From assembly GCA_947499005.1 (NCBI GenBank), contig CANMML010000019.1, forward strand, positions 17,411 to 81,410: DNA of 64,000 bases, given 5' to 3'. A model generated the notes under the pieces. That model did not search any database. It was not told the DNA's origin and saw only the letters and a list, made by a program, of their open reading frames with translations. Source of the DNA: an uncultured Aquimarina sp. (GTDB lineage: Bacteria > Bacteroidota > Bacteroidia > Flavobacteriales > Flavobacteriaceae). Positions 1-64,000 of this stretch are shown piece after piece; position 1 is the stretch's first letter; each line of letters begins with the position of its first letter. The position numbers and the translations under genes were made by a program.

Positions 1-543
1 GCCAAAATTAAAGCCGATGAAAGGAGTGTTGTAAAAACCATTGTAAAAGCCGCCATTCCAATAAGGGCCAAATCCTCCGTTAAATCCATAAAAATTTCTA
101 AAACCACGATTCCAAAAAGGATAATAATTGTTGAAACCCCATGCATTGCCTCCAATAATATTAATTGTAGTATTCGAGTCATCGTAAGAATCTTCCCAGC
201 CAGGGTTGCTGACTACGGCATTATTTTCATTAGTATCGCTGTAGTTTCCACTAGAATAATTTTCAATATCTGTAAATACTTCAGCCTCTTCTTGCTCGAC
301 AGCTCGCAGTTCTTCAAGTTTTTTAGAAAAATAATTGTTGCCAATACTCGCTTGAGCAGGGGCATTAGTTACTTGCTGTTGAGGTCTTGCCTGTGGTGCA
401 GGTTTAGATCCAGAGTCCGCGTAAATTCCATCATCATCATACGTCACAGCTTGGTAAGACCCACAAGCGGTTATGCAAAGTGATAGAAATGCGAAAAATA
501 AACCTTTATAAAACGTTGTAGTGATGTTTTCTAGGAATCGCAT
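1..543 (-). CDS. Partial lipoprotein, open at the window start (absent from the ORF track)
   Basis: Minus-strand reading from the ATG at 543 is open to base 1: MRFLENITTTFYKGLFFAFLSLCITACGSYQAVTYDDDGIYADSG...NRGFRNFYGFNGGFGPYWNGGFYNGF. Lipobox ITAC and Gly/Asn/Phe/Tyr-rich C-terminal part. Confidence 0.8.
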   Translation of the reverse strand, partial: MRFLENITTTFYKGLFFAFLSLCITACGSYQAVTYDDDGIYADSGSKPAPQARPQQQVTNAPAQASIGNNYFSKKLEELRAVEQEEAEVFTDIENYSSGNYSDTNENNAVVSNPGWEDSYDDSNTTINIIGGNAWGFNNYYPFWNRGFRNFYGFNGGFGPYWNGGFYNGFYNTPFIGFNFG

Positions 544-642
544 ATCTATAGTTTTTAATTGTTGAACATTTTAAATTTAGTTAGTTTTGCGCTAACCACA
601 AATTTAAAATATAAAGCACAATAGTTGTGCCAAAATAAGACT

Positions 643-2121
643 ATGGCTAAAGGATTAACAAAACGTAGTGAGGATTATTCGAAATGGTATAATGAATTGG
701 TAGTCAAAGCTGATTTAGCAGAGAATGCTGCCGTTCGTGGGTGTATGGTAATTAAGCCATATGGCTATGCTATTTGGGAAAAAATGCAAGCAGAGTTAGA
801 TAAGAAGTTTAAGGAAACAGGGCATCAAAATGCTTATTTCCCTCTTTTTGTTCCTAAAAGCTTGTTTGAAGCTGAAGAGAAAAATGCAGAAGGTTTTGCA
901 AAAGAATGTGCTGTAGTAACACACTATCGTTTAAAAGCCGATCCTGATAATGAAGGGAAGTTGATTGCTGACCCCGATGCTAAATTGGAAGAGGAACTAG
1001 TGGTGCGTCCTACTTCTGAAGCCATTATCTGGAATACTTATAAAGGTTGGATACAATCCTATAGAGATTTACCGATATTGGTTAATCAATGGGCTAATGT
1101 CGTTCGTTGGGAGATGCGTACTCGTTTATTTTTACGTACAGCCGAATTTTTATGGCAAGAAGGGCATACAGCTCATGCTACTAAAAAGGAAGCTTTAGCG
1201 GAAACGACTCAGATGAACCAGATTTATGCTGAATTTGTTCAGAATTTTATGGCGATTCCTGTAGTACAGGGACGTAAAACAGAATCAGAACGATTTGCTG
1301 GAGCCGATGATACATTCTGTATCGAAGCTTTAATGCAAGATGGGAAAGCATTACAGGCAGGAACTTCTCATTTCCTAGGACAGAATTTTGCTAAAGCTTT
1401 TGATGTAAAGTATACAACTAAAGAAGGAAAGCAAGAATATGTGTGGGCAACTTCTTGGGGGGTGTCAACACGTCTAATGGGAGCTTTAATCATGACACAT
1501 AGTGATGATCAAGGTTTAGTATTGCCGCCAAATTTAGCGCCAACACAAGTAGTTATTGTGCCTATATATAAAGGAGAAGAGCAGTTGGCTCAAATTTCCG
1601 AAGTAGCTAACGGAATTGTAGAAGAATTAAGAGCGCTAGGGATTTCTGTGAAGTTTGATGATAGAGACACTATGCGTCCAGGAGCAAAGTTTGCAGAATA
1701 TGAGTTGAAAGGAGTGCCGTTGCGAATTGCAATTGGTCCAAAAGATCTTGAAAAAGGTCAAGTTGAGTTGGCTCGTCGTGATAATTTGACAAAGACTGCT
1801 GTTGTAAGAGAAGGTATAGGAATGCATATCAAAGACTTGTTGAATGAAATTCAAGAGGCTTTATTCGATAAGGCATTAACTTATAGAAACGAGCACATCA
1901 CAGAAGTAAATTCTTTTGATGAGTTTAAAGAAGTGTTAGAAACTAAAGGAGGGTTTATTTCTGCTCATTGGGACGGAGCCATAGAGACAGAGGCTAAAAT
2001 AAAAGAGTTAACAAAGGCAACGATACGTTGTATTCCTTTCGAATTTAAGGAAGAAGAAGGAGTTTGTGTGTATTCTGGAGCTCCTTCAAAAACACGTGTA
2101 TTATTTGCAAAAGCATACTAA
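643..2121 (+). CDS. proS: Prolyl-tRNA synthetase
   Basis: Translation from ATG 643 ([46 protein letters not shown]..) with class II aaRS motifs ([28 protein letters not shown]). Listed ORF starts at TTG 625. Confidence 0.95.
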
Positions 2122-2166
2122 GATATCAAAAGAAATTTTTTTTGAAAAAACTTTTGAATGCAGTGC

Positions 2167-2196
2167 TTGCGGAATAGAAAATTAGATGTATATTTG
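2167..2196 (+). promoter_or_regulatory. Bacteroidota-type promoter for tRNA-Glu
   Basis: TTG (2167-2169), 19 nt, TATATTTG (2189-2196), matching TAnnTTTG; ends 18 bp before the tRNA. Confidence 0.75.
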
Positions 2197-2214
2197 CATC
2201 CGCATTTACGGCAT

Positions 2215-2286
2215 GGCCCGTTCGTCTATCGGTTAGGACATCAGGTTTTCATCCTGGGAAGAGGGGTTCGATTCCCCTACGGGCTA
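2215..2286 (+). tRNA. tRNA-Glu (UUC)
   Basis: GGCCCGT...ACGGGCTA acceptor pairing, TTTTCATCC anticodon loop, GGTTCGATTCC T-arm. Confidence 0.95.
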
Positions 2287-2393
2287 CGATACTTAAACAA
2301 GAATTCAAAATGTAGAATTCAAGATTATACGGATACTCTAGTAGTGTTTAATTGTAAAATCTTAATTTAGCGTTTTCAATTCGTAATTTGTAT

Positions 2394-2465
2394 GGCCCGT
2401 TCGTCTATCGGTTAGGACATCAGGTTTTCATCCTGGGAAGAGGGGTTCGATTCCCCTACGGGCTA
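2394..2465 (+). tRNA. tRNA-Glu (UUC), identical second copy
   Basis: Identical 72-nt sequence to 2215-2286. Confidence 0.95.
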
Positions 2466-2496
2466 CATTTTTTGAAGAAATTAAAAAAATAATCAC

Positions 2497-2745
2497 ATGG
2501 CAAACCATAAGTCAGCTTTAAAGAGAATTAGAAGTAACGAAGCTAAGAGATTAAGAAATAGGTATCAACATAAATCTACACGTACTGCTATCAAGAAGTT
2601 GCGTGAAGCTGGTAAAGAAGAGGCAGAATCTTTATTACCAAATGTTATTGCTATGGTAGATAAGTTAGCTAAAAATAACATCATCCATAAAAATAAAGCG
2701 GCTAATACAAAGTCGAAATTAACGAAGTACGTTACTTCGTTATAA
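2497..2745 (+). CDS. rpsT: 30S ribosomal protein S20
   Basis: MANHKSALKRIRSNEAKRLRNRYQHKSTRTAIKKL... is S20 signature sequence. Confidence 0.97.
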   Translation: MANHKSALKRIRSNEAKRLRNRYQHKSTRTAIKKLREAGKEEAESLLPNVIAMVDKLAKNNIIHKNKAANTKSKLTKYVTSL

Positions 2746-2769
2746 TAGTTGATATCTTCAAAAATATTA

Positions 2770-2803
2770 CAACTCTCTTTTCTTTAAGGAAAGGGAGTTT
2801 TTG
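2770..2803 (+). terminator. Rho-independent terminator after rpsT
   Basis: aactctcttttctttaaggaaagggagttttt hairpin plus T-run. Confidence 0.6.
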
Positions 2804-3066
2804 TTTTATCTACCCGCTAAATCCTACACAATACAGGAGCCTTTAGGTAATTGGCACTACTCTACATAAACTTTATTATATTACATTTTCATCCTAATCA
2901 TATAATCGTCTAGGATCAAGGTGAAATATTGTGGAATATTAATAATATTTCCATTTCTGTCAATCCATAGACTATAGTGACATGGAGTGACGTATTTTAG
3001 TCCATTCTTCTTTATTTTACCCCATTGTCTGTATAGTTGCTAAAACGATTTCGTAAATCAGAAATA

Positions 3067-4338
3067 ATGAAAGTACGAGAAAAAGACATTTTATTAGGCT
3101 TGTCAATGCTGGCACTTGTAGCTTGTAGTAGCGATAGTGAAGAAGTAGTTAGAGCTAATGACGATGTTACTCCGGTTAATCAACCTAAAGAGGATGAACT
3201 CCCCGAAGAAGAGCTTCCTGTAGAAAACCCTTATGATGAAATTCTTTACGACGAAAGTTTACCCTATGATCAGATACCAGTACTGGCGACAATAGCGTCA
3301 GGAAAAACATGGGTGTTTCAGCCCGAACCATCTGACGATTTTAATTACACCTTTGAAGAAACAGATGGTCGAGTAGATTTTGGCCCCAATAATAAATGGT
3401 ATAATTTTTATCATGATTTGTGGGATGGCCCAGGGACAACGTATTGGAAGTATGATCACGTATCTGTAGATGGTAATGATTTAGTGATAAGATCGTCAAG
3501 AAGGGTTATAGGAAATGAATCGGAACCTAGATTTAATTTACCTCCTAAAATGAATCTTCCAGATCAAGGAGTTAGTACAGGTAGTATTACGGGAAATAAT
3601 AGAGTGCAATGGCCTGTTTTTGTAGAAGCTAAAGTAAGCGTTGCAGATATGTCATTAGCATCTGATGTGTGGTTATTAAGTGCCGATAATAAACAAGAAA
3701 TAGATATTATAGAGTGTTGGGGTGGAGACGAGAATGGAAACCAGTTGTTCTCTAACGTTATTCACTTAGCGCACCATTCTTTTGTGAGACCACCAGATTT
3801 TCAAGATTATCAGCCTAGAGATTTAGGGATTTTCTATAGACGAGATGGAGTCAGTAGTTGGGGAGAGTTTCATTATAATGGAGGAGATCGTAAATATACA
3901 CATGTTGGTGTTAATTGGATAAGTCCAATTCATTTAGAATATTATATTGATGGAAGAATAGTTAGGGCTCTGTATGATAAAGCTGTAGCTACAAAAAGAG
4001 GCAATGAGTGGACCTATGGATATCCAACGATGAGTAATGGAGTAGTCGTAGATACAGATTCCTCAACAGGATTTCAAGCCCTGGTAGAACATTCAACTTC
4101 TAGTTCATACTCTTTTGATAAGTTGAAAGCGGCAAGTGATGTTTCGGAAGTAAGTATTATAGACCCATATAATTATCAAGATGGAGGGGGAATGGGGACT
4201 GAAAAGGATATTATAATTAATGTGGAATCTCAAACATGGCAAGCTGCTGCTGGAAGAATACCAACAAATGCAGAACTAGAAGATCCTGAAAAAAATACAA
4301 TGAAAGTGGATTGGATTAGAGTCTTTAAGCCTATGTAA
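3067..4338 (+). CDS. GH16 family glycoside hydrolase lipoprotein (beta-agarase/porphyranase-like)
   Basis: Start ATG 3067 (track lists TTG 3037). Lipobox LVAC; catalytic motif EIDIIE (ExDxxE); GH16-like LEYYIDGRIV and terminal KVDWIRVFKPM. Confidence 0.85.
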   Translation: MKVREKDILLGLSMLALVACSSDSEEVVRANDDVTPVNQPKEDELPEEELPVENPYDEILYDESLPYDQIPVLATIASGKTWVFQPEPSDDFNYTFEETDGRVDFGPNNKWYNFYHDLWDGPGTTYWKYDHVSVDGNDLVIRSSRRVIGNESEPRFNLPPKMNLPDQGVSTGSITGNNRVQWPVFVEAKVSVADMSLASDVWLLSADNKQEIDIIECWGGDENGNQLFSNVIHLAHHSFVRPPDFQDYQPRDLGIFYRRDGVSSWGEFHYNGGDRKYTHVGVNWISPIHLEYYIDGRIVRALYDKAVATKRGNEWTYGYPTMSNGVVVDTDSSTGFQALVEHSTSSSYSFDKLKAASDVSEVSIIDPYNYQDGGGMGTEKDIIINVESQTWQAAAGRIPTNAELEDPEKNTMKVDWIRVFKPM

Positions 4339-4374
4339 AAAAAGTATAATTATTTTTAGGGTTGGTAAGTTTTA

Positions 4375-5148
4375 CTAACCCTTTTTTAATGCATTTACTT
4401 CATTCCCTAACCGTTGAATGGCTAATTGCAAATCATGAATGCTAGCACTTTCTTCAGGAGAATTGATGTCAAATGTTAGTTTACTCTTTACCTCCCATAT
4501 TTCTTGAATTTCGGTAGCGTCAATTTCAATTGGAGGATATAACGTATTTAATGAAATCAATGTTATAGAAGTTGGTTGTTGTTTGTTAATTTCTACCTTT
4601 TTTACCAGAACACTATCCTTTAGGACAATAACATGAATGTTATTATTTGAAAGATTTTGTATGTTATCAACTGCTTTACCAATAACCCATTCTTTGGGTT
4701 TAAAAGTAGGAAACATACTATCTCCTTGAATTTGGAACCCTCTAAAGCTAGCATTTTTAAACTCAGGCAAAGGAAAATTGAAAGCTGGTAATTCGTGATA
4801 CCAATGTGGTTCTTGAATATTAGAAGGGTATCCTGCTGAGGCTTTAACATCAACAAGCACCATATTTTCATTTTCATTAGTATCTACCGTTACTAATTTG
4901 GGACTAACATCAATATTTTGAGCGCTAATTGTTTTGATGGCACTCATGCCATAAATCCAAAGTGGATTTATTCCGAATACTTTTGTAAGTATAGCAACGG
5001 TATATCCCGTAATTTTTGTACGACCTCGTTCGATATCGGCAATATTGTTTTTAATTCCCAAGGTTTCAGCAAACTGTTTTTGAGTGAGATTATGCTGATC
5101 TCTAATGCTTTTGAGTCTTTTTGCCGCTAATGCTTCTAGGTTTTCCAT
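4375..5148 (-). CDS. XRE-family HTH repressor with S24/LexA-like C-terminal domain
   Basis: N-terminal HTH (RDQHNLTQKQFAETLGIKNNIADIERGRTKITGYT) and C-terminal GFQIQGDSMFPTFKPKEWVIGK (S24 G/DSM motif). Confidence 0.85.
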   Translation of the reverse strand: MENLEALAAKRLKSIRDQHNLTQKQFAETLGIKNNIADIERGRTKITGYTVAILTKVFGINPLWIYGMSAIKTISAQNIDVSPKLVTVDTNENENMVLVDVKASAGYPSNIQEPHWYHELPAFNFPLPEFKNASFRGFQIQGDSMFPTFKPKEWVIGKAVDNIQNLSNNNIHVIVLKDSVLVKKVEINKQQPTSITLISLNTLYPPIEIDATEIQEIWEVKSKLTFDINSPEESASIHDLQLAIQRLGNEVNALKKG

Positions 5149-5169
5149 GCTATAAAGGTATTGTATTTA

Positions 5170-5182
5170 TGGAATATTTCCA
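5170..5182. promoter_or_regulatory. Candidate operator 1 of the XRE/S24 repressor
   Basis: Inverted repeat TGGA-ATATT-TCCA in the divergent intergenic region, 22 bp upstream of the repressor start. Confidence 0.5.
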
Positions 5183-5200
5183 ATTTTATGGATTTTTGTA

Positions 5201-5230
5201 TTGTTTAATTGAATAAAATATCTACTTTTG
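5201..5230 (+). promoter_or_regulatory. Promoter of the divergent small gene
   Basis: TTG (5201-5203), 19 nt, TACTTTTG (5223-5230). Confidence 0.65.
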
Positions 5231-5244
5231 GAATAAATCCAAAA
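5226..5244. promoter_or_regulatory. Candidate operator 2 of the XRE/S24 repressor
   Basis: TTTTGGA-ATAAA-TCCAAAA inverted repeat with the same TGGA-N5-TCCA core as operator 1; overlaps the -7 box and predicted TSS. Confidence 0.55.
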
Positions 5245-5254
5245 ACATGGAATT

Positions 5255-5620
5255 ATGGTTAGTTTATTTAGAGGTGGTCAAAGGAGTTTTAAAACAACAC
5301 ATATGCTTTATCAATCTGTGACAGGTCTAACAGCTTTAGAAGAACTTATCGATAGGGAAGACATCAAAATGATGAATTTTAGTAAAGATGTTATTATAGG
5401 AAATTATAAATTTCAATATTTCTCTAAGGCTTATGGAGTAGGATTGCAAATCGATTCCCTTAATTCATATGAGGAAGATGTTTATAATATGGAAGGGATA
5501 AAACAGTTTAGTATCCCTAGTTTAAATATCAATGTCTTAAAAATTAGTGATTATCAATTATTAACTGATTTAGATGAAATCGCGAGGGTATTGAGAAGGA
5601 TCAAGGCTAGGGTGAATTAA
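5255..5620 (+). CDS. Hypothetical protein divergent from the XRE/S24 repressor
   Basis: 121-aa ORF with upstream promoter and operator; family not recognised. Confidence 0.6.
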   Translation: MVSLFRGGQRSFKTTHMLYQSVTGLTALEELIDREDIKMMNFSKDVIIGNYKFQYFSKAYGVGLQIDSLNSYEEDVYNMEGIKQFSIPSLNINVLKISDYQLLTDLDEIARVLRRIKARVN

Positions 5621-5735
5621 CCGTTCATAGATGTTTTATGGATTTCGTAGGATAAATACGGTTTTTTAGCAAATTGGAAATATGAGTAGTTTTTAATTTC
5701 ATAATTTTGAATTTGAACACTAACTCAAATAAATT

Positions 5736-6167
5736 ATGAAAAAGGTTGTAATTACATTATCTGCCGTATTAGCTTTAGGTCTTGTTTCATGTAGAGAAAC
5801 TGCCAAAAAAGCTGGTGATGCAGCTAATACTGCTGTAGAAGCAACAAAAGACGCTACGGGGAATGCAGCAGAAGCTACGAAGGATGCAGCAGGAAATGTT
5901 GTAGACGCTGCTAAGAACGCAACAAATAGCGCTGTAGAAGCAACAAAAGATGCTGCTGGTAATGTAGTAGAGGCAGGGAAAGATGCAGCTAACGCTGCAG
6001 GAGATGCGGTAAAGAATACTGCAGAAGGAGCATTAAAAGCAGGAAAAGATGCAGCTAATGCAGCTGGAGATGCTGTAAATGATGCTGCTAAAGAAGCAGA
6101 AGGGAAGGCTAGTGATTTACTAGGAGGTAAATCTCATCACTCTCACAAAGAAGCAGGTCAAAAATAA
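5736..6167 (+). CDS. Ala-rich repeat lipoprotein (LEA/apolipophorin-like 11-mer repeats)
   Basis: Lipobox GLVSC; repeats of the type AVEATKDAAGNVVEAGKDAANAAGDAV. Confidence 0.75.
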   Translation: MKKVVITLSAVLALGLVSCRETAKKAGDAANTAVEATKDATGNAAEATKDAAGNVVDAAKNATNSAVEATKDAAGNVVEAGKDAANAAGDAVKNTAEGALKAGKDAANAAGDAVNDAAKEAEGKASDLLGGKSHHSHKEAGQK

Positions 6168-6188
6168 GAACTCTTTTTTGTAAAAAAC

Positions 6189-6221
6189 AAAGGGCGTTGC
6201 TTTTAAAGCAACGCCCTTTTA
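6189..6221. terminator. Bidirectional terminator between convergent genes
   Basis: AAAGGGCGTTGC-TTTTAAA-GCAACGCCCTTT perfect stem. Confidence 0.85.
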
Positions 6222-6225
6222 TCTT

Positions 6226-6594
6226 TTATAAGTTTAAGCCTTTTAATAGTAAACTTGCAGAGGCAGGATTTGTAGCCAAGGGCACATCATACACATCACA
6301 CAAGCGCATTAACATAAAAATATCAGGTTCATGAGGGTGTTTTGCAAGTGGGTCTCTAAAGAAAAGTACCATGTCAATATTTCCTTCAGCTACCATTGCT
6401 GCAATTTGTGCATCACCTCCTAAAGGACCTGATTTTAATGCGTTAACTTCATAACCAGCACTTTTCGCCTTTTGGCCCGTCGTACCTGTAGATACTAATT
6501 TTATCCCTTTGTGAATTAATATCTCTTTATGAGTATTTAAAAACTGAACCATTTCAGCTTTTTTACCATCATGAGCTATAATTGCGATTTTCAT
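6226..6594 (-). CDS. mgsA: Methylglyoxal synthase
   Basis: MKIAIIAHDGKKAEMVQF...STGTTGQKA...LKSGPLGGDAQIAA...VLFFRDPLAKHPHEPDI. Confidence 0.95.
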   Translation of the reverse strand: MKIAIIAHDGKKAEMVQFLNTHKEILIHKGIKLVSTGTTGQKAKSAGYEVNALKSGPLGGDAQIAAMVAEGNIDMVLFFRDPLAKHPHEPDIFMLMRLCDVYDVPLATNPASASLLLKGLNL

Positions 6595-6629
6595 TTAAGT
6601 CTCTCTTTTTTCAAAAATAACTAAAAAAT

Positions 6630-6658
6630 GAAGGCGACCTTTTGTAAAGGCCGCCTTC
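6630..6658 (-). terminator. Terminator of the downstream GH16 gene
   Basis: GAAGGCGACCTT/AAGGCCGCCTTC stem just beyond the stop at 6682. Confidence 0.6.
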
Positions 6659-6681
6659 TATAAAATAATTTAAAGGATGGT

Positions 6682-8691
6682 TTATTTTTTGATAATTTTA
6701 AATGTTTCCGATCCTTCGACATTCAAGAAGTATACTCCAGAAGTCAATGATGATACATCAATATTATTATTGCTACCATCTATTTGACCTATTGCAATAC
6801 TGCTTCCATCAATACTATAAAGAGTATAAGATGTCGATGCATTAAGTCCTTCTACAAAAATGCTGTCCGTTGTAGGGTTTGGATAAACGTATACATTTCC
6901 TATGCTTGAAGCATCACTGATAGATTTAGAAGCACTAGCAGGAGTGAAATTAATTTTATCTAAATTCCACTGCCATTGATTCGACCCAGAAGCATTAATT
7001 CTTACCGTATGTGAACCAGCTGTTAAAGCTATAGTTCCTCCAGAGCGTCCTGTGTAATTGCTCCAAGAACCATTGTTAGGAATATTGGTAGTGTCTACTA
7101 AATTTCCGTCAACCAACATTTGAATTTGGGCATTGTCTGAAGGAGTAGTGATTAGGTAAGAAACATCATAGTTTCCTGTTGCAGCTACATTAATATTATA
7201 TAACATGAAATCCCCACTATTAACATAGTTAATAGCAGTTCCTGCAGCATTAGCACCCAATCCAGGTCCACCAGCAAAGCTATCATTAAATGTTCCATTA
7301 GTAGAAGTAAAGTCTTCTGCTTCAATAGTGAAAGCTTGAGCTGTAGCTCCTCCGCCTCCATTATTTGGCGGATTACCACCTACTTTTTCTAGTGTTATTT
7401 TATCTAAATTCCACTGCCATGTATTGCTACCAGATGCCGTAATTCTAATCGTTTGATTACCTGAACCAAGATTAATAGTGTTGCTAGCATCTAAGTTCCC
7501 GAAACTACTCCAAGAACCATTATTAGGGACATTAGTAGTAACGGTAGTTCCTCCATTAGACAATTGAATTTGCGCATTGCTAGATGGTGTAGAAATTTGA
7601 TATGAGATTTCATAAGTACCAGCACTAGGAATATTTACGTTGTATTCTGTAAAATCACCTGCGTTTACATAATTGATAATAGTACCAGCGTTGTTAACAC
7701 CTAATCCAGGTCCACCAGCAAAACCATCATTGAAAGTTCCGCCTGTATTGTTGAAGTTTTCAGCTTCAATAACTAACGTATCTCCAGACGAACCACCATT
7801 TCCAGGGTCAGATCCTCCTCCGCCTCCGCCAGAGCCATTTTCTAGTTTATAAGTATGTACCCAATCCACTTTCATTGTATTGATAGAATCATCAGTTAAA
7901 TGACTCTTTACAGCAACTCCACCTAAGAAGTTTTCATCATCTGTCCATAAATCCCAAATTAGATTTAAGTCTCTTGAAAAACGAATTTCAGGATAATTTT
8001 GACCTCCACGATCTTGTCCTACAGTTACACTTCCTGCTGCTTCACCATCTAAATAGAAAGTCATATTTTTCTCATCTTTCCACCAAACACCTACGGTATG
8101 GTATTCTTCATTCCAACGAACCCCTCTTTTAGGATTATTTGAAGACAAATTTCTATTATCAAAATTATCGGCATTCCTTACAGTAAATCCATTGGTTGCC
8201 TGAAAATATTGAGAGTTCATTTGCCAAGGGAAATTAGGTTGACAACCACAACTTGGTCTCGAGTTATTTTCGATAACATCAATCTCATCACGATTATTAA
8301 TATCTCCGTTGTTTAACCAAAAAGTATTGTATGCAGATAGGTGTGCAGTAATGATACTACATTCTGTATACATTGGGTAAGTAATTTGAGCTTTAGAATA
8401 AATTCTAGAACTTTGAAAGAATAAAGGGTCGGGACCAAGGGTTGCTTTAATCCATAGGTTACCATTCGATACCCCCGAATTTTCTGCAATCATTTTAGTA
8501 GGAGTACCAGGGTAGTCCCATAAAACTTTTTCCCATTTATTATCATCAAAACCATTATTGAATTCATCGGTCATTTCGGGTACTTCTACCCACACCTTTC
8601 CTTGGGGAGGTGTTGGTTGAGCATAAACGCTACAAACGATTGCAGAAAAGCCTGCAATAAGCGTAAAGAGTGTTGTTTTTTTTGTTTCCAT
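6682..8691 (-). CDS. Secreted GH16 beta-agarase/porphyranase-like enzyme with two CBM6 domains and T9SS sorting domain
   Basis: PGKVWVEVPEMTDEFNNGFDDNKWEKVLWDYPG (GH16 N-term), NNRDEIDVIENN (ExDxxE), two CBM6 units (VIEAENFNNTGGTFND..WQWNLDKITLEK), C-terminal NVYVYPNPTTD...SGVYFLNVEGSETFKIIKK. Confidence 0.9.
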   Translation of the reverse strand: METKKTTLFTLIAGFSAIVCSVYAQPTPPQGKVWVEVPEMTDEFNNGFDDNKWEKVLWDYPGTPTKMIAENSGVSNGNLWIKATLGPDPLFFQSSRIYSKAQITYPMYTECSIITAHLSAYNTFWLNNGDINNRDEIDVIENNSRPSCGCQPNFPWQMNSQYFQATNGFTVRNADNFDNRNLSSNNPKRGVRWNEEYHTVGVWWKDEKNMTFYLDGEAAGSVTVGQDRGGQNYPEIRFSRDLNLIWDLWTDDENFLGGVAVKSHLTDDSINTMKVDWVHTYKLENGSGGGGGGSDPGNGGSSGDTLVIEAENFNNTGGTFNDGFAGGPGLGVNNAGTIINYVNAGDFTEYNVNIPSAGTYEISYQISTPSSNAQIQLSNGGTTVTTNVPNNGSWSSFGNLDASNTINLGSGNQTIRITASGSNTWQWNLDKITLEKVGGNPPNNGGGGATAQAFTIEAEDFTSTNGTFNDSFAGGPGLGANAAGTAINYVNSGDFMLYNINVAATGNYDVSYLITTPSDNAQIQMLVDGNLVDTTNIPNNGSWSNYTGRSGGTIALTAGSHTVRINASGSNQWQWNLDKINFTPASASKSISDASSIGNVYVYPNPTTDSIFVEGLNASTSYTLYSIDGSSIAIGQIDGSNNNIDVSSLTSGVYFLNVEGSETFKIIKK

Positions 8692-8854
8692 AAAAGCAAA
8701 AAGAATTTAATTGTTATTTAATGTTGTGGGCTTAGCATAACATGTACGAAATAGGAAAACATCCTATTCGTCTTATGTAGGCTAGTATTGGTCTAGCTAA
8801 TATTTTATGCTAAACTTGAATCATTGGCTATCCGAGATAGCTATTAATAATAAA

Positions 8855-8895
8855 AGGATTGTGAACCCCAAAATTGAGGTTCACAATGCCTTTTT
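8855..8895 (-). terminator. Terminator of GH86 gene 1
   Basis: aaaaggattgtgaacc...ggttcacaatgcctttt stem. Confidence 0.65.
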
Positions 8896-8918
8896 ATATA
8901 AAAAAACTAAGGTTTCAT

Positions 8919-11900
8919 TTAGTTTGAAACTATCAGTTTAATCACTTTTTGATCTGTACTAGAAATGATATTTATAAAGTACATTCCAGAAGATAAGTTT
9001 GATACGTCGATAGTATTATTAGAAGTGTCTAAAGCAGCAGTAGCAACTAAAGCTCCATTTACGTTAAGTAATTGGTAGGTATATGCCTCACCACTTATCA
9101 ATCCGTTAACGTTAGCTATAGATGAAGCCGGGTTTGGACTAACATTTAAATCTGCTGTAACATTAATTGATTTGGATGCGCTAGCAGGAGATAAAGTAAC
9201 TTTATCTAAATTCCATTGCCATTGATTCGATCCAGAAGCATTAATTCTCACATCATGATTCCCACTACTTAAAGTAAAAGTACCACCATCAACAGTTCCA
9301 AAACTATCCCAAGAACCATTGTTAGGTACATTCGTAGTATCTACGGTAACACCATCAATTACTAATTGAATTTGTGCATTATCCGAAGGCGTTGAAATTA
9401 AATATTCAATGTCAAAAGTTCCTCCTACAGGCACATTAATAGTGTATTCTGCAAAGTCTCCACTATTTACATAATTGATATTCGTAGCATTGTCATTAAC
9501 TCCTAATCCAGGTCCTCCAGCGAATGCATCGTTAAAGGTTCCTCCTGTATTATTAAAGTCTTCTGCCTCTATCACTAGAGTAGAAGGAGTTCCGCCACCA
9601 CCGTTGTTACCACCAGCAGCTTCGAAAGACATAAAGTTCAAGTTGATACCATTTTCAATGATTTCAACACGTAATACTTGAGAACCAGCACTTAGGTTTA
9701 CAGAAGTAGTAACTGTTTGGTAAGATTGCCATCCTCCAGTAGTAGGAAGATCAATATTTCCAGTTTTGTCAGTTCCGTCAGAAAGAATGCGAATGATTCC
9801 GTCTTTAGTTCTTGATGCATAACGAATATCAACATCATAGTTACCAGCAGTAGGAACATTCACGGTATATTCTAACCATTCTCCATTACTAGTCCATCCA
9901 ATATTAAATCCGCCTTCACTTGCAGGTTGTATATCCACTCCTTCGTTTGTACGATAAGAGTTTCCGTTATTAGAAGCATCCGCATCATTATAAGCTACTC
10001 CTTGTCCACCATTATCAAAATCTTCAAATTCGATTTGACCAGGTATTACATGATTCGCAAATGGTGTTTGACCACTAGTAACAGGATTTACAGTAATGCT
10101 TGTAGTATCCGTTCTATTTCCATCAGCAGTAGTTACCGTAATTGTTGCTGTACCAGCAGCAATAGCGCTTACAACACCACTTCCATTAACAGTAGCGATA
10201 TTAGTATTACTAGAGCTAAAAGAAACTGTTTGATTTGTAGCATTAGATGGAGCAACAATTGCAGAAAGATTTTGAGTGTCCCCAATATCTAAAGTAGCAT
10301 TCGCAGGAGTTAATGATACTCCAGTTACAGCTACTGTATTATTGTTGTCATCTGTTTTCGTTAAAGTAATCTTATCAAGATTCCATTGCCATTGTTCACT
10401 TCCTGAAGCCGTTATTCTAACCGTTTTTACACCTGTAGTTAAAGAAATAGTTCCACTACCATCGATAGTTCTGTAATCATCCCAAGAACCATTGTTAGGA
10501 ATATTTGTAGTATCTACCACGATATTATCAATTGTTAATTGAATCTGTGCATTGTCAGAAGGAGTAGAGATCAAGTATTCAATATCATAGTCTCCAGCGA
10601 TACCAACATTAATAGTGTAGTCAGCGAAATCACCTGAATTCACAAAGTTAATTGTAGTTCCGTTGTTATTTACACCTAAGCCAGAACCTCCAGAACTTGC
10701 ATCATTGAACGTACCACCAGTATTGGTAAATGTTTCTGCTTCAATTACAATAGTTTCTCCAGCAGGATCAGGGTCACCACCACCGCCATTGTTACCACCA
10801 GTAACAGTAACAACTGTAGTATCCGTAAAACTTCCGTCGACTGTAGTACCAGTAATAGTTGCTGTACCAGCTGCAACAGCTGTCACAATCCCAGAAGAGT
10901 TAACAGTAGCTACACTAGCATTATTAGTTGACCAAGAAACAGATTTATTAGTCGCATTACTTGGAGAAATAGTTGCAGATAGTGTGCTTGTTTGGTTTAC
11001 ATTCAAGCTTAGAGATGCAGGAGTTACATTTACACCTGTAACAGCAATTGGGTCAGGAACGTCAGGAGCTCCAGTAGAACGACCAGGAACCTTAGAAAAG
11101 TCCCAAGTTATCATGTTAACAATATTTACTTCTCCTACATGTTGGAAATCAACAACGATTGAGTTGTTAGTTTGTATTAAACTTGCGGGTACTGGTATTT
11201 CTAATACTCCAAACCATTTAGATCTAAATTGTTGACCACCTCTCCAATCGAAAGGAACATCAAGTTCAACACCGTTGAATTCGAATTTGTTAAGAGATAA
11301 GAATCCATTCTCGGTTTGTGGAGCATCGAAAAGCGTTACTGTCATTTTCACAATAGCTTCAGTTTGACTAGGATTACTAGGAACTGTTACATTGTTTACA
11401 AAAAACGTATTGTCTCCTCCTTGAATGTTAACACGTTGGTTATTACTTACAGGCTCTCCGAAAAATTTATTTTCAACAGAAGTTTCATCTATAACAACTG
11501 GGCTTGCGAATGTGTATTTAAGCACCATAGTAGCCTCTGGCTTCAATGTTACAGAAGATGGGATAGAGCTAGTAGTATTATCTGCTAATATGATATCCCT
11601 TACACCTTCTAAGAATAAATGTTTGATTCGAACACTTGTTGGATTGTTGTTATTGTCTTCGAAAAAGTTTAAAGCTATAGATGTTTCTTCTTCTACTAAA
11701 TTGTTTAAAATTAAATAAACATCATTACCATCTACGTAACTATCCACTTGAATATCTGGGTCTGAAGATTTTGTATCGATTCTTGTTCCATCAACATCAT
11801 CCCATAATTCATACCATTTTGTTAATTCACTAAATTCCCATTCACCATCACCATCATCATCACGAAGTGTTTTATAGTGATATACTACTTCAGGAATACC

Positions 11901-13229
11901 ATCTCCATTGTTATCAATATCTCTAAATTGAGCTTTCAATAAATGGAAAGGCATAGATAATTCAACATAATCAGGTCTTTCTAAGAACTGCATCATCATT
12001 GCACTAAATGGCTTTAAGTTCTCCCAGTCGTATCTCGTATCATGTGGCATTGGATCCCATGCATTAGCTACGGCACCGTATTCAGAAATGATAACAGGTT
12101 TTCTATTATTTTCTCCGTATTTGAAAACATCATACCACTCTAACATTTCTAGTGTAGCCTCTACATGTCCTCCAGATCGTCTTTGACCTCCATTATTTTG
12201 GTAGCGTGGCCAGTCATAGAAGTGAACTGCATAAAAATCCATGTTTTCACCAGCTCTATCTATAAATTCTTTCCAAATTACATCCCACTGATACCAATCA
12301 GTATCTGAAGGTAAGGCAAATAAAGGAGTGTCTACTTGACCTCTAGCATAATCAATTGCTACTTGATCTGCAGCAGTTGTACCATAAAAATTAGCTACAT
12401 AATTTGGATCTCTAAAACGAGAAAAACCATCGCCTCTAAAAAGGTCGTGTAAACCCCATGTCATACCACCAATTTTAGGAGCTCTACTTCCTAGTTTTTC
12501 TCTTACACCTTGAGCTACCAGATTGTGATATTCTATAATATCTTCCCAGCTAGACATCATAAATTGACCTGTGTTTAATTCAAAGTCAGGTTCATTCATT
12601 ACCTCCCAATATTCAGGAATTGGAACTCCTTCTTGACTGGCATTATCAACGAAGAAATCTTCCATATACTGCGACACCCATTCTGCGGATGTTTCTATAT
12701 CTCGTGGCATCCAAACAAAACCGTTTTCACGCCCCCAAGAAGACCCACTTAAACCATTATCGAAATAAGATAGAGTAGGGTAGGTAGGGTGGGCATTTGT
12801 ACCCATAATTGCACCTTTAGTCTGTTCGCTTTTGAACTGACTTAGACCTCTATCTTGAATTCGTTGATCGTATTCTCCTTTCCAAAAATCTAGCAATACA
12901 GTTAAACTGTCTGGGTCATGATGATTTCTGTTGTTTTCGTCTTCTGGACTAAATTGATGCAAGAAAGATGCAATACCATTATCGCGTCCCAATTGTACGT
13001 CCCATTCGTTGAAAAGGATTTCCGCTTTGTCTACTTCGCCTTCCCAGGCATTTTCGTAAAGACTGGCATGCATTGTAATGTGTCGATCACGACCGAAGTC
13101 GGATACTCCTCCTACGGAGTGTTTAATGTTTAGGTTGACATCTACATTTGCCGAATTTTGGGCAAAGACGCTAACCAAGGATGATGTTGAGAGCACAACA
13201 CCAACACTGAGCACTTTTAATAGTTTCAT
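8919..13229 (-). CDS. Secreted GH86 (beta-agarase/porphyranase-type) multimodular enzyme: GH86, Ig-like, CBM6, Ig-like, CBM6, CBM6, T9SS CTD
   Basis: VNLNIKHSVGGVSDFGRDRHITMHASLYE; acid/base context YWEVMNEPDFE; nucleophile context PVIISEYGAV; BIG2 VTPASLSLNVNQTSTLSATISPSNATNKSVSWS; CBM6 repeats; C-terminal SSGMYFINIISSTDQKVIKLIVSN. Confidence 0.85.
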   Translation of the reverse strand: MKLLKVLSVGVVLSTSSLVSVFAQNSANVDVNLNIKHSVGGVSDFGRDRHITMHASLYENAWEGEVDKAEILFNEWDVQLGRDNGIASFLHQFSPEDENNRNHHDPDSLTVLLDFWKGEYDQRIQDRGLSQFKSEQTKGAIMGTNAHPTYPTLSYFDNGLSGSSWGRENGFVWMPRDIETSAEWVSQYMEDFFVDNASQEGVPIPEYWEVMNEPDFELNTGQFMMSSWEDIIEYHNLVAQGVREKLGSRAPKIGGMTWGLHDLFRGDGFSRFRDPNYVANFYGTTAADQVAIDYARGQVDTPLFALPSDTDWYQWDVIWKEFIDRAGENMDFYAVHFYDWPRYQNNGGQRRSGGHVEATLEMLEWYDVFKYGENNRKPVIISEYGAVANAWDPMPHDTRYDWENLKPFSAMMMQFLERPDYVELSMPFHLLKAQFRDIDNNGDGIPEVVYHYKTLRDDDGDGEWEFSELTKWYELWDDVDGTRIDTKSSDPDIQVDSYVDGNDVYLILNNLVEEETSIALNFFEDNNNNPTSVRIKHLFLEGVRDIILADNTTSSIPSSVTLKPEATMVLKYTFASPVVIDETSVENKFFGEPVSNNQRVNIQGGDNTFFVNNVTVPSNPSQTEAIVKMTVTLFDAPQTENGFLSLNKFEFNGVELDVPFDWRGGQQFRSKWFGVLEIPVPASLIQTNNSIVVDFQHVGEVNIVNMITWDFSKVPGRSTGAPDVPDPIAVTGVNVTPASLSLNVNQTSTLSATISPSNATNKSVSWSTNNASVATVNSSGIVTAVAAGTATITGTTVDGSFTDTTVVTVTGGNNGGGGDPDPAGETIVIEAETFTNTGGTFNDASSGGSGLGVNNNGTTINFVNSGDFADYTINVGIAGDYDIEYLISTPSDNAQIQLTIDNIVVDTTNIPNNGSWDDYRTIDGSGTISLTTGVKTVRITASGSEQWQWNLDKITLTKTDDNNNTVAVTGVSLTPANATLDIGDTQNLSAIVAPSNATNQTVSFSSSNTNIATVNGSGVVSAIAAGTATITVTTADGNRTDTTSITVNPVTSGQTPFANHVIPGQIEFEDFDNGGQGVAYNDADASNNGNSYRTNEGVDIQPASEGGFNIGWTSNGEWLEYTVNVPTAGNYDVDIRYASRTKDGIIRILSDGTDKTGNIDLPTTGGWQSYQTVTTSVNLSAGSQVLRVEIIENGINLNFMSFEAAGGNNGGGGTPSTLVIEAEDFNNTGGTFNDAFAGGPGLGVNDNATNINYVNSGDFAEYTINVPVGGTFDIEYLISTPSDNAQIQLVIDGVTVDTTNVPNNGSWDSFGTVDGGTFTLSSGNHDVRINASGSNQWQWNLDKVTLSPASASKSINVTADLNVSPNPASSIANVNGLISGEAYTYQLLNVNGALVATAALDTSNNTIDVSNLSSGMYFINIISSTDQKVIKLIVSN

Positions 13230-13862
13230 GTTATTATTGATTAATTGTGGCGCTAAATTACGAGAAGGGTTTAGTGTAATTTGTTAAAAAAGAGTCTTGT
13301 AGGAAATAAAATCGATTGTATTCGACAATTCGCTTAAAAAAATAGTCAAAATACCACGAAAACGTTATAATTGAAAAATTACTGAGGTGTGTAATTGTTT
13401 CATTGTTGTTTATTTGTATTTATTTTTGGGTTAATAGGTTTTAAATCAATGTTTAAAATGCTAAAAAATTAAGAATTGATTGGTTGTGAATCTTGTAGGA
13501 CGAAGCTTTAATAGGATGTGTTTTGAGGTTTATACTCTTGTTTTTCGTTTTTTTAAATAATAATATTTGGTGTAATCGTAATTTTTTAACGATAATATCG
13601 CAATAAATTTACAATAAGCGAAGTGTGTGTTTTGAATTTATAGATATATTTTTTGAAAGCTTTTCGAAGTAAAAAAGAGTTTGTTTTATGCAAAATAATT
13701 ATGAATACGCGTTTTTTTTAATGCGATTTAGATGTGAAAAACAAAAGAATTTAAGACAAATTTCATGTTCTGTTTTCACGTTTAAAAAGTGATCATTTTC
13801 ACTTTAAGGCGAATTCATTTAGCATTATGTAAAACTCAATTAAATGGTTCTTTGGTAAAAAA

Positions 13863-13979
13863 ACAAGAGACTACCTAAAAGTAAAACTTGTGTCATATAA
13901 CATCTCTTTTAGGTAATAAATGAGATGAGATTCTGAACAAAATCAGAATGACAGTTTTTTCTTTTAGATAGTCTCTTGT
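13863..13979 (-). terminator. Long inverted repeat downstream of GH86 gene 2 (terminator or structured 3' end)
   Basis: ACAAGAGACTACCTAAAAG (13863-13881) pairs with CTTTTAGATAGTCTCTTGT (13961-13979), one mismatch. Confidence 0.55.
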
Positions 13980-14005
13980 GTACTAAATGATACTTATAGT
14001 CTTAA

Positions 14006-17000
14006 CTATTTTTTGATTATTTTAAATAAATTACTGGATGTATTATTTTCAATTTTAATCAAATAAAGTCCAGTAGGATATTTACCAAGATCTAAATTTA
14101 TTTCATTACTATTTACATTTGATATTTGTTCTAAGACAATACCTTGTAAGTTTAATATAGAAATATTTGAAGCCTTATTTAACTGAGCGCCTTCAATTAC
14201 AAGTTCCCCATGAGTTGGATTTGGATAAATAGAGAATTCAGCCACCGAATCGAATTCACCAACAGATAATGTTCCAGAAAGAGTTAAGCTAAACCAATCT
14301 GCATTCCATTGCCAAGTTTCAGTCCCTGTTGATTCAAAGCGAATAGTGTGTGTGCCTTCGTCAATGCTAATTTCTTCAGAACCCATTTGAGTTGTATAAA
14401 TTTCCCAATCGGTCGTGCCGCTTACGGTCGTAGTGTTCATTAGGACTCCATCTACATAGGTATTTACTCCTAGGTTATTGGTGTTTGGGGAAGCAATATG
14501 ATACTTAATCGTATATATTCCATCACTAGGAATATCTACAGTATAATCTGCCCAATCTCCAGAAGTATTGTTATTAAATCCGGTGCTACTTCGTATAACA
14601 CCATCTGTAGAACCACCTGTATTAATGAATGTTTCGGCTTCTATTACTATAGATGTAGTAACAATTACCTCGCAAGTAGCAGATATACTTGGGTCAACAG
14701 CAGACGTGGCTGTAACAGTTGCTATTCCTTCACTAGCTCCAGCAGTTATATTTCCATTAGGATCTATACTAACAACACTATTATTTACCGCCCAATTGAT
14801 ATCAGTATCTGTCGTAAATGTTGGGACTAGAGTAATGGGTAACAATGTGCTGGTTCCTGGGAAAATATTTATAGTTGCAGGAATTTCTATCGATTCTATA
14901 GGGATAGACACAATTTCAGCTTGTACTGTAATAGTTACTTCATCAAAAATTGTATTTATATCATTAGAAGTAGCTCTAATGGTAGTTTCTCCTTCCGAGA
15001 CTCCTGTGACAACCCCAGTAGTTGCATTTACAGTAGCAATTTCAGGATTACTAGAGCTCCATGTAATACTTGTATCAAATGCATCTGCAGGAAGAATAGA
15101 AGCTGTACGTGTTATGTTTGCTCCAACTTGTACCGAAGGTAATCCTTCATCTATAGCAACAGATGAAATACGGATATGATCTATAATTTCGATGGTTTTA
15201 GTTGCTACATCCAAAACAGTATCCCCGTCTTTTAATGTTAATTGAATTATATAGTCGGTGTCAGGGGTAGGAGTGTCTGTAAGGTTGTACGATACCTCTA
15301 CAGTTTCGTTTCCTAGAGCATTCGCAGCTTCAGTTCCAGTTCCTATTACTAATCCGTCTTTTATCAATGCTACTTCTACAGTTCGTTCACCCATTGCTAT
15401 AATAGGTACACTAAATGTTCCCGTAGTAAATGGGCGTAAGAAATCAGGTAAATCTCTAGTGAATACACTTTCGTCTCCTGCAATACGAACATCAATTACT
15501 ATTTCATCAGAAATATTTGTTCCTTGAACTTTTGCGGTAATCGTAGCTGATCCTCCAATTACTTTACCGATTACTTTTCCCGATGGAAGTACAGAGGCAA
15601 CACCTTCATCGCTTGAAGTCCATTCAATCGATGGTGCATTTTCCGTTTCGGGAGTAAGTTGTAGTGTTAGAGGGGTGTTTACATATTGATCTACTGTAAT
15701 CTGAGAGCCTTCTAAAATTTCTATAGAGGTAATGTCTGTAATTTCAAAAGGAATTGCTGTAATGGTTTTTGCAGCAAAAATGCTAGAAGATTCCTGACTT
15801 GTCGCTGTAATAATAGCTACTCCTGAATCTGCTACTGCAGTTACAACACCATTTTCATCTACTGTAGCTACGCTAGTGTCAGAAGAAGTCCAATTTAATC
15901 CTTTGTTTGTAGCATTTGATGGAGTGAAAGTCGGAACAATTCCTAAGTTATTGCCATTCATTAATGATTCAGAATCACTTCCTAAAGAGAGGTCAGTTAA
16001 GGCTATAGAAGAATTGTCTGTTCTTCCAGGATCTTGATCCATATCCCAAACCTGAAGCATTACAGTAGTAAAGTCGGCGTTTTGTTGACGTTGGAAGTAA
16101 ATAGTGTTATCTCCATCGTTAAGGTATTCTATTGGAACATCGATTTCGAGTACTCCAAACCAACCTCCACCATATACGCTAGCTACTTTTCCTCTAGGGT
16201 TTAGTAACATAGGGCTTTCAGTAACGACCTCGTTTCCGTTTACTCGTAATGATACAACTTTAATGCTTTTGTTATCCCCAGCATCAGTTGGGTTATAGAA
16301 AAAACCACCTACTCTAACCATAGCTTCCCCTTTTGCAGGTTTCACTACGTTTTTTACTGTAGTCGTAAAATTAGCATTACCGACTAAACGACATAATTGA
16401 GTCCCTCTAGAGTTTTTTGCATTGGTAAGAGGCTCAGACATATACTTTGTCTCTTTTGATTCTTTATCTATTGTCACAGGGTTAGCATAAGTATAATCTA
16501 GAACAATTGTAGAGTTAGGCTTCAACGTTACTTGTGAAGGAGCTGTTTCAAGGTTGACAACAGATAAATCTGGTTCTCCTTGAGTTCCTAAGTCGGGGTT
16601 AAAGAATAAATGACGCATTTCTACATTACTAACTGTGTTTGCAGTAGCAGCGTTGAATGTATTCAAGTTGATTGTTTCTACTTGATTATCGGCATTATTT
16701 AAAATAACATATACATGATTTCCATTAGCATAAGCATCTACTTGAATATCTAGATTGCTAGCCTTCGTATCAATACGAGTACCATCTACATCTTTCCAAA
16801 GTTCGTAATAGTATATTAAAGCACTCCAATCCCAACCGCCAGAAGGTTCATTGATTACCCATGGATCAGTACTACCAGTCCAATTCCCTATAGGATCAAA
16901 TAAAGTAGCACCATCATAACGTTCTACACTTCCATCGTTATGAGGTATGGCTCCCCATACTGCTTTTGTTGGAGCAAAAGGCATACTCATGACTACATGA

Positions 17001-18229
17001 GAAGGGCGCTCCAAAAATTCCATAAACATTTGGTTAAAAGGCTTTATGAATTCCCAATCTCTTCTTCTATCCGGTAAAGAGAGTATATAGTCTCTATTAA
17101 CGGCTCCAAATTCAGACAGAACAATATCTTTCTTTTTCCCAAATTTGAAATTGTCATACCACTCTAGCTGATCTAGCATAGCTTCTGTATGTCCTCCAGA
17201 TCTAATAGTAGCTTGTTGTTCATTTGCTGCCGGCCAGTCATATATGTGAACTCCATAGAAATCCATGTCTTCACCTGCATGATCAATAAAACCTTGCCAT
17301 AGGTAATCCCATTGCCACCAGTTATCGGTGCGACGATCCCATGCATTAGGCCAACCATCTATTCCACTTAGCATATTGTCATATAATGCTCTAGCTTCTT
17401 CACTAGAGTGCTCGTACCAAAAAGCACCGTCCCATCTAGTAGGTATTCCGTCTGGTTTATAAAAATCATGTTGCCCTTGGGTCATACCACCTATTAAAGG
17501 TGCTTTGTCTCCTAATCTATCTTTTACAGCTTGTGCAACTAATTTGTGATACTCCCAATTTTTTTCAAGACTCGAAACAATCATTCCAAATTGAGGATTC
17601 ATGAAATTCATATCAGGCTCATTATAACATTCCCAATATTTAGGAAGTTGAAAACCTAGGTCTCCTGGATTTTTTGCAAAATAATGATCTAAATACAGCG
17701 ATACCCATTCTGCTGCTGCGTCTACATCTTTAACAAACCATCCGCCTTTTCCTTTTCCAAAACCTTCAAACCATGAAAGATTAGCATACATTGGACTAAA
17801 ATCATTGATCCCCATGATCATGTTTTCAGTTTTGCTTTGGTATTGTTTACGGGCAATAAATAGATCCGACGATTCCCATTGTTTTAAACCATTACTATGT
17901 TCAATCATTTGGGCTTCGTGTGGCCAACTCGGTCTATCGGGATCTTCTTCTACGCCTTGCATTTTCCAAGTTGCCGAACCAGTTTCTCTTCCGAAATAGA
18001 TTCCTAAGTCATTGATAAGGTAATCTAACTTGTCTTCTTCTCCATCCCAATCTGTTTCATGGGGAGTGGCGTGAATTGTCATATGTCTTTCTCGACCAAA
18101 ATCTGATACACCTTCCACCGAATGTTTGATGTTGAGGTTGATGTCTACGTTAGTTGTTTGCGCCCAAAGCGAGGCAGTTGTTAGATACATGAGCAGTATC
18201 AGCAACTTTTGAATTTTGATTAGTTTCAT
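14006..18229 (-). CDS. Secreted GH86 (beta-agarase/porphyranase-type) multimodular enzyme 2: GH86, several Ig-like domains, CBM6, T9SS CTD
   Basis: VDINLNIKHSVEGVSDFGRERHMTIHATPHE; YWECYNEPDMNF; DIVLSEFGAV; multiple BIG2-like repeats (ITWSSSNPEIATVNATTGVVTGVSEGETTI); CBM6 SIVIEAETFINTGGSTDG; C-term LGKYPTGLYLIKIENNTSSNLFKIIKK. Confidence 0.85.
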   Translation of the reverse strand: MKLIKIQKLLILLMYLTTASLWAQTTNVDINLNIKHSVEGVSDFGRERHMTIHATPHETDWDGEEDKLDYLINDLGIYFGRETGSATWKMQGVEEDPDRPSWPHEAQMIEHSNGLKQWESSDLFIARKQYQSKTENMIMGINDFSPMYANLSWFEGFGKGKGGWFVKDVDAAAEWVSLYLDHYFAKNPGDLGFQLPKYWECYNEPDMNFMNPQFGMIVSSLEKNWEYHKLVAQAVKDRLGDKAPLIGGMTQGQHDFYKPDGIPTRWDGAFWYEHSSEEARALYDNMLSGIDGWPNAWDRRTDNWWQWDYLWQGFIDHAGEDMDFYGVHIYDWPAANEQQATIRSGGHTEAMLDQLEWYDNFKFGKKKDIVLSEFGAVNRDYILSLPDRRRDWEFIKPFNQMFMEFLERPSHVVMSMPFAPTKAVWGAIPHNDGSVERYDGATLFDPIGNWTGSTDPWVINEPSGGWDWSALIYYYELWKDVDGTRIDTKASNLDIQVDAYANGNHVYVILNNADNQVETINLNTFNAATANTVSNVEMRHLFFNPDLGTQGEPDLSVVNLETAPSQVTLKPNSTIVLDYTYANPVTIDKESKETKYMSEPLTNAKNSRGTQLCRLVGNANFTTTVKNVVKPAKGEAMVRVGGFFYNPTDAGDNKSIKVVSLRVNGNEVVTESPMLLNPRGKVASVYGGGWFGVLEIDVPIEYLNDGDNTIYFQRQQNADFTTVMLQVWDMDQDPGRTDNSSIALTDLSLGSDSESLMNGNNLGIVPTFTPSNATNKGLNWTSSDTSVATVDENGVVTAVADSGVAIITATSQESSSIFAAKTITAIPFEITDITSIEILEGSQITVDQYVNTPLTLQLTPETENAPSIEWTSSDEGVASVLPSGKVIGKVIGGSATITAKVQGTNISDEIVIDVRIAGDESVFTRDLPDFLRPFTTGTFSVPIIAMGERTVEVALIKDGLVIGTGTEAANALGNETVEVSYNLTDTPTPDTDYIIQLTLKDGDTVLDVATKTIEIIDHIRISSVAIDEGLPSVQVGANITRTASILPADAFDTSITWSSSNPEIATVNATTGVVTGVSEGETTIRATSNDINTIFDEVTITVQAEIVSIPIESIEIPATINIFPGTSTLLPITLVPTFTTDTDINWAVNNSVVSIDPNGNITAGASEGIATVTATSAVDPSISATCEVIVTTSIVIEAETFINTGGSTDGVIRSSTGFNNNTSGDWADYTVDIPSDGIYTIKYHIASPNTNNLGVNTYVDGVLMNTTTVSGTTDWEIYTTQMGSEEISIDEGTHTIRFESTGTETWQWNADWFSLTLSGTLSVGEFDSVAEFSIYPNPTHGELVIEGAQLNKASNISILNLQGIVLEQISNVNSNEINLDLGKYPTGLYLIKIENNTSSNLFKIIKK

Positions 18230-18555
18230 CTTATTTTGTTGATTTATAAGCGACTAAAATAGAATAACCAAAGGTGTAAAATTGTTAAAATTTAAGTTTT
18301 TAGATTTATGACACGAAAACAACGCTAAGAGGTTTGTTTTTGTCGTTAAAAAGCATCGAAAACGTTTGAAGTAGGTTTTATATGTGTCAATTCAGCGAGT
18401 AAATAGTGTCTTTTGAAGTGATTTGGTCGTGTTTTTCGCTATGTTAAATGTTTTTGACCTAGCTAAAGGTATTAATGTCGCAAGTGAATAACGATTTAAT
18501 GTAAAATAGTACTAAAATGGGGAGTATGTTTTCGAAGGAGCGAAGTCAATAAATA

Positions 18556-18621
18556 AGGATACTGCCTAAAAAAGTTATTAAATCAACATAATGCAGGAGT
18601 GTCTTTTTTAGGCAGACTCCT
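18556..18621 (-). terminator. Terminator of the downstream small gene
   Basis: AGGATACTGCCTAAAAAAG / CTTTTTTAGGCAGACTCCT imperfect inverted repeat. Confidence 0.6.
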
Positions 18622-18638
18622 AAATAATACTTTAAGGT

Positions 18639-18884
18639 TTATGCGATTCCTTGAGGAGCCCAATGAGAGCATAGCATTCCAGGAGCAGCTTTTTGTGGGT
18701 TTGCACAGTTTGAACTTTCGAAACGTGCGCAAGTATCACAATTAGGGTCATTCTTTAATGCAGCTTTCATTTCAAAGCTATCGCAAGTGTAATTATCACT
18801 TACTTTAACTCCGTGTACTTTGCAAGTGTCATTGGTAGATAAATTATCGCAATTGACACAACTATTTCCTAAACGTATAGCCAT
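18639..18884 (-). CDS. Small Cys-rich hypothetical protein
   Basis: MAIRLGNSCVNCDNLSTNDTCKVHGVKVSDNYTCDSFEMKAALKNDPNCDTCARFESSNCANPQ; start ATG 18884 preferred over the listed 18935. Confidence 0.65.
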   Translation of the reverse strand: MAIRLGNSCVNCDNLSTNDTCKVHGVKVSDNYTCDSFEMKAALKNDPNCDTCARFESSNCANPQKAAPGMLCSHWAPQGIA

Positions 18885-19239
18885 GATGTAAGTTTTTTTA
18901 ATGTTTGAAAAACAACCTATTTTGTCTAACACCATTAAGTTACAATAAAAGAAAAGTGGAATCGATTTAAATAATCAATTCCATTTTTTTTATAATTAGA
19001 TTCTATAAAAATAGAATATACAGATCTTAAAAAGAAGCCTAGCAGGGCGTTTATCTATTAACACTAAAATATAGGGAGTGTTAGAAACTGCTAGGCTTTA
19101 AGTTGCTAATATCGTATAATTTTTTTGACACCGACAAGTAGTATAATACTTTAAAGTAGTTTACTTTAAATAATGCAGAAAGACCAATTACAGTGATAGT
19201 TGATCAATTCATTCACTATCCAAGTAAATGGATTTTATT

Positions 19240-19785
19240 CTATAAACTAACCTGTTCGGAAATTAAAATGCTATTGAGTTCTTGTTTTATTTGGCTGATC
19301 CAAGTAGTTAATCTTGTGTCGTTGAGTTGCGATTCGTTATCGTTATCAAGTGCCAGACCATAAAATAAATCTTCGTTGTCTTCTACAAAAGCCACAGAAT
19401 CTGTATGACGGTAGCCTTCGGTAGGCCAGTAGCCTATAACAGTACCGCCTCGTTCTAGAATTACTTTCGCCAAAATACCAATACCGTCAACAAAATATTC
19501 GGCATATCCTATTTGGTCTCCCAAACCGTATATAGCTACTATTTTCCCGGTAAAATCTATAGTTTGAAAATCTTCAAAAAAAGCTTCCCAATCACTTTGT
19601 AAGTCTCCGTCATACCAAGTCGATAACCCTAGAATGAGTACTTTGTAATTATCAAAATCATCGATACTAGCATCTCCTATTTCCATAATATCCAAATCAT
19701 CGCTTCCCCAAAATTCAACAAAATCTTTTGTTATATCATCGGTAACACCTGTATCCGATCCATAAAATAAACCTATCTTTTCCAT
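19240..19785 (-). CDS. Flavodoxin
   Basis: MEKIGLFYGSDTGVTDDITKDFVEFW...LILGLSTWYDGDLQSDWEAFFEDF...VAIYGLGDQIGYAEYFVDG. Confidence 0.92.
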   Translation of the reverse strand: MEKIGLFYGSDTGVTDDITKDFVEFWGSDDLDIMEIGDASIDDFDNYKVLILGLSTWYDGDLQSDWEAFFEDFQTIDFTGKIVAIYGLGDQIGYAEYFVDGIGILAKVILERGGTVIGYWPTEGYRHTDSVAFVEDNEDLFYGLALDNDNESQLNDTRLTTWISQIKQELNSILISEQVSL

Positions 19786-19874
19786 AATTCGATTCACATT
19801 TTATTCTAATACAAATATATCTATTTTTAATTATTCTAAATAAAAATTATATTTATATTTGAAAGAAAATACCA

Positions 19875-20231
19875 ATGCATTATTTAAAATCCATTTATCG
19901 TAATAGGATAGGAGGGACATATATAGTAACTAGTAATCCAGATGAGACCTGTTATGAAGGAATACAATTGCGGCTTGGTGAAATGTCTGTATTACTTACG
20001 CAGAAAGGATTGACAGATCTCTTAGATGTAATTAATTCCTCAAGAGAAGGATGTGATTGCAAGGATTGTAATGCTAAGAATCATCTTAGGTTGATTAAAT
20101 GCGAAACCACTTATGCAACGATTCATTTAAAAACGACTCCCCAAAATATAAATGCCTTAGAAGAATTGATACAAGGAACATTATTTGAATTGGCTATGGA
20201 CGATTTGTTGTCAATTAATGAAATACGGTAA
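19875..20231 (+). CDS. Hypothetical protein divergent from flavodoxin, CDCKDC motif
   Basis: 118-aa ORF with EGCDCKDCNAKNHLRL. Confidence 0.6.
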   Translation: MHYLKSIYRNRIGGTYIVTSNPDETCYEGIQLRLGEMSVLLTQKGLTDLLDVINSSREGCDCKDCNAKNHLRLIKCETTYATIHLKTTPQNINALEELIQGTLFELAMDDLLSINEIR

Positions 20232-20349
20232 TCGTTAGAAACTTCAGGAATTTGCTTAAGCGTAACTTTTGTACTTGATCCGTAATTCAATGTAAATGGA
20301 ATCATTGTAAAATAAAAAAGTCACCTCTTTAGAAGTGACTTTATCGATG

Positions 20350-20424
20350 TGGGCGCGAAGGGATTCGAACCCCTGACCCCTTGGGTGTAAACCAAGTGCT
20401 CTGAACCAACTGAGCTACGCGCCC
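20350..20424 (-). tRNA. tRNA-Val (UAC)
   Basis: Reverse complement gggcgcgtagctcagttggttcagagcacttggtttacacccaaggggtcaggggttcgaatcccttcgcgccca; anticodon TAC. Confidence 0.95.
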
Positions 20425-20489
20425 GATTTTATTTAGGTTTCGGTAACCTGAACCTAAAATTATTTATGCAGCATTTAGGAAACTGTTTG

Positions 20490-20564
20490 TGGGCGCGAAG
20501 GGATTCGAACCCCTGACCCCTTGGGTGTAAACCAAGTGCTCTGAACCAACTGAGCTACGCGCCC
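20490..20564 (-). tRNA. tRNA-Val (UAC), identical second copy
   Basis: Identical to 20350-20424. Confidence 0.95.
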
Positions 20565-20637
20565 TAATACTTTAGCGTATTAGCGGGTGCAAATATAAGA
20601 CCCTTTTTTGGATTATCAATCTTTTTTTTAGAAAAAA

Positions 20638-21855
20638 TCACAAAACTTCAGCTACGACAAAAGTGCTTCCTCCTACATAAATAATATCTTCTTTATCGGC
20701 ATTTTTTAAAGCTTTTTGATAAGCTTCATAAACTGAGCTGTATACAGAATAATCACGAATCGAATTTTTAAATGATTCGGCTAAAGAGATAGCGGGTAAA
20801 GCTCTAGAGTTATTAGGTTGGCAAAAGTAATAGGTAGCTTCTTTGGGGAATAAATCGATAATCGATTCGATGTTTTTATCGTTTACCATACCAATGACCA
20901 TATGAATGCGATGAGCAGCTTCTTGTCGCAATTGATTCATGGTAATACTTAAGCCTTCTTTATTATGAGCGGTATCACAAATAACTGTAGGATTTATCTG
21001 TAATTGTTGCCAACGTCCTTGTAGACGGGTGTTCTTAATCACATGTGTTAAGCCTTGTTCAATATGTTTTTCTTCTATAGACCAGCCTTTTTTAATTAAT
21101 TCTTGAATACCAGTAATCGTGGTACGCATATTTTCGCGTTGATAATGGCCTAATAGATCGGTGTCGTAGTTTTTATAGAGTTGTTTTTCCGCTAAAACTA
21201 GAGGAGCTTTTTTTTCTTCAGCTAATTTTTCAAATACAAGTAAGGTATCTTCTCTTGTGGTTCCAATAATACAAGGAGTATTTTCTTTTATTACGCCACC
21301 TTTTTCAAAAGCTATTTTTTCATGGGTGTTTCCTAAAATATTAGTGTGGTCTAACCCGATATTTGTAATTATAGATATTTCAGGGGAAAGGATATTGGTT
21401 GAATCTAATCTTCCTCCTAATCCAACTTCTACGACTGCGATGTCTATGTCCTCGTCAACAAAATATTGAAAAGCCATACCAACGGTCATTTCAAAAAAAG
21501 AGAGGTGTTCTTGCTGAAAAAAAAGCATATTCGATGTTACAAAATCCAATACATATGATTGGGGGATCATTTCGCCATTGATACGAATACGTTCTCTAAA
21601 GTCCTTTAAATGTGGCGAGGTATATAGCCCAACTTTATAACCAGCTTCTTGAAGTATAGAAGCAAGCATATGACTTGTAGAGCCTTTTCCATTTGTGCCA
21701 GCTACATGTATGCTTTTGAACTTTGTTTCGGGGTTATTTAAGTGTTTCGCTAATAATAAAGTATTATTAAGATCGGCTTTGTACGCTTTTTTTCCTTGCT
21801 TTTGATACATAGGAAATTGTACAAAAAGCCAGTCAATGGCTTCTTGGTAAGTCAT
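20638..21855 (-). CDS. folC: Bifunctional folylpolyglutamate synthase/dihydrofolate synthase
   Basis: HVAGTNGKGSTSHMLASILQEAGYKVGLYTSPHLKDFRERI. Confidence 0.95.
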   Translation of the reverse strand: MTYQEAIDWLFVQFPMYQKQGKKAYKADLNNTLLLAKHLNNPETKFKSIHVAGTNGKGSTSHMLASILQEAGYKVGLYTSPHLKDFRERIRINGEMIPQSYVLDFVTSNMLFFQQEHLSFFEMTVGMAFQYFVDEDIDIAVVEVGLGGRLDSTNILSPEISIITNIGLDHTNILGNTHEKIAFEKGGVIKENTPCIIGTTREDTLLVFEKLAEEKKAPLVLAEKQLYKNYDTDLLGHYQRENMRTTITGIQELIKKGWSIEEKHIEQGLTHVIKNTRLQGRWQQLQINPTVICDTAHNKEGLSITMNQLRQEAAHRIHMVIGMVNDKNIESIIDLFPKEATYYFCQPNNSRALPAISLAESFKNSIRDYSVYSSVYEAYQKALKNADKEDIIYVGGSTFVVAEVL

Positions 21856-22694
21856 TACTCGGATAGTTTAAAGGTGTAAGCAATACTACCCACTTGTTTT
21901 GAAGGGGCTTTATTATCACTATTGAATTTTGTTGCTAGTGCTGCTGCTCTAGCAGGTTTCATAAGGCAAGTTGCTGTATTGGTCGTTCCTTTTATTCCAG
22001 GGGTAGCGCTAAGGACTTTCCCATTTCGATCTACAACAATGCGTACTACGACCGTACCAGATTCGTTACAATCTGGGATACGTTTTTCTTTGTTTAAAGC
22101 TTTTCTTCCTCCCAAACGGTAATTGCCATCACCGTCTAATCCTTTACCTGTTCCGTAATACGATTTTGCATTCGGATCTCCATCGGATTTTCCTTTGTCT
22201 CCAGCCACATCGTCATTTCCTTCTCCGCTAGTAGAAGTTCCATCTTTTTTGGGGCCGTTAAGAAAGCTATCTAAAGCATTTTTAGTGCTAGAGTCTGGTT
22301 TGCGTTCTACAGGTTTAGGAATTTCTTTTTTAACTTCTTTTAATTGCTCTACTTTGGGTTTTGTCTCTTCTTTTTTTGAAGCAACAACAGGGGCATCAGT
22401 ATTATCTTGCGTTAATGTTTTGGTCTCTGCTACTTTAGAAACTTCTTGAGGTGTTTCTGTTGTTTGAGGAGCTACCGGGTTAGGTTTAGGAGCTGGAGCG
22501 GATTTTACAGGTTGTAAAGGTTGCTTGTTTCCGCTACCGTAATCACTATATCCCAAGTTTACTGCAATTCCTTCTTCCGTAGCTGGGTCTAGATATGACA
22601 ATCCAAAGAAAAAAAGCAATAGGAACAGTACTGCGTAAATAGACACAGTAATTGCTAATGATTTTTTTTCGTTAGGAGTGTTTAACATATTCAA
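21855..22694 (-). CDS. TonB-family energy transducer
   Basis: N-terminal TM, Pro/Lys-rich linker, C-terminal TonB-like GTVVVRIVVDRNGKVLSATPGIKGTTN. Confidence 0.8.
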   Translation of the reverse strand: MNMLNTPNEKKSLAITVSIYAVLFLLLFFFGLSYLDPATEEGIAVNLGYSDYGSGNKQPLQPVKSAPAPKPNPVAPQTTETPQEVSKVAETKTLTQDNTDAPVVASKKEETKPKVEQLKEVKKEIPKPVERKPDSSTKNALDSFLNGPKKDGTSTSGEGNDDVAGDKGKSDGDPNAKSYYGTGKGLDGDGNYRLGGRKALNKEKRIPDCNESGTVVVRIVVDRNGKVLSATPGIKGTTNTATCLMKPARAAALATKFNSDNKAPSKQVGSIAYTFKLSE

Positions 22695-22782
22695 ATTTTG
22701 ATGGTCTTAGTTCTTGATTATGAATAATAGTAGTCTGTTTCAATTAATTTGAAACCAAAAGACTAGAATTAACAACTACGAA

Positions 22783-23175
22783 CTATTTTGGCTTAACCGC
22801 CAATACTAATTTGTATTTATTTCTATTCGCGATGTCCATTACCTTAACCGCTTTTTCTATAGGTACTCCTTCAGCTGCTCTTAAGATAATTGTTGGTTTT
22901 TCGATACTCGATAGCTGAGATACCAATTCGTTTTCCAAGTTTTTTTCTGAGACACGCTTGTTGTTTATGTAAAACTGTTTCTTATTCGTAATACTTACAG
23001 AAATATTTTGAACATTGGTTGTCTTTCCTTTGGCTTTAGGTAAAATTAAATCTAAAGCTTCTGGAGTAATAGCTGGTGACGTAAGTAAAAAGAATACAAG
23101 CAATAGGAACACAATATCCGTCATAGACGACATGCTGAATTCGGGACTTACTTTATTTCGACCTCTTAAATTCAT
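22783..23175 (-). CDS. ExbD/TolR biopolymer transport protein
   Basis: SMTDIVFLLLVFFLLTSP..., size 130 aa. Confidence 0.9.
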   Translation of the reverse strand: MNLRGRNKVSPEFSMSSMTDIVFLLLVFFLLTSPAITPEALDLILPKAKGKTTNVQNISVSITNKKQFYINNKRVSEKNLENELVSQLSSIEKPTIILRAAEGVPIEKAVKVMDIANRNKYKLVLAVKPK

Positions 23176-23177
23176 AA

Positions 23178-23846
23178 CTAAGCAGGTTCGTTAAGTAAGT
23201 CTAAGAAATCAACCGCAGTAGCTTCCATTTGATGCACTACTTTATCGGTTTTAACAACAAGATGATTGTAACCGATATAAGCAATAATACCAACAATTAA
23301 ACCCGCTACTGTTGTTGTCATCGCAGTATAAATTCCTTCGGCTAGTGACCCCATATTTGCTTGCCCACTACTAGTCGCTAATTGATGGAAAGCTAATACC
23401 ATCCCAATTACAGTACCTAAGAAACCTATCATAGGAGCTGCCCCAGCAATGGTGGCTAGGATACTTACATTTTTTTCTAATTTATAAACTTCTAGGCGAC
23501 CTGCATTTTCAATAGCTGTATTGATATCTTCAAGTGGGCTACCTATTCTAGAAATTCCTTTTTCAGTCAATCGAGAAACGGGAGAATCTACTTCTTGACA
23601 TAATTCTTTAGCTTCTGAAGTTTGTCCTGCACTAATTTTGTTTCTAATTTTTTTCATAAAATGCTCATCATAAATGGAGGCAGATTTTATAGTAAAAAAC
23701 CGTTCAAAATAAATATACAGAGCTACAAATAATAAAATCAAAAGGATTGCGATTACTATGGTTCCTGCGATACCCCCACTAAAAAGCAATTCTAAAAGAG
23801 AAAGTGTTTTTTCTTCCTGAATGGTTTCTTGAATCTGTTCTTGCAT
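23178..23846 (-). CDS. MotA/TolQ/ExbB proton channel protein
   Basis: LATIAGAAPMIGFLGTVIGMVLAFHQL...TAMTTTVAGLIVGIIAYIGYN. Confidence 0.93.
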   Translation of the reverse strand: MQEQIQETIQEEKTLSLLELLFSGGIAGTIVIAILLILLFVALYIYFERFFTIKSASIYDEHFMKKIRNKISAGQTSEAKELCQEVDSPVSRLTEKGISRIGSPLEDINTAIENAGRLEVYKLEKNVSILATIAGAAPMIGFLGTVIGMVLAFHQLATSSGQANMGSLAEGIYTAMTTTVAGLIVGIIAYIGYNHLVVKTDKVVHQMEATAVDFLDLLNEPA

Positions 23847-23985
23847 ATTGAAAAGAATAAATACTGATTTAATCGTAAAAATACCTATTTAAAGATTTTG
23901 TTTCTTTATTAATAACAAGAAAATAGAAAAGTTATTACATAAGTCAACTTTCAAATAAGAATAGGTTTTTTGCTGATTTTATTGA

Positions 23986-24435
23986 TTACTCATTTGCAGT
24001 AGGTGGAATAGTACGATTTACGACAATAGAATTTGATAGTCCAAAAGTACCTTGGAGATCCGTGTTAATATTATTATCTACAGAAAACCCTTGCAGCTCT
24101 GGAGTATAACGTAACCACCATATTAAGCAATTACCACCACCAGCTTCATCAAAATCGGTACTTTCCAAGTCATCTTTAGTGCTATGAATACTTAAAATAT
24201 TTCCATTTGATTCCGTAATTGTCCAGGCAACTTGAGACCCAAATGATGGGATATCATTTGAAACGCTAAGTCCACTGACAAAATCTGGGTTATCGTCAAT
24301 GATGAAGTCGAAAGGACCTCCGCTTATTTCAATAGTTTCTTCATTTTTGGATATAGTTTCAATGTCATCATTTAGAGAGCATGATGATAAAAAAGAAACT
24401 AAAAAAATACTGAATAATAGGGGAGAGCAATTCAT
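23986..24435 (-). CDS. Hypothetical lipoprotein
   Basis: Signal peptide with lipobox FLSSCS. Confidence 0.6.
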   Translation of the reverse strand: MNCSPLLFSIFLVSFLSSCSLNDDIETISKNEETIEISGGPFDFIIDDNPDFVSGLSVSNDIPSFGSQVAWTITESNGNILSIHSTKDDLESTDFDEAGGGNCLIWWLRYTPELQGFSVDNNINTDLQGTFGLSNSIVVNRTIPPTANE

Positions 24436-24443
24436 AAAAATAA

Positions 24444-24480
24444 AATGTTCTTAAATTATGCAGCATAATTTAAGAACATT
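24444..24480 (-). terminator. Terminator of nhaB (near-continuous palindrome)
   Basis: AATGTTCTTAAATTATGC-A-GCATAATTTAAGAACATT, perfect 18-bp arms. Confidence 0.7.
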
Positions 24481-24523
24481 TCTCTTTATGTTAGTGCTAT
24501 TTTAAAAAAAATATAGCTTTTGC

Positions 24524-26020
24524 CTATAAGAATAGATTTACACAAATTAAACCAACACCTCCTAATACAATAGTATAAGGTAATGCCATTTTTACCATCT
24601 TACCATACGACAATCCAATAAGCGGAGCTAGAGCAGAAGTCAATAAGAATAAAAAGGCAGCTTGACCGTTTGGTGTCGCAACACTAGGTAAATTAGTTCC
24701 TGTATTGATGGCGATAGCTAATTTTTCTAATTGATCAGCAGAAATTGTTCCGGCATCAAATGCGGCTTTTACTTCCCCAATATATACGGTTGCAACAAAT
24801 ACGTTATCACTAATCATAGACAGTAATCCATTGGCAAGATAGAACGTAGTAGGTTGTTGTTCTGGCTTCAAATGTAATGCCCAATCAATAATTGGTTTGA
24901 ATAAGTGTTGATCATGAATCATTGCAACTACTACAAAAAACACTACTAATAATCCTGTGAATGGTAATGCTTCTTCAAAAGACTTTCCTAAAGAATGCTC
25001 TTCGATGATACCCATAAAAGCAGTTTGGAAAATAATCAAAGCAAGTCCAATGAATCCAACAGGAGCAATGTGTAATGCAAGTCCGATAATTAGTAATATC
25101 GCAGCAACAGCTTGAACTTTTAATCCGTACTTTTCTTTATCTGTACGTTTTTCATCTTCTTCTTCAGTGTAGTTTTCAATGATTTCTCTAGCTACTTGAG
25201 GTAATTGACCGCCAAAACCAAATACTTTGAATTTCTCCAAAAGAACAGTGGTTAACATACCACAAGCCAATACTGGTAATGTAATAGGAGTCATTTTCAT
25301 GAAGAATTCGATAAAATCCCATCCCATTTTTTCACCGATTAGTAAGTTTTGAGGTTCTCCAACCAAAGTACAAACTCCACCAAGAGCAGTCCCGACAACA
25401 CCATGCATGATCAAGCTTCTAAGGAAGCTTTTAAAGTCTTCTAAAGTTTCACCACTTAATTGCTTTCTATCAGGAGTTCCTTCAACGTCATAATCACTGT
25501 TTGCTTTAGAGTGTATTTTGTGATATACCCCATAGAAACCAACAGCTACACTAATTAATACCGCAGTTACCGTTAATGCATCTAAGAAAGCAGAAAGTAC
25601 CGCCGATAAGAAAACGAATAGTAGGGATAATACAACTTTAGATTTTATTTTAGTGAACACCTTACTAAAGATGTACATTAATAAGGGCTTCATAAAGTAA
25701 ATCCCTGCGACCATGAATACCAATAGTAATACCACTTCTAAGTTTTGATCTACTTCATGATAGGCATTGTGGGGTGTTGTTAACCCTAAAGCTAAAATTT
25801 GAATCGCCAACAAACCACCAGATTGTAACGGGTAGCATTTTAATGCCATCGCCAAGGTGAAAATAAATTCACCAATAAATAGCCATGATATTATGCTATA
25901 TGCTAAATGGTGATCCATTAAAGTAGGAAGTAAAAAATATAATACCGTGTTAAGGATCAAAAAGCCAAGCATGGTGCTTTTAAACCATTTTGGACTATTC
26001 CCTAAAAAGTACTTTAGCAT
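24524..26020 (-). CDS. nhaB: NhaB-type Na+/H+ antiporter
   Basis: Polytopic; [63 protein letters not shown]. Confidence 0.85.
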
Positions 26021-26204
26021 GATGTGATTTTTAATATTTGTTGAAGAACAAATATACTATGGGTAACTTACTTTAGGTATTAAGAAATATAAATTTATCT
26101 TTTTGATAATACTAAAGCCGAAAAGCAGGGTTTGGTAACAGATTTAATAGTATAATGGATTTTTAATGTTAAATTGTTAAAATAGATAGCATAAATTTTT
26201 TTAT

Positions 26205-26220
26205 ATTATGCACGCATAAT
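26205..26220. promoter_or_regulatory. Candidate operator upstream of acyl-CoA dehydrogenase
   Basis: ATTATGC-AC-GCATAAT inverted repeat 13 bp before the start codon. Confidence 0.4.
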
Positions 26221-26233
26221 AAATGTAGTAATT

Positions 26234-27376
26234 ATGAATTTCCAATTATCCGAAGAGCATCAAATGATTCGTGAAGCAGCAAAAGATTTCACGGTACAAA
26301 ATTTATTACCCAAAGTAGTAGAAAGGGATACCCATATGATATTTCCTCATGAAGAAATAAAAAAGATGGGAGCATTAGGATTTATGGGAATGATGAATGA
26401 TCCAGCATATGGAGGTGGAGGGATGGATACTTTATCTTATGTTATCGCTTTGGAAGAAATATCTAAACATGATGCTTCGGCAGCAGTTATTATGTCTGTA
26501 AATAATTCATTAGTTTGTTGGGGACTGGATGAATATGGGTCTCCCGAACAAAAAGAAAAATACCTAAAGCCTTTGGTATCAGGGGGGAAATTAGGAGCTT
26601 TTGCATTATCAGAGCCCGAAGCAGGAAGCGATGCCACTTCACAGAAAACTACGGCGATAGAAAAAGAAGATCATTATATTTTAAATGGAACAAAAAATTG
26701 GATAACCAATGGAGGAAATGCAGACTATTATTTAATAATTGCACAAACGCATCCCGAATTAAAACATAAAGGCATCAATGTTTTTATTATAGAGAAAGGG
26801 TGGGAAGGTTTTACTATTGGACCTAAGGAAGATAAATTAGGAATTCGTTCGAGTGACACTCATTCGTTGATGTTTGATAATGTAAAAATCCCTAAAGAGA
26901 ATAAAATAGGAGCAGATGGTTTTGGGTTTAAATTTGCCATGAAAACGCTTTCTGGTGGAAGGATAGGTATTGCAGCTCAAGCTTTGGGAATTGCCGCAGG
27001 AGCATATGAGAGGGCTTTGGCATATTCAAAAATTAGGAAATCATTCGGAACTGAAATTTGCAATCATCAAGCAATTGCTTTTAAACTTGCGGATATGTAC
27101 ACTAAAATTGAAGGAGCTCGAATGCTTGTTTACAAATCGGCTATTGATAAAGATAATGGAGATAATTATGATTTATCTAGTGCTACTGCAAAGTTAGTAG
27201 CGTCGCAAGTTGCAATGGATGTTACCGTTGAGGCGGTTCAAATTCATGGAGGAAATGGATATGTAAAAGAATATCATGTAGAACGTTTGATGCGTGATGC
27301 GAAAATCACTCAAATCTATGAAGGTACTAGCGAGATTCAGAAAATTGTCATTTCTCGTGCTATTTTAAGAGATTAA
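26234..27376 (+). CDS. Acyl-CoA dehydrogenase
   Basis: FALSEPEAGSDATSQKTTA, LNGTKNWITNGG, QIHGGNGYVKEYHVERLMRDAKITQIYEGTSEIQKIVISR. Confidence 0.95.
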   Translation: MNFQLSEEHQMIREAAKDFTVQNLLPKVVERDTHMIFPHEEIKKMGALGFMGMMNDPAYGGGGMDTLSYVIALEEISKHDASAAVIMSVNNSLVCWGLDEYGSPEQKEKYLKPLVSGGKLGAFALSEPEAGSDATSQKTTAIEKEDHYILNGTKNWITNGGNADYYLIIAQTHPELKHKGINVFIIEKGWEGFTIGPKEDKLGIRSSDTHSLMFDNVKIPKENKIGADGFGFKFAMKTLSGGRIGIAAQALGIAAGAYERALAYSKIRKSFGTEICNHQAIAFKLADMYTKIEGARMLVYKSAIDKDNGDNYDLSSATAKLVASQVAMDVTVEAVQIHGGNGYVKEYHVERLMRDAKITQIYEGTSEIQKIVISRAILRD

Positions 27377-27413
27377 ATATCGTTTACAATCATATTATGT
27401 TTTCTTTTGAATC

Positions 27414-28418
27414 ATGAATAAGATCAATTACACCTTACTTTCATTATTATTAATGATCTCTTCATTTGGGTTTTCTCAATCGGAACGTCAATTTATTACG
27501 TATACTACAGCAGGGAAAGAAGTGCTTAGTACAGACGATATTTGGTTATCTCATGAGCATGTTCTCGTAGATTTTATTGGGGCAGATTATATACAACCAG
27601 ATACTTGGAATCAGGATGTAATTCTTAAAGAAATGATCCCTTATTTTAAGGGCTTACAAACTCATAAAGTAGCATATTATGTTGATGCTACACCAAATTA
27701 TATAGGAAGAAATGTTCTTCTACTAGATAAAATAGCAAAGCAGACAGGGATAAAAATCATAACAAATACGGGGTTTTACGGAGCTCGAAACGATAAGTTT
27801 ATTCCGAAATTTGCATTTAATATGACAGTTGAGGAGCTTTCGGGTATATGGATCAATGAATTTGAAAAAGGAATTGATGGAACTGCAATAAAACCAGGTT
27901 TTATAAAGATCGGGGTAGATAATAATTCTCAGTTAGATAGTATAGATATTAAATTGGTAAAAGCAGCTGCAAGGACACATTTAAAAACAGGGCTTACCAT
28001 CGCATCTCATACTGGGCAAGCGAAAGGATTTTGGCCTCAACTAGAAATCATTAAACAATTAGGGGTGTCGCCAAGTTCTTTTATTTGGGTACATGCTCAA
28101 CAAGAAGAAGATCTTTCTAATTATGTTAAGGCTGCAAAAGCAGGCTGCTGGATAAGTTTAGATGGTTTTGGTTGGGAAATAGACGGTCATATAGAAAGAC
28201 TATTGTTTGCTAAGAAAAAAAGAATTTTAGGTAATATTTTAATTTCTCATGATGCAGGTTGGTATGATCCACAAAAGAAAACCCAAGACATAAAGCCTTA
28301 TATTAATATATTTGAAGTTGCTATTCCAAAATTAAAGGAGCGCGGTTTTACGGAAGATGAAATTGATTTACTTCTAAAAATAAATCCTGTTAAAGCCTTT
28401 TCTTTAAAGACGATTTAA
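27414..28418 (+). CDS. Phosphotriesterase-family hydrolase, secreted
   Basis: Signal peptide; WLSHEHVLVDF (HxH), GFIKIGVD, LISHDAGWYDP. Confidence 0.8.
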   Translation: MNKINYTLLSLLLMISSFGFSQSERQFITYTTAGKEVLSTDDIWLSHEHVLVDFIGADYIQPDTWNQDVILKEMIPYFKGLQTHKVAYYVDATPNYIGRNVLLLDKIAKQTGIKIITNTGFYGARNDKFIPKFAFNMTVEELSGIWINEFEKGIDGTAIKPGFIKIGVDNNSQLDSIDIKLVKAAARTHLKTGLTIASHTGQAKGFWPQLEIIKQLGVSPSSFIWVHAQQEEDLSNYVKAAKAGCWISLDGFGWEIDGHIERLLFAKKKRILGNILISHDAGWYDPQKKTQDIKPYINIFEVAIPKLKERGFTEDEIDLLLKINPVKAFSLKTI

Positions 28419-28837
28419 TCATCTCCAATATTGTAGTCATCTTCTTCTTCGATGTGTTCAAAATCTTCTTCTTCTCCTTCAGATTTCAAAAGGCCTTGCT
28501 GTATAATGCTGGTATCTAATTTTATAAAATCTGCTTTTAAAATATCTACAACCTCTTCAAAGTTTTTTCCAGATTTATACAAACCATATGCTTTTTCAGG
28601 AGCATCTTTAATGGATTCTTGAGTCATGTCTCCAATCATTTCTTTTATCTGATCCATAGAAAAGTTACGTTGAAAAAAAGGTCTAATAGTTCCTGCTATA
28701 GAGACTGCGGCACCGTGGCAAATTAATTCCTTTGCACCTTCAATATTGTCAATATTGGTTTGAAGATCTTCTTGTGCCGAAAGGTGTACAGAACATAATA
28801 GAAAACAGGAAAATATAATTAGAAAATGTTTCATCAA
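28415..28837 (-). CDS. Hypothetical secreted protein with acidic C-terminus
   Basis: Signal peptide, EGEEEDFEHIEEEDDYNIGDD tail; convergent 4-bp overlap with the upstream gene. Confidence 0.6.
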   Translation of the reverse strand: MMKHFLIIFSCFLLCSVHLSAQEDLQTNIDNIEGAKELICHGAAVSIAGTIRPFFQRNFSMDQIKEMIGDMTQESIKDAPEKAYGLYKSGKNFEEVVDILKADFIKLDTSIIQQGLLKSEGEEEDFEHIEEEDDYNIGDD

Positions 28838-29021
28838 TTGATGTTTTAGGAGTAGTTTAAGTATATGCTAAATTACCACAAGAGCTTCTTTTAAATTTGG
28901 TTTGTAGGTAAATTCTTAAGAATTTGAGTCCATTGAGTAGATGAATTTACTTTAGAAGCAATAGTATCGGGCAGTTTCTGTTTTCGGTTATTTCTCTTTT
29001 TATAGCTGCAATTGATCTCAA

Positions 29022-29864
29022 TCATTTAAAGGTCCAAGCGATACAGCGACTTTTTTTATTTCCTTGTTCCATTTCTATAATACGTACTTCAGTAGGATTG
29101 GTCTTATTGATGGCTCGTTTGATGTTTTTTAGATTTTCTTTTTTAGAGACTAAAGAAGTAAACCAATGTACTTGTTCTTTAAAAAAAGCACTCTCTTCAG
29201 CCATTTTTTTTACAAATGCTTCTTCACCGCCTTTATACCAAAGTTCATTTGACTTTCCTCCAAAATTTAAAGAATCACTACTTTTTAAGTTCAAATTATT
29301 AAACTTTCTAAGATTCTCGTTTTTAGCATTGCTCTTGTTTTTATAAAAAGGAGGATTGCATACGATTAGGTCAAAATAATCGTTAGGTTGAATCAGTGTT
29401 TCAAAAATTTTGGTTTTGAACTTTTGAGATCTAAGATCAATGTCATTAAGAGGGGGGTTACTTTCGATAAGGTGTTTTGCATTTTCTAAAGAATCTATAT
29501 TGACTTCACTTGCAGTACACTTCCAGTTGAAGTGACACTTTCCTAGAATGGGGTAAATAAGGTTAGCACCAGTACCAATATCAAGAAGATGAATATCCGT
29601 TTTAGAGGTTAAATCTGCAACATGCAATAAGTAATCTAGTCTTCCAGGTATAGGTGGACAAAGACTTCCTTCGGGGATATCCCATTCTATGTTAAAATAG
29701 GTTTTTAAGAGTGATTTGTTTAATGCTTTTACAGCTTCTTTATCACTAAATTTGATAGTATGATTACCATATTCATTCTTAAAAACAAATTGTTTTAAAG
29801 AAGGAGAATCTGTAAGCAGTTTATCGAAAGGATAGTCGTTTATGAAAGGGTTCTTTGGATGCAA
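29022..29864 (-). CDS. rlmF: 23S rRNA (adenine-N6)-methyltransferase RlmF
   Basis: MHPKNPFINDYPFDKL...CPPIPGRLDYLLHVADL...LDIGTGANLIYPILG...DLIVCNPPFYKN. Confidence 0.93.
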   Translation of the reverse strand: MHPKNPFINDYPFDKLLTDSPSLKQFVFKNEYGNHTIKFSDKEAVKALNKSLLKTYFNIEWDIPEGSLCPPIPGRLDYLLHVADLTSKTDIHLLDIGTGANLIYPILGKCHFNWKCTASEVNIDSLENAKHLIESNPPLNDIDLRSQKFKTKIFETLIQPNDYFDLIVCNPPFYKNKSNAKNENLRKFNNLNLKSSDSLNFGGKSNELWYKGGEEAFVKKMAEESAFFKEQVHWFTSLVSKKENLKNIKRAINKTNPTEVRIIEMEQGNKKSRCIAWTFK

Positions 29865-29891
29865 TTATTTATTTCTTTAAAAATTGAAATT

Positions 29892-30425
29892 ATGAAAACA
29901 CATTTTTTATTTTTCATAGGGGTATGCAATGTACTATGTTTTTGTACACAAGCGCAAACCATAGTTTTACATTCAAGTGTTGGGGATACTATTGATTTGC
30001 ATGAGAAAATAAAATATGACTTGTTTTTAGATATACCTAATACTAATTTTAAACATGCTACGATCTCTCAAATTGATGATGCGGTTGTTTTAAAATTTAA
30101 GGAAGGAACAACAATTAAAAAGAAGACCATTTCGAATTCGGATATAGAAATGTACAAAGAAAGAATCTCCCTTTTAAATGCTTATTTCGAAAAGAAGGAA
30201 GATGAATTGGTTGGTTTTACAAAGAGTGCTATTGTTTATGATAATAATTATTATTTAGAATATGAAAGAATTGTCGATGAGAAAAAGTTAGATGTAATTC
30301 GAAGACAAGGAAAGATCGATAAAAGCACTAAAGCATTTACGCAGCCTGATCATATCAAATACCAAAGTGAAGATTATACAGGTAATAGATTTAGTAATTC
30401 TCATTTAAATAGAGATGCTCAATAA
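29892..30425 (+). CDS. Hypothetical secreted protein
   Basis: From ATG 29892: MKTHFLFFIGVCNVLCFCTQAQTIVLHSS signal peptide. Confidence 0.6.
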   Translation: MKTHFLFFIGVCNVLCFCTQAQTIVLHSSVGDTIDLHEKIKYDLFLDIPNTNFKHATISQIDDAVVLKFKEGTTIKKKTISNSDIEMYKERISLLNAYFEKKEDELVGFTKSAIVYDNNYYLEYERIVDEKKLDVIRRQGKIDKSTKAFTQPDHIKYQSEDYTGNRFSNSHLNRDAQ

Positions 30426-30457
30426 AGTAAATCATAAATATATGTTAAATTAAAATG

Positions 30458-30473
30458 AACAGACTTGTCTGTT
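30458..30473. promoter_or_regulatory. Candidate TetR operator (autoregulatory)
   Basis: AACAGAC-TT-GTCTGTT palindrome; its central TTG (30465-30467) is also the -33 element. Confidence 0.65.
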
Positions 30474-30494
30474 TTTAAAATGATCTTATATTTG
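30465..30494 (+). promoter_or_regulatory. Promoter of the TetR gene
   Basis: TTG (30465-30467), 19 nt, TATATTTG (30487-30494). Confidence 0.7.
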
Positions 30495-30498
30495 TACT

Positions 30499-31062
30499 GT
30501 GAGTAAGAGAGATACAAGAAGAGATATCGTTGAAACAGCATCGCGTCTGTTTTATAAGAAAGGGTATAACTTGACGGGGATAAATGAAATTATTGCCGAA
30601 GCAGGTATAGCTAAAGCTACGTTGTATAGTCATTTCCGTTCGAAGGATGATATCTGTATCGCATATTTACAGTATAAGGATCATATCTTTGCCGAAAAGA
30701 TAGAGGATTTCTGTAAGAATAAAGAAAAAGGAGATCAACAGATTTTAGGCTTGTTTGATTTTCTGTCAGAATTTTACGAGGATGTTGACTTTACAGGTTG
30801 TTGGTGTATTCGTACTGTTTCGGAGCTGCCTCAGGAAAATGAAAAGATAAGAGCAGAGATTCAAGATCAAAAAAAAGGGTTAATAAAAATTATAGAACAG
30901 CTTTTAGTAAATAATAAGCAAGGCTATAGTGAAGCTCAAGTTCAATTAATAGCAAAACAGATTTACTTATTATATGAATCTGCTGTAGCGGAAAGTTATT
31001 TGCATCAAGAAAAATGGCCTATTGAGAGCGCGCGTTCAATATGTCAGAAATTATTGATGTAG
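30499..31062 (+). CDS. TetR/AcrR family transcriptional regulator (GTG start)
   Basis: RRDIVETASRLFYKKGYNLTGINEIIAEAGIAKATLYSHFRSKDDICIAYL. Confidence 0.92.
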   Translation: MSKRDTRRDIVETASRLFYKKGYNLTGINEIIAEAGIAKATLYSHFRSKDDICIAYLQYKDHIFAEKIEDFCKNKEKGDQQILGLFDFLSEFYEDVDFTGCWCIRTVSELPQENEKIRAEIQDQKKGLIKIIEQLLVNNKQGYSEAQVQLIAKQIYLLYESAVAESYLHQEKWPIESARSICQKLLM

Positions 31063-31081
31063 TTGATATATAGAGAAATGT

Positions 31082-31103
31082 AAAAGACAAAGAATGTCTT
31101 TTA
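31082..31103 (+). terminator. Terminator of the TetR gene
   Basis: AAAAGACA-AAGAA-TGTCTTTT followed by ATTTTTG. Confidence 0.5.
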
Positions 31104-31118
31104 TTTTTGAATCATAAA

Positions 31119-31136
31119 AGACAGACTTGTATGTCT
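31119..31136. promoter_or_regulatory. Second candidate TetR operator, upstream of the SDR gene
   Basis: AGACAGACTTGTATGTCT; shares ACAGACTTGTnTGT with 30459-30472. Confidence 0.6.
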
Positions 31137-31160
31137 AATTATTAAAAATAAAAAAAAGTC

Positions 31161-31904
31161 ATGGGAAATTTTTCAGGTAAAAGAGCCTTAATTATTGGAG
31201 GAACTAGTGGAATAGGATTACAAACAGCTAGTGCTTTATTAAGTGAAGGAGCAGAAGTGCACATTGTAGGTAGAAGTACAGACAAAGTAACATTGGAAGG
31301 TGTACAGAAACATAGAGTAGATATCACAAATCAAGCAGACATTGACGGTTTAGCAACAACGATTGCTGGGTGGGATAATTTAGATTACTTAGTAAATTCA
31401 TCAGGGATTTTTGGGCCTAAATCTTTTTTAGATCATACGCTAGAAGATTACAATTCATATTTAGATTTAAACAGAGGTTTTTTCTTCATCACTCAAGCTG
31501 CTGCTAAGAAAATGAAAGATTCTAATGGGGGATCTATTGTAAATGTTGGATCTATGTGGGCAAAGCAAGCTGTAAAAGCAACACCTTCATCTGCATATTC
31601 AATGCAAAAAGCAGGATTACATTCTTTAACACAACATTTGGCAATGGAGTTGGCTGATCATGGAATCCGTGTGAATGCTGTTTCTCCTGCAGTAGTTGCT
31701 ACTCCAGTATATCATGGAGTATTTGGAGGTAAAGAAGAAGCGGATAAGGCTTTAGAAGGATTCCACGGTTTTCATCCAATCGGAAGAAATGGTTTAGCCG
31801 AAGATGTAGCTAATAGTATTATTTTCTTATTGTCAGATAAGACTTCATGGGTAACTGGTGCTATTTGGGATGTTGATGGTGGTGTCATTGCAGGAAGAAA
31901 TTAA
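31161..31904 (+). CDS. SDR family oxidoreductase
   Basis: [51 protein letters not shown] (YxxxK). Confidence 0.95.
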
Positions 31905-32024
31905 TAAATCGATTAAGAGGAACTAAAAATAGAGCGTACGTCATAATGACGACTTTAATTACTTTTTAGTATTAGTTTGGTTGGGTGGTATTTACTGCCC
32001 GACCTTTTTATATTTTTACAATAA

Positions 32025-33074
32025 ATGGAAATGAAAACGGTAGGTATTATAGGCGGAGGTCTTTGTGGCTTAACATTAGCACATAAGCTAAAGCAGAAGG
32101 GGATTTCAATTAAGTTGTTAGAAGCAAATTCTAGATTTGGGGGACGTGTTTTTACTAAGGTTGTCGATAAGACCAATGTTGAGTTGGGTGCTACTTGGTT
32201 ATGGAAATACAATAGAAATTTAATTGAATTGGCAGAGGAATTAGATATTAAATTTTTTGAACAACAAATGGATGGAGATGCGTTGTTTGAAGCCATGAGT
32301 GCCAATGAACCACAACGTTTTCAGTTACCTCCTAATCAAGAAGTCAGTTACCGTGTAGCAGGAGGAACCTCTGGGTATATCGATAGATTAGTAAAAAAGC
32401 TATCTAAAGAGGAATATTATTTGAATACAAAAGTAGTTGGGATTACAGAAGAAAGAGAAAAAGTTAAGCTAACTACAGAAAAAGGAGAACTATATGTTGA
32501 TCAAGTAGTGTCAACGATACCGCCTCAATTATTAGTGAATTCTGTCTCGTTTTCCCCAGCATTACCATCAGAAATTATGGAGTTAGGTGATGCTACACAC
32601 ACTTGGATGCAAGATTCAATTAAGTGTGCAGTCGTTTTTAAAAATCCCTTTTGGAAAGCTCAAGGTCTTTCGGGTGTAGGATTTAGTCATGTAGGCCCAT
32701 TTACAGAATTGTATGATCATACAGATGTAGAAGGAAAGACTTTTGCATTGATGGGATTTTTGAATGGAGGATTAGCCCAAGAGTCTGAAGCGACTAGAAA
32801 AGAGAAAGTGTTAAAGCAGTTAGTAAAGTTTTTTGGGGATGAGGTTTTGACAGAGCTAGTATCGTATGAAGAAAAAGTTTGGAATCAAGAAAAACTTACT
32901 TTATTTCCGAATAATAAATTTTTGAGCCCTCATCAAAATAATAGTCATCCATTGTATCAAGATTCGCTTTATAATGGGAAGTTTTACATTGCAGGAACAG
33001 AAACAGCAAGTGATTATGCAGGTTATATGGAAGGTGCTGTCATTAGAGCAATAGAATTAGCAAAGGAATTTTAA
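32025..33074 (+). CDS. FAD-dependent amine oxidase-like protein
   Basis: VGIIGGGLCGLTLAHKLKQKGISIKLLEANSRFGGRV; C-term FYIAGTETASDYAGYMEGAVIRAIELAKEF. Confidence 0.88.
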   Translation: MEMKTVGIIGGGLCGLTLAHKLKQKGISIKLLEANSRFGGRVFTKVVDKTNVELGATWLWKYNRNLIELAEELDIKFFEQQMDGDALFEAMSANEPQRFQLPPNQEVSYRVAGGTSGYIDRLVKKLSKEEYYLNTKVVGITEEREKVKLTTEKGELYVDQVVSTIPPQLLVNSVSFSPALPSEIMELGDATHTWMQDSIKCAVVFKNPFWKAQGLSGVGFSHVGPFTELYDHTDVEGKTFALMGFLNGGLAQESEATRKEKVLKQLVKFFGDEVLTELVSYEEKVWNQEKLTLFPNNKFLSPHQNNSHPLYQDSLYNGKFYIAGTETASDYAGYMEGAVIRAIELAKEF

Positions 33075-33281
33075 ATGAACCTCTATGGATTGGAAGATCC
33101 ATAGTTTCGGTTATTACGGAAAGCCTTTTTCTATTTTCAAGCTTATTGCTGTAGGTTACAGGAATCATAGAAGTTCCTATTACTTAAAAATTAATGTATT
33201 AGCTATAGATGTATTTTTAGAAACTAAAAGAGAGATACACTAAAGGACATAGTTTTAACTATTTCTGAGTCTAATAAATTC

Positions 33282-35132
33282 TTATAAATATTTTACTAAA
33301 TCGCCTGTGTTACTAGGGATGCTAACAATTGCAGGGTGTGTTGCTTGTGGAGCTTTTTCAATAAGGGTATCATAGGTGATAATTTTATCATTCCTTCTTA
33401 TGGTAAATGATACATTAGTACCGTGTCTCCAACTTTGCGAAAGGCTAATCAAATATTTAGCATTATTCAAATCAAACTTTTTGTTGTTTACAGAAATTAA
33501 GACATCTTTTTCCTGTACCCCTAATTTTTTTAGAAAGCTACTATTGGATGCCATTTCATTAAAGTAGATTTCATTTTTAGATTGATCAGCTGAAATGTAA
33601 AAAATGTCTCCTTCTTGGAAGTATCCTGTTTCTTCAGTTTCACTTTGTAAAGAAACCCCAACTTTATTGAGAAAGAAGTTATAATCTATAGGTGTCCCTT
33701 TTTCTACATACTCTTTTAGAAAATCATATACATGAGGGTTTGTAATTTCTTTAATGATCTCAAAGAGGTTTTCGTCATCAAAGGCTTTATCTTTTCCATA
33801 GGTTTTAGATAATGATTTCATCATATCTAATATTGTTTTTTCTCCATTAGAATGTTCTCTAATGAGAATATCTACACACATAGCTATCAATGCCCCTTTT
33901 TCATATACATTGGCGTAATTCTCTTTGTAGGGTTCTTCAAGGATGTTTTTACTCATTAAAGTAAATGAAAGATCATCTTGAAACTTTTTGGAGCGTTCAA
34001 TTTTATGAGAAATTCTTTTGTAAAATTCTTCTTGACTGATAAGGCCTTCTTTTACCTGAAATATATTCGCGAAATATTCGGTTACTCCCTCGTAAAGCCA
34101 TAAGTGTTTAGACATTTTAGGAATGTTGTAATCGAAATCGTGTATCTCTTTAGAGTGAATTGCTAAAGGAGTAATGATGTGGAAAAACTCGTGAGATACC
34201 ACATCGATAAGATGTTTTTCGATCATCTCGAAAGGCAAGTCGGCAGGTAAAACAACTACTGTTGAGTTGTTATGTTCTAAAGCTCCGAATCCTGTAGGAT
34301 GTTTAGCACCTCTTTTCGCTAGATATAAAAATATACTATAAGTATTCGTGTGATTGATATCTCCCATAAAATGTTTTTGGGCAGACATCATTTTTTGCAT
34401 GCTAGGAACTAGGTCTTTTGCAGAAATATTTTTATTGGTAGAGTGTACTCCTAAATTTACTGTAATATCATTGATATTAAAGCTTTCCATTTTGTACCTA
34501 CTAAGGAAAATAGGATTATCAATTAGAGTAGCATAACGATCAAAAGCGAAGCTTTCTTCGGTGATGTTTAATGCATCTTTAGAAGTGGAGACTGGTTGAG
34601 AACAGCCTAAAAACATGTTTTTATGATGCTTGACTTTAAGCTGAAAAGGGATGTTTTTTTGATTAGAAAGATAACCAACGAATCCGTGAAGGTTTAAAAT
34701 ATAATTTCTATGATGCTCGATGTTAGTTCCTGCTGGCGAGAAAACATCATGATCTTCTTCGATGTCATAACTGTCATTTACTAAATATTCTATTTTATGA
34801 AGCTTTTCTGCGTTAGAAATATGCCACTCGCTCGTATCTTTTTGAACAATATTTAATTCATTACCAGAGGCGTCGTAAGCTTTTATGTTTTCAACAAATT
34901 GGCCATAATTATCGATACTATATGTCCCTGGAATAATCTTTGGAAGAAAAAAATCGATTTCTTGATACTGCTGTTTTATAGGGTAAAAGCTAACTTGTAT
35001 ATGATCTTTAGCGGTATTATACGCATCAATAACAACTTTGTTTTCTTGTGATTGAGGTACTGAAATCGTTTGAGTAGATTTACAGCTTACTACTATTAGA
35101 GATAAAAAAAATAATCTTAAAAAAAACTTCAT
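33282..35132 (-). CDS. M61-family peptidase with PDZ domain
   Basis: DVVSHEFFHIITPLAIHSKEI (HExxH), LWLYEGVTEYFANIF, C-terminal PDZ-like region. Confidence 0.85.
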   Translation of the reverse strand: MKFFLRLFFLSLIVVSCKSTQTISVPQSQENKVVIDAYNTAKDHIQVSFYPIKQQYQEIDFFLPKIIPGTYSIDNYGQFVENIKAYDASGNELNIVQKDTSEWHISNAEKLHKIEYLVNDSYDIEEDHDVFSPAGTNIEHHRNYILNLHGFVGYLSNQKNIPFQLKVKHHKNMFLGCSQPVSTSKDALNITEESFAFDRYATLIDNPIFLSRYKMESFNINDITVNLGVHSTNKNISAKDLVPSMQKMMSAQKHFMGDINHTNTYSIFLYLAKRGAKHPTGFGALEHNNSTVVVLPADLPFEMIEKHLIDVVSHEFFHIITPLAIHSKEIHDFDYNIPKMSKHLWLYEGVTEYFANIFQVKEGLISQEEFYKRISHKIERSKKFQDDLSFTLMSKNILEEPYKENYANVYEKGALIAMCVDILIREHSNGEKTILDMMKSLSKTYGKDKAFDDENLFEIIKEITNPHVYDFLKEYVEKGTPIDYNFFLNKVGVSLQSETEETGYFQEGDIFYISADQSKNEIYFNEMASNSSFLKKLGVQEKDVLISVNNKKFDLNNAKYLISLSQSWRHGTNVSFTIRRNDKIITYDTLIEKAPQATHPAIVSIPSNTGDLVKYL

Positions 35133-35143
35133 GTACTTATATT

Positions 35144-35944
35144 CTATAAATGGCTCTCAAGGAAAAGAGCGACACCATCATTAACTCCTGCTTCGGTGTG
35201 GTATTCAGCCACTTGTTTAACTTCATCTTTAGCATTTGCAACAGCGACCCCATATCCAACTGCATTTAGCATTTCAATATCATTATAATTATCCCCAAAT
35301 GCAACAGCTTCTGCCATTGTAATAGTAGGGTATAGGTTGTTTAATATGTAAGAAATAGCTGTTTTTTTGGAAATGGTCTTAGGGGCTACCTCTATATATG
35401 TAGATTTAGAACGATAGATGTGCAGTTCATTTCCAAATTGCTCTTCTAGATAAATAAATAATCTATCTATATCATCGATATTACCCATACACATAATCTT
35501 ATGTGCGCCAATATCTTTACTGTTCCATAAAGCGATTACCTCTTGATTCGATAAAACACTAGCTTCTACTTTAGTATTGTTTATTTCACGTAAAGCCCAA
35601 TAATCTTTTTTAGGTACATACCAGTCATCATTATGATAAAGGCTGAAATGAATTTTAGAATCAAATAATGTTATTTGCTCTGTAATGTTATTCGGTATTT
35701 CGGTAGAATGTACAATTTTATCATTAACTAAAATAAGCCCTCCATTATAGGCGATAATGGGTTGATCTTCTATGGTTCCCATTTGCTGTAAATGTCGCAT
35801 AGCTTTGGGCATTCTTGCCGAAATCAATACGATTGGCACCGCTTCTTTTATAGCTTTAAAAGTAGCTATAGTTTTTGAGGATAGTACACGATCTTTATCA
35901 ATTAGAGTACCATCAATATCCGAAAATACAATTCTAATACCCAT
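35144..35944 (-). CDS. Cof-type HAD hydrolase
   Basis: RIVFSDIDGTLIDKDRVLS; VAFGDNYNDIEMLNAVGYGVAVANA. Confidence 0.93.
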   Translation of the reverse strand: MGIRIVFSDIDGTLIDKDRVLSSKTIATFKAIKEAVPIVLISARMPKAMRHLQQMGTIEDQPIIAYNGGLILVNDKIVHSTEIPNNITEQITLFDSKIHFSLYHNDDWYVPKKDYWALREINNTKVEASVLSNQEVIALWNSKDIGAHKIMCMGNIDDIDRLFIYLEEQFGNELHIYRSKSTYIEVAPKTISKKTAISYILNNLYPTITMAEAVAFGDNYNDIEMLNAVGYGVAVANAKDEVKQVAEYHTEAGVNDGVALFLESHL

Positions 35945-36252
35945 TATCTTTTAGCGATTTTATTGCCAGTAATTTGGCGTTGTCTCGAACATTTAAAACG
36001 TGTAACACCATCGGTTCTTAAATAGCGATGTTTTGTAGAACGTCCTTGAACTCTTTTGCGCCAACGTTTAAAACTTGAAGGTTTCATTTCTAAACGCATT
36101 AACTTAATAATTTGCGGTTCGGAAATGCCGAATTGAAATGCTATAGCTTCAAAAGGAGTACGATCCTCCCAAGCCATTTCAATAATACGGTCAAGTTCTC
36201 TTTCGCTAAACGTAAGTGTAGTTTTATTAGAAGTCAATGATAATGCAGTCAT
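35944..36252 (-). CDS. TIGR03643-like conserved protein
   Basis: RELDRIIEMAWEDRTPFEAIAFQFGISEPQIIKLMRLEMKPSSFKRWRKRVQGRSTKHR. Confidence 0.75.
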   Translation of the reverse strand: MTALSLTSNKTTLTFSERELDRIIEMAWEDRTPFEAIAFQFGISEPQIIKLMRLEMKPSSFKRWRKRVQGRSTKHRYLRTDGVTRFKCSRQRQITGNKIAKR

Positions 36253-36293
36253 AGAATTTAAGCAAAGATAATAAATCCTACTCTTTTTAGGGT

Positions 36294-38846
36294 TTAGAAA
36301 GGGTAGTTGATCCCGATGTTAAAAACAGCTTCATTTAGGTTCAAATTCCTAAACCATCTTCGGGATGGATTTAATGCTGGGTTATGAACTTTAAAAGCAG
36401 TGTCGAGTCTAAATATAAAGAAGCTGAAATCGTACCTAAGTCCAAAACCACTACCTACACCCAATTCTGATAAGTCTTTAACTCCTTCAAAATTAAGACT
36501 GGCATCCTCATCGAAATCATCTAGAACATTCCAAATATTTCCAGCATCTATAAAGAAGGCTCCATTAAGTGACCCTAGTATATTAAAACGATGTTCTACA
36601 TTAAAGGCTAATTTGAAGTTCGCTTCATTAAAATCATTGATCCCTCCACTAGAACCTGGGCCTAGACCATAAGCTGTCCATCCACGATTATCATTAGATC
36701 CTCCTGCAAAATAACTCTGGGTAAAAGGAATTGTATTAGAATTGTCATAAGGTATTGCTATTCCAATAAAACTTCTGATTGCAAAAATATTTTTATACCC
36801 CAAATTCCAATGTTTAATAAATTCGGTTTCTACTTTGAAAAATTGCGAATAGGTTACATTGAAAAGACTTAGTTGATTATTCGTATTCGGAGTCGAATTT
36901 TTTAACCTAGCTAAACTAGATAAAGTATTTCCTGCGCTTTCAATTTTTGTACGAAAGCGAAAAAAGTCTTCATCATAGATGTTTTTTCGGTTGTCATAAA
37001 TAAAACTAAAACTCGAACTAAGGATTAAGTTGTCTTCGGTTAATCGCTTTCTGCGCTCGGAGATACTTCTAATACTCGAAAAGTCTCTGTCAGACACAAG
37101 CTCATTGTTGCTTAAAACAGAATTAATAAACTGATCGGTTCCTTCATTGATGATCAAATTTCGATTGTCGTCAAAGTTATTAGCGGGGACCCCGTCTGTT
37201 CTTTGCGCTATAGAATTTAAGGTTTGATAACTACTGCGATATACATTAAAGTAGTTGCTTGTGTTCAAGTTTCTTACATATTGTAAATTAACTAGGTCGA
37301 TTTGAAATGTTTTTTTCGGAGTTGGTTTCCAATTGTAGCTGAAGGTGCCAGTAACCGTCTCTTTATCCAGTCCTATGTTTTGTTGAGAGGTAGCACTAAC
37401 TTTCATTGAAGTCCTCGGAATGCTAGACTTTTTAATCCATCGATTGAGTCCGAAGGGGATCAGTATTCTAGGGAAATTCAGTTTGGCATCTAAACCAAAT
37501 TCAGAAATATTAAAAAACTGATTTCTATCATCGGCAATATCATCAGATGCTCCAAAGTTACTTCTTATAGCAATTTCAAAATTTTCTGCCCTTCTAAATA
37601 CATTACGGATATTAAGGGAACCGTTGACTCCGATTCCGAAATCTTGGATAGTAGAAGTTGTTACATCGAAATTAACACCAAGAACATATTTCTTTTTTGG
37701 GGTTAGTAATATATCGGCAATTAATTGCTCTTTGTTATTAGGGTCTTCTTTAAAATTGATTACAGGGTATTTGAAAACGCCCAAATTATTTAAGGAGTTA
37801 TAAGTTAAGGTTCTTAAGCTGTCACTATATACGCTGTTGGGGTTAAATTGTAAAGCATTAGCTATGGCTTTAGGCTTATAACGCATCTTTCCATAAGATA
37901 AAAAGTTGATGCCTTTATAGCTTGCCGTATCCTGAATAGTTTTCTTTTTTGTTCTTAAATGGTAATCTGTGTACACATTGATATTTCCTACTTTTCTTAT
38001 AGAAAAAGGAACGCGATAGACACTATCCTGAGTAGTTATTTTTCGATCTAAAATTTTTAATTCTAAATCAACTTCGTGGTCTTTATTGATAGTATCGGCG
38101 GTAAATTTGATGTAATCTTTTTCGAAATCAAAAAAACCATGATTTCTTAGTCGTTGTGTAATTTGATTTCTATGATCTTCTAATTCTTTGGTGTTATAGG
38201 GCTTTCCAGAGACTAAAACTTTAGAGAAATTATTTTTATATAAAGAATCTACTTGTTTCGATTCTATTTGAATTCCAATTTTAGCAGTTTTATAAGGCTT
38301 TTCGGAATCAATATAATAGCTAATTTTCGCTTTAGCTGTATCTATGGTTTGTATTTGATGTCTACTACTAACATCAAACCAGCCTCGATTCCAAAAATAA
38401 GCTTCTAGTCTTTTTTTCGACTTTTCGATCTTTTTGTTGCTAATGACAACAGGAGCTTCACCAGTATTTTTTTTCCATTCATTAAAATCTTTTCTTCTAC
38501 GTGCAATTCGATTGACTTGCTTTTTGGATAACAAAGAGGTTAAAAACTTCTTTTTGCCTGGTTTTGCATTTAGTTTTTCAACATAAATAGAGTCGGCATT
38601 ATTTTTAGCTAAGTTGTAAAAGTGAAGCTTTAAAGGGGATCCGAATAGTTTTCGGTTGGGCTTTTGGACAAGGTAGTTGTATAGTTTTTTGTCATCAGTT
38701 TCCTCTCCATTTACATAAATCTTATTTTCTGTAAGTAGGTATTTCTCTTTAGGAACTTTCTTAACCGCATCACATGCGACAAGAGTAATTCCAAAACAAA
38801 ATAATAGTAATATTTTTACAGCAAATCTATTCAACCAAATTCTCAT
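36294..38846 (-). CDS. BamA/TamA (Omp85) family outer-membrane protein
   Basis: Lipoprotein-like N-term (LVACDAVKKVPKEKYLLTENKIYVNGE), POTRA-like region, C-terminal barrel QSYFAGGSNDNRGWTAYGLGPGS. Confidence 0.85.
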   Translation of the reverse strand: MRIWLNRFAVKILLLFCFGITLVACDAVKKVPKEKYLLTENKIYVNGEETDDKKLYNYLVQKPNRKLFGSPLKLHFYNLAKNNADSIYVEKLNAKPGKKKFLTSLLSKKQVNRIARRRKDFNEWKKNTGEAPVVISNKKIEKSKKRLEAYFWNRGWFDVSSRHQIQTIDTAKAKISYYIDSEKPYKTAKIGIQIESKQVDSLYKNNFSKVLVSGKPYNTKELEDHRNQITQRLRNHGFFDFEKDYIKFTADTINKDHEVDLELKILDRKITTQDSVYRVPFSIRKVGNINVYTDYHLRTKKKTIQDTASYKGINFLSYGKMRYKPKAIANALQFNPNSVYSDSLRTLTYNSLNNLGVFKYPVINFKEDPNNKEQLIADILLTPKKKYVLGVNFDVTTSTIQDFGIGVNGSLNIRNVFRRAENFEIAIRSNFGASDDIADDRNQFFNISEFGLDAKLNFPRILIPFGLNRWIKKSSIPRTSMKVSATSQQNIGLDKETVTGTFSYNWKPTPKKTFQIDLVNLQYVRNLNTSNYFNVYRSSYQTLNSIAQRTDGVPANNFDDNRNLIINEGTDQFINSVLSNNELVSDRDFSSIRSISERRKRLTEDNLILSSSFSFIYDNRKNIYDEDFFRFRTKIESAGNTLSSLARLKNSTPNTNNQLSLFNVTYSQFFKVETEFIKHWNLGYKNIFAIRSFIGIAIPYDNSNTIPFTQSYFAGGSNDNRGWTAYGLGPGSSGGINDFNEANFKLAFNVEHRFNILGSLNGAFFIDAGNIWNVLDDFDEDASLNFEGVKDLSELGVGSGFGLRYDFSFFIFRLDTAFKVHNPALNPSRRWFRNLNLNEAVFNIGINYPF

Positions 38847-38878
38847 TTTCAGAGTAATTTCAAAAGTACACTATTTGT

Positions 38879-39613
38879 ATGGTAAGCAAAAATCAAAAGA
38901 AACTGATTCGCAGTTTAAAAATGAAAAAATTCCGAAAGCAACACGAGCTTTTTGTCGCAGAAGGGGTAAAAGTGATAAATGAGTTTGCTAGACAAGGTTT
39001 CGAATTGGAGTTTTTGTTTGTTGAAAAAGGTTATGAGGAGCATTTTATTTCTTTTGAAAATGAAATGATTTTAATTTCTTCAGAAGAACTCAAGCAAATT
39101 ACTTTTTTAACTACTTCACAAAAAGCGTTAGCCGTATTCAGAATAAAAAAAGTTACCTATAATGAAGAAAAAGGATTGCAATTGGTATTAGATGATATCA
39201 ATGATCCAGGGAATTTAGGAACCATTATTCGACTAGCAGATTGGTTTGGGGTAGAGGAGATTATATGCTCTTTAAATACAGTAGATTGTTATAACCCAAA
39301 GGTGGTACAGTCTACCATGGGGTCTTTAGCAAGAGTTAAGGTAACTTATCTAAATATAGAAGTGTTTTTACAAGAAGTAGATAAACCTGTTTATGGTGGT
39401 TTTATGGATGGGGAAAATATTTATAAATCTAAACTTCCCAAAAAAGCAGTAATTGTAATGGGAAATGAAGCGAATGGAATTTCATCAACGATAGAGCAAC
39501 TAATAACAAAAAGAATAGCCGTACCAAGATTTGGAGCTTTACAAGAAACAGAAAGCTTAAATGTTGCTACGGCTACTGCAATTCTTCTAAGTGAATTTAG
39601 AAGAAGTGGTTAA
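38879..39613 (+). CDS. TrmH/SpoU family RNA methyltransferase
   Basis: LVLDDINDPGNLGTIIRLADWFGVEEII; IVMGNEANGIS; ALQETESLNVATATAILLSEF. Confidence 0.93.
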   Translation: MVSKNQKKLIRSLKMKKFRKQHELFVAEGVKVINEFARQGFELEFLFVEKGYEEHFISFENEMILISSEELKQITFLTTSQKALAVFRIKKVTYNEEKGLQLVLDDINDPGNLGTIIRLADWFGVEEIICSLNTVDCYNPKVVQSTMGSLARVKVTYLNIEVFLQEVDKPVYGGFMDGENIYKSKLPKKAVIVMGNEANGISSTIEQLITKRIAVPRFGALQETESLNVATATAILLSEFRRSG

Positions 39614-39626
39614 TACGATTTGAAAA

Positions 39627-40820
39627 TTACTCTATAATAATTTGTTGAGTAACATCTCCTTTTGATGTTTCAAGATTTAAGAAATAATTTCCAGGAGCTA
39701 ATCCTGCATTTATTTTTATAGAAATAGAAGATCCTTGCTCAATAATTTCTGGGCTATCCACTAACTGTGCAAGACTGTTGAATAATTTTACGCTAGTTAT
39801 AGAAATAACACTGGTTGAAGTGATATTTAAAGTATCTTTTTTAGGATCGATTGGGTTAGGAGAAATAACTAGAGATTTAGGGTCGCTGAAGTTATCAGTG
39901 CTAAGATTAGAATCTGGTAAATCGAAAGGGTGTCTTATTCCTATTACAGGAGAAAAATCCACAGAATATAAATTACCAACTCCAGTTACGAAAAGTAAAT
40001 TTTTATCTGCCCCTCCAAAAGTACAGTTAGTTACTTTTTCAGGAAAATCTATAGTTTGTATAGGGGCTAATTGTGTTCCATCGAAAATGTGAACTTTAGC
40101 TTTAGCAGTCACATAAAGTTTCCCATCAGTATCTACAGCCATACCATCAGCTTCTGAGATAGGAGGTACAGGGTCTGGAAGTTCTCCAAACAGCACACGA
40201 TTAGATACAGCCCCAGTACTTAGGTCAATATCATATTTGTATATATCTTTTAGAGAAGTATTGTTTACGTATAAGTTTAACCCATCAGGAGAAATGATGA
40301 TTCCGTTAGGATTTGTTGTTCCAAAATCATCTAGCTTTACAACTACTCCATCAGGTTGTCTGTAGTAAATAGCAGTACTAGGTTGTGTAATAGGAAGTTC
40401 GAAACTTGGATCAGTAAAATATAACCCACCTCTTTTGTCGTAGCAAAGATCATTTGGGCCGTTGAAAGGCTCGCCATTAAAAGTACTAACTAAAGTTTCA
40501 ATTAATGTCCCGTCAACTTCGCGAAGTGTTATACTTCCAGTACTTCCTTCACAAACGGTTAGTTTTTCATTAGCATTAAACATAAGACCGTTGGCTCTAC
40601 TAGAACCAGAATAAGCAGTGGTAAATTCACCCGAAGTAAGATTGTATCTAAGAACTAGACTTCTTGGAATGTCCGTAAAATAAATATTATCTACACCGTC
40701 CCAAACAGGGCCTTCTGTAAAACTAAAATTGGCAACACTGGCACTAAGGTTTACAGGAGTTTGCGCATAAGTAGCGAAAATGATGGACGAAAAGAGTGTT
40801 AATACAGTAAGAATTTTCAT
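39627..40820 (-). CDS. SMP-30/gluconolactonase-like protein with T9SS sorting domain
   Basis: FSFTEGPVWDGVDNIYFTDIPRS; GPNDLCYDKRGGLYFTDP; C-terminal ISPNPIDPKKD...APGNYFLNLETSKGDVTQQIIIE. Confidence 0.85.
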   Translation of the reverse strand: MKILTVLTLFSSIIFATYAQTPVNLSASVANFSFTEGPVWDGVDNIYFTDIPRSLVLRYNLTSGEFTTAYSGSSRANGLMFNANEKLTVCEGSTGSITLREVDGTLIETLVSTFNGEPFNGPNDLCYDKRGGLYFTDPSFELPITQPSTAIYYRQPDGVVVKLDDFGTTNPNGIIISPDGLNLYVNNTSLKDIYKYDIDLSTGAVSNRVLFGELPDPVPPISEADGMAVDTDGKLYVTAKAKVHIFDGTQLAPIQTIDFPEKVTNCTFGGADKNLLFVTGVGNLYSVDFSPVIGIRHPFDLPDSNLSTDNFSDPKSLVISPNPIDPKKDTLNITSTSVISITSVKLFNSLAQLVDSPEIIEQGSSISIKINAGLAPGNYFLNLETSKGDVTQQIIIE

Positions 40821-41018
40821 GATTAAAGCATTGATTGTTTATCGTTTTATTCAGTAATATTAAGTTTTTTTGTTGAATTATTTATCGTTCATAGTGAAAA
40901 GTGTATCAAATTGTTACACTCTTATATTTGAACGTTAATTCTTTATTAAAATTGAATTCCTAGTAAGTTAGTAGGGTAAAAGGAGACTATCTTTAAAATA
41001 AATTTTAAATCATCAAAA

Positions 41019-41657
41019 ATGGCACATATAAGACTAGGAGATGAAGCTCCAAATTTTACAGCACAAACCTCTCAAGGCGAAATCAGTTTTCATGATTGGA
41101 TAGGAGATAGTTGGGCGATTTTATTTTCGCATCCAGCAGATTATACGCCTGTATGTACTACAGAATTAGGAACCGTGGCTAATTACAGTGCCGAATTTGA
41201 AAAACGCAATGTTAAGCCAATAGCATTAAGTGTTGATGGATTAGAATCACATTTAGGATGGATTAAAGATATTAACGAAACTCAAAACACCGAAGTTAAT
41301 TTTCCGATCATCGCAGATGAAGATCGTAAAGTGGCGGAGTTATATGATATGATTCATCCGAATGCAGATAACAAACTTACGGTTCGTTCGGTATTTATTA
41401 TTGATGCCAATAAAAAGGTAAAATTGACACTAACTTACCCTGCATCAACAGGAAGGAATTTTGATGAATTATTAAGAGTAATCGATTCGTTACAACTTAC
41501 AGCTTATCACAAAGTAGCGACACCAGCAAACTGGAACCATGGAGATGACTGTGTTATTGTTCCTGCGGTAAAGAATGAAGAAATTGCAGATTTATTTCCT
41601 AAAGGACATAAAGAAGTAAAACCTTATTTACGTTTAACTCCTCAGCCTAATATTTAA
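41019..41657 (+). CDS. Peroxiredoxin (Prx6/1-Cys type)
   Basis: FSHPADYTPVCTTELGTVANY...NWNHGDDCVIVPAVKNEEIADLFPKG. Confidence 0.94.
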   Translation: MAHIRLGDEAPNFTAQTSQGEISFHDWIGDSWAILFSHPADYTPVCTTELGTVANYSAEFEKRNVKPIALSVDGLESHLGWIKDINETQNTEVNFPIIADEDRKVAELYDMIHPNADNKLTVRSVFIIDANKKVKLTLTYPASTGRNFDELLRVIDSLQLTAYHKVATPANWNHGDDCVIVPAVKNEEIADLFPKGHKEVKPYLRLTPQPNI

Positions 41658-41702
41658 TTTAGGGATTAAGCTTCATTATTAGGAAGTAACATAAAACAGA
41701 TT

Positions 41703-41754
41703 AAAAGCCAAGTTTCTACCATTTTGAATTCAGCATGATAGAAACTTGGCTTTT
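41703..41754. terminator. Bidirectional terminator
   Basis: AAAAGCCAAGTTTCTA / TAGAAACTTGGCTTTT perfect 16-bp arms. Confidence 0.8.
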
Positions 41755-41775
41755 ATGTTTTGATAATTGAAGTGT

Positions 41776-42729
41776 TTATTGTTTTCTGAATACCATTTTT
41801 ACAGTACCTCCTTTTTTAAATAAAGATGCCACTCCATCTGTAATCACAAAAAGAGGAAAGCTTAACCAATGAAATAACTTTTGAATGAATAAATGAAGAG
41901 CGCTATATTCTTTGGTATAGATTTTATTTCCTTTTAAGTGTTCGTAAAGGACTTCTCGTTTTGGAAATGCTACATTCAAAATGCTTTGTTGAACACCAAA
42001 AGGGCTAAATTGAGGAGAGAAATAACTTTCTGAAACTATTTCCCATCCAAGTTTAGATAACTCTTTTTTTAGAATTTTAGGAGGAAATAGATTAAGATGT
42101 TTTGGAGGGTCTAAGTGTAACCAATTCCCCTTAAAAATGGTTGCTTGCCAACTATCAATATTTGGGATTTCAATTTGTAATATAGCATTTGGTTTGGCGA
42201 TACCAGAAATAATTTCTAGAGATTCTTTAGGGGCATCCAAATGTTCAAATACATGCGTCAGTATAATAGCATCGAAACTCTCTTTAGCATAAGTGTCTTT
42301 TTGTAAAACACCTACATGTAATTTTATTTCTGAATGTTTGCTAGCTCTTTCAGCAGATTTTCCTGGAGGTTCAATTCCGTGTAATTCTATGTTTTTTTGT
42401 TTCCCGAGATTGACTAAAAAACTTCCATTACCACAACCGATATCAAGGACTTTAGAGTGATTTGGTAATTTTCTAGCAAATCTTTTTGCATTTTGTTGTC
42501 TAAACCAGTCTATTACTCGCTCAACCGTTGGATTGAATTTTTTTTCTCCTACACCATAATAGTTTTCGTCATAAGCTTTAGCCATTTGATCAGCTGTAGG
42601 TTTGGGATCTAGAAAATAAATTCCGCAATCATTACAGTGATTTAATTGATACTTGTCATTAAAGATGTCAGTAAAAGAAATCCAAGCTTTGTTTTCTGAA
42701 GACTGACAGTATATGCACTTTGATGTCAT
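41776..42729 (-). CDS. Class I SAM-dependent methyltransferase with N-terminal Cys motif
   Basis: MTSKCIYCQSSENKAW...LNHCNDCGIYFLDPKP; VLDIGCGNGSFLVNLGKQ. Confidence 0.88.
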   Translation of the reverse strand: MTSKCIYCQSSENKAWISFTDIFNDKYQLNHCNDCGIYFLDPKPTADQMAKAYDENYYGVGEKKFNPTVERVIDWFRQQNAKRFARKLPNHSKVLDIGCGNGSFLVNLGKQKNIELHGIEPPGKSAERASKHSEIKLHVGVLQKDTYAKESFDAIILTHVFEHLDAPKESLEIISGIAKPNAILQIEIPNIDSWQATIFKGNWLHLDPPKHLNLFPPKILKKELSKLGWEIVSESYFSPQFSPFGVQQSILNVAFPKREVLYEHLKGNKIYTKEYSALHLFIQKLFHWLSFPLFVITDGVASLFKKGGTVKMVFRKQ

Positions 42730-42889
42730 TGAAAGGGGAATGTATGGCTTGTAGTTAAAAGCTTTGTTTGTATTCGTTGTTACGAATATATCAATTTGTC
42801 GTGATCACGCAATACAACTGTGTATGGTTACAAATGATAAAAAAGTTTTGGTTGGTCTAAGTATGTGAGATTTTAATATAGTATCAGCT

Positions 42890-43225
42890 TTATCTTTTTA
42901 CAAGATATGAATTAAATGAGGTAACAGAGGATTGTTGTTGACGCCAAACTAAAATGGGAATTAAGCCAGTTATTGTTGCAATTCCTCCATAAAACACCCA
43001 TAACCCAATAGTTGCTAAAATGCCTACAACAATACTTATGATAATTATTGTGTTATTGGGATGTGCTTTTACATCATTTACATGTTTCTTGTCGATATTT
43101 CCGCAGTTGAGGCAATTAATTTGGAATTCACGACCCTGCTCCATTTGTAAGTCATGTCTAGTCTCTGAAGAAGACTTAACTTTAATATCCTTTTTACAAG
43201 AATTACGTGTAGTGTAAAGTTTCAT
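42890..43225 (-). CDS. Hypothetical membrane protein
   Basis: INCLNCGNIDKKHVND followed by two hydrophobic segments. Confidence 0.6.
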   Translation of the reverse strand: MKLYTTRNSCKKDIKVKSSSETRHDLQMEQGREFQINCLNCGNIDKKHVNDVKAHPNNTIIIISIVVGILATIGLWVFYGGIATITGLIPILVWRQQQSSVTSFNSYLVKR

Positions 43226-43231
43226 TTTAAA

Positions 43232-43582
43232 TCAGTTAGTGTGGTAATTAATTCTAAGACTTTTGGCCTTTTGTATTTGCTCTTTAACTTTTTGAACTGT
43301 ATTCATGGATACAGTTTTGTCTGTTTTTAATTTTATTATGTGATTGGCTTTTTGTTCATCAGAAAACAGTTTTAAAAGGGCTGTGATTTTAGGCTCAATA
43401 TCTTCTACATTAATTAATCTTTCATTGAACGATATTTTATTTTTATCAAAAAGTCTAAACTCTATTTGAGGTTTATTTGAGCTTAATAATTCTTTTATGT
43501 AATCATCATTCTTATTAGATGTACAGCATATTGATGATAGTAGTGAAAGTGTTATTATTGATAATATTAAAATGTATCTCAT
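43232..43582 (-). CDS. Hypothetical ExbD-like/secreted protein
   Basis: MRYILILSIITLSLLSSICCTSNK signal; start ATG 43582 preferred over 43669. Confidence 0.5.
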   Translation of the reverse strand: MRYILILSIITLSLLSSICCTSNKNDDYIKELLSSNKPQIEFRLFDKNKISFNERLINVEDIEPKITALLKLFSDEQKANHIIKLKTDKTVSMNTVQKVKEQIQKAKSLRINYHTN

Positions 43583-43661
43583 ATGTTTATTAATGTAGAT
43601 AGTTTGTAAAATTAGATGGGGTGTAACTAACTTGTAGATATAGCTTGTTATGGTATCATTT

Positions 43662-44165
43662 TTAATCAATCTGTTTAAATTTCCGGCCTATCAATTCACA
43701 TTTTTTTGTGACGTTCCAAAATCCATAACCAGCAACACCAGTTGGGATTTTCCAATAAATAATTTCTCCATTTCGTTTTCTTAATCCAAATTCCGAAAAA
43801 TATCCATCATGTTGTGTTATAATCTTTTTTACTTTATCAATGACAAATGATTTATATCCATTGTGCCATTCAAATTCTGAATAATCAATGATTTCAGTCA
43901 TGTTATTCTCAATACGTATAAATTTCTTAGTTGTATTGATGATAAATTCAGAGTCAGATATTTTTAAAACCAATACAGGAGTCTCATTGTTTTCTATATT
44001 GATACGTTGCTTTAGGTCAGCTTGTAATTCCGTGTCGAGTAGTTCAAATAGAGTAAAAAGTTCACTTCCATCAAAATCAAGTTTGGTTTTGTCGAAATAT
44101 TTAAAGAACCAAAATTCAATTCGATCTTTTATCTGTTTAGTAGATTTTTCTGTTAATTTTTCCAT
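43662..44165 (-). CDS. Hypothetical protein
   Basis: MEKLTEKSTKQIKDRIEFWFFKYFDKTKLDF...; start ATG 44165 preferred over 44231. Confidence 0.55.
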   Translation of the reverse strand: MEKLTEKSTKQIKDRIEFWFFKYFDKTKLDFDGSELFTLFELLDTELQADLKQRINIENNETPVLVLKISDSEFIINTTKKFIRIENNMTEIIDYSEFEWHNGYKSFVIDKVKKIITQHDGYFSEFGLRKRNGEIIYWKIPTGVAGYGFWNVTKKCELIGRKFKQID

Positions 44166-44208
44166 TTCCCCCAATACATTAAAACAATAATAATATTTTA
44201 AAAACAAA

Positions 44209-44240
44209 AATCCAGATTTGAAATCTTTCAAATCTGGATT
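44209..44240. terminator. Terminator hairpin
   Basis: AATCCAGATTTGAAA / TTTCAAATCTGGATT. Confidence 0.6.
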
Positions 44241-44302
44241 AGTGAGTTTATAATCTAACTTCTATCAGCGAAGCGATCTAATATCTAAATTCTAGTATCT
44301 AT

Positions 44303-45118
44303 TTATACCGCTACATCATACTCACGAAGCGCATCATTTAATGAAGTCTTCTTATTTGTACTAGCTTTACGTTTTCCGATAATTAAAGCACAAGGAACGT
44401 TGTACTCACCAGCAGCAAACTTTTTAGGGTAGCTTCCTGGGATTACTACAGAACGAGCAGGTACAACACCTTTATAGATTATAGGTTCGTCACCTGTAAC
44501 ATCAATAATTTTAGTAGAACCTGTTAATACTACGTTAGCACCAAGTACAGCTTCCGTTTCAACACGACATCCTTCAACAACGATACAACGAGAACCGATA
44601 AATGCATTATCCTCGATAATTACAGGAGCAGCTTGTAATGGCTCTAGTACTCCACCGATACCAACACCACCACTTAAGTGAACGTTTTTACCGATTTGAG
44701 CACAACTACCAACGGTTGCCCAGGTGTCAACCATAGTACCTTCGTCTACATAAGCACCAATGTTAACATAACTTGGCATTAAGATAGTACCCGGAGAAAT
44801 GTATGATCCTTGACGTGCAGAAGCACCAGGAACAACACGAACCCCTTTAGCTTCGTAATCTTTCTTTAATGGCATTTTGTCGTGGTATTCGAAAATACCA
44901 GCTTCTAATGTTTCCATTTTTTGAATAGGGAAATAAAGTACAACACCTTTCTTTACCCATTCGTTTACTTGCCATCCTCCTTCAATAGGTTCGGCAACAC
45001 GAAGTTTTCCTTCATCTAATAATGCAATAACTTCACGAATTGCATCTTGAGTAGCTTGTTCTTTTAATAACTCTCGGTTATCCCAAGCTTTTTCTATGGT
45101 CTCTCTTAATTGTTCCAT
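44303..45118 (-). CDS. dapD: 2,3,4,5-tetrahydropyridine-2,6-dicarboxylate N-succinyltransferase
   Basis: YVDEGTMVDTWATVGSCAQIGKNVHLSGGVGIGGVLEPLQAAPVIIEDNAFIGSRC. Confidence 0.95.
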   Translation of the reverse strand: MEQLRETIEKAWDNRELLKEQATQDAIREVIALLDEGKLRVAEPIEGGWQVNEWVKKGVVLYFPIQKMETLEAGIFEYHDKMPLKKDYEAKGVRVVPGASARQGSYISPGTILMPSYVNIGAYVDEGTMVDTWATVGSCAQIGKNVHLSGGVGIGGVLEPLQAAPVIIEDNAFIGSRCIVVEGCRVETEAVLGANVVLTGSTKIIDVTGDEPIIYKGVVPARSVVIPGSYPKKFAAGEYNVPCALIIGKRKASTNKKTSLNDALREYDVAV

Positions 45119-45176
45119 TTTATTTGCTTTCGCAAATAGCTTTAAGCCTTAAGCTTAAGCCATAAGCATGATTGAA

Positions 45177-45611
45177 TTATTCTTCTTCGTTAGTAGTATC
45201 TTCTGTAGGAGTTTCTTCTTCTTTGATAGCATCCTCTAAAAGATCACCTTTTTCTAGTAAATTATACCACTGAACGACCTTTTTTATATCACTAACGTAC
45301 ACGCGATCTTCATCATATTCAGGCAATACTTCACGAAATAGCTTTTCTAACTCGCCCTTCGAAGATTTGTGTCCGATAGTGGCCTTACCATCTTCTTTAT
45401 CATAAATAGCTTTGAATACTTCTCTCAATGGAATTTCTTCTCCATAAGTGTAAATAGCAATTTCATTAAGTACACTTACATTATTACGTAAGCTGATCGA
45501 TTGTTTTTTACCATCTAAAAGAGACTCGGCTAAAAAACCACCTCTAGTTTGTGCTAATAATTTATAAAGACCAGGTTTTCCAGAAACCGCAATAATTTTT
45601 TCTAAACTCAT
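45177..45611 (-). CDS. DUF5606-like conserved protein
   Basis: MSLEKIIAVSGKPGLYKLLAQTRGGFLAESLLDGKK; acidic tail; adjacent to def. Confidence 0.75.
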   Translation of the reverse strand: MSLEKIIAVSGKPGLYKLLAQTRGGFLAESLLDGKKQSISLRNNVSVLNEIAIYTYGEEIPLREVFKAIYDKEDGKATIGHKSSKGELEKLFREVLPEYDEDRVYVSDIKKVVQWYNLLEKGDLLEDAIKEEETPTEDTTNEEE

Positions 45612-45703
45612 ATTCTATTTTTAAAGCCTCGCAAAGATATAATTTTAGCCTGCAATGCAAGCAGTACATAAACTTCTCTTTTTATAGTTGAGGGGATTTT
45701 TTA

Positions 45704-46294
45704 TTAACGTCCTTTTTTAACTGCAGGAAAACGCATGCGATAGTCTGCATTAATTTTCCCTTTAGAGATATTAGTAAGCTTTCCTTTTAGGATTCTTTTT
45801 TTCAATCCAGATAGTTTATCCGTAAAAAGGACTCCTTCTATATGGTCATATTCATGTTGAATAACACGAGCCGCAAGACCATCAAAGGTTTCTGTAAACT
45901 CATTAAAGTTTTCGTCGAAATAATGAATTTTTATCGTTTCGTGTCTCCAAACATCTTCTCGAACATCAGGGATGGAAAGGCAGCCTTCATTAAAAGCCCA
46001 TTCCTCTCCAGTTTCTTCAAGAATGGTTGGGTTGATAAATGCTTTTTTGAATCCTTTTAATTGTTCAGCTTCAGCTTCTGTTAACTCATCATCATCAGCA
46101 AAAGGAGAAGCATCTACTAAAAATAGACGAATAGCACGTCCAATTTGTGGAGCAGCTAGGCCAACACCATGTGCATTATACATGGTTTCCCACATATTTT
46201 CAAGCAGTTTATCTAATTCAGGATAATCTTTATTTATTTCTTTTCCTACTTTTTTTAATACAGGATCACCGTAGGCAACGATTGGTAAAACCAT
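45704..46294 (-). CDS. def: Peptide deformylase
   Basis: GVGLAAPQIG, EGCLSIP, VIQHEYDHIEGVLF. Confidence 0.97.
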   Translation of the reverse strand: MVLPIVAYGDPVLKKVGKEINKDYPELDKLLENMWETMYNAHGVGLAAPQIGRAIRLFLVDASPFADDDELTEAEAEQLKGFKKAFINPTILEETGEEWAFNEGCLSIPDVREDVWRHETIKIHYFDENFNEFTETFDGLAARVIQHEYDHIEGVLFTDKLSGLKKRILKGKLTNISKGKINADYRMRFPAVKKGR

Positions 46295-46299
46295 AAAGT

Positions 46300-46330
46300 G
46301 TTTAAGGTTTAAAGTTCAAGGTTCAAAGTT
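46300..46330. repeat. Heptamer tandem repeat GTTYAAR
   Basis: GTTTAAG|GTTTAAA|GTTCAAG|GTTCAAA|GTT directly upstream of def. Confidence 0.8.
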
Positions 46331-46420
46331 ACTGGTTTTTCAAGAAATTTTCATTCAGTAAAAATGTTTAAAACTTCATAAAATTAAGTAGCCTCTTAAG
46401 TTCTTTTTATTCTGAATTTT

Positions 46421-46855
46421 TTAACCTCTAGATTGCAAAAAGCTTTGGAGAATTAAAGTAGCACTAATTTTATCAATCAAACTTTTGTCTTTCCTTTTCT
46501 TTTTTGATATTCCAGATGCAATCATAGTGTCAAAAGCTAATTTTGAAGTAAAACGTTCATCTATTCGATGGATTTCTTGTTCAGGGAATTCTTTTTTGAG
46601 GACTTCAATAAAAGGCTTTATTTGAGTTTCAATATCCGATGCAACCCCGTGAAGCCGTTTAGGTTCTCCAATAATAAAAGCTTCTACTTTATTAAAAACC
46701 ATATAATCTTTTAAATAGGCTATTAATTTGGGAGTCTCGACAGTATCAAGCCCACTAGCGATTATTTGAAGGTCATCTGTAGCCGCAAGTCCTGTACGTT
46801 TACTTCCATAATCTATTGAAATTAATTGCCCCACTACATTGTTTTTAGAATGCAA
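46421..46855 (-). CDS. ruvX: Holliday junction resolvase RuvX/YqgF
   Basis: LISIDYGSKRTGLAATDDLQIIASGLDTV; RIDERFTSKLAFDTM; DKISATLILQSFL. Confidence 0.92.
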   Translation of the reverse strand: MHSKNNVVGQLISIDYGSKRTGLAATDDLQIIASGLDTVETPKLIAYLKDYMVFNKVEAFIIGEPKRLHGVASDIETQIKPFIEVLKKEFPEQEIHRIDERFTSKLAFDTMIASGISKKKRKDKSLIDKISATLILQSFLQSRG

Positions 46856-46941
46856 AAGTAAGCATATTGTACATTTTGAGTTAAATAAATAGCTGTAGGC
46901 TTTGCATTTCTTTTATATTTAGTAAATCGTTCATTAATTGA

Positions 46942-48672
46942 ATGTTAAATAACCAACTTATGAAAGAATCAACTATAGAGGCTTTGTTCTCACAAGTGCC
47001 TGAAGGATTAGAAATTATTAAAATTGGAGATCCTTTGTATCATTATGCAAGAGTAATTTCCAATACCCGTTTTGGTCATATGCCGTCTTTGATTGCTTAT
47101 TGTGAAAAAGTAGAGCATGTTCAATTTTGTGTTCAATTTTGTGAAAAATATAGGCAAGAATTTAGAGTTCGCTCAGGAGGACATCAGCATGAAGGTATGT
47201 CATCCAAGGATGATGCTTTTATTATTGATTTGTCTAAAATGAATAAGATAACATATGATCATGAGAACAAAGGCAAAGCATGGATTCCTGTTGGGATGCA
47301 ATTAGGTAAAGTGTATGATGAATTAGAAACCATTGGGCGTATTATTCCTGGAGGAGGTTGTCAATCGGTAAATGTCGGAGGATTGACACAAGGAGGAGGT
47401 TGGGGTGTCTCTATTCGTAAATTTGGATTTACATGTGATGCAGTAATAGAATGTGAAATTGTTTTAGCTGGTGGTTCGGTAGTAAGGCCATCGAAAACGA
47501 CTAAAGACCCCAAACTAAAGGAACTTTTTTGGGCGCTCAAAGGTGGTGGTGGCGGTAATTTTGGAGTAGTGACTCGGTTTAAATTTAAGCTATCTAAGTT
47601 AGCTCCGGTAATGACTGTTTTTGGAATGGAATGGAAGGAGCCTCACTTAGTAAAGAAAGCACTAAAAATATGGACGTATTTGCATGCTTTACCTGTAGAG
47701 TCGGGTGGGCTGGATACTAATTTGTCGACTGCTTGTCGATTGATGGTAGCTAAGCCAAGTAAGGAAGACGAAAAAGAAATGCCAAAAGGAGATAAAAGTG
47801 TAGTGTATGCACGAATGGGAGGAATGTTTTATGGGAATGCAAAAGACTTAAAGAATCTTCTAAAAAAGCATTTTAAAGAAGAATTGATAGCAGATAAGTA
47901 TTTTACGAGCATTACCGAGAAGATAACAGGTAATGTAGATATTAGCCTTGGAGATGTCCCTTTACAAATTAACGGGGAAAGTGCAGCAAAAAGAGCAGTG
48001 AAAGCAGCTAGTGAAATTCAGCCATTGTCTTTGGCTAGTCATCAGAATGTAATTAATGATTTTCTGAATCCGATGACTTCATTAGATGAGTCTAAAAGTT
48101 CTTCTAAATGTTCAGATCGAGGATATGGTGTATTGCCAGGAGCTCCCAATTCGACATGCGATCGTCCACATCCGCATAAGATTTCCTCGAGTTTTCCAAA
48201 AGCAAAAAAAGAGGAAGATCATCATGCACTAGTTGATGCTATTTATAATTTTCTAGCAAAGACTTGTTTTTATAGTGATGTTGTTAGATATATGAGCTTT
48301 CATTGTTTAGGTGGTGCAGTACAAGAAAATGTAGAAAGGAGGGTGTTTGCTTATCATGACAAACCTTATCTGCTTCAAATACAATGTTGGTGGGATGATG
48401 CCTCAAATCTATTTGCGAATGAGAGTCGAAATAAAGAGTATGTAAAATGGGTAAAGGAGTTTAGGGAAGCTTTAGCAAAATATACTGAAGGTTCGTTTAT
48501 TAATTTTGTGGATTACTCATTGGTGGAAGACCCAGAAACCGAAAAAGGACGTTTAGATTTACTAGCAATTTACTACGGTTGGGAAAATTTAAATCGACTA
48601 AGGGCGGTGAAATCGGAATTTGATAAGAAACAGGTTTTTAAATTTAAAATGAGTATCCCCCCCTCATCGTAG
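46942..48672 (+). CDS. FAD-binding (BBE-type) oxidoreductase
   Basis: FRVRSGGHQHEGMSSKDDAFIIDLSKMN; GGCQSVNVGGLTQGGGWG; C-term DLLAIYYGWENLNRLRAVKSEFD. Confidence 0.85.
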   Translation: MLNNQLMKESTIEALFSQVPEGLEIIKIGDPLYHYARVISNTRFGHMPSLIAYCEKVEHVQFCVQFCEKYRQEFRVRSGGHQHEGMSSKDDAFIIDLSKMNKITYDHENKGKAWIPVGMQLGKVYDELETIGRIIPGGGCQSVNVGGLTQGGGWGVSIRKFGFTCDAVIECEIVLAGGSVVRPSKTTKDPKLKELFWALKGGGGGNFGVVTRFKFKLSKLAPVMTVFGMEWKEPHLVKKALKIWTYLHALPVESGGLDTNLSTACRLMVAKPSKEDEKEMPKGDKSVVYARMGGMFYGNAKDLKNLLKKHFKEELIADKYFTSITEKITGNVDISLGDVPLQINGESAAKRAVKAASEIQPLSLASHQNVINDFLNPMTSLDESKSSSKCSDRGYGVLPGAPNSTCDRPHPHKISSSFPKAKKEEDHHALVDAIYNFLAKTCFYSDVVRYMSFHCLGGAVQENVERRVFAYHDKPYLLQIQCWWDDASNLFANESRNKEYVKWVKEFREALAKYTEGSFINFVDYSLVEDPETEKGRLDLLAIYYGWENLNRLRAVKSEFDKKQVFKFKMSIPPSS

Positions 48673-48701
48673 ATGGTCGAAATTTTAAATTTTATAAGAA
48701 G

Positions 48702-48737
48702 AAAAGCTATTTATCTTTACAGGGAAATAGCTTTTTT
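48702..48737 (+). terminator. Terminator
   Basis: AAAAGCTATTT / AAATAGCTTTT plus T-run. Confidence 0.7.
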
Positions 48738-48771
48738 ATTTGAATTTGAAGTTGTCAATATTAGTTTTTGA

Positions 48772-50487
<1,716 letters not shown>

Positions 50488-50502
50488 TCTTACAATATTC
50501 TT

Positions 50503-52368
50503 ATGGAAGAAAAGCAGTTCGATGCTAAATCTATAATCGGCTATGTGCTATTAATTGCCATAGCCATTTGGTTTTTTTATGTAAATAAGCCAACAGAAGA
50601 AGAGTTAGCAGCAGAGAAAGCAAAACAAGAGCAAGTCGAAGCTACAAAGAATGTAGCGCAGGTAGCTCCAGTAATAGAAGCAGCACCAAAAGCAGCAGTA
50701 GATTCCTTAGGGAAAGTTGCCGCTTACAAACAATTGGGGTCTTTTGGATATTCACAAACCTTAGCTTCTGCAAATGGAGGAGAAACGATTCTTGAAAACG
50801 AAGTATTACGTTTAAAGATTAATAATAAAGGAGGTTATATTTCGGAGGCTAAATTGAAGAAGTATAACACTTACGATTCATTACCAGTTTACATCATTAA
50901 GGATGGAAAAAATGCATCGTTAGGATTAACGTTCAATACCCGTGATAATCGTGTGTTGGATACCAAAGAATTGTTTTTTGAACCTAGTTTGACTAAAGTT
51001 GGAGAGGATCAGCAATTGGCGATGCGTTTAAAAGTTTCGAGTACTCAGTATTTAGAATATGTCTATACGCTAAAGCCGAATGAATACATGCTCGATTTTG
51101 CAGTTCGATCTAATGGATTAGAGCAAGTTTTAGATACTTCGAGAGAGATTAATCTAAATTGGGAGTTAGAAGCGTTACGACATGCAAAAAGTAATTCCTT
51201 TGAGAATCGTTACACTAGATTGTATTATGAATATGAGGAAGGAAGAGATAATGATTTGGGAGTTGGAGATTTTAAAGAAAAAGAGGTAGAAGATGTTAGC
51301 TATGTAGCTTTCAAACAACACTTCTTTTCTTCTATCTTATTGACGAATACACATTTCGAAAAGGCTAAACTTACGTCGAAGAACTTAATAGAAGATGAAG
51401 ATTTAGATACTTTAAAATTAAAGAAGTTTACGCTTAAGACACCTTTAGTAGCTTCTTCAGGAAACTTAAACTATAATATGAATTGGTATTATGGTCCTAC
51501 AGATTATAATGTCTTAAATAGCTATGATAAAAATCTTGATGAGGTTGTCGATTTAGGTTGGGGAATTTTTGGAACGTTAAACAAATATGTTTTCATGCCA
51601 TTATTCAATTTCTTAGATGGCTTTTTACCAGCAGGAATTGCTATTATTTTGATGACTATTTTGGTTCGTTTGGCAATGTCTCCAATTAACTTCAAGCAAT
51701 ACCTATCTCAAGCCAAGATGAAAGTCTTACGTCCAGAGATCACAGAAGTAAATGAAAAGTACAAGGACAATGCCATGAAAAAGCAGCAAGAAACGATGGC
51801 GATCTATAGCAAAGCAGGGGTCAATCCGATGGCGGGTTGTATACCAGCTTTATTGCAAATGCCCGTTTTCTATGCTTTGTTTAGCTTTTTCCCAACAGCA
51901 ATACAGTTACGTCAAAAAGCTTTTATGTGGGTAGATGATTTATCTAGTTACGATATCATTGCAGATCTTCCATTTAAGATTCCTTTTTATGGAGATCATA
52001 TTAGTTTATTGCCTATCATAGCATCGATTGCGATGTTCTTTAATGTACAATTGACAAGTAGTCAAGCGATGCAACAGACACAGCAACCTGGTATGCCAAA
52101 CATGAAGTTTATGATGTACCTATCTCCGGTATTTTTATTATTCTTCTATAATAACTTTAGTTCGGGCTTATCATTATACTATTCGGTATCCTATATTATT
52201 ACTATTGGGATTATGTTAGTGATCAAGAATTTTATTTTGGATGAAGACAAAATTCATGCAGAAATAGAAAAGAATAAAAAGAAGCCAAAGAAAAAAAGTA
52301 AATTCAAGGAGCGTTTACAGCAGGCAATGCAAGAAGCTGAAAAACAACAAAAGACAAAGAAAAAATAG
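50503..52368 (+). CDS. yidC: Membrane protein insertase YidC
   Basis: N-terminal TM, periplasmic domain, AIILMTILVRLAMSPINFKQYLSQAKM...GCIPALLQMPVFYALFSFFP. Confidence 0.96.
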   Translation: MEEKQFDAKSIIGYVLLIAIAIWFFYVNKPTEEELAAEKAKQEQVEATKNVAQVAPVIEAAPKAAVDSLGKVAAYKQLGSFGYSQTLASANGGETILENEVLRLKINNKGGYISEAKLKKYNTYDSLPVYIIKDGKNASLGLTFNTRDNRVLDTKELFFEPSLTKVGEDQQLAMRLKVSSTQYLEYVYTLKPNEYMLDFAVRSNGLEQVLDTSREINLNWELEALRHAKSNSFENRYTRLYYEYEEGRDNDLGVGDFKEKEVEDVSYVAFKQHFFSSILLTNTHFEKAKLTSKNLIEDEDLDTLKLKKFTLKTPLVASSGNLNYNMNWYYGPTDYNVLNSYDKNLDEVVDLGWGIFGTLNKYVFMPLFNFLDGFLPAGIAIILMTILVRLAMSPINFKQYLSQAKMKVLRPEITEVNEKYKDNAMKKQQETMAIYSKAGVNPMAGCIPALLQMPVFYALFSFFPTAIQLRQKAFMWVDDLSSYDIIADLPFKIPFYGDHISLLPIIASIAMFFNVQLTSSQAMQQTQQPGMPNMKFMMYLSPVFLLFFYNNFSSGLSLYYSVSYIITIGIMLVIKNFILDEDKIHAEIEKNKKKPKKKSKFKERLQQAMQEAEKQQKTKKK

Positions 52369-52396
52369 AAGTAATGCTATTCTTGTAGCAAATAGT

Positions 52397-52429
52397 ATAA
52401 CCCCCGAACAATTTTGTTTGGGGGTTATT
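52397..52429 (+). terminator. Terminator after yidC
   Basis: ATAACCCCCGAACA / TGTTTGGGGGTTAT plus T-run. Confidence 0.85.
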
Positions 52430-52442
52430 TTTTTATATACTT

Positions 52443-53600
52443 GTGGGAAACGTTATAGTTATGCTCAATGTAATATTCTATTTTTCTTTACTATTAATAA
52501 CCTATTCTAGTTTTAGTCAAAAACAAATACCTGTAAACGGTAAGTTTCATGAGCACTTTGATAATGGAAATATTAAGAGCGAAGCTGTTTATAAAGATGG
52601 TGTAAGGGTAGGTGTTTATAAAGAATATTATGAGAGTGGTAAGTTAAGTTCTCAAAAAATATTAAATCAAGAAGGAGTTTATACAGGAAGAGGGAGAGGT
52701 TTCTTTGAAAGTGGACAATTAAAATTTGAAGACAAACCCAAACCGAATGGAGATTTTGTCCAGACGGGTTATTATAAATCGGGTAAGAAACATTTCGAAG
52801 TAGATTATAAAAAACCAGAAGGGAAAAGTTGGTATATAAAAACAGGGCGCTATATAAAGTTTTACGAATCAGGACAATTGTATAGCAAAGGTCAATACAT
52901 AAGATGGGAAATGCGTGGGCTCTGGAATAGTTTTTACGAGACAGGAGAAAAAGCATGGGAGATAGATTATACCAATAAAGAAAAACACATAATCTATACG
53001 GAGTATTTCAAGAATGGAAATGTTAAAACAGAAGGTTTTGTGAGAGGAGTAGTTAAGGAAGGCATTGAATCTCGTTATGATATAAGTGGTAATTTAATTT
53101 GGAAAGGGAAATATGATAATGATCGTTTCCACGGTAAATGGGAAAAGATAAACCATGAAGGGAAAGTTGAGGGCTATATAAAATATGCAAAAGGAGAAAA
53201 AGTGACTTCTAAATTGGTAAATGAAGTCATTGTGCCTACTGATGTGCCTGTATTAACAATGGAAGAAGCAGCTATTTTTAAAGGATGCCAATGTATAGCT
53301 TTAAGAAGTGAAAGAAGAGCTTGTTTTTCAAAGAGACTTGATGATATTCTAATAAATAAGTTTAATACCAATATTGGAGTGTCTTTGGGACTTAAGGGGG
53401 CTCAACAGATTCAAACTAACTTTTCTGTAGATAAAGAAGGTAATATTATTGATATCAATGTAGATTCAGATTATGAGGACTTAAGACAGGAAGCGAAAAG
53501 GGTACTTAATTTAATACCTAAAATGGTTAGACCAGGAGTTCAATTTGGAAACCGAATAAAAATGACTTTTACAAAGCCAATTACATTCGTGATCGAATAG
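52443..53600 (+). CDS. YwqK/MORN-repeat secreted protein with TonB-like C-terminal segment
   Basis: Repeated units (HEHFDNGNIKSEAVYKDGVRVGVYKEYYESGKL...); C-term IQTNFSVDKEGNIIDINVDSDYEDLRQEAKRVLNLIPKMVRPG resembles TonB C-terminal folds. Confidence 0.75.
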   Translation: MGNVIVMLNVIFYFSLLLITYSSFSQKQIPVNGKFHEHFDNGNIKSEAVYKDGVRVGVYKEYYESGKLSSQKILNQEGVYTGRGRGFFESGQLKFEDKPKPNGDFVQTGYYKSGKKHFEVDYKKPEGKSWYIKTGRYIKFYESGQLYSKGQYIRWEMRGLWNSFYETGEKAWEIDYTNKEKHIIYTEYFKNGNVKTEGFVRGVVKEGIESRYDISGNLIWKGKYDNDRFHGKWEKINHEGKVEGYIKYAKGEKVTSKLVNEVIVPTDVPVLTMEEAAIFKGCQCIALRSERRACFSKRLDDILINKFNTNIGVSLGLKGAQQIQTNFSVDKEGNIIDINVDSDYEDLRQEAKRVLNLIPKMVRPGVQFGNRIKMTFTKPITFVIE

Positions 53601-53712
53601 TAAATGCTTTTATAAAATGTAAAAAGAAAACCCTTTAATCCAAGAGGACTAAAGGGAAATCAAATCAGGGTAATCGAACTCTAATGAGTTTTTTTATTAG
53701 GCTTTCTTTCCT

Positions 53713-54732
53713 TTAAGGAACTAAAACACTTTCAATAACATGGATAACACCATTCCATGCTTGTACATCTACTGCGATAATATCGATGTCCATTGTTCCA
53801 TTTCCAGAAGTAATTTTGGCAGGATTGTTATCATTTCCTGGTAAGTTGATTGTGATGTCTCCGTTTAGTGTAGTTGTAGAGATTCCATCGGTTAAATCGC
53901 CAGAAACAATATTAGCCCCAGAAATTACATGATGTAATAAGATATCTGTTAGAGGAGCTTCAGCAGGTATAGGGTCTACCATTGAAAACGCATCATTATT
54001 AGGAGCGAAAACCGTAAAAGGAGGATCAATATCATCACTATTATCGCCCATTGTACGTCCTAGGATACTAGCAAAGTCTGTAGCAGGAGTTAATGAGGTT
54101 AATGCACTTACTAACGTAGAAAAGTTTGGGTCAGCAGTGGCAAATGTTACTATAGTTGGCAAACCAATTACTTCTTCTATGGCATGAATGATTCCATTAT
54201 TGGCATCGAAAGCATCAGGAGTGGTTACCGTCACTCCGCCATTGATAACAACATTATTATCAATTACGGCGTAGTATGTAGAAAGATTTGGGATATCTCC
54301 AGTAAAGTCGGCAGGTCCTGTTGCTGCATTTTTAACATAAGCAGGAGCACTTGCAATGACAGCATCTGCTTTTAATTCAGCTCCAGATATAACATGATTT
54401 AATAATATGTTTCTAACCAAGGCGATCTCCTCATCGGTGTCTATGTCGGCAAGTCCATTAGTGAAGCCGTTTGCAGTCAAAAAAGAACTCAAAGCATCAT
54501 TATTAGGAGCAAAGACTGTATATTGGGTGTTCGTATTATTTAATATATCGTCAAGTCCAGTAGCTTGAAGAGCGGCGGCAAGCAAACTATAATTTTCGTT
54601 AGTAGCTACAAAATTGGTTATGGTTATTCCGGTATTGTTATTCCCTAAACTATCGGTGTTGTCATCATCAGAGCAGGATGCGAAAAGTAATGCACATAGA
54701 GTAATTGGTAAGATTTTTGATAAAAGTTTCAT
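53713..54732 (-). CDS. Fasciclin-domain lipoprotein (two FAS1 domains)
   Basis: Lipobox FASC; NTQYTVFAPNNDALSSFL..LLNHVISG and PPFTVFAPNNDAFSMV..LLHHVISG. Confidence 0.92.
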   Translation of the reverse strand: MKLLSKILPITLCALLFASCSDDDNTDSLGNNNTGITITNFVATNENYSLLAAALQATGLDDILNNTNTQYTVFAPNNDALSSFLTANGFTNGLADIDTDEEIALVRNILLNHVISGAELKADAVIASAPAYVKNAATGPADFTGDIPNLSTYYAVIDNNVVINGGVTVTTPDAFDANNGIIHAIEEVIGLPTIVTFATADPNFSTLVSALTSLTPATDFASILGRTMGDNSDDIDPPFTVFAPNNDAFSMVDPIPAEAPLTDILLHHVISGANIVSGDLTDGISTTTLNGDITINLPGNDNNPAKITSGNGTMDIDIIAVDVQAWNGVIHVIESVLVP

Positions 54733-54788
54733 GATTTATTATTTTTAATGTTACATATAAGTAACGCTTAAGTTTTGTTTATCTATTT

Positions 54789-55463
54789 ATGAAGACTGTT
54801 AAACATTTTTTAATTGGCATTTTTTTGGTTTTGTTTAGTGCCGTTAGTTTTGCCCAAATTAACCAGTACCATGCTGATGGTACTAGACATGGTTTGTGGG
54901 AGAAAAAATTCAAAGGAACGGATCAAATAAGATATACTGGAAGATTCGATCACGGTGTTGAGGTCGGGGAGTTTAAATTCTACAAGAGAGGATTCAGTAA
55001 TCAGCCATCAGCTATAAAAACATTTTCAAATAACGGTCGAGTGGCAGACCTTGTGTATTATTCTCAAAACGGGAATGTTATTAGTAAGGGAAGATTAGTC
55101 AATAGAAATCGAGAAGGGAAATGGCTGCACTATCATAAAAATAGTACTAAAGTACTTACCGAAGAAAATTATAAAGAGGATCAGTTACATGGCTTGCAAA
55201 CTACTTATTACGATAATGGTCATGTCGCCGAAACCATCGAATATGTAGAAGGGAAAAAGCACGGAAAGCAATTAGTATATTCTGTAAAAGATATTCTTAT
55301 TAAAGAATTTACTTATGAGAATGGTTTGTTAGAAGGGATTAATAAATTCTATACTGGTAGAGGGATTCTTACCATAGAGGGCAATTACCATAATGATAAG
55401 AAAATAGGCGTTTGGAAATATTATGAGAATAGTAAATTAGTAAACGAGAAGACTTATAAGTGA
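54789..55463 (+). CDS. YwqK/MORN-repeat secreted protein
   Basis: Signal peptide; repeats HADGTRHGLWEKKFKG.., YENSKLVNEKTYK. Confidence 0.75.
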   Translation: MKTVKHFLIGIFLVLFSAVSFAQINQYHADGTRHGLWEKKFKGTDQIRYTGRFDHGVEVGEFKFYKRGFSNQPSAIKTFSNNGRVADLVYYSQNGNVISKGRLVNRNREGKWLHYHKNSTKVLTEENYKEDQLHGLQTTYYDNGHVAETIEYVEGKKHGKQLVYSVKDILIKEFTYENGLLEGINKFYTGRGILTIEGNYHNDKKIGVWKYYENSKLVNEKTYK

Positions 55464-55644
55464 CCGAGAACTAGAGAATACCGTCTCTAACACAATATGC
55501 ATGTTTTCTTCATCATCAAATAATATACAATTAAGATTGTGCAATCATTTGATATTTTGATAGTGCAAATTTTATTCCCCTTCTAATTGCATATGCAAGA
55601 ATGAAGTGTATTGTTGATAATAAATAGTTTAAGAGATAATTAAT

Positions 55645-56148
55645 ATGAGTTTTGATAAAGAGTTGGTAGATAAAATAACTAATTTTTTAAATGGGATAGG
55701 CATCCCTGTAATTGAAGAAGTTATAGATTATAAAACATTCTTACCAGGACTTCATTTTAAAGAAGGTTCTATTTTAATGGATATTCATAAAATGAAATAT
55801 CCAGGAGATTTATTACACGAAGCAGGCCATATTGCAGTAACCGAAGAAAGGTTAAGACCTTTTATAGGCACTAGTAAGATAGGAAAAGAATGGCCAAGTC
55901 TTGGAGATGAAATGGTTTCAATACTTTGGTCTTATGCCGCATTACATCATCTAGAATTAGATCCAGAAATTGTTTTCCATCCAGATGGTTACAAAGGATC
56001 TTCGGAATGGCTTATAGAGCAATTTAATAATAAAACGTATATAGGAATGCCTCTTTTTATTTGGATGGGCTTTGTAGATGAAGAGCGTCAATTCCCAATA
56101 CTGAAAAAATGGCTAAGGGGTAATCTAGAAGTATCCGATTCATTATAA
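55645..56148 (+). CDS. Conserved hypothetical protein with HEAGH motif
   Basis: GDLLHEAGHIAVTEERLRPFIGTSKIGKEWPSLGDEM. Confidence 0.65.
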   Translation: MSFDKELVDKITNFLNGIGIPVIEEVIDYKTFLPGLHFKEGSILMDIHKMKYPGDLLHEAGHIAVTEERLRPFIGTSKIGKEWPSLGDEMVSILWSYAALHHLELDPEIVFHPDGYKGSSEWLIEQFNNKTYIGMPLFIWMGFVDEERQFPILKKWLRGNLEVSDSL

Positions 56149-56341
56149 GTGTTCTAAATGCTTGGGAGAGATAATATCAATAGACCTGTAAATAGCTTCA
56201 AATTATTATTATAGGGTAAATATGTCGCGTATATTGATATATTGATAAGATATGTAAGTTTTTATTTTCATTTTATTAACTGGGAAAACCTTTGATAGTT
56301 TGTATTTTTACGCAGTATTTTTAATCCTAAAACATTAGATA

Positions 56342-57268
56342 ATGAAAGTAACTGTTGTTGGTGCTGGAGCTGTAGGTGCCAGTTGTGCAGAATATATTGC
56401 TATTAAAAATTTTGCTTCTGAAGTAGTAATCCTTGATATTAAAGAAGGGTATGCTGAAGGAAAAGCGATGGACTTAATGCAAACTGCATCTTTGCTAAAT
56501 TTTGATACTCAAATCGTAGGAAGCACGAATGATTATGCAAAAACTGCGGGTTCTGATGTAGCTGTAATTACTTCTGGTATTCCAAGAAAACCAGGAATGA
56601 CTCGTGAAGAGTTAATTGGTATTAATGCAGGTATCGTAAAACAAGTTTCAGAAAACTTAATTAAGCATTCTCCAAATGTAATTATCATTGTGGTAAGTAA
56701 CCCAATGGATACGATGACTTATTTAGTACACAAAACAACTGATCTTCCTAAAAACCGTATCATCGGTATGGGAGGAGCTTTAGATAGTGCTCGTTTCAAA
56801 TATCGTTTAGCAGAAGCTTTAGAAGCTCCAATTTCAGATATTGACGGAATGGTTATCGGAGGACACTCTGATAAAGGAATGCTACCATTAACACGTTTAG
56901 CAACAAGAAATAGTGTTAAGGCTTCAGAATTTTTAACTGAAGAGCGTTTAGAGCAAGTAGCTGCTGACACTAAAGTAGGAGGAGCAACATTAACTGGTTT
57001 ATTAGGAACTTCTGCTTGGTACGCGCCAGGTGCGGCAGTATCTAGTATGGTACAAGCAATTGTTTGTGATCAAAAGAAAATGTTCCCTTGTTCTGCTTTA
57101 TTAGAAGGAGAATACGGAATGGAAGATATTTCTATAGGTGTACCAGTTCTTTTAGGAAAGAATGGTATCGAAAAAATTGTAGAGATCGAATTAGATGAGG
57201 CAGAAAAAGCTAAGCTAACTGAAAGTGCAGAAGGAGTAAGAAAAACAAATGGTTTATTAGAGTTATAG
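56342..57268 (+). CDS. mdh: Malate dehydrogenase
   Basis: MKVTVVGAGAVGASCAEYIAIK; VVSNPMDTMTYL; MVIGGHSDKGMLPL. Confidence 0.96.
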   Translation: MKVTVVGAGAVGASCAEYIAIKNFASEVVILDIKEGYAEGKAMDLMQTASLLNFDTQIVGSTNDYAKTAGSDVAVITSGIPRKPGMTREELIGINAGIVKQVSENLIKHSPNVIIIVVSNPMDTMTYLVHKTTDLPKNRIIGMGGALDSARFKYRLAEALEAPISDIDGMVIGGHSDKGMLPLTRLATRNSVKASEFLTEERLEQVAADTKVGGATLTGLLGTSAWYAPGAAVSSMVQAIVCDQKKMFPCSALLEGEYGMEDISIGVPVLLGKNGIEKIVEIELDEAEKAKLTESAEGVRKTNGLLEL

Positions 57269-57296
57269 TAACCTGAAAGTATTTCATATCAATAAG

Positions 57297-57325
57297 AAAG
57301 GGGTGTACAAAATGTACACCCCTTT
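57297..57325. terminator. Terminator after mdh
   Basis: AAAGGGGTGTACA-AAA-TGTACACCCCTTT. Confidence 0.85.
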
Positions 57326-57358
57326 CCTTTTTGTAATTTCTCAATATTTGAATAACGA

Positions 57359-58165
57359 CTATTGTTTGATAAACTTAGTCGTCTTCTTTCCTTCAGCTAC
57401 TAAAAAGTAAACTCCAGAAGCTAATGCAGAAACATCAATGTTAGTGGTATCACTAATTCCTTCATACACTTTATTTCCAAGTATATCAAAAATGACTATA
57501 TCTCCAGTAGTGCTAATATTGATTTGATCTATAACAGGGTTTGGAGAGAAAACTACTTCCGTGTTTTCTGCAATTGTATCGGTAGATAAAGAAGCAGCGG
57601 TGTTTAAAGTTACTTCATCAATACCGTAAGTAAATCCATTAGCAGCACCTTCGCTAATGAAGAAATTTGCGCGGACAATGCCTGTATCATTATCAAATGC
57701 TCCTGCGGGAGTTGACCCTGTGTAATCAAAAAATATTATCTCCCAAGAGCCATCCGTTTTTGTATATGAGCTAAAACCGTCTATGCGATCATTATCATTA
57801 GCCCATAATTGTGCGGTAATAGCAAGATTTCCTGTAGGGTTATTGTCAGATCTAAAAGCAATCGAAAGAATTTCTCCAGTACTATTTATAGTAGGTTGCG
57901 GGTCAAATGGACCGTCAAATTCGATACCAATACCATATTGAAAAGGCCCACCAACAGTCGGTGCAATAGATTGCAAGAACATGTTAGAAGTATTGACCCC
58001 CGAAGTATCATCATTCGTTTCTCGAGTAGTTGTACATTGATCTGGGTCTGGAGCATCAAAACAAAATTCGAAGTCAGGGTTTATCGTATCATAATTAAAT
58101 AATACTGTCTGACTGATCCCAAAATAAGAGATTAAAAGCGTAAAAAGAATCGTAATTTTCTTCAT
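57359..58165 (-). CDS. Secreted protein with T9SS sorting domain
   Basis: Signal peptide; C-terminal VFSPNPVIDQINISTTGDIVIFDILGNKVYEG...LASGVYFLVAEGKKTTKFIKQ. Confidence 0.8.
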   Translation of the reverse strand: MKKITILFTLLISYFGISQTVLFNYDTINPDFEFCFDAPDPDQCTTTRETNDDTSGVNTSNMFLQSIAPTVGGPFQYGIGIEFDGPFDPQPTINSTGEILSIAFRSDNNPTGNLAITAQLWANDNDRIDGFSSYTKTDGSWEIIFFDYTGSTPAGAFDNDTGIVRANFFISEGAANGFTYGIDEVTLNTAASLSTDTIAENTEVVFSPNPVIDQINISTTGDIVIFDILGNKVYEGISDTTNIDVSALASGVYFLVAEGKKTTKFIKQ

Positions 58166-58363
58166 GATAAAAAAGATTTAGAAGTTTCCTTAAAGTTACG
58201 TTTAGCCCTTATAAATACTGGTTTTTGTAGGTGGTTAATAATGATACAGATGATGCGATTATTGTCAAATTAGTTTCAATAGAGAGGTTTCAATAATGGG
58301 TTGGGATTTTGTAAATGATTATGGAGATCATAAACAGAAATAATCATCCATCATGCCACAAAA

Positions 58364-58386
58364 AAAAGCGGCCTAAAGCCGCTTTT
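58364..58386 (-). terminator. Terminator of the OmpA-like gene
   Basis: AAAAGCGGC-CTAAA-GCCGCTTTT. Confidence 0.8.
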
Positions 58387-58412
58387 AAAATTGCATTATA
58401 ATGTGATTCTTT

Positions 58413-59276
58413 TTATCCTTGAGAAGCTGCTTTCTTCATGCCTTCATCAATCATATTGTAGAATTGATCTAACTTCGGTAATACCACAATACGAGTTCTA
58501 CGGTTAGCAGCTTTGTTTGCTTTAGTATCATTAGAAGTTAATGGTATATAATGACTTCTTCCTGCCGCAGTCATACGAGAAGGATCTACCTTAAATTCAT
58601 TTTGTAATACGCGAACTACAGCAGTTGCACGCTTAACAGATAAATCCCAGTTGTCTAAAAGTACGCCTTTCTTATAAGGAACATTGTCTGTGTGACCTTC
58701 TACTAAGAATTCAATTTCAGGTTTGTTGTTCACTACAGTTGCTACTTTTCCTAATACAGCTTTTGCTTTACTAGATACATTGTAGCTTCCGCTATTGAAT
58801 AATAATTTATCAGAGATAGAGATAAATACAACACCTTTTTCAACATTCACTTCAATGTCTTCATCATTTAAATTCCCTAAAGCTCCTTTTAAGCTTGTTA
58901 CTAAAGCAAGTGTTACCGAATCTTTTTTAGTAATCGCATCACGTAAAGAATTAATTTGAACATCTTTTTCTTTGATGCTTTCTAAAGAGCGCTCTAAGTT
59001 TTGAGCTTCTTTAGTAGATAATGTAGCTAAGTTATTTACATTATTCTGTAAAGCTGAATTAGAGTTTTTAAGTAAGTTTATTTTTTCCCTTAATAGACCT
59101 ATTTCATTCGAGCTAGATTTTTTCTGCTCTTCACAAACATTTAATTTAAGAGTAGCACTATCAAGTAATTCTTTAGTCTTTTTTTGCTTTTCTTGTAATG
59201 CAGTCAATTCTTTTTTTGACGCACAAGAAGTCAAAACTGCTGCAACTGTGGCAACCATTAATATGACTTTTTTCAT
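58413..59276 (-). CDS. OmpA-family lipoprotein
   Basis: Lipobox TSCAS; IEFLVEGHTDNVPYKKG...NWDLSVKRATAVVRVLQNEFKVDPSRMTAAGRS..NRRTRIVVLPK. Confidence 0.93.
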   Translation of the reverse strand: MKKVILMVATVAAVLTSCASKKELTALQEKQKKTKELLDSATLKLNVCEEQKKSSSNEIGLLREKINLLKNSNSALQNNVNNLATLSTKEAQNLERSLESIKEKDVQINSLRDAITKKDSVTLALVTSLKGALGNLNDEDIEVNVEKGVVFISISDKLLFNSGSYNVSSKAKAVLGKVATVVNNKPEIEFLVEGHTDNVPYKKGVLLDNWDLSVKRATAVVRVLQNEFKVDPSRMTAAGRSHYIPLTSNDTKANKAANRRTRIVVLPKLDQFYNMIDEGMKKAASQG

Positions 59277-59538
59277 AATTTAAATTTGATATTAGTAATT
59301 CGCTTTCTTTTCAATAACAATATTAACACTCTCGCCCCTTATAAACAAAGGGATTTAGAGTTTTTTAAGACTTTGTTGTTTTTCGAGCTATATATTTTAA
59401 AAGTCTATCTCGAAATGCTAAAAATTTAGTTGTAATTAGGAACCTTGTGAGCGAAATAGTTGACTTTAATTACGTTAAAAAGGAAAAAGTGTTGCAATTT
59501 CTCTAATATGACTTGTTATGACTCGATGCAACTTACAA

Positions 59539-59561
59539 AAAACGACTCATATGAGTCGTTT
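59539..59561 (-). terminator. Terminator palindrome of the beta-barrel gene
   Basis: AACGACTCAT/ATGAGTCGTT followed on the minus strand by TTTTTT. Confidence 0.6.
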
Positions 59562-59586
59562 GTAATAGTTAATAAATTGATAAAGG

Positions 59587-60642
59587 TTATAAATCAAGAC
59601 GTAATCCTATAGAAATATTATGCTGGTCTATGGTTTCATTTCTAAAAACAGGGTTTAGGTCATATTTAGCATATAATGAAAGGTCTCCAAATCCGATATA
59701 GCCACTTATTCCATAAATCAAATCACTAGTATTGTAGTCTCTCTTAATTTTATCTTTCACTTTATCACCGTTTTCTTTGTATTTCAATTTTTGTCTGGTA
59801 CTCACATTGCCCCCAATGTATCCACCTATTCCTATTTTGAAGTGTTTATTAGTGTCGTATCTAATTTTATCTTCGAACTCTTTAAGCTTGGAAGAACCAA
59901 ATTCAAAATGAATAGGAACGACAATGTTATCCATTCTAAATTTAGACTTGTCTAGAGGAAGTCTAAACTCTTCTAGGTCAGTTTGCCTTCCATTGTCAAC
60001 AAAGTAACGATTGCCTGTAGGTTTTAAGCCGTTAAACTGATAGGAAATCCCATACTTAATTCTTAAAAAATTAGAATTTTTAAATACCCTAGTTTTTCTA
60101 GTAATACCGAGCTCAAAAAAGCGACTTCCCCAAAATTCATAGTCAGTATTATCTAAGGATTGGCCAGAAGTTAAAGTGTTATTTATTCCAAAAGCAATTA
60201 ACAGATTTGTGTAGGTTCGTTTGTCATATTTTTCAGATTTCTTTTTTTGATGTGTATTTGTTAAAGTATCTGTTTCTGTTTTTTCTTTGAGGCAGAAAAG
60301 TCTAAAGTCGTTTTCTAGATCTCTAATAGTTAATTTGTTTCTCTCTAATAGTTCCATTTCGTTTTCGAGTATGGCTATTTTGTTTTCAATATTCAAGGCT
60401 CTTTTTTTAGCGACCTCTTGTTTTAGCTTTTGAGACGTCTCAATAGTGATTTCTCCTTTGGCAAGTCTTTCATTAATGAGCATGACTTCCTTTTTTAAGA
60501 GTTCCTTTTCTTTAAGAATGACCTGTTCTTTCTGTGCGATAAGAAGTTCTGGATCGGTTGAATTGTTTATTTCTTGTGCCGTTAAAATATGGCAATAGCA
60601 TATTAGGGCCACGACAGTGGCATATTTAAAAATGGTTTTCAT
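59587..60642 (-). CDS. Outer-membrane beta-barrel protein with coiled-coil N-terminal region
   Basis: Signal peptide; Lys/Glu-rich heptad region; C-terminal alternating strands ending ISIGLRLDL. Confidence 0.7.
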   Translation of the reverse strand: MKTIFKYATVVALICYCHILTAQEINNSTDPELLIAQKEQVILKEKELLKKEVMLINERLAKGEITIETSQKLKQEVAKKRALNIENKIAILENEMELLERNKLTIRDLENDFRLFCLKEKTETDTLTNTHQKKKSEKYDKRTYTNLLIAFGINNTLTSGQSLDNTDYEFWGSRFFELGITRKTRVFKNSNFLRIKYGISYQFNGLKPTGNRYFVDNGRQTDLEEFRLPLDKSKFRMDNIVVPIHFEFGSSKLKEFEDKIRYDTNKHFKIGIGGYIGGNVSTRQKLKYKENGDKVKDKIKRDYNTSDLIYGISGYIGFGDLSLYAKYDLNPVFRNETIDQHNISIGLRLDL

Positions 60643-60735
60643 TTGTGGATTGATTTTAAACCTGTTTTACTCTGGATTGTTGGTGTAACTAAAAAGGGTA
60701 CATAAAATGTGTTGTAAAACAAAATGTTAGATGAA

Positions 60736-61560
60736 TTAATGGTCTACTTCTGCAACCGATGTCTTTAATTTTTTAAAACCAGTTTTTAGCGCTTCAAAAA
60801 CTCGTTCTTTAAAGGTGTCATCCAATTCCGATTCTACGTCTAGAAGCAGTGCAGATGCATCGATTGTGTTAGATGTTAAGATTCTTTCTGTGGTGATTTC
60901 TAATTGTGCTTTTCGTAGTAGCTGTTCGATTTCATCATCAGTTACAGCTTGATTTTGATTTTGTAAAGAACTAACGATTGAAGCTACTTCTTTAATTTTA
61001 TGACTAATTTCAATTTGCAATTCATCGTTAAGAATGTCACTATTACCATTGTTTTGTGCTAGTGTTTCATTTTGTACTATTTTATTTACACTATAATTTT
61101 TTTGAGAATTCTTTGCATTAAGTTTTGAAATCTTAGAGGATGAATTATCAGCAGAGGCTTTAGTGTTTGTAATTTGTGTAACACCAGATAAAGAAGTTGT
61201 CTTTTCTTCTTGCTGAATCAAATTTGTAGCAACTATTTGCTCCTTTTGTTTTTCTAGAGAAGGTGTAGTTTCTTTAGATGGAGTATCGCCACTTTCTAAA
61301 CTATCGATTACTACATATTGCTCTTTGGTTATAGGAGAGTCGTTGGTAGAATCCAATAGAAAAGGTAAAGCCAATAATATACCAATGATACTAGCTGCAA
61401 TTCCTCCAATCCATAACCTGTAGTTTTTTGTTTTTCGTTTTCGAGAAACAGCATACGTATCCAACTGCGAAGATAGACGACTCCAGCTATCGTTAGAAGG
61501 CGATATAGCGCGCTGTTCTAACTTCTCTCTAAATTCATCTTCATATTTTAATGGCGCCAT
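60736..61560 (-). CDS. Single-pass anti-sigma-like membrane protein
   Basis: Cytosolic N-term, one TM (LWIGGIAASIIGILLALPFLL), low-complexity periplasmic part; overlaps the sigma factor 3' end. Confidence 0.6.
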   Translation of the reverse strand: MAPLKYEDEFREKLEQRAISPSNDSWSRLSSQLDTYAVSRKRKTKNYRLWIGGIAASIIGILLALPFLLDSTNDSPITKEQYVVIDSLESGDTPSKETTPSLEKQKEQIVATNLIQQEEKTTSLSGVTQITNTKASADNSSSKISKLNAKNSQKNYSVNKIVQNETLAQNNGNSDILNDELQIEISHKIKEVASIVSSLQNQNQAVTDDEIEQLLRKAQLEITTERILTSNTIDASALLLDVESELDDTFKERVFEALKTGFKKLKTSVAEVDH

Positions 61561-62110
61561 GATTTGTCGTATTTAATTCTTTTATTTTTTGTTGTAAAAG
61601 CTTTCTCGCTTTAAAAAGTTGAGACTTTGATGTGCTTTCACTGATATCTAGCATTTTAGCGATTTCCAAATGTTTATACCCTTCGATAGCATATAAAACG
61701 AATACTGTTTTGTAGCCTTCTGGTAATCGATCGATGACTTCTTGAATTTGATCAACATCGATTACCATAGAAATATTATTCCAAGAAGCTTCGGAAGTGA
61801 TCATGATGTCTTCGGTAAAGAATAACTTTTTTTGCTTTCTTAAATGAGAAATACATTCATTGATCATAATTCTTCGAATCCAGCCTTCAAAGTTCCCCTC
61901 AAAGGCAAACTTTTTTAGGTTTACAAAAACCTTCAGAAAACCATTTAACATTACTTCTTCTGCAAAGTGTATGTCTTTAATATACCTACGGCAAACACTC
62001 AGCATTTTTGAAGCATAATTATGATACAATTGATGTTGCGCTTCTCTATCTTGTTGCGCAGCTTTCTTTATAAGCGCTGTATCATTTTTATGAAATGGAA
62101 TAATTTTCAA
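61541..62110 (-). CDS. RNA polymerase sigma-70/ECF-type factor
   Basis: NGFLKVFVNLKKFAFEGNFEGWIRRIMINECISHLRKQKK; RLPEGYKTVFVLYAIEGYKHLEIAKMLDISESTSKSQLFKARKLLQQKI. Confidence 0.92.
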   Translation of the reverse strand: MKIIPFHKNDTALIKKAAQQDREAQHQLYHNYASKMLSVCRRYIKDIHFAEEVMLNGFLKVFVNLKKFAFEGNFEGWIRRIMINECISHLRKQKKLFFTEDIMITSEASWNNISMVIDVDQIQEVIDRLPEGYKTVFVLYAIEGYKHLEIAKMLDISESTSKSQLFKARKLLQQKIKELNTTNHGAIKI

Positions 62111-62247
62111 CAGTAAATTGGTTACGTTAGACTCTCTATTAACATAGACGCAATTAATTTAAGAATAGTTGCCTGGCATATAATATATTTTAAAGATATT
62201 CTTGAAATAGGAGAGGAGAGTTCTTGTTTTTTTTTAAGAAAAATATT

Positions 62248-63371
62248 GTGGTGTATTACATTCAAAGTTCTATTTTTATGTGAGGATTCACAGGCTAAGT
62301 GTTGCTCAAAGAAGAAGTCTAGGTGTTGTGAATTGCTTTCAAAGTTCTATTTTTATGTGAGGATTCACAGGATAATACGGTAGATTCTGTTGTAGGGCAA
62401 GGTTGTGAATTGCTTTCAAAGTTCTATTTTTATGTGAGGATTCACAGGTTGAATGAGCTTGTTAAGTCAATCCTCCTCGTTGTGAATTGCTTTCAAAGTT
62501 CTATTTTTATGTGAGGATTCACAGGCCATGCTAATGGTCTAACGAATAACCAACCGTTGTGAATTGCTTTCAAAGTTCTATTTTTATGTGAGGATTCACA
62601 GGTGGCATAACACCAAATGTAGCAGCGATTAAGTTGTGAATTGCTTTCAAAGTTCTATTTTTATGTGAGGATTCACAGGGGAAGTCCCCAAATAGCTACT
62701 AATCCAATGTTGTGAATTGCTTTCAAAGTTCTATTTTTATGTGAGGATTCACAGGCCAATTCTTTGTGCCAATTCTTTGTTTGGAGTTGTGAATTGCTTT
62801 CAAAGTTCTATTTTTATGTGAGGATTCACAGGTACTCCATCAACAATGTGGCCTATATGCTCGTTGTGAATTGCTTTCAAAGTTCTATTTTTATGTGAGG
62901 ATTCACAGGACTAGGTGAGCCATCTATGGATAACGAATAGTTGTGAATTGCTTTCAAAGTTCTATTTTTATGTGAGGATTCACAGGTGACACTAACGATC
63001 TAATTTGTTTATTTGAGTTGTGAATTGCTTTCAAAGTTCTATTTTTATGTGAGGATTCACAGGTTTCAATTGTTAAACATTGATATATTATTTGTTGTGA
63101 ATTGCTTTCAAAGTTCTATTTTTATGTGAGGATTCACAGGTATAGCATAAACAACACTTGCAAGTTTAGCGTTGTGAATTGCTTTCAAAGTTCTATTTTT
63201 ATGTGAGGATTCACAGGGTTAAGGTGTTTTTTAGTTTAAAGGCGACAGTTGTGAATTGCTTTCAAAGTTCTATTTTTATGTGAGGATTCACAGGATTCCC
63301 ATATTTAATGAAATAATCCTGTATGTTGTGAATTGCTTTCAAAGTTCTATTTTTATGTGAGGATTCACAGG
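62248..63371 (+). CRISPR. CRISPR array, type II-C-like: 15 repeats of 47 bp, 14 spacers
   Basis: Consensus GTTGTGAATTGCTTTCAAAGTTCTATTTTTATGTGAGGATTCACAGG, period about 77 bp. Starts: 62248 (degenerate, 4 mismatches), 62325, 62402, 62479, 62556, 62633, 62709, 62786, 62863, 62940, 63017, 63094, 63171, 63248, 63325. Spacers 30 bp except spacer 6 (29 bp). Confidence 0.99.
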
Positions 63372-63423
63372 ATACCTGTCGTAAGCCTTGACTTTACTAA
63401 GGTTTTTAACCTTGTTCAAATTG

Positions 63424-63475
63424 AAAAAACGATGCTTATGGTGTTCTTTTACTAGAATACAAGCATCGTTTTTTT
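63424..63475. terminator. Bidirectional terminator-like hairpin between array and cas2
   Basis: AAAAAACGATGCTT...AAGCATCGTTTTTT stem with an inner GTGTTCT/AGAATAC extension. Confidence 0.75.
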
Positions 63476-63478
63476 ATT

Positions 63479-63844
<366 letters not shown>

Positions 63845-64000
63845 TCAGGCAGTAATATTTTTCTTGAATGTCCGGTATAGCAATCATAAAGACTTTGAGT
63901 CGTTCTACTTACCGCATTCATAAGCTACCGTCTGGACACATCTTTAAAAAGCAACCAGCCTTGCATTATTGAGGCGAATTTTTGGAGTCCAATCCAGAAA

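What the first reader, a model, noticed from the sequence alone, without database searches (positions are those of the whole stretch)
62248..63371. Each CRISPR repeat appears to carry its own Bacteroidota promoter (TTG-N19-TATTTTTA)
Seen directly: within the 47-bp repeat, TTG at positions 2-4 is followed by exactly 19 nt and then TATTTTTA at 24-31 (7 of 8 matches to TAnnTTTG). The same TTG-N19-TAnnTTTG layout occurs in this window before tRNA-Glu (2167-2196), the XRE-divergent gene (5201-5230) and tetR (30465-30494). Established: Bacteroidota sigma factors use -33 TTG / -7 TAnnTTTG, and Neisseria II-C repeats carry internal promoters. Inference: each spacer is transcribed independently, starting near the repeat 3' end (about positions 36-40), so crRNA 5' ends could be set by transcription rather than processing. 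I recall, without verification, that other Bacteroidota 47-bp II-C repeats have TATCTTTG at this position.
Basis: partly seen in the sequence, partly recalled or inferred. Interest (0 to 1): 0.72.

Follow-up and report, generated by a model that had tools for sequence, protein, structure and literature searches.

The report
Promoter box inside every CRISPR repeat
In this Bacteroidota bacterium and its relatives, every repeat of the Cas9-type CRISPR array appears to carry the core of the phylum's own kind of promoter just before each spacer, so each phage memory could be transcribed on its own, as is already known in Neisseria and Campylobacter but using a different promoter box at a different place.

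Summary
The array is real: 14 exact 47-bp repeats plus one degenerate terminal repeat, with TTG at 2-4, N19 and TATTTTTA at 24-31. On this repeat alone the match is unremarkable: it lacks the key final G, and TAnnTTTA is not enriched before genes of this genome. Across the phylum it holds. Among 81 long type II-C repeats, exact TAnnTTTG occurs in 36 of 78 distinct sequences, against 2.7 in shuffles and 0 on the reverse strand. The tracrRNA anti-repeat pairs only with about positions 2-23, ending where the box begins, and the tracrRNA's own TAnnTTTG would start it at that edge. In 40 degenerate upstream terminal repeats, 48% of sites before the box are changed but 1% of box sites; truncations almost never pass it. 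The TTG is not supported as a separate element. The predicted start, repeat position 36, lies 12 nt before the spacer, so crRNA 5' ends are not simply set by transcription. Repeat-encoded promoters were already proposed for two Flavobacterium species from the TTG alone; I found no report of the -7 box, its phylum-wide conservation or this footprint.

The parts
62248..63371 (+). Type II-C CRISPR array, 15 repeats of 47 bp, 14 spacers; crRNA sense is the + strand, running from the leader-distal end towards cas2
   Evidence: sense fixed by the tracrRNA anti-repeat on L004
62248..62294 (+). Degenerate upstream (leader-distal) terminal repeat: positions 3, 7, 11 and 13 changed, positions 14-47 including the box intact
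62325..62347 (+). Example repeat, positions 1-23: tracrRNA-pairing part (anti-repeat matches positions 2-24 exactly) containing the TTG at 62326-62328
   Evidence: L004:6626-6648; duplex -35.7 kcal/mol
62271..62278 (+). -7 box TATTTTTA of the terminal repeat; predicted start 62283
62348..62355 (+). -7 box TATTTTTA, repeat 2; predicted start 62360
62425..62432 (+). -7 box, repeat 3; predicted start 62437
62502..62509 (+). -7 box, repeat 4
62579..62586 (+). -7 box, repeat 5
62656..62663 (+). -7 box, repeat 6
62732..62739 (+). -7 box, repeat 7
62809..62816 (+). -7 box, repeat 8
62886..62893 (+). -7 box, repeat 9
62963..62970 (+). -7 box, repeat 10
63040..63047 (+). -7 box, repeat 11
63117..63124 (+). 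-7 box, repeat 12
63194..63201 (+). -7 box, repeat 13
63271..63278 (+). -7 box, repeat 14
63348..63355 (+). -7 box, repeat 15 (leader-proximal; would transcribe into the leader)
63372..63475 (+). Leader region with a strong hairpin ending in a T run (about 63423-63475), likely terminator for run-on array transcripts
   Evidence: -30.9 kcal/mol, z -6.5; the simple terminator scan did not list it
63479..63826 (-). cas2, convergent with array transcription
   Evidence: TIGR01573, E 2.2e-19

Best explanation
Each repeat of this type II-C array contains a Bacteroidota primary-sigma promoter whose essential part is the -7 box at repeat positions 24-31 (TATTTTTA here, TATCTTTG most often in relatives). 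RNA polymerase starts about 5 nt after the box, near repeat position 36, and transcribes about 12 nt of repeat, the 30-nt spacer and then the 5' 23-24 nt of the next repeat, which pair with tracrRNA. The tracrRNA is made from a gene upstream of cas9 whose own TATCTTTG starts it exactly opposite repeat position 24. The repeat is thus two modules: positions 1-23 pair with tracrRNA, and positions 24-47 are the promoter and start region of the next crRNA. Transcription runs towards the leader, which works because no leader promoter is needed. Shown here: anatomy, conservation, limit of pairing, terminal-repeat footprint. Inferred: actual initiation, start position, RNase III processing and 5' trimming.
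For: Exact TAnnTTTG after position 16 in 36/78 distinct long repeats (2.7 in shuffles, max 10 of 300; 0 on the reverse strand), and 6/22 vs 0.6 after clustering at 30% edit distance. 42/58 clustered repeats have a strong box at 21-28, against 2.0 (max 6) in shuffles; information drops to about 0.05-0.2 bit just after the box. The box slides (N18-23 after TTG) while keeping its consensus. The anti-repeat ends at about position 23 and tracrRNA TAnnTTTG boxes put its start at 19-28 in 24 of 53 loci, relaxed-box density 0.057 vs 0.003 per nt elsewhere; in this genome exactly at 24. Upstream terminal repeats: 341/713 sites changed before the box, 3/240 in the box; truncated remnants keep at least 24 nt in nearly all cases. 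Sigma-A box at -12 to -5 in F. psychrophilum (PMC9723704). Published RNA-seq: in-array transcripts towards the leader in F. columnare (only eight reads; PMC8092290) and both halves of an IS-split array transcribed in F. psychrophilum (PMC10309648).
Against: No start site has been mapped in any Bacteroidota II-C array that I could find. This repeat's box lacks the final G. 16 of 58 clustered repeats have a weak or no box. The -33 TTG has no independent support. A start 12 nt before the spacer differs from the proven cases, where it lies inside the spacer. Positions 37-47 are also kept in terminal repeats; outside-in truncation would explain that, but it is not proven.
Confidence: 0.76

Rival explanations
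1. The array is transcribed from one promoter in the leader-distal flank (left of 62248) and cut into crRNAs by tracrRNA and RNase III; the box in the repeats is inherited chance.
For: Weak T-rich and box-like matches exist in the left flank (62003, 62227), and one long transcript would suffice for tracrRNA-guided processing.
Against: No TAnnTTTG in the left flank of this array. Box conserved phylum-wide beyond shuffles. Terminal repeats keep the box half while the flanks differ between arrays.
Confidence: 0.1
2. Positions 24-47 are kept for another reason: an RNA element for 5' trimming of crRNAs, or a Cas1-Cas2 recognition element, and only resemble a promoter.
For: Positions 32-47 are also intact in most terminal repeats; repeat ends form a weak inverted repeat.
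Against: Cas1-Cas2 acts at the leader end, not on the oldest repeat. The conserved letters are the phylum's promoter consensus, and the same box sits at the tracrRNA start. A type VI-B repeat in the same genome as L067 lacks the box.
Confidence: 0.1
3. The array is transcribed from the leader on the opposite strand, as in most CRISPR types.
For: Leaders usually hold the promoter; a promoter was predicted in the leader of Riemerella (PMC5006608).
Against: The tracrRNA strand, its nexus and its terminator fix the crRNA sense as +. A hairpin followed by T lies in the leader. No TAnnTTTG in the repeat on the reverse strand in any of 78 repeats.
Confidence: 0.02

Closest known systems
Repeat-embedded crRNA promoters of Campylobacter jejuni type II-C (PMC3656092) and Neisseria meningitidis type II-C (cited there and in PMC5006608)
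   Same: Promoter core in the 3' part of every repeat, one transcription unit per spacer, one RNase III cut for the 3' end.
   Different: Those use a sigma-70 extended -10 box at the very end of the repeat and start inside the spacer; here it is a Bacteroidota TAnnTTTG-type box at 24-31 with a predicted start about 12 nt before the spacer.
Proposed repeat promoters of Flavobacterium columnare (PMC8092290) and F. psychrophilum (PMC10309648)
   Same: Same phylum and same direction (towards the leader); internal promoters proposed.
   Different: Both rest on the TTG motif alone. The evidence here says the TTG is the uninformative part and the -7 box the conserved one.
Riemerella anatipestifer CRISPR1 (PMC5006608)
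   Same: 46-47-bp II-C repeats of the same family.
   Different: The paper states that no promoter was found in the repeats; an R. anatipestifer record here (L155) has TATCTTTG at 25-32. The tool it names for its promoter screen (BDGP) is not specific to this phylum.
Bacteroidota sigma-A (sigma ABfr) promoters, TTTG at -33 and TAnnTTTG at -7 (PMC7366714, PMC9723704)
   Same: Box, position and spacing in most relatives.
   Different: This array's box ends in A. The -33 element could not be identified in F. johnsoniae (cited in PMC7366714) and is weak in the regions examined here.

Membership tests
Type II-C CRISPR-Cas | cas9 of type II | tested here: met
   TIGR01865, 509 bits, on contig C39
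Type II-C CRISPR-Cas | type II cas1 and cas2, without csn2 or cas4 | tested here: inconclusive
   cas1 TIGR03639 and cas2 TIGR01573; no other cas gene seen, but cas1 is split by an insertion sequence at a contig break
Type II-C CRISPR-Cas | tracrRNA with anti-repeat | tested here: met
   L004:6626-6648 equals repeat positions 2-24; followed by nexus and terminator
Repeat-embedded promoter system (Campylobacter/Neisseria kind) | promoter core within each repeat, conserved | tested here: met
   sequence level only:
Repeat-embedded promoter system (Campylobacter/Neisseria kind) | transcription start inside the spacer, so that it sets the crRNA 5' end | tested here: not met
   predicted start 10-12 nt before the spacer in 46-47-bp repeats; prediction only
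Repeat-embedded promoter system (Campylobacter/Neisseria kind) | mapped primary 5' ends for each spacer | not testable with these tools
   no transcriptome reads available
Bacteroidota sigma-A promoter | TAnnTTTG at -7 | tested here: inconclusive
   window box 5 of 6 letters; full consensus in 36 of 78 related repeats
Bacteroidota sigma-A promoter | TTG about 19 nt upstream as a functional element | tested here: inconclusive
   present in nearly all repeats but shared for other reasons; not kept in terminal repeats

The most novel reading that the evidence does not exclude
Bacteroidota II-C repeats are a 36-bp core (tracrRNA-pairing module plus -7 promoter ending at the start site) with an optional 10-11-bp extension after the start site, about one helical turn, which gives crRNAs a 5' repeat-derived tail unlike the proven Campylobacter case. 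The extension and tail may reflect a Cas1-Cas2 ruler or a new 5' maturation step.
Probability: 0.3. Interest if true: 0.68.

Novelty: new variant of a known kind. Interest (0 to 1): 0.56.

Why it matters
If true, one-promoter-per-spacer is the rule for II-C across a large phylum with a different primary sigma factor, so separate lineages place their own promoter core in the repeat. It explains why these arrays can be read towards the leader, gives a mapped prediction that existing or simple RNA-seq can test at single-nucleotide level, corrects a published negative for Riemerella, shifts attention from TTG to the -7 box, and offers a natural per-guide promoter for Bacteroidota guide-RNA engineering.

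Tried and rejected
Opposite-strand transcription (rejected: tracrRNA strand; 0 reverse boxes). TTG as a selected element (not supported). Chance for the single repeat could not be rejected from the window alone. The first terminal-repeat count used a half-repeat match, which cannot see truncations beyond about position 31; I repeated it with free suffix matching and the boundary held. Information content after aligning on the box is biased upward; shuffles aligned the same way give 0.1-0.96 bit per column. Type I-C repeats as a control were useless (GC-rich); only one type VI-B array with a readable repeat was found, and it has no box. NF038189 proved to be Cas13d, not Cas13b. The simple terminator scan missed the leader hairpin.

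Full report
Observation. The window holds a 15-repeat array at 62248-63371. Fourteen repeats are identical; the first is changed at positions 3, 7, 11 and 13. TTG (2-4), N19 and TATTTTTA (24-31) are exact in all 14. Taken alone this is not special. The last base of the box departs from TAnnTTTG; in 234 upstream regions of this genome TAnnTTTG is 3-fold over shuffles while TAnnTTTA is at background. The full TTG-N19-TAnnTTTG pattern occurs four times in the window against two expected. The box scores at the 94th percentile of coding 31-mers and at the 43rd percentile of best boxes in upstream regions of the same genome.

Surroundings. The window is the right end of contig C19; cas2 (63479-63826, minus) lies next to the array and converges with it. 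cas9 and most of cas1 are on contig C39 (L004). Upstream of cas9, L004:6626-6648 equals repeat positions 2-24 letter for letter and then diverges. Read on the other strand it is a tracrRNA with a Rho-independent terminator, so crRNA sense is the window + strand and transcription runs from the degenerate end towards the leader. Twelve bases before the end of pairing stands TATCTTTG; with the -12 to -5 position of the sigma-A box measured in F. psychrophilum (PMC9723704) the tracrRNA would start exactly opposite repeat position 24. Between array and cas2 lies a strong hairpin followed by T, which would stop run-on transcripts.

Comparison. 396 Bacteroidota genomes searched with the Cas9 model gave 65 with a true Cas9, and a Cas9-profile search of GTDB genomes gave 80 more loci. 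I extracted 113 repeats and used 111: 81 long (44-50 bp) and 30 of 36 bp. Exact TAnnTTTG after position 16 is present in 36 of 78 distinct long repeats, against 2.7 in dinucleotide shuffles (maximum 10 of 300) and 0 on the reverse strand; after clustering at 30% edit distance it is 6 of 22 against 0.6. With a graded score 42 of 58 clustered repeats have a strong box at 21-28, against 2.0 in shuffles. The box starts mostly at 24 but slides from 23 to 28, so the gap after TTG runs 18-23, overlapping the N18-20 peak of TTG before TAnnTTTG boxes in upstream regions of the same loci. Right after the box, information falls to 0.05-0.2 bit. TATTTTTA, the window's form, is the second commonest box (8 repeats).

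Pairing does not explain the box. In 53 long-repeat loci with a recognisable anti-repeat, pairing fades at about position 18-24. In 24 of these the tracrRNA strand has a TAnnTTTG that puts its start at repeat position 19-28; with a relaxed box the density there is 0.057 per nt against 0.003 further away. The tracrRNA thus begins where its complementarity begins, and the crRNA box begins where pairing ends.

Footprint in terminal repeats. The upstream terminal repeat of each array is not part of any crRNA except as the sequence before spacer 1. If it were only a processing relic it could decay throughout. Of 91 arrays, 46 have changes only in positions 1-22, two only after 22, 12 in both. Aligned on the box, 40 degenerate terminal repeats of the long class are changed at 341 of 713 sites from -22 to -5, 19 of 160 at -4 to -1, 3 of 240 at the six box letters and 13 of 626 after it. 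A second count with no half-repeat requirement found about 30 truncated remnants, nearly all at least 24 nt long, that is from the box to the end; three to five shorter ones exist, two of which (L054, L197) still hold or re-form a box. A TTG at N18-22 is not kept (8 of 40, 5.0 expected). I read this as selection to keep the promoter core before the oldest spacer. It is the strongest evidence here, and it says that the -7 box matters and the TTG does not detectably.

Mechanism. Predicted: start near position 36, about 12 nt of repeat, a 30-nt spacer, then the 5' 23-24 nt of the next repeat pairing with tracrRNA (duplex -35.7 kcal/mol) and cut by RNase III. In Campylobacter the start lies within the spacer and fixes the crRNA 5' end (PMC3656092). 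A 46-bp-repeat Flavobacterium Cas9 accepts 22-30-nt spacers in vitro (PMC12609912), so trimming may be optional. Some 36-bp repeats (L040, L045, L062, L168) have GATCTTTG at 24-31 and would start at the repeat's last base; others (TACATT, TAGATT or GATATT at 31-36 with TTG at 9-11) would start inside the spacer, like Campylobacter. That second class is a lead, not a test.

Prior work. Repeat-encoded promoters are established for Campylobacter and reported for Neisseria, and were proposed for F. columnare (PMC8092290) and F. psychrophilum (PMC10309648) from TTG alone. A Riemerella study (PMC5006608) reported none in its repeats, yet L155 (R. anatipestifer) carries TATCTTTG at 25-32. A full-text search for TAnnTTTG with CRISPR array returned two papers, neither reporting the box in repeats. 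The library is open-access only, so prior mention elsewhere cannot be excluded.

Verdict. Ordinary as a principle, new as a variant: a phylum-specific -7 promoter core inside long II-C repeats, with strong evolutionary support and no start-site mapping yet.

Noticed in passing
window 63880-64000 and L004:11795-11874: cas1 is interrupted near its 3' end by an insertion sequence with terminal repeats CTACCGTCTGGACACA and a 10-bp duplication CTTATGAATG; both contigs end inside it, so spacer acquisition is probably off while the array and cas9 look intact.
   Followed up: partly
L034-L039, L042, L047, L051, L069, L078-L081, L084, L085, L088, L090, L091, L093 (36-bp repeats): A second repeat class has TTG at 9-11, N19 and TACATT, TAGATT or GATATT at 31-36, reaching the spacer, which would place the start about 7 nt inside the spacer as in Campylobacter; their tracrRNA boxes, where found, point to repeat positions 34-36 instead of about 23.
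   Followed up: partly
L138: Flavobacterium sp. xlx-214 has 50-bp II-C repeats, longer than the 48 bp reported as the maximum (in PMC5704556).
   Followed up: no
L155: Riemerella anatipestifer repeats contain TATCTTTG at 25-32 although a published analysis found no promoter in them.
   Followed up: yes
L197, upstream terminal repeat: The first half of the box is overwritten by unrelated sequence, but the new sequence re-forms a TAnnTTTA box shifted by one base.
   Followed up: no
L167: A Fibrobacterota MAG contig carries the same Cas9 and repeat family with TAAATTTA at 24-31, perhaps transferred from Bacteroidota or a binning error.
   Followed up: no
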